NCBI GenBank assembly: GCA_013314855.1
Contig: JABUEW010000039.1
Span: forward strand, 1 to 33,103
Reading direction: 5' to 3'
DNA: 33,103 nt
From: Bacillota bacterium
GTDB taxonomy: Bacteria; Bacillota; Clostridia; Acetivibrionales; DUMC01
Below, one piece after another: positions 1 through 33,103 of the stretch (the stretch's first letter is position 1; every line of letters starts with the position of its first letter). The position numbers were made by a program, and so were the translations under genes. The notes under the pieces are model-generated. The model was not told where the DNA came from. It worked only from the letters and a program-made list of their open reading frames with translations, and made no database searches.

Positions 1-67
1 ATTTTATCATTTCTATATCTTCAGGACTAAATGTCCTACCTGAAAATGTTCTATTAGTATTGTTCAT
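1..67 (-). CDS. 5' end of a gene cut by the window edge, possibly transposase-like (DUF4338)
   Basis: Only the first 22 codons are visible; the reading frame runs off the left edge. The ATG at 65-67 is preceded by a GGGGGAGGT ribosome binding site about 13 nt upstream. The N-terminus contains GRTFSPEDIEMIK, which resembles from memory the start of DUF4338 proteins (DruA-like or transposase-associated), where a similar R-x-F-x-x-E-D/E-I-x-L-I-K segment precedes a helical region. That assignment rests on a short motif and is tentative. The good ribosome binding site makes a real start codon likely whatever the family. Confidence 0.45.
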   Translation of the reverse strand, partial: MNNTNRTFSGRTFSPEDIEMIK

Positions 68-230
68 GACTTGATTACCTACCTCCCCCAAGTCTACTAT
101 ACAATACTAATCTTGTACGTGTCCAACTCGGTTTTGCGAAAATATTTTTTTGCTACTCTCTATAACTCTTGTTTTCTCTTTCTTTTAAATTCGTGCTTCA
201 TCTCTGTACATTCAAATTATTACAATCAAG

Positions 231-671
231 TTACTTCTTAGCCTTTTCCAAAGCCCTTTTAACTGCCAGTTTCCAGTTTTCGGAACTAACTGTAGCTCCA
301 CTTATAGCATCTACTTCATATGTTTGTTTTTCAATCATCGCATCTGCCAAATCTTTCCTAAACTTTTTCAAATTAGGATACAATTTGCCGTTAATTTCCT
401 TTCCAGTCCAATTATCATAATCCACTTCATTTCCTTCAGTGTCCAATCGTCTTAAGTTTATACTTCTAATCTTTCCATCATTTATTACAACTGTTGCATC
501 TTCATTTCCATACTGCCATTTATCTCCTACTCCTACAAATGTACCGTCCTTATACCGGACTTCCTCTTCCCCTGTCTTTTGTCCTTCATTAGGCATTTGG
601 TTAATAGCAGTACATGAAGTTAAAATAATAATAAGTACTGTTATTGCAAAAAGTCTGAAAACTCTTTTCAT
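231..671 (-). CDS. FMN-binding domain lipoprotein
   Basis: A secreted lipoprotein of 146 residues. I chose the ATG at 669-671 over one 8 codons upstream because AGGAGG sits 7 nt before it. A signal peptide (KR followed by a hydrophobic stretch, residues 5-18) ends in a lipobox, ILTSC, with the acylated Cys at residue 20. The rest is a single FMN_bind-type domain, including the G-x-Y/F-x-G-like start (DGTFVGVGD) and the C-terminal SGAT motif at residues 124-127 preceded by D121. In this family an ApbE flavin transferase attaches FMN covalently to the Thr of that motif. Such proteins act in extracellular or membrane-surface electron transfer. No apbE, rnf or ndh2-type partner is adjacent. A flavin reductase lies about 220 nt upstream on the same strand, but a long inverted repeat separates them, so co-transcription is uncertain. 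Confidence 0.85.
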   Translation of the reverse strand: MKRVFRLFAITVLIIILTSCTAINQMPNEGQKTGEEEVRYKDGTFVGVGDKWQYGNEDATVVINDGKIRSINLRRLDTEGNEVDYDNWTGKEINGKLYPNLKKFRKDLADAMIEKQTYEVDAISGATVSSENWKLAVKRALEKAKK

Positions 672-823
672 ATCTTGTCCTCCTCTTTTTAACAAAAGTA
701 TTATTTTATTCTTTGTTCTTATTTTTATATGTAATTAATAAAAATATACTGTTATTATCTGATTATTTTTAATCAAAAGAAGGAGTTATTGATATAAAAT
801 CATTTGTTAGAAGTTAGAAGCTG

Positions 824-868
824 GAAGTGAAAAGTTAGAATTTAGAGGTAGTTCAAACTTTTCACTTC
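824..868. repeat. 13-bp perfect inverted repeat with purine-rich tandem flank
   Basis: GAAGTGAAAAGTT (824-836) and its exact complement (856-868) are separated by 19 nt. The left arm is preceded by short near-repeats of the GAAGTTAGAAG type (from about 808), and a degenerate pyrimidine copy follows at about 876-890. It lies 20 nt past the flavin reductase stop codon on the minus strand. It could act as a transcript-end hairpin, but it is not followed by a U-run. The GAAGTTAGAAG style is typical of dispersed intergenic repeats, so it may be mobile or repetitive rather than a terminator. Confidence 0.6.
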
Positions 869-888
869 TTTCATGTCACTTCCCACTT

Positions 889-1410
889 TTACTTAACAAC
901 GCTACGTCCAGTGAGGCATTTAATAACCTTGCCGATATACATGCGGTGATAGTCTTTTTTTAAGTAATTTTTATCGATTTCGGGATCTAAAAAGTTGTAC
1001 GGCACTATATCCTGATAATATATTTTTTTACATACTATTACAAGCCGTGCCTCATTAAAGTATACAACCCCATCTTCTTCAACAGGAGTAAGTCCGGTAG
1101 CTGCTGCTTTATCAACATCCCTACCTGAATGCGAACCACAAAACTGGAGGACTTTTCTGTATGTTTCATCAAAAAACGAGAATGTAAAGTTCCTATGTTT
1201 TTCTATAAATTCAAAAGTATAACGTTGTGGTCTTACAAAGCAAAAGGATACGTTTTCACCCCACAGTACACCTAATCCTCCCCAGCTTGCAGTCATAGTA
1301 TTATAGCTATCCTTAGTACCTGCAGTCACAAGCATCCAATCAGAACCTATTAATTTAAAAACATTTTCCTGTATTTGCTCTGGTCTTATTTCTATGAACT
1401 CATTCATCAT
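889..1410 (-). CDS. Flavin reductase-like domain protein
   Basis: About 173 residues, matching the small Flavin_Reduct/HpcH-type flavoprotein fold that binds FMN and either reduces free flavin with NAD(P)H or serves a partner oxygenase. Recognisable segments are NTMTASWGGLGVLWG (about 37-51), FVRPQRYTFEFIE (58-70), FTFSFF (75-80) and CGSHSGRDVDK (91-101), in the order seen in clostridial members. An ATG-ATG pair lies at 1405-1410. A GAGGTG ribosome binding site 9 nt upstream selects the first of these, rather than the in-frame ATG 30 nt earlier. The gene follows the alpha-oxoamine synthase by 53 nt on the same strand and may share its transcript. The physiological partner is not evident. Confidence 0.82.
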   Translation of the reverse strand: MMNEFIEIRPEQIQENVFKLIGSDWMLVTAGTKDSYNTMTASWGGLGVLWGENVSFCFVRPQRYTFEFIEKHRNFTFSFFDETYRKVLQFCGSHSGRDVDKAAATGLTPVEEDGVVYFNEARLVIVCKKIYYQDIVPYNFLDPEIDKNYLKKDYHRMYIGKVIKCLTGRSVVK

Positions 1411-1463
1411 TGCTATCATCACCTCAAATTGTTTAATCATAATATTTATTTTATACTTTCTTA

Positions 1464-2636
1464 TTAGATTTTGCTGAAAACCCTTTCAAATGCACCAAGG
1501 GCATAATCAAGTTGTTCCTTGGTATGAGTTGCAGTGTAGCTGGTCCTTAACAGGCATTGGCCCGGCTTTACTGCAGGTGCAATAACAGGATTTACATAAA
1601 CGCCTTCGTTGAGAAGCATTTTAGTTATTACAAATGTCCTTTCATTTTCCCAAGTCATTACAGGTATAATTGGAGTTTGGGAATCGCCAATCGGAATATC
1701 AAGCTTTCTGAAGCCTTCCCGCATATAATTTGCAATATCTGAAAGGGCTCTAACACGTTCAGGTTCAGATTCAAGTATATTCAAGGCCTCAAGAGCAGCA
1801 GCAGCATTAGCAGGTGTGATTGAAGCACTAAAGATAAAGGGCCTGGAAACATGTTTAACATAATGTATTACTTCTTCCCTTGCAGCTATATAACCGCCAA
1901 GGCTTGCTAGAGATTTGCTGAAAGTCCCCATTATAATGTCTACTTTATCTTCTAGTCCGAAATGTTCTGCCGTGCCCCGCCCATGTTCACCTAATACACC
2001 TAAGCCATGAGCGTCATCTACCATTATTCTTGCTTCATATTTTTCGGCTAACCTCACTATTTCAGGGAGATTACAAATATCTCCTCCCATACTGAATACA
2101 CCATCAGTTACTATCAGTTTACCACTAGTATCCGGTATATTTTTTAATACTCTTTCTAAATCATTCATGTCATTATGATTATATTTAATTGTTTTAGCGA
2201 AACTAAGCCTGCAACCATCAACTATACTTGCATGGTTTTCACTATCACAAATTATATAGTCATTCCTTCCTGCAATAGCTGAAATTATCCCTAAATTAGT
2301 CTGAAACCCTGTGCTAAATGTAAGTGCCGCTTCTTTTTTTACAAATGAAGCCAGGCGTTTTTCAAGTTCAATATGGATACTTAGGGTACCGTTGAGGAAA
2401 CGTGAACCTGAGCAACCAGTCCCATATTTTTCTAATGCTTCCCTGGCAGCTTTTATGACCCTAGGGTCTGAAGTAAGTCCCAGGTAATTATTAGACCCAA
2501 TCATTATTGTTCTTTTTCCTTCAATTATTACTTCTGTGTCCTGACATGTTTCCAATACATGAAAATATGGGTAAATCCCTGCCTTCATAGCTTCTTTCGC
2601 ATCGGTATAGTTAAAACATTTTTGAAAGATATCCAT
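1464..2636 (-). CDS. PLP-dependent alpha-oxoamine synthase, serine palmitoyltransferase-like
   Basis: A 390-residue enzyme of the family that condenses an amino acid with an acyl-CoA or acyl-ACP (KBL, BioF, SPT, ALAS). The ATG at 2634-2636 is chosen because AAAGGAG lies upstream and the family's N-terminus begins there; the frame is open a further 40 codons, but that stretch shows no homology. Visible residues are His135 in NHAS (stacks on PLP), Asp207 and His210 in VDDAHG, and the Schiff-base Lys241 in TFSKSLAS. GTGCSGSRFLNGTL (72-85), AGIYPYF (19-25) and RNDYIICD (124-131) match from memory bacterial serine palmitoyltransferase better than KBL (SVRFICGT) or BioF. If so, it makes a 3-keto sphingoid base from serine and acyl-CoA. 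A CqsA-like ketone synthase or a general glycine acyltransferase remains possible. A divergent SDR lies next to it. Confidence 0.85.
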   Translation of the reverse strand: MDIFQKCFNYTDAKEAMKAGIYPYFHVLETCQDTEVIIEGKRTIMIGSNNYLGLTSDPRVIKAAREALEKYGTGCSGSRFLNGTLSIHIELEKRLASFVKKEAALTFSTGFQTNLGIISAIAGRNDYIICDSENHASIVDGCRLSFAKTIKYNHNDMNDLERVLKNIPDTSGKLIVTDGVFSMGGDICNLPEIVRLAEKYEARIMVDDAHGLGVLGEHGRGTAEHFGLEDKVDIIMGTFSKSLASLGGYIAAREEVIHYVKHVSRPFIFSASITPANAAAALEALNILESEPERVRALSDIANYMREGFRKLDIPIGDSQTPIIPVMTWENERTFVITKMLLNEGVYVNPVIAPAVKPGQCLLRTSYTATHTKEQLDYALGAFERVFSKI

Positions 2637-2799
2637 ATTTTGTTTCTCTCCTTTGATTAGTATTAGCCTTAATAAAAGTTGCTGTGTTATAGTATTATTA
2701 ATAATATAGATAGTACAGGCCAAGAATATTTTATCATAAAAAATGAATTTTGGCATTTGTTTTCTATTGTTTTCTATACTTTTTATTTTATTTTATTGT

Positions 2800-2828
2800 T
2801 TGTATTTCTAAATTAAAGGATGTATAAT
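2800..2828 (+). promoter_or_regulatory. Sigma-A-type promoter for the SDR gene
   Basis: The -35 element TTGTAT (2800-2805) and a perfect -10 TATAAT (2823-2828) are separated by 17 nt. This predicts a start near 2835 and a leader of about 60 nt before the SDR ribosome binding site. Confidence 0.65.
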
Positions 2829-2896
2829 ACTGATAAAATATACTTGTTAGAATACTTATACTGATACTGAGAATAACTTGTCGTTGGAGGTAAAGA

Positions 2897-3736
2897 ATGA
2901 AAATGATTTATGGTAATACTGTCATGATAACCGGTGCATCTTCAGGAATAGGAAAATGTATAGCACTATCACTTATGAAAAAAGGATATAGGGTATATGG
3001 TACTTCTCGAAACCCAATACAGAAAAATATAGTAGTTGCCAATGATTCCGAGGATGGAAAAGGTTTTATTGAAATGGTCCAGTTAGATGTCAGGTCGGAA
3101 GATTCAATTAAAAAAGCTGTAGACTACATTTTGAGAAAGGAAGGTAAGATTGACATATTAATTAATAATGCAGGATTTGGAATTGCAGGTGCTGTTGAAG
3201 ATACTAGTCATGAGGAAGCTTATGAACAGTTTGACACAAATTTCTTTGGCGTATTGAGAATGTGCCGTAATGTTATTCCTATTATGAGAAAAAATAAAAG
3301 TGGACTAATTATAAACATCAGCTCTGTTGCGGGTTTAATATCTATTCCCTTCCAATCAATGTATAGTGCAAGCAAATACGCTTTAGAATCAATGTCGGAA
3401 GCCTTGCGTATTGAACTAAAACCTTTCGGTATAAATGTGGTGTTGGTTGAGCCCGGAGATACAAAAACAGGATTTACCGCCAACAGAAAGATTGTCAATC
3501 GGGCAAATGAAAGTTCAATATATAAAGAGCGATTTATTAAGTCTTTAAATACCATGATAAAAGATGAAACAACAGGCCCCACACCTGAGGCTGTGGCAAG
3601 AGCTATTGTAAAAATATTAAACAAAAAAAACCCTCCTGTAAGGGTTGTAGTAGGTATTAAATACAAAATAATTGTATTTTGCAAAAGGTTGGTACCTGCA
3701 AGGTTTGTTGAATATGTAGTATCAAAACTTTATTAG
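2897..3736 (+). CDS. Short-chain dehydrogenase/reductase (classical SDR)
   Basis: A 279-residue NAD(P)-dependent oxidoreductase and the only clear plus-strand gene. GGAGG lies 6 nt before the ATG. Rossmann fold features: TGASSGIG at 12-19, an Arg at 38 after beta-strand 2 (SRNP) that favours NADPH, LDV at 63-65, and NNAG at 90-93. Catalytic residues are Ser142/143, Tyr156 and Lys160 (YSASK). A C-terminal extension (about 235-279) is basic and hydrophobic, as in membrane-associated SDRs acting on lipids. It is divergent from the SPT-like synthase, 260 nt start to start. If that enzyme makes a 3-keto sphingoid base, this would be the natural 3-ketosphinganine reductase; that link is inference. 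The stop codon overlaps the end of the convergent EamA gene. Confidence 0.88.
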   Translation: MKMIYGNTVMITGASSGIGKCIALSLMKKGYRVYGTSRNPIQKNIVVANDSEDGKGFIEMVQLDVRSEDSIKKAVDYILRKEGKIDILINNAGFGIAGAVEDTSHEEAYEQFDTNFFGVLRMCRNVIPIMRKNKSGLIINISSVAGLISIPFQSMYSASKYALESMSEALRIELKPFGINVVLVEPGDTKTGFTANRKIVNRANESSIYKERFIKSLNTMIKDETTGPTPEAVARAIVKILNKKNPPVRVVVGIKYKIIVFCKRLVPARFVEYVVSKLY

Positions 3737-4662
3737 TACCTCTCGGAAACTATCTCACCGATAGATGATTCTTCTGATGGCTTTTCTTCCGAAATTGTTG
3801 TTATATCTGGTCTAACAGCTGATATTATACATCTCACAGTGACTGATATCAACACTATGAAGCCACCTACCATAGCCCATTTACCCGGAGCCTCACCTGT
3901 AAACAAGTACACCCATAATGGATTCAAAATAGGTTCTAAGACCGTTATTAAAGTTGCCTCCAATGCTGTAACGTGTTTGATGGCGACAGAATACAGTATA
4001 TAAGAAAGGCCTAGTTGGAATATTCCTAAGACAAGCAACATACACCAACCTGTTAAATCAGGCTTTTCAGTGTTAAACATAAAGGGTAGCCCTATTATTG
4101 CTGTAACAATATTTCCCAGGAAAGCTGATTCAAGGGGCGATCCATATTTTTGCTTGCGCATGAAGATTGCCAGAGCAGCAAAGCAAAGACCGCTGAATAC
4201 GGCAAGAAGATTGCCGTAAAGATTATCCATACTAAGTTCATCTAAAAAGAACAGGAACATACCGCTTATTACAAAAAAAATTATTATCCAATCCAGCAAT
4301 TTTGCCTTTTCTTTCAAAAACCAAGCTCCAAATACAGCAACATATATAGGAGCTGAATATTGGAGTAAAATAGCATTAGCTGCAGTAGTCAGTTTTGTGG
4401 CTGTTACAAAACTTATTACTGTCAAAGCATATGCAATAGCCCCTCCTACCTGTGGGAAAGACCATGTAATTCTAGGTTTTTTTATTATCAAAAGTATAAA
4501 CAGCGCAGCAACAGCACTCCTGAACCCTGCAATAGCAATAGGATTCCATGATATAAGTTTTATTAAAAGTCCCCCGGAACTCCAAAGTAGAGCTACTAAT
4601 ACCAGCAGGGCAATTGCAACTGACCTGCTTATATTTTTATTATCAGAAAACAGATTTTCCAT
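3733..4662 (-). CDS. EamA/DMT-family transporter
   Basis: About 309 residues with ten predicted transmembrane helices in two EamA repeats (roughly 13-140 and 150-285), the drug/metabolite transporter architecture used for export of amino acids or small metabolites. Typical segments are ALLWSSGGLLIKL, the helix-end LQYSAPIYVAVFGAWFLKEK, and the second-repeat VTALEATLITVLEPI. The clustered Met codons at 4671, 4665 and 4662 leave the start ambiguous. AAAGGA is 5 nt from the second and 8 nt from the third, so 4662 or 4665 is favoured. The start overlaps the 3' end of the thymidylate-synthase-like gene by about 20 nt, indicating translational coupling. Its own 3' end overlaps the convergent SDR stop. 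Substrate unknown. Confidence 0.85.
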   Translation of the reverse strand: MENLFSDNKNISRSVAIALLVLVALLWSSGGLLIKLISWNPIAIAGFRSAVAALFILLIIKKPRITWSFPQVGGAIAYALTVISFVTATKLTTAANAILLQYSAPIYVAVFGAWFLKEKAKLLDWIIIFFVISGMFLFFLDELSMDNLYGNLLAVFSGLCFAALAIFMRKQKYGSPLESAFLGNIVTAIIGLPFMFNTEKPDLTGWCMLLVLGIFQLGLSYILYSVAIKHVTALEATLITVLEPILNPLWVYLFTGEAPGKWAMVGGFIVLISVTVRCIISAVRPDITTISEEKPSEESSIGEIVSERY

Positions 4663-5419
4663 CATAAACATCCTTTAAATTATCTTTTAATTGAAGCACT
4701 TTCTTTTCAATTTCCGGTCTGCTTTCTTCCATAAGCTCCTTATAAAAAGTTTCATATTCATATGTTATATTATCACCATTTTCTATACTTTTCACATAAC
4801 TCTCAAGAAGCTTAAAATCTCTTTCATAACAGTGGAAAGAATTTGCTCTGTGAGTATACATTCCCATACCAACACTTAATTCATCTGCAATCTTTTTTTG
4901 TAGCATTATAAATGCAAACATATTCATAAATGTTGCTTTCGGAGCATCATTACTACGCATTAAAACTTTTATGTGCAGATTATTATTTCTTATAAAAAAC
5001 TGAATATGCTGCAAACATGCAGGACTTGTATTATCAGGCCTTGTATCCACCTTCCAGTCTCTTACATCAATAACAGCACGGCGGCTATCGGGATTTCTTT
5101 TCAATTCATTGTATATAAAGGGCATTTGTTTGAAAATTCTGTCATGATATGTATAGTCCCAGCCCTGACCAATCTTGAAATCAAGTATTCCATCTATAAC
5201 TTCCTGTCTGTATTGTTCCAGGTCTGAATGTCCTCCTATAAACAATTTACTAATCATGGGTTCTGTCAGTGGTTTTTCTACAACTATGGTCATACTGCAT
5301 TCTTTCTGCAGTTGATTATAATCAGGACAATTGGAGATTTCGCCCTCATAGTACAAAGCCAGTATAGACTTATGGTATGCATCCGTTAAATTTGTTCCGA
5401 AAACAAATAGCTCTTTCAT
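4643..5419 (-). CDS. Divergent thymidylate synthase-family protein
   Basis: 258 residues with the thymidylate synthase fold signatures in order: an Arg-Arg pair (113-114, RRAVIDVRDW), the presumed nucleophile Cys135 in SPACLQ (ThyA has P-C-H), R155-S156-x-D158 (RSND, as the RSxD that contacts dUMP phosphate and ring), N166, and H190 with Y198 in a THxxxSxxxY pattern. The catalytic set therefore looks intact. However, the N-terminal third differs from ThyA, and the usual TPF(R/P)..GVPF and YGxQWR segments are not recognisable (GQGWDYTYHDRI stands in their place). It may be a genuine dTMP synthase of a divergent subgroup, a pyrimidine hydroxymethylase, or a nucleotide enzyme of other specificity. 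A GAGG-type ribosome binding site precedes the ATG. It overlaps and probably drives the EamA transporter. Confidence 0.72.
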   Translation of the reverse strand: MKELFVFGTNLTDAYHKSILALYYEGEISNCPDYNQLQKECSMTIVVEKPLTEPMISKLFIGGHSDLEQYRQEVIDGILDFKIGQGWDYTYHDRIFKQMPFIYNELKRNPDSRRAVIDVRDWKVDTRPDNTSPACLQHIQFFIRNNNLHIKVLMRSNDAPKATFMNMFAFIMLQKKIADELSVGMGMYTHRANSFHCYERDFKLLESYVKSIENGDNITYEYETFYKELMEESRPEIEKKVLQLKDNLKDVYDGKSVF

Positions 5420-5453
5420 ACCTATATACCTCTCCTCCTTTACATTTACATCC

Positions 5454-5552
5454 TTATATTCCCATTATATTAAAACCACAATCTACATAAATAACTTCCC
5501 CCATAATTGCCCTTGATAAATCACTTAATAGGAATAATGCTGCTTTATTCAT
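5454..5552 (-). pseudogene. 3' remnant of an enoyl-ACP reductase (fabI-like) gene
   Basis: Reading the minus strand from 5552 gives about 32 codons ending in TAA (5454-5456). The peptide contains ALFLLSDLSRAI, GEVIYVDCGFNIMG and a final Ile, which is the characteristic C-terminus of FabI-type SDR enoyl-ACP reductases (LxSDLSxxxTGEVxYVDxGxxIMG). The frame is closed by a stop four codons upstream of the first Met, and there is no Rossmann N-terminus, so the rest of a gene of about 250 codons is gone. The residual sequence is well preserved, which suggests recent loss or a rearrangement break. It fills the gap between cca and the thymidylate-synthase-like gene. Confidence 0.75.
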
Positions 5553-5595
5553 AATAGCATAACTCTACATATATATACAAGAGGTTATTTTATTG

Positions 5596-6879
5596 TTACT
5601 TTTGAAGGAATTTAGCTACAAATTTTAACAGCTCTTCCTTTTTATTCATTTCAGGATTTTCAATAACAGCCTCCAAAAGTCGGCTTAATATTTTACCTAT
5701 TTGCTCTCCTTCTTTAAATCCTATGTTAATTAAATCACTGCCACTAACAGCTAAATCTTTAATATTCATACATTCCCCTTTCTCTTTAGCATTATAGTAA
5801 ATGTGCCTTACAGTATTAACTTTTTTAATCTCCTCTCCATAATATTCATTATCTGCAAAGGATTTCAACCTGCCATTACAATTGTTTATTTCAGCCTTTA
5901 AAACTGCTTCTATAATTTTTGTAAGGTCAAGAAATATATCTTCCCCAACAATGCTTACTGCCCTCCTTACACATTTTGGTACAGGGTCAATATTTATATG
6001 ATGAAACTCTATAAGTCTACATACTTTCTTAATTGTATTGTTATCAAATTTCAAATTTCTTAAAATATAATTAGCAGAATCTTTACTTTCTTCACGAAGA
6101 AGCATTGTCCACCTTAATATTGGGTCATTTTTAATAATTTCGACTCCACCTATAATATGCTGAATTTTATCAAAGGAGTATTTGTTCAACTCCGGCAAAA
6201 CAACAGCCAATATACTTAAATCTTTTAAAAAAATGAATTTGGAAGGGTTAGGCGATACAAGTATCTTTGTTAACTCATCTCTGATTCTCTCTTTGCTGAT
6301 TTTACTTATAAGGGTTTTTTTGTTTTTTATTGACTCCATAACACCCGGATCTATTTTAAAGTCTAATTGAGCAGCAAAACGTACAGCTCTTAACATTCTT
6401 AAAGAATCTTCTTCAAATCTTCTATCTGCGTCACCGACCGCACGGATAACACCTTTTTCAATGTCCTCTATTCCATTAAAAGGGTCAATAAAACCCTTTT
6501 CAGGATGATATGCTATTGAATTTATTGTAAAATCTCTTCTTCCAAGATCCTGTTCCAAATAGGATGTAAAAATCACTTTATCCGGTCTGCGATGGTTTGA
6601 GTATTTACCCTCAATTCTAAAAGTCGTAACTTCGATACTTTGCTCTCCAATTATAACGGTTACTGTACCATGTTTTAAACCAGTATCAACAGTTTTGTCA
6701 AATAAAGCCTTAACCTGTTCCGGCAAAGCGTCTGTTGTTATATCCCAATCTTTAGGCTCCATACCCATCAGAATATCCCTCACGCACCCCCCTACCAGGA
6801 AAGCTTCAAAATGATTCTCATTTAATGTGCGAATAATATATTTCGCCTCTTCTGGTAAATTGGCATTTACACTGTCCAT
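5596..6879 (-). CDS. cca: CCA tRNA nucleotidyltransferase (class II)
   Basis: 427 residues. Adds or repairs the 3' CCA end of tRNAs using CTP and ATP. The N-terminal nucleotidyltransferase head shows LVGGCVRD (28-35), the metal-binding DWD (44-46), the RRDFTINS motif (114-121) and RMLRAVRFAA (161-170), which are motifs A-D of class II enzymes. The C-terminal half is the helical tRNA-binding part. The length suits clostridial Cca proteins. It starts 19 nt after the MFS transporter stop, so it is probably the distal gene of that unit. The ribosome binding site is weak. No terminator hairpin was found after the stop; the fabI remnant follows instead. Confidence 0.93.
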   Translation of the reverse strand: MDSVNANLPEEAKYIIRTLNENHFEAFLVGGCVRDILMGMEPKDWDITTDALPEQVKALFDKTVDTGLKHGTVTVIIGEQSIEVTTFRIEGKYSNHRRPDKVIFTSYLEQDLGRRDFTINSIAYHPEKGFIDPFNGIEDIEKGVIRAVGDADRRFEEDSLRMLRAVRFAAQLDFKIDPGVMESIKNKKTLISKISKERIRDELTKILVSPNPSKFIFLKDLSILAVVLPELNKYSFDKIQHIIGGVEIIKNDPILRWTMLLREESKDSANYILRNLKFDNNTIKKVCRLIEFHHINIDPVPKCVRRAVSIVGEDIFLDLTKIIEAVLKAEINNCNGRLKSFADNEYYGEEIKKVNTVRHIYYNAKEKGECMNIKDLAVSGSDLINIGFKEGEQIGKILSRLLEAVIENPEMNKKEELLKFVAKFLQK

Positions 6880-6898
6880 TTCCTGTATACCACACCCT

Positions 6899-8230
6899 TC
6901 ATTTCTGGACTTTTTTCTGCAATATAAATATTATGTATGTAGATATTAGCATTATACCGGCAGTAAGTAAAAGAATATATTGTTTATTCTGCATTCCTAT
7001 TCCCAATAACATAATTCTGCATCCTTCTGTAAGGCGGATAAACTCCTTTCCCAGTAAAACTCCTATAAAAGCAGCCAAATTATTCATTGCCGCATAAAAG
7101 CCGATATAATTTGTCTGGTTGCCCTCAGGAATATTTATGTAAGGTATATTTGAAAAAGTAAGATTTATTCCTGCAGCAATGGTAAAAGCATATATTGTAG
7201 AAACAGGGTATAAAATTAATGTGTCTTTAGTTACAAAAGAAAGGCCTATATAATATAGTACGTATAGGCCCATTGACATATGTAGAGCCTTGAACCAAGA
7301 CGTTTTCCTGATTATTCTTGACCATACGGGTGTAAAAAATACTAATACAGGTATGTTTAACATGTTTATAAAATTTAAATAGGAATAGTTGACATTCAAG
7401 TCTTTTAATAAATATATGCTGAAATAAGGTCCCGGTATATTTGCTGACAAACTCCACAAACAAGCAATTAGGACTGTTATTAGGTATTTTTTTTCCTTGA
7501 AGGGGCTTACAAATATATTAATCAGATTAACCTGAATATCTGACTTTTTATTTGAGTATTCCTTAACTTTGGACAACAAGTACAAATCTATTGAAGCTGT
7601 AATAACAGCCACAATCCTTAAGATTAAAAGGCCTTTCAACTCATTGCCGAATACTTTGTAATAATCAACAATGCCGCTGCCGATTAATATTACGGAATAT
7701 ACTATTATACCACTGGTAACCCTGTAAAAGGAAAAGAACTTGGCTCTCACCTCATCAGGTATGCTTTTTATATGCCATATACTAAACCCTGGGGCTAAAA
7801 TTGCATTAACAATATTTAGCAGTAATATTACTGATATTATTATTGTAAGTTTTATATTATCAGAAGAGCTCAGAAATGGTATAAACCCTATAACTACAAT
7901 GTTAAAGAAATAAATTATCCCCCTGCCGATAAGTAATATTTTCTTCCTGCTCTCAAATCTTTCAAGCAAAAGTGGCGACAATACCTGAAACATATTACCG
8001 ACAAGGCCTGCCATTGTAACTAATCCCATAAACGAGTCATCAGCTCTCATAAGAAGCAAAAAACCTGTTAAAAAAATGCCTCCTATCATATTGTTTGTAG
8101 TCTCTGCAGCATAAGAGGCAAGAGCAATATTTTTACGGCTTATGGCTTTTTCGTCGGTTGCATCATAACCTATAAGCAACTTCAGCTTTGTCAAAAGCGA
8201 ATCGATTAATGTTTTAAGCCTTATATTCAT
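6899..8230 (-). CDS. MFS transporter
   Basis: A 443-residue protein with about twelve hydrophobic segments and a charged central loop around residues 205-235, the layout of a major facilitator. The segment LLLERFESRKKILLIGRG resembles the conserved MFS loop 2-3 region that carries basic residues. An ATG at 8228-8230 with GAGGT 5 nt upstream is preferred over the preceding in-frame TTG. Substrate cannot be assigned. It is the first gene of a pair with cca, separated from rodA by 129 nt, so it could have its own promoter or be read through from rodA. Confidence 0.82.
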   Translation of the reverse strand: MNIRLKTLIDSLLTKLKLLIGYDATDEKAISRKNIALASYAAETTNNMIGGIFLTGFLLLMRADDSFMGLVTMAGLVGNMFQVLSPLLLERFESRKKILLIGRGIIYFFNIVVIGFIPFLSSSDNIKLTIIISVILLLNIVNAILAPGFSIWHIKSIPDEVRAKFFSFYRVTSGIIVYSVILIGSGIVDYYKVFGNELKGLLILRIVAVITASIDLYLLSKVKEYSNKKSDIQVNLINIFVSPFKEKKYLITVLIACLWSLSANIPGPYFSIYLLKDLNVNYSYLNFINMLNIPVLVFFTPVWSRIIRKTSWFKALHMSMGLYVLYYIGLSFVTKDTLILYPVSTIYAFTIAAGINLTFSNIPYINIPEGNQTNYIGFYAAMNNLAAFIGVLLGKEFIRLTEGCRIMLLGIGMQNKQYILLLTAGIMLISTYIIFILQKKVQK

Positions 8231-8359
8231 CAAGACCTCACGTTATTCAATATTAACTATAAACCTACCATAACTCAGTAACAATATAATTATAATTGCA
8301 TCATTAAGGAATAGCAAGCAAAAATATTTGTTACAACCCTTCACCATCAGAATATAAAA

Positions 8360-9523
8360 TTACTGCTGATTCGAAAACATCGCCCTTTTTCTTCTCATGG
8401 ATACACTTAATACAATTCCTATAGAAATGTAATTTGTTACCATAGCACTGCCCCCGGCACTGATAAAAGGAAGAGGAAGGCCTGTTAGCGGAAGCAATCT
8501 CAAACACATGCCAATATTCTGCAAAGATTGATATGCCAACATGCCGGTTAAACCTACCACTAAAAAAGAACCATAATAGTCCCTTGAGTTCCTTGCAACA
8601 TGGATGCATCTTAATATGATAAACAGTATTAATGTTATTATCAGGACTGAACCTATAAAACCAAGTTCTTCTCCAATAACACTAAAAATCATATCCGATT
8701 CCCTTACGGGGACACCTCCAATATGCGGAGGCGTCTGTGTCTGTATACCTTTATATAGACCGCTACCATAGATTCGTCCCGAACCAATAGCTATTTGTGC
8801 CCTGTCTAACTGATAACTTGCCCCTCCAGGGTCAAAACCGGGAGAAATAAATTCCAGTATTCTCTTTTTTCTTTGTTCATTCAAGGTAAAAAACCATAAA
8901 AATGGTGTAGTGAAGAGTAAAGTTCCTACTGCAATAAATATGTGCTTATATTTAACTCCGCAAATATAGATCATTATAAAAAAGGCTATAAAGAAAACTA
9001 TTGCCATACCATAATCCGGTTGTTTTATTATTAATCCTATCATTAAAAGAAAGTAAATAATAAGTTTTATTATATTTTTATTAACTTCCTGTCCTTCTTT
9101 TATTCTTTCAAGGAAAGCTGAAAGTAGAATAACCAATGTAATTTTTGATAATTCTGCAGGTTGAAAAGAAATGCTAAAGCCTCCTATTACAGGTATAATT
9201 ATCCAACTATTGCTACCCACTTCTTTATAACCTACTCCTATGAAGAGCACAAGCATAAGTAAGCCAATAGAAACAAGATACAAGATGAATGCTATAGATT
9301 TGAAGTTATTGTAATCAAAGGCACTAATTACCAGTGAAGCAATTACACCAATAATTACACTAACAATTTGTGTTTTCATTATACTTCCGCCGCCGGGCAT
9401 GGAAAGGGTTGCGCTGTTTAAAACTACAAGCCCTATTATAGAAAGTATAAGCACACTTATAAATAAAATGTAATCAAATTGCTTAAGATAATTAACCCCT
9501 TTAATTTTTTCAATAAAATACAT
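8360..9523 (-). CDS. rodA: RodA/FtsW (SEDS) peptidoglycan glycosyltransferase
   Basis: 387 residues with about ten transmembrane helices. SEDS proteins polymerise lipid II into glycan strands together with a class B PBP. Conserved pieces are QPAELSKI, VPVRESDMIFSVIGEELGF (with the invariant Asp and Glu of the large loop) and LLPLTGLPLPFISAGGSAM near the C-terminus. The usual GMNIGLLP is GMCLRLLP here. AGAGG lies 6 nt before the ATG at 9521-9523; a GTG two codons earlier is less likely. The non-septal RodA assignment rests on the overall resemblance and on proximity to lgt rather than division genes; SpoVE/FtsW paralogues cannot be excluded. It starts 15 nt after lgt. Confidence 0.85.
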   Translation of the reverse strand: MYFIEKIKGVNYLKQFDYILFISVLILSIIGLVVLNSATLSMPGGGSIMKTQIVSVIIGVIASLVISAFDYNNFKSIAFILYLVSIGLLMLVLFIGVGYKEVGSNSWIIIPVIGGFSISFQPAELSKITLVILLSAFLERIKEGQEVNKNIIKLIIYFLLMIGLIIKQPDYGMAIVFFIAFFIMIYICGVKYKHIFIAVGTLLFTTPFLWFFTLNEQRKKRILEFISPGFDPGGASYQLDRAQIAIGSGRIYGSGLYKGIQTQTPPHIGGVPVRESDMIFSVIGEELGFIGSVLIITLILFIILRCIHVARNSRDYYGSFLVVGLTGMLAYQSLQNIGMCLRLLPLTGLPLPFISAGGSAMVTNYISIGIVLSVSMRRKRAMFSNQQ

Positions 9524-9538
9524 AAACACCCTCTGTCC

Positions 9539-10621
9539 CTATCTTTCGGTAATTTCTTTACCGGTATCATCCTTAGGCGCTTCCTTACGCTCTTTCTCAT
9601 CCTCTATCTTATTCTCTTCCTCAATCTCAATCTCAATCTCTATCTCATTTTCTTTCCCATCCCCCATCTCGTCCACTTCCTCGACCGTTATCTCATCCAT
9701 GTCCTCTTTTTCTTTCTGCAATTCTTTCAGTATCTCTCCATAACTGCTTGTACCCAATTCCACAACTTCATCTTCACCGGTTAAAGCCGTTTTCTTTCTC
9801 CTTATAAAAAGCACAACAGCAAAAGTTATTGCAAAAACAAGTGAAAGTACCTGAGAAATTCTCTGGTTTCCCATCATTAAGCTATCTGTCCTTAAACCTT
9901 CTATCCATGCCCGTCCAATTCCGTATAAAATCATATATAGGAAAAAAACTTCACCATTTATCTTTTTATGTTTTCTGTACCATATAAGTATTAAGAAAAC
10001 TCCTAAATCCCATAACGACTCATATAAAAATGTAGGATGTACCGGTTTGGATGGATCGACATATATTCCCATTTGTGCAAGCTTTTGAGCATTAATAGTC
10101 AATTCATTCCTGATGCTATCACTGGTCATTCCCCATGGCAAACTGGTATTCACGCCGTAAGCTTCCTGGTTTACAAAATTGCCCCATCTGCCGATGGCTT
10201 GGGCCATGGGAAGGTAAGGTATGCCAAAATCAAATAGTTTTAAAATATTAATTTTCTTTACTTTTGCAAAAATAAATGCCACAATAAGGCCTGCTATAAT
10301 CCCTCCATAAATTGCAAGGCCCCCTTTGCGTATATTAATAATATCTAAAAAGTTACCCTTGAACTCATCCCAACTGAAGGCCACATAATAAAGACGTGCG
10401 CCGATTATGCCTGCAGGAGTAAGATATAATACCAAATCAATAATATTATCCGGCTCAATTCCATATTTGCTGCTGTGCTTTATGGCCAACAAAACTGCTA
10501 AAAGAAATCCGAAGGCAATAATAATTCCATACCAGTAAATAGGCTTTCCAAATATATAAAAAGCTTCCCTGCTAACAGGTATTCGTAAGCCCCACAGTCC
10601 TGGAAATTCAATGATACTCAT
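9539..10621 (-). CDS. lgt: Prolipoprotein diacylglyceryl transferase with acidic C-terminal tail
   Basis: Transfers diacylglycerol from phosphatidylglycerol to the lipobox Cys of prolipoproteins in the cytoplasmic membrane. The Lgt signature GRWGNFVNQEAYG is at 144-156, HPTFLYES at 195-202, and GRAWIEGLRTDS at 237-248; about seven membrane helices end near 274. The family normally stops close to residue 275-285. Here a highly charged, Glu-rich cytoplasmic tail of about 80 residues follows (280-360), with an EIEIEIEIE run. AAGGGGGAT precedes the ATG. It sits between the M16 pair and rodA with gaps of 32 and 15 nt, so it is in one operon with them. At least two substrates, the FMN lipoprotein and the peptide/sugar-binding lipoprotein, lie in this window. 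Confidence 0.95.
   Translation of the reverse strand: MSIIEFPGLWGLRIPVSREAFYIFGKPIYWYGIIIAFGFLLAVLLAIKHSSKYGIEPDNIIDLVLYLTPAGIIGARLYYVAFSWDEFKGNFLDIINIRKGGLAIYGGIIAGLIVAFIFAKVKKINILKLFDFGIPYLPMAQAIGRWGNFVNQEAYGVNTSLPWGMTSDSIRNELTINAQKLAQMGIYVDPSKPVHPTFLYESLWDLGVFLILIWYRKHKKINGEVFFLYMILYGIGRAWIEGLRTDSLMMGNQRISQVLSLVFAITFAVVLFIRRKKTALTGEDEVVELGTSSYGEILKELQKEKEDMDEITVEEVDEMGDGKENEIEIEIEIEEENKIEDEKERKEAPKDDTGKEITER
9620..9647 (-). repeat. Hexanucleotide repeat coding Glu-Ile in the lgt tail
   Basis: Tandem GAGATT/GAGATA units on the coding strand encode the EIEIEIEIE run of the Lgt tail. Unit length is a multiple of three, so slippage would change tail length without a frameshift. Confidence 0.7.
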
Positions 10622-10653
10622 ATTTTATCCCCCTTTTTCAATGGTTTCATATT

Positions 10654-11934
10654 TTATATACCCTGTATAACTGACACGGCAAACCGGTCAAGGTTAAAGT
10701 GCCCTTTCATTACATGATTCAAATACTCAAGGTTTATTTTATCATAAATATTAAAATAATCAAATATATTAATACCCTTAAAATATCCGGATATAAACAT
10801 TTCTGAAACTTTTTCCAGTGAATTGAACCAGCGAATTAATTTACCATATAAAGACTTTTTAACCCTTTGAAAGTCCTCCTTATTAAGGCCGTCTTTTAAC
10901 AAAAAGCAAACTGTATCTATTATTTTTTCCTTAACCTTGCCAGGTTCTATTGACTCTCCACCAATTGTTGAATATGCATAATTTTCCTCAGCAGTATAAT
11001 CAAACTCAAATGTATTATTTATAAGTCCTTCTTCATAAAGCTTATTATATAATTGTGAGCTTCTTCCCATAAAAATCTCCAGCAGGATTTTTACTGCAAT
11101 TTCTCTCATTAAAAGCTCCTCACCTTTCAAGTTATAAGTATCATCCTTAAAACCCATCTGGAATATGGGGGTTGCAACCGGCATTTTTTCTTCAATATAT
11201 TCTCTATTAATCTCCTTTGGTTCTTCAGGAAACAACCTCTTTATTTTGCCGATTTTGTGCTTTTTGCTAATACTTGATTCAATCCGGTTAAATACCCTTT
11301 CTTCATCCACATCACCAATTACAAAAATAACCATATTTGAAGGATGGTAAAATATATTATAACATTTATATAACATCTCTTTGTCAATTTTTTCAATACT
11401 TTCGTGGTTTCCTACTATATCATTTTTTACAGGATTCATTACATATAATGACTCCAGCAAATTGAAAAAAGCCCTCCATCCCGGATTATCCCTAAACATA
11501 TTTATTTCCTGTTTAATAATATCTTTTTCTTTTTCCACACCCAATTCAGTAAAATATGGATTTTGAACAAAGCTTAAGAGCAATCCAAGATTTTCATCAA
11601 ACCTTTCGGTACATGAAAATAAATAAACGGTCTTATTAAAGCTTGTATAGGCATTTGGACTTGAACCCAGTTCAGAAAACTTGTCCATTATACTTCCTTC
11701 TTTCTGGTCAAACAACTTATGTTCTAAAAAATGTGCTATCCCTTCAGGCATTTTTATTGTATTATTATCATAAGGATCTATAAACTCATTATTAATTGAC
11801 CCGTAATGGGTAGCAAAAACAGTATATTTCTTTGAATAACCCTTTTTAGGGATAACAAAAGCATTTAAACCACTATCATGCCTATATTTATGCATTACCT
11901 CGCCTATTTTATCGAATTTAAGTGTTTCCTGCAT
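10654..11934 (-). CDS. M16 family zinc peptidase, catalytic partner (YmfH-like)
   Basis: About 426 residues. The inverted zinc-binding motif HFLEH (68-72) of M16 peptidases is intact, followed by the downstream acidic residues in EKEKDIIKQEINM. The fold has the two-domain M16B layout. I chose the ATG at 11932-11934: AGGAGG lies 12 nt upstream and overlaps the previous gene's TAG. The in-frame ATG at 11961 has only a weak site. The preceding gene is a second M16 protein lacking the motif, so the two probably form a heterodimer as in YmfF/YmfH and AlbE/AlbF of Bacillus. Related pairs process peptides. Here the pair sits at the end of the ribF block next to lgt, a placement I recall as common in clostridia, and its substrate is unknown. 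Confidence 0.87.
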   Translation of the reverse strand: MQETLKFDKIGEVMHKYRHDSGLNAFVIPKKGYSKKYTVFATHYGSINNEFIDPYDNNTIKMPEGIAHFLEHKLFDQKEGSIMDKFSELGSSPNAYTSFNKTVYLFSCTERFDENLGLLLSFVQNPYFTELGVEKEKDIIKQEINMFRDNPGWRAFFNLLESLYVMNPVKNDIVGNHESIEKIDKEMLYKCYNIFYHPSNMVIFVIGDVDEERVFNRIESSISKKHKIGKIKRLFPEEPKEINREYIEEKMPVATPIFQMGFKDDTYNLKGEELLMREIAVKILLEIFMGRSSQLYNKLYEEGLINNTFEFDYTAEENYAYSTIGGESIEPGKVKEKIIDTVCFLLKDGLNKEDFQRVKKSLYGKLIRWFNSLEKVSEMFISGYFKGINIFDYFNIYDKINLEYLNHVMKGHFNLDRFAVSVIQGI

Positions 11935-11950
11935 AATACTACTTTTCCTC

Positions 11951-13300
11951 CTATTGTCCATTTGATGCCAGGAAATAAATTGTGTCTAACTCTATTTTTT
12001 TTGAAACATTTATAACATCTTCTATTGAAACCCTTTTTATTTTGTCTGCCAATGTTTGAAAGTTGTCATTTGTAGTTGCAAGTATTTGACTAAAATAATA
12101 ATCGGTTATTTTTAACTGATTATCTTTAAGGAAGCCTATACCTGTTTCAATTGACTTTATAGCTGATTCATGTTCATACTGGGTAATATTGCCTGATTTT
12201 ATACTATCAATCTGTTTTAATATAATATCAACAGCTCTATTTCTATCTTTAATCTCTATCCCACAGGTAATCAACAATAAACCTTTGAATTTCTCCAATT
12301 GTGAAAATATATAATAAGCGAGACCCGCTTCCTCTCTTACTTTCTGAAACAACTTTGAATACACTCCTCCCCCCAATATGCTGTCGAAAACTATAAGAGG
12401 ATAATAATCCTTTTCTGTCGGTAATACATTCGTTCTAAAACCCAAAGACAATTTAGCCTGGTTAACAGCCATGTGCTCTGTTACTTGCTTTACTTCCTCT
12501 ACTTTATTACTTTCAGCAAGGAAATATTCTCCGTTATATTTATTATTATTATTATTATCTTTTTCCCCATTGTGCCGTATTTTTAAAAGGTTTTGCTTTA
12601 TCCATTCCAGTTTTTCTATTGGAACATCTCCAGTTACAAATACCTTTAACGGGTAATTGTCAATAATATTTTTATAATGTTCATATAGGCTGCTTTCTGA
12701 TACTTCTTTCAACCCTGATATATCTCCATAATCATAAATTCCAAAAGGCTCATCTTTACACATTTCTTCAAAGCATCTTTCTATTGCATATTGTACCTTG
12801 TCGTTCACTCTTCTTTCAATGAGCCTTTTAAGACTTTCCTTTTCCTGTACAACATATTCCCTTTTGAAAATACCATTTTCAATTACCGGACTAGTAATAA
12901 TATCGACTATCAATTCAAAAGGTTTTTTAAAAAAATCTTTCATATCGGCCACATATTTTTCAGCGATACATTCGGTATGAAAATATATTACGTGGTATTC
13001 CCCTTTTTTAGCCACGCCACAATCAAAAGATCCCCCATAGAGTTCTTCCAGCCGTAAAGATATGTCAGACATGGTGGGGTAACTTTTGCAGCCCCGCCTT
13101 AAAACAGCAGGTACTAACGCATTTTTTGAAACAGTATCTTTAGAAAGAGTATCAATAAAGAAAAAACTAATAGTAATCGTTTTAAACTTTCTAACAGGTA
13201 TATAATACACTTCTATATTATTAAAAGAACAAAGCCTTTCAGCATTTTCTTCCTTGAGTATATCTTCCGCAACAAGTATATCTGCCACCAAACCATTCAC
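11951..13300 (-). CDS. M16 family peptidase-like subunit without zinc motif (YmfF-like)
   Basis: 449 residues with the M16 fold. ALVPAVLRRGCKSYP stands where HxxEH would be, so it cannot bind zinc in the canonical way. The C-terminal half keeps features of the second domain (LGFRTNVLPTEKDYYPLIVFDSILGGG...SKLFQKVREEAGLAYYIFS). This is the expected non-catalytic partner of the next gene. The start is unsure: the first in-frame candidate is GTG at 13298-13300 with AAGGA only 2 nt away, while TTG at 13289-13291 or GTG at 13286-13288 have better spacing. No ATG exists near the N-terminus. A 78-nt AT-rich gap without an obvious hairpin separates it from ribF. Confidence 0.85.
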   Translation of the reverse strand: MNGLVADILVAEDILKEENAERLCSFNNIEVYYIPVRKFKTITISFFFIDTLSKDTVSKNALVPAVLRRGCKSYPTMSDISLRLEELYGGSFDCGVAKKGEYHVIYFHTECIAEKYVADMKDFFKKPFELIVDIITSPVIENGIFKREYVVQEKESLKRLIERRVNDKVQYAIERCFEEMCKDEPFGIYDYGDISGLKEVSESSLYEHYKNIIDNYPLKVFVTGDVPIEKLEWIKQNLLKIRHNGEKDNNNNNKYNGEYFLAESNKVEEVKQVTEHMAVNQAKLSLGFRTNVLPTEKDYYPLIVFDSILGGGVYSKLFQKVREEAGLAYYIFSQLEKFKGLLLITCGIEIKDRNRAVDIILKQIDSIKSGNITQYEHESAIKSIETGIGFLKDNQLKITDYYFSQILATTNDNFQTLADKIKRVSIEDVINVSKKIELDTIYFLASNGQ

Positions 13301-13378
13301 TTCCTTGATTTTACAGGTTATGCTAGTCTATGTATGTGTTATTAATATTTCCATATTGAAAGAAAATATAATCATACT

Positions 13379-14299
13379 TTAATAATACTTTGCCTTCAAG
13401 ACATCGGATTTAATCTGGCGGACAAGTTCCTCCCTATTGTTGAATTTTTTTTCATTTCTAATTTTTTTAATAAAAAATACTTCAATACGTTTTTGGTATA
13501 TATCTTCATTAAAATCTAATATATAGGTCTCTACATTTACTTTAGTACTTCCGGTTTTTATTGTTGGATTTGTACCTATATTTGTGATACTTTTATATAA
13601 CTTTCCGTCCAAAAGAGTCTTTGTTATATATACTCCACAAGCAGGCAAAAGCAGATATTCTTCCGGACTAATATTTGCCGTTGGAAATCCAAGTTCACTC
13701 CCTATACGTTTTCCCGATTCCACTAAACCTGTTATTGAATAATGCCTTCCAAGAAAATAAAAGGCTTTTTCCATATCACCCCTGGCCAAATACTCCCGAA
13801 TTAGTGTGCTGCTGACAATTTCATCATTTACTTTAATTGGAGGTATTATTATAACCCGAAAATTATATTTTTCGCCCAACTCCTTAAGTAAATCGGCATT
13901 GCCTCGCCCTTTATACCCAAAAGTATAATCAAACCCTGCTACTGCAAGCTTAATGTTCAGATTACCTACTAAAACATCCTTCACAAATTCTTCCGGTTCC
14001 AGTTTGGAAAAAGGCTCATCAAAGTCTTCATAAAATAGATAGTCAAGAGGCAGATTATTTAGTATTTCAGCCTTCTTCTCCACAGTAATTAGTAAAGGAG
14101 TAACCAATTTTTTCTTTAAAATGTTATCAGGGTGTTTTGTAAATGTATAGACCATTGAATGTAAATCATGAAGTTTGCACTCATTTATTAGAACATTAAT
14201 TAAAGTTATGTGGCCAATATGAAGCCCATCAAAATTACCCAACCCAACTCCTAATGGTTTAGTAGACAATGTATTATTAATATTACTTATAACCTCCAT
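13379..14299 (-). CDS. ribF: Bifunctional riboflavin kinase / FAD synthetase
   Basis: 306 residues, the usual length. Converts riboflavin to FMN and then FAD. The N-terminal nucleotidyltransferase domain shows GNFDGLHIGH (21-30) and SSTLIREYL (163-171). The C-terminal flavokinase domain starts at about 184 (GRHYSITGLVESGKRIGSELGFPTANI), with PTAN at 206-209. AAAGGAG is 8 nt before the ATG. It follows truB by 37 nt, as in most Firmicutes. It supplies the flavins used by the flavin reductase, the FMN lipoprotein and the FrdA-like flavoprotein elsewhere in the window. Confidence 0.96.
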   Translation of the reverse strand: MEVISNINNTLSTKPLGVGLGNFDGLHIGHITLINVLINECKLHDLHSMVYTFTKHPDNILKKKLVTPLLITVEKKAEILNNLPLDYLFYEDFDEPFSKLEPEEFVKDVLVGNLNIKLAVAGFDYTFGYKGRGNADLLKELGEKYNFRVIIIPPIKVNDEIVSSTLIREYLARGDMEKAFYFLGRHYSITGLVESGKRIGSELGFPTANISPEEYLLLPACGVYITKTLLDGKLYKSITNIGTNPTIKTGSTKVNVETYILDFNEDIYQKRIEVFFIKKIRNEKKFNNREELVRQIKSDVLKAKYY

Positions 14300-14336
14300 A
14301 GGTTCTTCTCCTTTAGTGCTCCTTTATAATATTGAT

Positions 14337-15230
14337 TTATACAAACATTTTTTTAGGTTTTAAATAATACCTGCCATTTTTTATTATTACTTCACCCAAT
14401 GCAAGAAAATCATTTCTTTCATTATATACCCTTACCGGAAAACCAACATCAAAATCATTTTTATCCTTAACTATGGGTATGAAATTCCCATTTTTAAATT
14501 TCTTTTCATTCAAGCTATTTAAATAGAAACTTTTAAAATTTTTGAAAATTTCATCAACCTTTAAGAATAACTCATGCATTTTACCGTTTTTATTTGCCTG
14601 CAAGATTTCTTCCAGGGTAAAGGCAGACTCAATATGAAATATTCCTGCCCTTTTTCGTATAAGAAATGACATGTGCCCCCCACAACCTAAACTATCTCCA
14701 ATATCAGAGCACAGTGTCCTTATATATGTACCCTTTGAACAGGTTACATCAAAAAGCACCTTATTTTTCTCTATATTAATAAGGTTTATTGAATAAATCT
14801 CAACTTTTCTTGGCTTCCGTTCTATACTTTTTCCTCCTCTTGCAATCTCGTAAAGCCTTCTGCCTTCTACTCTGACGGCAGAGTACATAGGAGGTGTCTG
14901 GTATATTTTTCCAATAAAACTCTTCAAGGCTTGAGTTATTTGCTGCTCAGATACTAGAACCTTTTTTACAGCAATAACGTTCCCTGAAGAATCCTGTGTA
15001 TCTGTCGAAATACCTAAAGTAAGCTCAGCTCTATACACCTTTTCCATATTCATTATATACTCAATAACTTTAGTAGCTCTACCCGTACATATCGGTAAAA
15101 CACCGGCAGCACCCGGATCAAGTGTACCGGTATGGCCAATTTTCTTTTCTTTTAATATACCCCTCAAGTATGCAACCACATCAAAAGATGTCATACCTGG
15201 AGGTTTTAAAACATTCAGTAAACCGTTTAT
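14337..15230 (-). CDS. truB: tRNA pseudouridine(55) synthase, apparently started at AUA
   Basis: Makes pseudouridine 55 in the T-loop of tRNAs. The catalytic Asp lies in HTGTLDPGAAGVLP (about residue 38), and a PUA domain closes the C-terminus (GFPVRVYN...LKPKKMFV). The first ATG in frame (15192-15194) falls inside the conserved N-terminal motif LLNVLKPPGMTSFDVV and would delete its first half. The frame continues upstream through NGLLNVLKPPG to an ATA at 15228-15230, exactly where family members have their initiator Met, with GGGGG 7 nt before it. Between there and the upstream in-frame stop there is no ATG, GTG or TTG; the only other near-cognate is CTG at 15216-15218, which is poorly spaced. 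The full length from ATA is 297 residues. The start is therefore inferred to be AUA, or the base is a mutation or sequence error. Confidence 0.9.
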   Translation of the reverse strand: MNGLLNVLKPPGMTSFDVVAYLRGILKEKKIGHTGTLDPGAAGVLPICTGRATKVIEYIMNMEKVYRAELTLGISTDTQDSSGNVIAVKKVLVSEQQITQALKSFIGKIYQTPPMYSAVRVEGRRLYEIARGGKSIERKPRKVEIYSINLINIEKNKVLFDVTCSKGTYIRTLCSDIGDSLGCGGHMSFLIRKRAGIFHIESAFTLEEILQANKNGKMHELFLKVDEIFKNFKSFYLNSLNEKKFKNGNFIPIVKDKNDFDVGFPVRVYNERNDFLALGEVIIKNGRYYLKPKKMFV

Positions 15231-15252
15231 ATTAAAACCCCCATTCTTCCTT

Positions 15253-15437
15253 TTATCACGCTTTTCATATTAACTTACATGACCTCCGGTCACAAATATC
15301 AATGAAAAGCGTCAGAAGCGAGCAGTGCTAGGAAAACGAGGCGCAAAAACCGGAGCATATGTGGGTATATGTGAGGATTTTTGCGCCCGAAGTTTGACAA
15401 CGCAATGCGACGCTTATCACGCTTTTCATATTAACTT
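15253..15437. repeat. 24-bp direct repeats bracketing the nrnA-truB spacer
   Basis: Identical 24-nt copies lie at 15253-15276 and 15414-15437, 137 nt apart. The right copy contains the nrnA stop codon (15431-15433), so the left copy duplicates the nrnA 3' end and just beyond. The pattern looks like an insertion that duplicated its target, or a recombination by-product of the palindromic element between them. Confidence 0.8.
15302..15429. repeat. Palindromic intergenic element (about 128 bp, MITE- or REP-like)
   Basis: The ends are perfect 11-bp inverted repeats, ATGAAAAGCGT (15302-15312) and ACGCTTTTCAT (15419-15429). A second copy of AGCGTC/GACGCT lies just inside. The core is a long hairpin: GGCGCAAAAACC (15340-15351) against GGATTTTTGCGCC (15375-15387), with a further CATATG...ATATG pairing at the top. 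There is no room for a transposase. It is more GC-rich than its surroundings. It resembles from memory the dispersed GGCGCAAAAATCC-type hairpin elements of many clostridial genomes. As RNA in the nrnA-truB transcript it would fold strongly and could affect processing or translation of truB. Confidence 0.75.
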
Positions 15438-16411
15438 TTCAGGGCATCTACTATACTTACCAATATCTTTTCTTTTACATCATGTAAATTACCTTTTATC
15501 GTACAACCGGCAGCTTTTTTATGGCCGCCGCCGGCAAAACTTCCGGCAATAATTGAAACATCTATATCCGAATTTGACCTTAAACTAACTTTTACTTCTT
15601 CTTTCTTCTCCCTGAATAAAACAGCAATTTCCACCCCATGTATATTTCTTCCAAGATTAACAATACCTTCGCATTCTTCATCCCGTGCTCCGGTCTCTTG
15701 CATCATTTTTTCTGTTACGGTAATAAAGGCTATCCGCCCATCCTCTAAAAGTTCCAATGAACTTATTGCAGCCCCAATTAATTTTACTTTCTCTATTGAG
15801 ATTGAATCAAATACCTTTGCAGATATTTCAGTCACATTTATACCGTTATTTAATAAATCTGAAGCTACTAAATGAGTTATATATGTAGTATTGGCAAATC
15901 TAAAACCACCGGTATCGGTTATTATGGCAACATAGAGGCATGTTGAAATATCCGCATCTAGGACTAGTCCCATCATATTTATCAATTGGTATATTATTTC
16001 TCCTGCAGCTGAAGAATTGGAACAAACATAATTAAAATCGGCAAAGTGGGTATTTGTTGGGTGGTGATCAATATTTATAGTAAATTTTACACTTTTAAAT
16101 AATGAAGCTCTATTTCCCAATCTTTCAATATCTCCTGTATCTATAGCAACAACCGTATCAGGCACTTCAATACTATCTGGGAAAACTGCCACCATTTCCT
16201 GTCCCGGAAGAAAACTGTACATTTGTGGCATATCTTCTTCAAGATATACCATTACATTGCTATTTATCCGGCTTAATGCCAGGGCCAGAGCCAACCCTGA
16301 CCCCAACGCATCGCCATCAGCTTGAATATGAGGAAGTACGACAATACTTTTTGACTTCCTTAAAACATCAATTATTTCATCCATTTTTTCATTTAATAAC
16401 GTACTTTTCAT
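15431..16411 (-). CDS. nrnA: DHH/DHHA1 phosphoesterase NrnA (nanoRNase / pAp phosphatase)
   Basis: 326 residues, the usual NrnA size. It degrades 2-5-nt RNAs and dephosphorylates 3'-phosphoadenosine 5'-phosphate using Mn2+. Metal-site motifs in order: HIQADGDALGS (28-38), DTGD (91-94), DHH (115-117) and ITDTGGFR (164-171). The DHHA1 substrate domain ends with the GGGHKKAAGC motif. It starts 11 nt after rbfA; AAAGGGGAT lies about 16 nt upstream, a little far, and an in-frame ATG at 16384 is an alternative. Its stop codon lies inside a 24-bp direct repeat. Order rbfA-nrnA-truB-ribF is standard in Firmicutes. Confidence 0.94.
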   Translation of the reverse strand: MKSTLLNEKMDEIIDVLRKSKSIVVLPHIQADGDALGSGLALALALSRINSNVMVYLEEDMPQMYSFLPGQEMVAVFPDSIEVPDTVVAIDTGDIERLGNRASLFKSVKFTINIDHHPTNTHFADFNYVCSNSSAAGEIIYQLINMMGLVLDADISTCLYVAIITDTGGFRFANTTYITHLVASDLLNNGINVTEISAKVFDSISIEKVKLIGAAISSLELLEDGRIAFITVTEKMMQETGARDEECEGIVNLGRNIHGVEIAVLFREKKEEVKVSLRSNSDIDVSIIAGSFAGGGHKKAAGCTIKGNLHDVKEKILVSIVDALKS

Positions 16412-16422
16412 TCTGCTTGTTT

Positions 16423-16770
16423 CTAATCCCCTTTTATTGTATCATTAATCAGTTTGTTAATATAAATTCCCTGCTCAATAGAGTTGTCAAGTTCAAATAT
16501 TAATTCGGGAGTATACCTTAGTTTAATTCTATGTCCGATCTCTCTTCTAATAAACCCGGCGGCATTTTTGAGTCCCTCTATAGCATTTTTCTTATCTTCT
16601 TCATTTCCTAATACACTTATATATACCCTGGCATATCTTAAATCCCGTGTAGTATCAACCGATACCACACTAACAAATTCAGGCAGCCGCGGGTCTTTTA
16701 GTTCATTTTGTATAATACTGCTAATCTCCCGCTTTATTTCTTCAGATATCCTGTATATTCTTTGAGTCAT
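16423..16770 (-). CDS. rbfA: Ribosome-binding factor A
   Basis: 115 residues, the normal length. A KH-like 30S maturation factor acting on the 5' end of 16S rRNA, important in the cold. It has the family start (R-I-x-x-E-I-x-R-E-I-S-x-I-I) and the [33 protein letters not shown] core, followed by [32 protein letters not shown] is about 10 nt upstream of the ATG. It lies 20 nt after infB in the nus operon. Confidence 0.96.
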
Positions 16771-16790
16771 CAGTAAATCACTCCCTAAGC

Positions 16791-19700
16791 CTATTCTTGT
16801 ACTTCCTCCATTATATAAGCCTCAATAATATCTCCTTCTTTAATGTCATTAAACTTATCTATAAGTATTCCACATTCATATCCTTGTGAAACTTCTCTTA
16901 CATCATCCTTGAATCTCTTTAATGACGCAAGTTTTCCCTCGTAAACTACAATACCATCCCTTAAAACACGTATACCGGAATTTCTGGTAATTTTTCCATC
17001 AAGTACATAACTTCCACCTATAGTGCCTATCCCTGATGCTTTAAATAGTTGCCTTACTTCAGCATGCCCCTGAATTACTTCTTCCAGTTTAGGTTCCAAC
17101 ATACCCTTCATTGCAGCTTGTATATCTTCAATAACATCATAGATAATTCTGTATAATCTTATATCTACATTTGAATTTTTAGCAATTTCTGATACATTGG
17201 GTCCAGGCCTTACATTAAAACCGATAATAATAGCATTGGATACATCCGCAAGTTTTACGTCAGTCTCAGTAATACCGCCTACTCCATCATGTATTATATT
17301 AATCTTGACTTCATCATTGCTAAGTTTTTCAATAGACTGTTTTAAAGCCTCAACAGAACCCTGGACATCAGCTTTAATTATCATGTTAAGTTCCTTTACC
17401 TTGCCCTCCTGAATTTGGCTAAATAAATCATCAAGGGAAACTTTAGAGGCCGATTTCTTCATCTGCTCTTCCCTGTATTTTTCTTTTCTTTTTTCTATTA
17501 AGCTTTTCGCAAGTTTTTCGTCTTTTATTGCATAAAATATTTCCCCACTTTCAGGTACTTCAGGAAAGCCCAAGACTTCAACAGGAGTTGAAGGTCCTGC
17601 ATATTTAATACTTTGCCCTTTATCATCATTCATAGCTCTTATCCTGCTCAAAATTGTACCTGATATAATTGTATCACCTACATTCAGTGTTCCTCTCTGC
17701 ACCAATAATGTAACAACAGGTCCCCTGTTCTTATCAAGTTTAGACTCTATTATGGTACCTTTTGCCTGCTTTTTCGGATTTGCCTTGAGTTCAAGCAAGT
17801 CTGCAGTCAATAATACCATTTCAAGGAGCAAATCAATATTCTCACGTTTCAAAGCGGAAACAGGTACAACAACTACATCGCCTCCCCATTCTTCAGGTAC
17901 AAGGCCATGTTCCGTTAGCTGTTGCTTTACCCTTTCCGGGTTTGCTCCAGGCTTATCAATCTTATTTATTGCTACAATTATAGTTACATTGGCTGCTTTT
18001 GCATGATTAATGGCTTCTATTGTCTGGGGCATTATACCGTCATCCGCTGCCACTACAAGTATAGCTATATCCGTTACCTGTGCTCCTCTGGCTCTCAGAG
18101 CAGTAAATGCTTCGTGGCCTGGAGTATCAAGGAAAGTGATATTCCTGTTATTTATATTCACAGTATAAGCACCTATATGTTGTGTTATGCCTCCCTCTTC
18201 ACTTTCAATAACGTTCGTTTTCCTAATTGCATCAAGAAGAGATGTCTTCCCATGGTCTACATGCCCCATTACCACAACCACAGGTGGCCTCGGTCTCAAA
18301 TCTTCCTCATTATCTTCTTCATCATCAAACAAAATGTCCTCTTCATTAACAACAACTTCTTTTTCTGCTTTAATTCCAAATTCATCAGCTATTATTGCCG
18401 CAGTATCATAATCTATCTCCTGGTTTACGGTAACCATAATGCCCATACTTATTAACTTCTTAATAACATCTGCAGCACTTTTCTTCAAGATCTCCGCCAG
18501 ATCTTTTACAGTAATTTTTTCAGGTATCTCAACCATTTTCAACACAGGCTTTGGTGCAGTAACGGAAACATTAATATTATTTTTCTTATCTTTATTTTTG
18601 TCCTCGGTTTTGCGTTTAATAGGCTTTATTGCCTTTTTAGTTTTATGGTCATCATAAAATTCATCAATCAGAATATCTTCTGTTATCAGTTCAGAAATAT
18701 TTCTCTTTCCATCAACTATAATTTCATGCGTTTTAAATTTCTTTTTCCTGCTTACTGAGGTCTGTATTTTAGGCAGTTCTCTTTTTTGTTCCCGTTTTTT
18801 ATCTTTATCAAAATCTTTATTTCGATAGTCAAAATGCTTTATCTCTTCATACTCTATATCAATATCAGGCTCAGGAATTTCGAGAAATTGAGGCTTCTTT
18901 CCCTCCTGTTTATAAGTTTTAGGGCTTGTATATCCTGTACCTTGTCCTTTATTTTTGTTGTTTTTGTTTCCATCTTTCTTTATTTGATCTTGTACAGAAG
19001 ACTTTAATTTGTCATCCTCGGACTTATCAAAATTGGCTTCATATTTCTCTCTACTTTTCTTATCTTTACCCATAGTTTTCATTTCTTCTCCGGCCACAAC
19101 TTTACTTTTTTCACCCTTAAAACCGCTTTTCTCTTGTTGATCTTTGTGTTTTTCTTTTCCATCTTTTAACTCTTTCTGTGCCTCTTTAATTTGTCCTTTT
19201 ATTTTTGTATCGTCTTTGACAGGTTCCTGAACTGATTCTTTGGTTTCTTTTTCATCATTAATATGATTAATAATATTAATCTCCTTAATGTTTTTATTAA
19301 TGCTTTTATCCTCAATTTTGTCCTGGATTTTGTCCTGTACTTTTTTCTCTGTCTCATCTTGAATCTTATCCTGGTCCTTATCCTGTATTTTATCCTGTAT
19401 TTTATCCTGTGCTTTATCCTGTGCCTTATCTATTTTTGCCGGCTTATCTTTCTTTTTTATTACAGGACCTGTATCTCTTACAAAACCTGCCCTTAATCCT
19501 GACCCTGCTATATTTACCTTTATACCACCATACCTTCTTCCCCCCTTGAATTCACCTTTATTACGCCCATGATGATTCTCATCTTTACGGATACCGCTTT
19601 CCTTATACCTATCATTAATTTTTTCATCAACAACAATTTCGGTCGTCCTTATTATCCTTGGTGCACTTTTTGAGTCTTTTGCTTCAGGCTTCTTTTGATC

Positions 19701-19928
19701 CATTTTAGTTTGGGGTGCAAAGGCAGAAGTCTTTTTCTTGTCCTCATCCCTATTCTCTTGCTCATAAGAAACTACACCTATATGTTTATATAAAGCCTCG
19801 ATTTCTTGCTCATCAAGATAGCTCATGTGGTTTTTAACATTTATGTTAATTTCTGCTAGTTTTTCAATAAGCCTTTTACTTGTGGTGTTTAATTCTTTAG
19901 CTAGTTCATAAATCCTAACCTTTTCCAT
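16791..19928 (-). CDS. infB: Translation initiation factor IF-2, long form
   Basis: A GTPase that places fMet-tRNA on the 30S subunit and promotes subunit joining. At 1045 residues it is longer than B. subtilis IF-2 (about 716). An IF2_N helical domain is at 1-50 and a second one at 465-520. Between them lies a linker of about 400 residues dominated by Lys, Asp, Glu and Gln, including QDK repeats. The G domain has GHVDHGKT (555-562), DTPGHEAF (601-608) and NKID (655-658). Domains II, III (C1) and C2 follow to the end, with [13 protein letters not shown] and [28 protein letters not shown] precedes the ATG, 2 nt after the previous stop. The linker length is the only oddity. Confidence 0.97.
19305..19436 (-). 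repeat. 12-nt tandem repeats in the infB linker
   Basis: Coding-strand units of the form CAGGATAAAATA/GCA encode QDKI or QDKA about nine times (residues 165-208), interrupted by DETEKKV. The region is predicted to be disordered or helical and highly charged. Unit length preserves the frame, so copy number can drift between strains. Confidence 0.75.
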
Positions 19929-19930
19929 AT

Positions 19931-20257
19931 TTACACACCCCCAATTCCCGTTTTTTGGTTATCTATCATTTCCACAAGCTTCTTTGCAAACTCTTCCTGT
20001 AAAATTGCAATAACTACCCTCATGTCTTTTCCCGTAAATTTACCAAGTAAATCCCTTTCTCCAAATATTCTAATATCAACTCCTCTATGTCTGCACATAT
20101 TTATGAAGCGCATTTTCATATTATTTGATGCATCTTCAGCTATTATTACTAAATGAGCCTTTCTTTTTTTTACAGCTTTTTCGCACCCTTCTTCTCCTGA
20201 TATAAGTTTACCGGCTTTTGTCGCTAATCCCAAAAAAGAATATATTTTATCCTTCAT
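19931..20257 (-). CDS. L7Ae-family RNA-binding protein (YlxQ-like)
   Basis: 108 residues of the L7Ae/L30e/S12e/Gadd45 fold, with the family start [25 protein letters not shown] and the strand [13 protein letters not shown]. Bacterial homologues (YlxQ, YbxF) bind kink-turn-type RNA. Its exact cellular role is not settled. An ATG at 20255-20257 with GGAGG 6 nt upstream is preferred over the adjacent TTG. It overlaps the end of ylxR by 11 nt and ends 2 nt before infB, so translation is coupled in this operon. Confidence 0.9.
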
Positions 20258-20522
20258 CAATCTCCTCCATTTGTTTTCTCAATATATCATATATTTCAGG
20301 ACTAATTACCATTTCAAAGCTCTTTTCCAGTCTTTTGCCTTTAATTGCTTTTTCAAGGCATGACTTTTGCCGGCATACATATGCCCCACGTCCATGCATT
20401 TTACCTGTAAGATCAACAGATATTACATTTTCTTTATTTTTAACAACCCTTATCAACTCTTTTTTGGGTTTCGATTCCTTACATCCAAGGCACATGCGCA
20501 TGGGTACCTTTTTCTGTTTCAT
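20247..20522 (-). CDS. rnpM: YlxR/RnpM (DUF448) RNA-binding protein
   Basis: 91 residues. B. subtilis YlxR is described as a modulator of RNase P (RnpM). Conserved features are the start KxVPMRMCLGCKESKPKKELIRVV, the C11-x-x-C14 pair, GRGAYVC, and a second C-x4-C. I chose the ATG at 20520-20522 because homologues begin there. An in-frame ATG at 20555 overlapping the nusA stop as ATGA would add 11 unrelated residues; GGGAG lies 12 nt before the chosen start. The 3' end overlaps the L7Ae gene. Confidence 0.93.
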   Translation of the reverse strand: MKQKKVPMRMCLGCKESKPKKELIRVVKNKENVISVDLTGKMHGRGAYVCRQKSCLEKAIKGKRLEKSFEMVISPEIYDILRKQMEEIDEG

Positions 20523-20551
20523 ACTGTACCACACTCCCAAATTTTGCAAAA

Positions 20552-21640
20552 TCATTCTTCAGGTTTATAGTTAACATCAAAGTTTAATAATTGTTGTTCT
20601 ATTTCAGCTCTCAATTGAGACTCGCTTTTAATATCAATCTTCCAACCTGTAAGTTTTGCAGCTAACCGGGCATTTTGTCCTTCCTTGCCTATAGCAAGGG
20701 ATAACTGGTAGTCAGGTACTATTACTCTTGCACTCTTTTCTTTTTCATTTATATCAACCCTTAAGACTTTTGCAGGACTTAAGCTGCTTGAAATATACTC
20801 TCCTGGATTACTACTCCACTTAATAATATCAATCTTTTCACCCCTAATTTCATCAACAACAGCTTGAACTCTAATACCCTTATGGCCCACACAGGCCCCT
20901 ACCGGATCTACATTCTCTTCTTTCGAATAAACAGCAATTTTTGTCCTTGACCCCGGTTCCCTCGAAATACCTTTTATCTCAACAATACCATCATGTATTT
21001 CCGGTACTTCAAGTTCAAACAACCTTTTAACTAATCCTGGATGAGTCCTTGAAACCATAATTTGAGGGCCTTTCGGCGTTTTCTTGACTTCAACTATATA
21101 AACTTTAAGCCTATCATTTAAATTATATTCTTCACCAACAGTTTGCTCTAAAGGAGTTAATATCGCCTCGGCTTTCCCTAAATCAATTATTACATTTTTC
21201 TTCTCATACCTTTGCACCAAACCGCTTACAATATCTCCTTCTTTATTGTAATATTCTTCAAATATAATCCCTCTTTCAGCTTCCTTAATTCTTTGCACTA
21301 CAACCTGCTTTGCAGCCTGGGCAGCAATCCTCCCAAATTTCTTTGGTGTTACTTCTACTTCAATCATATCGTTTTCTTCAGCGGTAACCTTCATTTTTCT
21401 TGCCGCTTCTAACGATATATCAAAAAGGTCATTTTTAGGTTCTGATGTCACTTTTTTTAAAGCAAATACCTTCACTTCCCCAGTTTCCCTATCAATATAT
21501 ATTCTGGCGTTTTGAGCTGGTCCAAAATTCTTTTTGTAAGCCGACACCAGAGCTGCTTCAATAGCATTAATAAGAAGCTCCTTATCAATCCCCTTTTCTT
21601 TTTCCAATTGTTCCAAAGCATGTATTAGTTCTACACTCAT
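20552..21640 (-). CDS. nusA: Transcription termination/antitermination factor NusA
   Basis: 362 residues, the short Gram-positive form without the acidic repeats of E. coli NusA. It binds RNA polymerase and nascent RNA to modulate pausing and termination. The N-terminal RNAP-binding domain is at about 1-130, an S1 domain at about 135-200 ([21 protein letters not shown]), KH1 at about 225-290 (with [19 protein letters not shown]) and KH2 at about 300-350 ([21 protein letters not shown]). AAGGAGGT lies 11 nt upstream. It follows rimP by 24 nt. Confidence 0.97.
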
Positions 21641-21664
21641 CCCCTACTGCTACCTCCTTAAAAA

Positions 21665-22129
21665 TTAAAACTTTATCGCCCTTTTTGCCAATGCTATCTC
21701 ACTTTTATTAAAATGCATTATTACACCGTTTTCCAGTTTTACAACAACATTGTTATCTATTAAACCTACAAGTTCACCTTCAAAAACCTTCTTACCATCA
21801 ATAGGATGAAATAGCTTTAATTCTATCATCTCTCCCTTATACCTTTCAAAATCCCTGTCCTTCTTAAGCGGCCTTTCCAGGCCTGGAGATGAAACCTCAA
21901 AAATATAACTATGCTTAATAGGGTCAATTCTGTCCAATTCATCGCTCAACTGCTCACTTACAGCCTGGCAATCGTCTATAGTAATTCCACCAGGCTTATC
22001 TATATAAATCCTCAAGTACCAATTTTTGCCTTCCTTAGTAAATTCTACATCTACCAGTTCAAAAACCATTCTTTCTATTATTGGTAATGCCATTTTTGCA
22101 ACTATATCCTCAATCTTTTTATTTCCCAT
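21665..22129 (-). CDS. rimP: Ribosome maturation factor RimP
   Basis: 154 residues, the normal length. Needed for 30S assembly around S12 and S19. It shows the family segments ELVDVEFTKEGKNWYLRIYIDKPGGITIDDCQAVSEQLSDELD and YIFEVSSPGLERPLKKDRDFERY, then the C-terminal SH3-like barrel. GGAG lies 7 nt before the ATG. First gene of the nus operon, 160 nt downstream of a predicted promoter and behind a structured leader. Confidence 0.96.
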   Translation of the reverse strand: MGNKKIEDIVAKMALPIIERMVFELVDVEFTKEGKNWYLRIYIDKPGGITIDDCQAVSEQLSDELDRIDPIKHSYIFEVSSPGLERPLKKDRDFERYKGEMIELKLFHPIDGKKVFEGELVGLIDNNVVVKLENGVIMHFNKSEIALAKRAIKF

Positions 22130-22161
22130 ATCAACTCTCCAAATATTTTATTTCCTCAAAC

Positions 22162-22265
22162 AAATTTGGCATGACATTAAGTCGTGCCAAATTTAAGTGT
22201 AAGCACAACATACACTTCAATAATAGGAAAGAGTGGGACTTCCCCACTCCTTGCCTTAAGTGTAA
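22162..22265 (-). promoter_or_regulatory. Structured 5' leader of the rimP-nusA-infB operon
   Basis: Three stem-loops can form in the transcript. A 14-bp stem with one G-U position (22162-22175 with 22181-22194) lies nearest rimP. A 7-bp stem GAGTGGG/CCCACTC (22231-22237, 22243-22249) lies further upstream. TACACTT at 22211-22217 can pair with either of two identical flanking copies of its complement, inside the 10-nt repeat TTAAGTGTAA at 22193-22202 and 22256-22265. The two pairings exclude each other, which is what a conformational switch would need. No U-run follows the hairpins, so a classical attenuator is not supported. The only riboswitch-like feature is the alternative pairing itself. 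Confidence 0.45.
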
Positions 22266-22288
22266 TGCTATTACTTTAGTCTAGTATT

Positions 22289-22317
22289 ATTATAACACTA
22301 TTATCACTATTTAGCAA
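22289..22317 (-). promoter_or_regulatory. Sigma-A-type promoter of the rimP-nusA-infB operon
   Basis: On the minus strand, -35 TTGCTA (22312-22317) and a perfect -10 TATAAT (22289-22294) are 17 nt apart. The predicted transcription start is near 22282, giving a leader of about 150 nt before rimP. Confidence 0.75.
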
Positions 22318-22378
22318 TATTTTATTAGAGTTATTTTTAGTATCATTTAAAAGTTGACCTATAATGATATTTTTATTT

Positions 22379-23794
22379 TTACTTTTGTGAAGATGAAGAA
22401 CATACAAATGAATAAAGCATTGCATTCTTAAGATAGAATTTCAACTTTATAGTCTTTCCTTTAAGTTCCGTAAGAGAAACCTTATCTCTCCATGTTACCC
22501 TGTGGTGTATTGAATTTCCGTCAAACAGGGCACATTCCACTCTTTTATACCCTGTAAAATAATTTCCAAAATGGTGCCCATCCTCATCAAGCACAGACAC
22601 CGCAATATAGCCGCCTTTTGCATCTGCATTTATAAACAATTCGTCACCCTTGCATATAAAAGGTTTCGTTACAATATAACCTTCTTCCTCTCCAGCGTCC
22701 AATGAAACAAATCCGCTTTTTCTCAATTTCGCAAGGCATATATAACCTCCGCGTTGTGCAATAATGCCTCCCTGCTTTTTTAAATCATTGGGACGTTTTC
22801 CGTTTATATCCTCAGTAATTCCATGATCCACCAGATATCCACCATAGTAAAACCACAATTCATCTTCCATGTCAACTGGGGCTCTTGCGCAGTATATCAT
22901 TTTACTATCGACACTTCCAGGAGGTCCATTGGGTATAAATACCTTTCTGTCACAAGCCCTGTTCCAATTATACCCATCTCTACTATATGCCAGCTGGATA
23001 TTCATTGTTCCTGCCATCCTAGGATTGGGTTCTTCCTCGTATGTGTGGTATACAGAAGGAAGACCGATATATATATCCCCGTACTTAAAAACAGGCATGC
23101 CGTAAAATTCAAGATTCGGCGGATCTTTTTCATCAGGCTCAAGCACATAAACAGGTTCGCTCCAGTGAATAAAGTCTTCACTCTCTAATCTGGTAACAAC
23201 CCGTATTCTTCTCCCATCGCTTGCCTGCCTGGGTTTGCTATAAACAACATATTTCCCGCAGCTCTCATCCCAACCTGCAAGCATATGGACATCACCTGTA
23301 TTTTCAATTACAGGATTGCCTTCATATTTGCTCCAATTAATACCATCCGGGGAAAAGGCAACAGACATAGAAGGGTTGTGCTGTTCCCAAAAAAGGGCTT
23401 TATAACGCCTGTCCGGGTTTGTCTCCCTTTCGTCCTTCATAACGTTTACGGGAGATATGTCTATCAAGAATATGTTATTATCTTTACTACCTTCATATTC
23501 AATAAGACCAAGGTTTGGCCTTTCCCAAAAAATGCCATCTCTCGAAGTAGCGTAACATCCCGTGTATGGCGTTCCCCCGTATCCCTGATACCACATTTTA
23601 TATATTCCCTCATCTTTTAATACCGTTCCGAAAAGGTTCACTGAATGTCCTTCCCATCTTGCAACAGGTCTCATTATAGGATTACCAACGTATTTTATAG
23701 GCTGGTGAAGAGTGCGTTGAATATTTACCTTTTGCTCAATTAGGTAATCATCAATAAAAATAACTTCCCTCCCTGAAATATCTAATGCCCCCAT
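22379..23794 (-). CDS. Beta-propeller glycoside-hydrolase-like protein A
   Basis: 471 residues with no signal peptide, so probably cytoplasmic. Four copies of a blade motif, S-x-D-(G)-x-x-W, recur: ATSRDGIFWERP, FSPDGINWSKY, ESEDFIHWSEP and AYSRDGYNWNRA. KYVGNPIMRP and GNPVI phrases also recur. Together these indicate a five-bladed propeller like GH32, GH43 and GH130-type enzymes. The last ~110 residues look like a beta-sandwich. Catalytic acids cannot be assigned. Perfect AAGGAGGT lies 6 nt before the ATG. It is a diverged paralogue of the next upstream gene (shared GNPxxRP start, AGTMxxQLAYSRDG, FIPxGxPGxxD, AKLRxxGFVxLxA, KNAxLYS). It is the last gene of the importer operon, with its stop 62 nt from the -35 of the nus promoter. 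Family name unknown to me. Confidence 0.75.
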   Translation of the reverse strand: MGALDISGREVIFIDDYLIEQKVNIQRTLHQPIKYVGNPIMRPVARWEGHSVNLFGTVLKDEGIYKMWYQGYGGTPYTGCYATSRDGIFWERPNLGLIEYEGSKDNNIFLIDISPVNVMKDERETNPDRRYKALFWEQHNPSMSVAFSPDGINWSKYEGNPVIENTGDVHMLAGWDESCGKYVVYSKPRQASDGRRIRVVTRLESEDFIHWSEPVYVLEPDEKDPPNLEFYGMPVFKYGDIYIGLPSVYHTYEEEPNPRMAGTMNIQLAYSRDGYNWNRACDRKVFIPNGPPGSVDSKMIYCARAPVDMEDELWFYYGGYLVDHGITEDINGKRPNDLKKQGGIIAQRGGYICLAKLRKSGFVSLDAGEEEGYIVTKPFICKGDELFINADAKGGYIAVSVLDEDGHHFGNYFTGYKRVECALFDGNSIHHRVTWRDKVSLTELKGKTIKLKFYLKNAMLYSFVCSSSSQK

Positions 23795-23862
23795 CAGGTT
23801 ACCTCCTTGATTATATTCCTTAATTATATTTCTTGCTTATCATATTTTTACAAATTATTTCA

Positions 23863-25317
23863 TTATTCTTCTATGTCATACTTTGGATTAAGACAGCTTA
23901 TCTCCTTGAACTGCCAATACCTGGCTGGATCCTCTCCGTTGGGGAATAAAACAGAGTAAAGTCTGGCATTCTTTGCCCTCACTTTAAGCCGGATAACCTG
24001 TCCAGTAATCTTTTCAAGGTCAGATGTTCCATTCCAGCATACCTTATGTGCCATACAATCACCCGTAAAAGGCTCACAATTATCGAAGGCAAATCCCTCT
24101 ATAGCTTCTCCTTTCGTATCACATACTTCCACCTTTACATAGCCTCCGCATGCTGCAGCATTGAGATATATATCTCCCTCTGTCACCATGAAAGGCCGGG
24201 TCATAAGCTCGCATACTTCCTCACGGGCTTCCAGTTCCACAAAACCGTCTGGTCTTAGTTTTGCCATCCCGATACACTCCTTTGATATTTCACTGTAAGG
24301 AATCCTTATAGGACCGGAATGATCAAAGGAAGATCCCGAAAAGTAGAAGTATATCCCATCCGGCCTATATATAGCTGTAGAGGAGGGAATGAGGCACTGT
24401 GCATCCCAGTCGCCAGGCCCCCCAAAAGGTATAAATTTTTGCCCCTGGAAGCATCTGTGCCATCCAAAGCCGTCACGGCTGTAGGCAAGTTGTACATCCA
24501 TGGTACCAGCCATTTTATTGTAATTAGGGTCTACCTTGTAGTCGAATGTATTGTACACGGATATCCATCCCATGATATATGAACCATACGGAGTCATTTG
24601 CATGCCATAAAACTGTGTGCCGCAGGGGTCTCCCTGTCCGGGTTCTATAGCCAGTACCGGCCTAGTCCAGTTTATCAGGTCAAGGCTCTCACTAACCCAT
24701 ACACGCCTGTCGGGTACCCTTGTCCTGAAAGAAACTCTGTAATGACCTGTAACAGGATCACGGTAAAAGCCTACATGGCAATCGCTGTGTACATCTATAA
24801 CCGCTTTTCCGTCATTGAAAGGTTTCCAGTGTATACCGTCTGGGGAAGTGTAAATGGTTATGCCGCATTTATTAACGTAAGGAGCCATGGCCAGTTTGAA
24901 TCTCCTTTCAGGATCGGGATCCATGTCATCTATTATAACAGTAGGGCCATGAGTACCCTTATCATTGTCCATTACTATGTTTGTACCCTCCACTACATCC
25001 AGCTTAGGTTTTATCCAGTTTATGCCGTCCTTGGAAAAAGCATAATTAAGGTATGCATATGCCTTATCTTTATCTGCTTCACTTATGCCTGGCTCATAGT
25101 AATGAGTAGAATACCAGGTCTTGAAAAGCCTATCATTAATATCGAACAGAGCCGTGCCATAATAATGTACCCTCTTGAACTCATGTGGAAGTTCTGGTCT
25201 TATAACAGGGTTGCCCTCATATTTTTTAGGTTGACCAAGTCGGCTATTGAAGCCATTTATATACTCATAACACCTATTGTCCAAGAAAAGAAACTTTATT
25301 GCCTTACTCTTACTCAT
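23863..25317 (-). CDS. Beta-propeller glycoside-hydrolase-like protein B
   Basis: 484 residues from the ATG at 25315-25317, chosen because AAAGGAG precedes it; an ATG 7 codons earlier overlaps the stop of the flavoprotein gene. Blade motifs FSKDGINWIKP, TSPDGIHWKPF, SESLDLINWTRP and AYSRDGFGWHRC mark a five-bladed propeller. A C-terminal sandwich-like domain shares YxNAxAxGGYVxVxVxDxxG and KNARLYS with paralogue A. No signal peptide, so a cytoplasmic enzyme is likely, acting on material brought in by the adjacent ABC importer. It starts 17 nt after the flavoprotein gene. The pair probably arose by tandem duplication and then specialised, since blade interiors differ strongly. Confidence 0.75.
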   Translation of the reverse strand: MSKSKAIKFLFLDNRCYEYINGFNSRLGQPKKYEGNPVIRPELPHEFKRVHYYGTALFDINDRLFKTWYSTHYYEPGISEADKDKAYAYLNYAFSKDGINWIKPKLDVVEGTNIVMDNDKGTHGPTVIIDDMDPDPERRFKLAMAPYVNKCGITIYTSPDGIHWKPFNDGKAVIDVHSDCHVGFYRDPVTGHYRVSFRTRVPDRRVWVSESLDLINWTRPVLAIEPGQGDPCGTQFYGMQMTPYGSYIMGWISVYNTFDYKVDPNYNKMAGTMDVQLAYSRDGFGWHRCFQGQKFIPFGGPGDWDAQCLIPSSTAIYRPDGIYFYFSGSSFDHSGPIRIPYSEISKECIGMAKLRPDGFVELEAREEVCELMTRPFMVTEGDIYLNAAACGGYVKVEVCDTKGEAIEGFAFDNCEPFTGDCMAHKVCWNGTSDLEKITGQVIRLKVRAKNARLYSVLFPNGEDPARYWQFKEISCLNPKYDIEE

Positions 25318-25334
25318 AATTTTTTCTCCTTTCA

Positions 25335-27002
25335 TCATACCAATTCAAAACGTAATCCATTCCCACTATTCTTAGAAACAGCAATTCTCTTTCCAAAACA
25401 CTTGTTGTTGATTACAGGGTAATCATCTCTGTAATGTGAGCCCCTGCTCTCTTTCCTTATTAACATGGCTTCCAGTAAAATGCGTGAAAATCGAAGGCAA
25501 TGATGTGCCTTTACAGCATCCCTCAGGTTGGTACCGTATTCAAATGTCTTTAGCGCATTATAATTTAACTTCATATCTTCAAGTTTCTTTATGCCCTCTA
25601 GTAACCGTTCCTCGCTGCGAACAATGTTGCCATGGAACCATAGAATTTCCCCTATAGCATCAACTACCTCTCCTGGGGGTATTGAGCCTTCACCTGTGTC
25701 TAAGGTATCAGCAAGAATCCTTGCAGTTCTTTCAAGTTCTGCTTTAGGAGCTGGTCGTGAAGATGCGTACTTAACTGCTGAAACAGCTGCACGTTTACCG
25801 AATACAAGGCAGCTTCCCGAAGCATTACCTCCAAGTCGATCAGCACCATGTATTCCGCCTGCTGCTTCTCCAGCGGCGAAAAGGCCTTCTACAGTAGTAC
25901 AACAATTCTCATCAATCCATATACCGCCATTACTGGCATGCCCAAAGGGAGCAATAACTATTTTATCGCGTACAAGGTCAATGTCTTTTGTCTTTAACCA
26001 GTTAAGATAGTTTTGTAAGGCATCATTTTCAACTGAATATATAGATGGTGAATAAATTAATCTAAATCCTTCTTCACCTTTATCAGCTAATATTTCCTTC
26101 ATCATTGCTATATCGAAATATTTTGATGCATCAGCACACGTGAAAGGACCATGCCCTCCACGAAGGTCAAGGCATTCACGTTTTTGCACATCTTTAGGTA
26201 AATATTTGGACAGCACGTCCTCGCCCTGTGAATTCTCAACACCATCGCAGTAGTAAAGTGTCTGTTCACTAAATAGTGCCTTGTATACAGGCTTGAACAT
26301 ACCTGGAATGAACTGGTTGAACTCAAGGTTTATAAGCTTTGCCCCTACCTCAAAAGCGATGGCGTGTCCCAAACCGGATACATCATCGGTATTGAGGCTG
26401 TGCTTGTAGAGCCCGCAAAAGCCACCGGTAGCAAGGATGACAGACTTTGCATTGATCACTATCAGCTTCCTATCACTACCTGCAGCCACCGCGCCTTCCA
26501 CCCTGCCATCAACTTCAAGCAGTTGGATTATATCCGAATGTTCCATGAGCTGAAGATTGGTCAAGGAATCAAAAAGCCTACGTACATTAGACCGTATGGC
26601 TTCCCAGTCTCTCCATATAAACAAATCTCTGGCTCTCTTTGCAAAACAAGCTGTCCTACCTTTCAGCTTGCGGTACGATATTACAATTTCCGGCAGTTCT
26701 TTAACTCTATCCCTTATCTCGTCTACATATATTTCACATAATCTATGATCATTCATACCATAACTGGATTCATCAATTTCTTGTAAAAAGAGTTCTTTGT
26801 CTTCGTCACTAGATGGTGCCTGACAGCCAAGCCCACTTGTCAACGGATAAAAGCTAGAACCCGAACATATCTCACCTTTTACTGTTACAAGTACCTTTAC
26901 ACCCATCCTTGCACATTCAATGGCAGCCTTTATTGCTGCCAGCCCACCACCTACAACTAGTACATCGGTATCTATTACCGTATCAAACCTTATTATACTC
27001 AT
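25335..27002 (-). CDS. FAD-dependent oxidoreductase of the FrdA/NadB flavoprotein family
   Basis: 555 residues. The FAD-binding Rossmann start is VLVVGGGLAAIKAA (14-27) and an ATGG segment lies at 191-194. The C-terminal flavin site reads GHASNGGIWID (354-364), GLFAAGEAAGGIHGADRLGGNASG (373-396), typical of fumarate reductase, succinate dehydrogenase and aspartate oxidase. His355 and Arg389 correspond to conserved substrate residues. However, the QFHPT motif that carries another active-site His is QFIPG here (230-234), and the PRD loop is replaced by LRGGHGP. A dicarboxylate-specific fumarate reductase is thus unlikely. No FrdB- or heme-type partner adjoins. AAGGAGG is 9-10 nt before the ATG. 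Its place between the importer and two propeller enzymes suggests redox modification of the imported compound. Confidence 0.8.
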   Translation of the reverse strand: MSIIRFDTVIDTDVLVVGGGLAAIKAAIECARMGVKVLVTVKGEICSGSSFYPLTSGLGCQAPSSDEDKELFLQEIDESSYGMNDHRLCEIYVDEIRDRVKELPEIVISYRKLKGRTACFAKRARDLFIWRDWEAIRSNVRRLFDSLTNLQLMEHSDIIQLLEVDGRVEGAVAAGSDRKLIVINAKSVILATGGFCGLYKHSLNTDDVSGLGHAIAFEVGAKLINLEFNQFIPGMFKPVYKALFSEQTLYYCDGVENSQGEDVLSKYLPKDVQKRECLDLRGGHGPFTCADASKYFDIAMMKEILADKGEEGFRLIYSPSIYSVENDALQNYLNWLKTKDIDLVRDKIVIAPFGHASNGGIWIDENCCTTVEGLFAAGEAAGGIHGADRLGGNASGSCLVFGKRAAVSAVKYASSRPAPKAELERTARILADTLDTGEGSIPPGEVVDAIGEILWFHGNIVRSEERLLEGIKKLEDMKLNYNALKTFEYGTNLRDAVKAHHCLRFSRILLEAMLIRKESRGSHYRDDYPVINNKCFGKRIAVSKNSGNGLRFELV

Positions 27003-27076
27003 AAAAATCGTACCCTCCTTAATTAGTTCACAAACTCAATCTAAGCTCTCACTAAGCACAGCTAATTTGATGAGCT

Positions 27077-28099
27077 TCACTCGGTCTCAGCCAGGTGGCA
27101 AGCAACATAATGGTTATTAGTACCCTTTACCTTTTTAAGCTCCGGCTCCACTTCCTGGCATATTTTTATACGTTTCTCGCAGCGTGGGTGGAAACGGCAT
27201 CCATTAGGTGGGTTTTCAGGGCTTGGTACGTCTCCTTTTAGTACTATCCTATGTTTCTTCTTTTCCAGCGTAGGAACAGGTACAGCTGAAAGTAATGCCT
27301 CTGTATAAGGATGGCGACTGTCATTGTACAGCTCACTAGAATCTGCTAGTTCTACAATCTTTCCGAGATACATGACCGCAATCCTGTTACTCATGTATTC
27401 CACCACACTCAAGTCGTGGGCTATAAATATATACGTAAGTTTCAAGCGTTCCTGCAAGTCTTTCATAAGGTTCAACACCTGTGCCTGTATAGATACATCA
27501 AGAGCTGAAACAGGCTCATCACACACGATAATCTCTGGATTTATGCTAAGAGCCCTTGCTATGCATATTCTCTGACGCTGTCCACCTGAAAGTTCATGCG
27601 GATACCTGTACATGTAATCAGGACTTAAGTTCACAGCTTCAAGCAGTTGTGCTATCCTATCCTTACGTTCACCCGGATTATTCATACCATGTACCTTAAG
27701 GGGTTCATCAAAGGAATTAAATATTGTCATAATAGGGTTCAGTGAAGAATATGGATCCTGAAATACTATCTGTATCTTTTTTCTCATATTAAAGCTTTCT
27801 TCTTTGTTGAGTTTAAGCAAATCTTTTACCTGACCATCGGAGTGGAAGTATTTTATCTCACCTTCAGTTGGAGTGAGCAGGCGTACTATACACTTCCCAA
27901 GGGTGGTCTTTCCACAGCCGCTTTCACCCACAACCCCAAGGGTTTCACTCTTACGGACAAAAAAGTTTACGCCGTCTACTGCCTTCACATATCCTACAAC
28001 TCTGCGAAAAACTCCTTTAGTCACAGGATAATACTTTTTAAGCCTATTTATCTCAATCAGTATCCGATTATCATTCAGTGTTTGTTTGTTATTATTCAT
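27077..28099 (-). CDS. Opp/Dpp-type ABC importer ATPase (OppF-like)
   Basis: 340 residues. Walker A GESGCGKT (58-65), Q-loop FQDP (113-116), signature LSGGQRQR (170-177), Walker B IIVCDEP (190-196), and a C-terminal oligopeptide_HPY domain with NPPNGCRFHPRCEKRIKIC. Start ATG at 28097-28099 is chosen because GGGGAGGTG lies upstream and the ATG overlaps the OppD stop as ATGA; a longer frame to 28129 has no ribosome binding site. It pairs with the upstream OppD-like subunit to power import. A 74-nt gap leads to the flavoprotein gene. Confidence 0.95.
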   Translation of the reverse strand: MNNNKQTLNDNRILIEINRLKKYYPVTKGVFRRVVGYVKAVDGVNFFVRKSETLGVVGESGCGKTTLGKCIVRLLTPTEGEIKYFHSDGQVKDLLKLNKEESFNMRKKIQIVFQDPYSSLNPIMTIFNSFDEPLKVHGMNNPGERKDRIAQLLEAVNLSPDYMYRYPHELSGGQRQRICIARALSINPEIIVCDEPVSALDVSIQAQVLNLMKDLQERLKLTYIFIAHDLSVVEYMSNRIAVMYLGKIVELADSSELYNDSRHPYTEALLSAVPVPTLEKKKHRIVLKGDVPSPENPPNGCRFHPRCEKRIKICQEVEPELKKVKGTNNHYVACHLAETE

Positions 28100-29094
28100 G
28101 TTAGGCACCTCCCCTTGCACTGCCAACATTTTACTAAGTGTCCACTACCAATGTCCAAAACCGGTGGCTCAGTCGAGCATTGGTCTGTAACATAATCACA
28201 TCTTGTTGAAAACTCACAGCCTTCAGGCATGTTTAAGGGGTCGGGAGTAGTGCCTCTTATAGGTTCAAGCCTTCTCCGTTTGCCTATGCCAAGTACAGGC
28301 ACTGACTTGAGAAGCGCTCTTGTATAAGGGTGCTGTGGATTGCCTAGCACATCTTGAATTGTTCCGCTTTCTACTATCTTACCCATATACATAACAGCTA
28401 CATCATCAGCCATATCGGCAATTAGCCCCATATTATGGGTTATAAGCATGATCGATGTACCGTGTTCCCTCTGAACCTGCTTCATAATTTCAATTATCTG
28501 GGCTTGTATTGTAACGTCAAGGGCTGTAGTTGGCTCATCGGCTATCAACAGCGATGGATTGCATATCATAGCCATAGCGATCATGACCCTCTGTCTCATA
28601 CCACCGCTAAACTGATGTGGATAGTCATCTATCCTGGATTCGGGCTTGGGAATTCCCAACTCGCTCAGTAGTTTTATTACTTTCTTACGCGCATCAACTT
28701 TGCTTATGTTTTCATGGTACAATAAGTTTTCCATTATCTGGTATCCTATTGGGTATACAGGGTTGAGAGAAGTCATCGGGTCCTGAAATATCATAGCTAT
28801 CTCCTTTCCCCTTATTGAGCGCATTTTTTTTCCGTTTCTCGGCAGATTTCTCAGTTCTATGTCTCCCTTTAGAGAATGGTATACAATGCTTCCACCCGAA
28901 ATCCTCGCAAGCTTTGGAAGAAGCTGCAGTATGGAAAGTGATGTAACAGTTTTGCCACAGCCGCTCTCACCTACAAGCCCCAGTGTTTTACCTCGTCTTA
29001 CCTTTAAAGAAACTCCGTTGACGCTTTTTATCACCTGCTTGTCTATATAGAAATAGGTTTTGAGACCGTCAACAGTTAGAATTATATCATTCAT
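28096..29094 (-). CDS. Opp/Dpp-type ABC importer ATPase (OppD-like)
   Basis: 332 residues. Walker A GESGCGKT (42-49), Q-loop FQDP (103-106), signature FSGGMRQRV (162-170), Walker B LLIADEP (182-188), then the HPY-type C-terminus with the Cys cluster CEFSTRC...QC that in the OppD/DppD group can hold an Fe-S cluster. GGAAGGTGA lies upstream of the ATG. It overlaps the next ATPase gene by 4 nt (ATGA), so the two are made in equal amounts as a heterodimer. Confidence 0.95.
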   Translation of the reverse strand: MNDIILTVDGLKTYFYIDKQVIKSVNGVSLKVRRGKTLGLVGESGCGKTVTSLSILQLLPKLARISGGSIVYHSLKGDIELRNLPRNGKKMRSIRGKEIAMIFQDPMTSLNPVYPIGYQIMENLLYHENISKVDARKKVIKLLSELGIPKPESRIDDYPHQFSGGMRQRVMIAMAMICNPSLLIADEPTTALDVTIQAQIIEIMKQVQREHGTSIMLITHNMGLIADMADDVAVMYMGKIVESGTIQDVLGNPQHPYTRALLKSVPVLGIGKRRRLEPIRGTTPDPLNMPEGCEFSTRCDYVTDQCSTEPPVLDIGSGHLVKCWQCKGRCLT

Positions 29095-29126
29095 AAAATT
29101 TGTTCACCTTCCTGCTTCAATGTACA

Positions 29127-30020
29127 TTATTGATTTGGATCTAAGACATCCCTGAGACCATCGCCCAGAAAGTTTACGCCCAGCACATATAAGGATATCA
29201 TAAACCCGGGAGGAACCCATAGCCACCAGTTATTCATTATAATATCAACCTGTTGGGCGGCATTTATAATATTACCCCACGTAGATATGTTAGGTGGCAC
29301 ACCAAGCCCTAAGAAACTAAGGCCCGCTTCAGACAGGATGTAGCCTGGCATGGAAAGGGTAATACTTACTATTATCGGGCCCATAGTGTTTGGCAGTATA
29401 TGCCTGAATATTATGGATAACTTGCTTATTCCAAAAGCCCTAAGAGCCTCTACAAAATTTTCTTCCCTGAGGGACAGGAACCTTGCTCTTACTATCCTAT
29501 ACATACCCATCCATCCCGTAATTGAAAAAATGAATATAAGGTTAAAAAGTCCCTGGCCCAAGAAGACTATCAATATTAGCACTAGTATCAGAGATGGAAA
29601 GGTCATGAAAACCTCGGAAATTCTAAGCAATATCCCGTCAAACCTACCACCGAAATATCCACCTAGGCATCCAAGAATTATACCTATAAGACCACCTCCA
29701 ACAGCACCGCTAATACCTACTATTATGGATATCCTTGAACCATAGAGCAATCTTGTATAGACATCCCTGCCTAACTTGTCAGTTCCTAGAAGGTGATATG
29801 AATTTGGGGGTTTCAACCTGTTGCCAAGATCTATCTCATCGGGCTTGTAACTGGTAAGCATCGGCGCAAATATTGCACCTAAAATCATTATGGTCACTAT
29901 GGCAAGTCCTACCATGGACAACTTATTCCTTTTAAGTTTTTGCCAGTTACGCTTCATCAGGTTGCTTTTTACCGGCTTTACATGTTTTGTTGCTTGAGGT
30001 TTTGTTATTATAGGTTTCAT
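29127..30020 (-). CDS. Opp/Dpp-type ABC importer permease (OppC-like)
   Basis: 297 residues with a basic N-terminal tail, an OppC_N helix (about 32-55) and five further helices. The motif LGTDKLGRDVYTRLLYGSRIS, standard for this subunit, and the EAA loop EALRAFGISKLSIIFRHILPN identify it. AAAGGA sits upstream of the ATG. It follows the OppB-like gene by 42 nt and precedes OppD by 32 nt. Confidence 0.95.
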   Translation of the reverse strand: MKPIITKPQATKHVKPVKSNLMKRNWQKLKRNKLSMVGLAIVTIMILGAIFAPMLTSYKPDEIDLGNRLKPPNSYHLLGTDKLGRDVYTRLLYGSRISIIVGISGAVGGGLIGIILGCLGGYFGGRFDGILLRISEVFMTFPSLILVLILIVFLGQGLFNLIFIFSITGWMGMYRIVRARFLSLREENFVEALRAFGISKLSIIFRHILPNTMGPIIVSITLSMPGYILSEAGLSFLGLGVPPNISTWGNIINAAQQVDIIMNNWWLWVPPGFMISLYVLGVNFLGDGLRDVLDPNQ

Positions 30021-30062
30021 TGAACATCATGTCCTTTCTTGTCTTACCATAATTAGTTTTAA

Positions 30063-31019
30063 TTAATTGAACCTCACTCTGGGATCAAGCAGAGCAGTCA
30101 AAAGATCAGCCAAAAAGCTTGCCACCAATATCATAAGCGAGGTAAGCATAGTGGTAATCATAACTACTGGATAATCCTTGCCTGATATGGCATCTAGAAT
30201 GGTTTTACCCATGCCGGGCCATGAAAATATAGATTCTATTATAACACTGCCGCCTATTAGCATTGGAAGTCTAAAGCACAAAAGCATTATAACAGGTGAC
30301 AATGCATTTCTGAAGGCATGGAAAATAATGACCTTCCACTCAGGGAGGCCTTTACTGCGGGCAGTTTTTACGTAATCTTTATTCAGAACATCAAGCATTG
30401 TCCCTCGTGTATACCGCATCAGAGCAGCTGTAAGGGCTACACCCATAATTACAGCTGGCATGATCAAATGAGAAAGCCTGCCCCATAAATCTTCATGCCC
30501 ATACTCTATACGCCCGCCTATAGGTAGCCATTTAAGCTTTATTGCAAAAAATAGGATAGCCAATATTCCAATAAAGAACTCAGGTACAGATATACCTACC
30601 ATTCCAATGGTAGTATTAAAATAATCTATGAATGAGTTCTGCTTAATAGATGATATCAACCCTAACGTTATACCGAGTACTGAAGATATAATAAGGGCTA
30701 CAACGGCAAGTTCAAAGGTAGCCGGTATCCTTCTGGCAAGTACCTTTGCAATTGAAGAACCATCTACGAGGCTATAGCCCAGGTTTCCCTTCAGAATTTC
30801 GCCAAGCCACCTGAAATAACGTACATATAATGGGTCATTAAGTCCCATGGCCTCCTTGTACGCCTCAATGTCTATAGCCTGGGAAGCTAGAAGCTCTGGA
30901 TCCAGCATGTAGGTTAGAGGATCACCCGGCGTCAGCTCAAGACCTATAAATATAATTATTGTTATTAATAGAAGCATTGGTATTATACTAAGAAAGCGTT
31001 TTAGCATATAGGTAAACAT
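30063..31019 (-). CDS. Opp/Dpp-type ABC importer permease (OppB-like)
   Basis: 318 residues with six transmembrane helices, the conserved N-terminus (MLKRFLSIIPMLLLITIIIF, then LTPGDP) and the EAA loop TARSKGLPEWKVIIFHAFRNAL. I prefer the ATG at 31017-31019, with GGGAG 11 nt upstream, over an in-frame GTG at 31031. The next upstream gene is the binding protein, 303 nt away, across a hairpin that may adjust expression. Forms the membrane channel with the OppC-like subunit. Confidence 0.95.
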   Translation of the reverse strand: MFTYMLKRFLSIIPMLLLITIIIFIGLELTPGDPLTYMLDPELLASQAIDIEAYKEAMGLNDPLYVRYFRWLGEILKGNLGYSLVDGSSIAKVLARRIPATFELAVVALIISSVLGITLGLISSIKQNSFIDYFNTTIGMVGISVPEFFIGILAILFFAIKLKWLPIGGRIEYGHEDLWGRLSHLIMPAVIMGVALTAALMRYTRGTMLDVLNKDYVKTARSKGLPEWKVIIFHAFRNALSPVIMLLCFRLPMLIGGSVIIESIFSWPGMGKTILDAISGKDYPVVMITTMLTSLMILVASFLADLLTALLDPRVRFN

Positions 31020-31215
31020 AATAGCGGTCACTCCCTATTAAATTCGTGTAAATCCTTTGCCCGTCAACCGACATAGTATTACAGGATTATTACTCAACCT
31101 ATAGGAAATATATCACCTTAGACAAAGTAAATTTCTAATTTGATTATTTACGAACTACTCCTTACTTATGGAAAAGAGTGTTTTTAAATTAATTACATGG
31201 TTAAACTATTTATTT

Positions 31216-31261
31216 AATCCCCTTAAGGGGGAACCGCAGCAGGAGAACTTCCGCCGCGGTT
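31216..31261 (-). terminator. Hairpins between the binding-protein gene and the permeases
   Basis: In the 303-nt gap, 31248-31261 and 31232-31245 can pair over 14 positions in the minus-strand RNA with two G-U pairs and one A-C mismatch. The plus-strand RNA would have mismatches instead, so the structure fits minus-strand transcription. The palindrome CCCCTTAAGGGG follows at once (31218-31229). There is no U-run, so this looks more like an mRNA-stabilising or partially terminating structure that would raise binding protein over permease, as is usual for such operons. Apart from this, the gap shows no gene. Confidence 0.5.
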
Positions 31262-31322
31262 TAGTATCATGAAACTACATTTTATGCCAATTACCTAACA
31301 AGACTTGGAACATTAGTGTAAC

Positions 31323-32966
31323 TTACTTAACAACTTCCCATTCATGCAGCTTATAATCGTAGTTGAACCATTCATTGCCGTAAATAGCGGGTTTCTTAAG
31401 ATTCTTATGTTCCACTATATACATTTTCAGAGCAAACAGAGGCATCTGGAATAGGTATTGATTCTCGACTTCCTGTATCTGTTTGACAATTTCCTTACGT
31501 TTGGCTTGATCTCCTTCACGGTTCATTGCATCAATCAGCGGGTCAAGGATTTCTTTGTTACCCATGCCTAGTTTCTGCCCCATAGTATGGTTGGAATGCA
31601 GGAAGCCATAGACCTCTTCGAGAGCCATCGCTGATAAGCCAGCATACAAAAAGTCATAGTCTCTCTGCTCATAGATCAGTTCCAATAAATTCCCCTGCAA
31701 TAAGGTCGTCTCACACTTTATGCCTATCTGCTCCCAATAGTATCTGATGGCCTCTATTAGGTCTACAGTCTGCTGATCTGTATAATAGTAAGCTAGCCTT
31801 ATAGTGTTGTTAAAATTGAACCCTGCTTCCTTTAAGAGTTCCTTAGCTTTAACAGGATTATAATCATATATCTCAGGTTCTTTATTGTACCAGAATGACT
31901 CGGGCGGTATCTTGCTGTTGATTACAGTAGCCTGCTCTGCGAAAAGTTCATTGGCTATTTTCTTCCTGTCAATAGCATAGAGGAGGGCTTTCCTAATCCT
32001 CGGATCAGCTATCTTCTCATTGTTATTCAGGTTAGGCTGCAGATACCTGATGTAAAATATAGATACAGGTATAGCCTTATAATTGGGGTTCTTAAGTATT
32101 TCTTTAACTTGTTCAAGACTCATACTGGTTGTATAGTATATCTTGTTAGCCTTTGTGGCAATTGTGGGATCAGGACTATCAAAGTATTGCAATAGTACTT
32201 TCTTTATTTTAGGCTTAGGCCCATAATAATCTTTAAAGGGCTCCATAATAGCATAGTTACTTGGTTTGACCTCAGTCAGCATGAAAGGTCCATTTCCTAT
32301 TGGCTTTTCCCAGAATGTTGCCAAATGTAACTTAAGCGGATCTTCTTTTTCAAGAAGATGCTTCGGATAGGGCGGCCACTGGGCCATGACCAATGGAAAC
32401 GCGGCTACTTTATCGGTAAGCTTTATTGTTATTTTGTTACCTTCTACTGTAACTCCTGCTAAGTTTTCTGTCTTACCTTCCTTGTATTCTGGGGCTCCTT
32501 CAATCTTGCTGAAAGCATTAATAAATGTGGCGTTAATTGAAGCTGATTTAAGCGCCATCTTTAGACTCCATTCCACATCCTCGGCAGTCATTTTTGTACC
32601 ATCATGCCACTTGATATCATCTCTGAGTACAAATGTATAAGTCAGACCATCAGGAGATACATTCCACTCTTTGGCAAGATCGGTACCTACAACATTTAAG
32701 TTCTCATCGCACATAAGAAGCCTTCTAAATAGCCATACTCGTACAAATCCTCCAGGGTTGGCCCATGCTGCCTCGAATTTTTCCTTCGGACATCCTCCCA
32801 TAAGAAGTACTCCTTCTTCAGCAGCTATAGTTTCTTCATTTGATGCACCTTCTCCCTGTTTTGTAGCTTCCTGTCCGGTATCCTTGCCTCCTTTGGAGCT
32901 ACAGGCTCCGAAGAATACAGAAAACAGCATGAAAAGAGCAAGTACTAATGCAACTTTTTTTCTCAT
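31323..32966 (-). CDS. Solute-binding lipoprotein, family 5 (Opp/Dpp type)
   Basis: 547 residues. A signal peptide with KK and a hydrophobic core ends in the lipobox FGAC (acylated Cys22), followed by a Gly/Ser/Glu-rich tether. The SBP_bac_5 fold shows AKEWNVSPDGLTYTFVLRDDIKWHDGTKMTAEDVEWSL, typical of the class, and later LLYAIDRKKIANELF and PVKAKELLKEAGF. It captures the substrate outside the cell for the OppB/C/D/F importer downstream. AGGAGGT lies 6-7 nt before the ATG. Family 5 binders take peptides, nickel chelates, opines or oligosaccharides. Here the neighbouring propeller enzymes favour a sugar-containing ligand; that is inference. Confidence 0.92.
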   Translation of the reverse strand: MRKKVALVLALFMLFSVFFGACSSKGGKDTGQEATKQGEGASNEETIAAEEGVLLMGGCPKEKFEAAWANPGGFVRVWLFRRLLMCDENLNVVGTDLAKEWNVSPDGLTYTFVLRDDIKWHDGTKMTAEDVEWSLKMALKSASINATFINAFSKIEGAPEYKEGKTENLAGVTVEGNKITIKLTDKVAAFPLVMAQWPPYPKHLLEKEDPLKLHLATFWEKPIGNGPFMLTEVKPSNYAIMEPFKDYYGPKPKIKKVLLQYFDSPDPTIATKANKIYYTTSMSLEQVKEILKNPNYKAIPVSIFYIRYLQPNLNNNEKIADPRIRKALLYAIDRKKIANELFAEQATVINSKIPPESFWYNKEPEIYDYNPVKAKELLKEAGFNFNNTIRLAYYYTDQQTVDLIEAIRYYWEQIGIKCETTLLQGNLLELIYEQRDYDFLYAGLSAMALEEVYGFLHSNHTMGQKLGMGNKEILDPLIDAMNREGDQAKRKEIVKQIQEVENQYLFQMPLFALKMYIVEHKNLKKPAIYGNEWFNYDYKLHEWEVVK

Positions 32967-33004
32967 AAATTTACCTCCTATCTCAATAAATTAGATTTAT
33001 CTTT

Positions 33005-33041
33005 AAATAGCTTCAATTCTTATAGAATTTTATAGCTATTT
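33005..33041. promoter_or_regulatory. Nested palindrome upstream of the importer operon
   Basis: Outer arms AAATAGCT and AGCTATTT (8 bp, perfect) enclose an inner perfect palindrome AATTCT-tat-AGAATT, 39 to 75 bp upstream of the binding-protein ATG. On the minus strand, TATAAAAT lies within it, so it may overlap a -10 region and serve as an operator, or it may form a two-step hairpin in the leader RNA. No other gene is visible from 32967 to the right edge. Confidence 0.5.
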
Positions 33042-33103
33042 AATTTCACAAGTAATAAAACAAAAATCTTACAAAGCCCTGCCCTACCATCTGCGAAACA
33101 TCG

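Follow-up and report, generated by a model that had tools for sequence, protein, structure and literature searches.

A putative AUA start codon behind a strong Shine-Dalgarno sequence in truB of a clostridial draft genome

The infC gene of Bacillus subtilis is known to start at AUU, as does infC of Escherichia coli, and infC is autoregulated through IF3. For truB, which encodes the tRNA pseudouridine-55 synthase, a universal tRNA-modifying enzyme, we know of no feedback through IF3. In Staphylococcus aureus, infC, ccpN and citZ start at AUA and cvfC1 at AUU, with an extended Shine-Dalgarno sequence (SD) predicted for infC, cvfC1 and ccpN (PMC13009471). There the AUA starts were observed by ribosome profiling, with reporters as a second line of evidence for ccpN and citZ; AUA reporters yield about 10% of AUG, the ccpN reporter up to 30% in rich medium, and the AUA start of ccpN is conserved to B. 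subtilis (PMC13009471). In vitro, IF3 excludes weak third-base pairs, which counts against efficient AUA initiation (PMC10158994). The truB gene described here most likely joins this known kind of weak start behind an extended SD. Judging from the sequence, its translation from AUA at 15230–15228 with a low output of TruB is fairly probable; the likelihoods given in words for this explanation and its rivals are judgements and were not computed. Among the literature matches listed, none refers by title to a non-canonical truB start, titles alone being too little to establish absence.

The window is the whole stretch of DNA analysed, 33,103 nt, and corresponds to one contig (C39; JABUEW010000039.1) of the draft genome of a Bacillota bacterium (4.43 Mb, 252 contigs, 96.58% complete, 3.29% estimated contamination). 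The closest named matches are clostridial sequences, a Clostridiaceae MAG at 57% identity followed by Lachnospiraceae. The truB product matches NCBIfam TIGR00431 with 249.1 bits (cut-off 151.45) over profile positions 1–209 of 210, and in the same profile comparison the Cbf5 models stay under their own cut-offs. The single PF01509 match in the genome is truB, which is thus the only TruB copy. The gene lies between a DHH-family gene, which we take from its motifs and position to be nrnA, and a ribF-like gene, presumably within the usual rimP-nusA-infB-rbfA neighbourhood. Elsewhere in the window, two adjoining ORFs at 22379–25338 (471 and 491 aa) are alike by eye and are possible paralogues. The features of the truB locus are collected in Table 1.

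Table 1. Features of the truB locus, in window coordinates
Feature	Position	Strand	Remarks
truB (tRNA pseudouridine-55 synthase)	14337..15230	(-)	297 aa if read from ATA; TIGR00431 match
ATA, proposed truB start codon	15228..15230	(-)	position occupied by Met in 71/80 parsed truB loci
Shine-Dalgarno AAGAAUGGGGGU of truB	15237..15248	(-)	complementary to 16S 3′ tail; one U.U mismatch, one G.U pair
First in-frame ATG of truB, internal (in KPPG-MTS)	15192..15194	(-)	without SD
Predicted RNA hairpin, UGGGGGUUUUAA paired with UUAAAACCUCCA (part of V-L-K-P-P codons)	15198..15243	(-)	folds of 15180-15290 and of start region
Out-of-frame 13-codon upstream ORF MKSVIKGRMGVLI	15227..15268	(-)	read from sequence; SD 13 nt away
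nrnA-like DHH-family gene, upstream of truB	15431..16411	(-)	ORF; stop 200 nt before truB AUA
Intergenic repeat, ~170 nt	15253..15437	(-)	bounded by 24-nt direct repeat, copies 15437-15414 and 15276-15253

On the minus strand the in-frame TAA upstream of truB is followed by TAT GAA AAG CGT GAT AAA AGG AAG AAT GGG GGT TTT AAT and then by ATA AAC GGT TTA CTG AAT GTT TTA AAA CCT CCA GGT ATG, the last of these being the internal ATG at 15194. No ATG, GTG or TTG is read in the truB frame from the upstream TAA to this ATG, which confirms the claim of the sequence-only reading that the conserved N-terminus and the stop preceding it have no such codon between them. Its placing of ATA at the expected Met position, 7 nt after a GGGGG, also holds, the G run occupying 15242–15238 and the codon 15230–15228. 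The further claim that the conserved TruB N-terminus is encoded in frame upstream of the first ATG is borne out by the TIGR00431 match, which runs from ATA. A chance reading of this N-terminus was rejected, as the profile match begins at the ATA codon and the aligned residues are conserved. A start at the internal ATG would lose the first 12 positions of the profile, and the shortened protein scores 235.7 bits, above the cut-off. Two other candidates for the truB start were set aside, the in-frame CTG at 15218 (without SD, duplex −1.1 kcal/mol) and the internal ATG itself (likewise without SD, duplex +0.6 kcal/mol).

The 16S 3′ tail TGGATCACCTCCTTTCT was located in the same genome, and AAGAAUGGGGGUU against GAUCACCUCCUUUCU gives a duplex of −12.8 kcal/mol with 6 nt from the duplex end to AUA. 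This SD is the strongest of the 80 truB rows compared (median of the 79 relative rows, −6.6 kcal/mol), and −12.8 kcal/mol is matched by 0.42% of 5000 random minus-strand positions. With the first ATG, GTG or TTG of each ORF taken, uncurated, as the gene start, 3 of the 26 other starts in the window are better and one ties. The extended-SD motif GGGNGT (PMC13009471) is found at truB as well and is weak evidence by itself, because 7.6% of random positions have this motif or one of its sister motifs, as do 11/80 truB rows and 7/27 genes of the window.

The strength and spacing of the SD would suit an ATG misread as ATA equally well, which counts against the AUA reading. A wrong base in the assembly, or a minority or strain variant, would mean that the cells have ATG at 15230–15228; the fragmented draft with its contamination estimate and the prevalence of ATG at this position among relatives fit such an error. 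It is nevertheless considered unlikely, since single-base consensus errors are generally rare and this one would have struck exactly this codon, in the very truB row whose SD is strongest. A different reading would be one base missing from the G run, through an assembly error, a real indel or slippage during expression; translation would then begin at ATG 15244 or ATG 15268 and give TruB an N-terminal extension ending ...GGFNINGLLN. In its favour, the ATG GGG at 15244 is a single base out of frame, two loci (L027 and L029) have extended N-termini in which Ile occupies this place, and the alignment of E. coli TruB in 1k8w begins at chain residue 24. Neither of these upstream ATGs, however, has an SD at normal spacing (−6.2 kcal/mol at 3 nt only for 15244, −10.7 kcal/mol at 13 nt for 15268), and the sequence is not visibly indel-prone, because the neighbouring genes are long uninterrupted ORFs. 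This reading is likewise considered unlikely.

The start codon was compared in 81 truB loci, comprising the window, 58 loci of further genomes and 22 from a contig search, with a weak match on a Flavobacteriales contig (L054) and a genome without a match (G059) excluded from the count. The script parsed 80 of these; in the remaining locus (L109) the start region reads MNGILNVLKPPSMTS, with Met at the expected position. Two rows (L010 and L032) represent one place, leaving 78 distinct relatives behind the 79 relative rows. At the expected Met position the 80 rows display ATG (64), GTG (4), TTG (3), ATA (2), ATC (2), AAA (2), CCA (1), CCC (1) and AGA (1). Eight relatives have another codon there and a canonical start farther upstream. 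All 79 other rows possess an in-frame ATG, GTG or TTG at the expected position or upstream, and the window is the sole parsed locus without a canonical start. The second ATA row (L093) reads ATG ATA AAC GGA, with ATG directly before ATA, showing that Ile before N-G is tolerated. ATA is not conserved, ATG being present in one other genome of the genus (G001) and one more of the family (G002). The earlier proposal of an AUA start stands as the best-supported reading, through the SD, the intact protein, the probable AUU start of infC and the S. aureus cases. Conservation of the codon is supportive of an AUA start and not defining, because ccpN and infC show it and citZ does not.

The open frame of truB, 310 codons, is intact, and all 72 columns invariant in 29 relatives are retained (72/72), among them the motif GHTGTLDP, which is taken to contain the catalytic Asp. 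Unique changes were fewer in the window than in G001 with six of 7 outgroups (window/G001: 19/37, 18/38, 15/31, 12/35, 21/31 and 21/29) and equal with the seventh (25/25). Over codons 1–10 the two genes differ by four synonymous codons and one other. The sequence speaks for constraint on the TruB protein until recently, because the invariant columns are kept and there is no excess of changes relative to G001. This bears on the view that truB was recently damaged, with full-length protein scarce or absent and a shortened form perhaps starting at ATG 15194. The missing canonical start, a hairpin predicted over the SD, the lost closeness to nrnA and the shortened form scoring over the TIGR00431 cut-off would all fit such damage, and a very recent loss would look alike. 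Nonetheless, the intact frame and motifs show no other damage, the unique changes never exceed those of G001, and ATG 15194 lacks an SD and as a start would cost the protein 12 conserved profile positions, leaving recent damage quite unlikely.

In the predicted fold (−25.7 kcal/mol, z −2.39, 6/200 shuffles as good) 12 pairs join the SD to UUAAAACCUCCA of the conserved codons, and AUA lies in the inner stem. The start-region fold of −17.5 ranks 5/80 among truB rows and leads the 27 window genes, the second-best of which has −10.3; 4.6% of random positions reach it. When the rows are ordered by how the SD pairs with sequence downstream of it, the window ranks 3/80. The predicted burial of the SD and AUA in the hairpin counts against the AUA reading. 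With the hairpin, the truB start is probably weak twice over.

The space between nrnA and truB is occupied by the repeat. In 55/76 loci truB lies no more than 8 nt from the upstream stop (median 2), against 200 nt in the window and 168 nt in G001; four more loci exceed 100 nt. This count covers 76 of the 80 parsed loci (L040, L045, L048 and L053 are missing), the upstream gene was found by motif only, and the 555 nt of L044 are doubtful. A related repeat fills this space in both genomes of the genus, and the G001 junction (L003) contains, in addition, a second partial copy directly before the truB ATG. The repeat would account for the lost coupling of truB with its upstream gene. Direct derivation of ATA from the repeat was rejected, as the repeat copy stops short at 15253 and G001 has both repeat and ATG. 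In view of the ATG in G001, the presence of the repeat is not enough to explain ATA, and the earlier suggestion that a mutation came with the insertion next to it is unsupported as a direct cause. As RNA the repeat folds at −60.1 kcal/mol (z −6.34, 0/200 shuffles as good). No Rfam match was returned in 13000–17000 at E up to 1, and a simple scan of 15100–15600 found no terminator between nrnA and truB. In the source genome the repeat gives 11 BLAST matches at 9 places. This palindromic intergenic repeat is also present on contigs C73, C133, C94, C61, C13, C5, C63 and C118, and copies precede genes whose starts resemble, by eye, dnaK (C61), clpC (C133) and, on C118, a nifS-like gene. The copy on C13 (L060/L062) is split by ~110 nt of other GC-rich sequence. 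The core pattern of the repeat occurs in 6/58 genomes of the order.

The upstream ORF spans the 5′ arm of the hairpin and its TAA overlaps AUA by 4 nt (AUAA). Its interpretation as a displaced nrnA tail was dropped, nrnA looking complete by eye up to the repeat. Ribosomes translating this ORF might unfold the hairpin, terminate at UAA and begin again at the AUA that overlaps it, which would replace the lost coupling to nrnA. In such a scheme the repeat broke the close nrnA-truB arrangement, the leader ORF begun in the repeat opens the SD/AUA hairpin and TruB is made only from leader-translating ribosomes; truB would then be run by a self-contained switch. The 4-nt overlap is a usual coupling distance, and in E. 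coli the last 15 nt of an upstream gene were enough for reinitiation (PMC10666635). The crossing of the hairpin arm and the wide spacing of truB in the window, set against the close spacing in most loci, are further points in its favour. However, coupling through the leader is possible but unproven because the SD of the upstream ATG is 13 nt away; moreover, the 13 codons are without a coding signal and the stop-start overlap is possibly chance. This scheme is regarded as highly improbable.

Initiation at AUA finds a probable parallel in infC of the same clade. Ten infC matches were obtained, of which 8 loci from 7 genomes, including the source genome, were fetched. In 8/8 of these, GGAGGTG lies 8–9 nt before an in-frame ATT (−13.2 to −14.7 kcal/mol), which corresponds to the AUU start of B. 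subtilis infC. The next candidate lies 6–7 codons past ATT; it is ATG in 7/8 loci and CCG in the other one, and its duplexes range from +0.4 to −5.8 kcal/mol. The infC of the source genome (contig C10, L083) probably starts at AUU behind an SD similar to that of truB; this is only probable because an ATG 6 codons after ATT has a duplex of −5.0 kcal/mol. Since infC thus probably starts at AUU, the organism is probably able to use AUH codons behind strong SDs. As in infC of E. coli and B. subtilis, and probably of this clade, a non-canonical AUH start in truB would combine with a strong SD. In contrast to the truB ATA, the infC ATT is conserved in all loci fetched. With S. aureus infC, ccpN and citZ (PMC13009471), the truB locus would share the AUA start, a Gram-positive 16S tail, GGGNGT and an SD that is long or, as predicted in S. 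aureus for infC and ccpN, extended, whereas it represents one gene in one genome, read from sequence, and its ATA is not shared by the same-genus genome. The AUA of citZ in the S. aureus NCTC 8325 lineage is similar in being a lineage-restricted AUA of a housekeeping gene, although the gene is another one and its restriction is at strain level (PMC13009471).

At an AUA start of truB, the initiator tRNA would pair with AUA despite the third-position mismatch and the strong SD would keep the ribosome at this codon. The yield would be well under that of AUG, so that little TruB would be made; by analogy with the S. aureus AUA reporters, truB would be throttled by its start codon. The simplest origin of ATA, as suggested by the relatives, would be one G-to-A change in an ancestral ATG. 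Routine gene callers miss or misplace starts other than ATG, GTG or TTG, and here they would clip TruB by 12 residues of its first conserved motif. If real, truB would be a natural case of AUA initiation in a housekeeping gene for tRNA modification beyond the staphylococci and bacilli, and the strong SD beside AUA would accord with the view that such codons become usable through a long SD.
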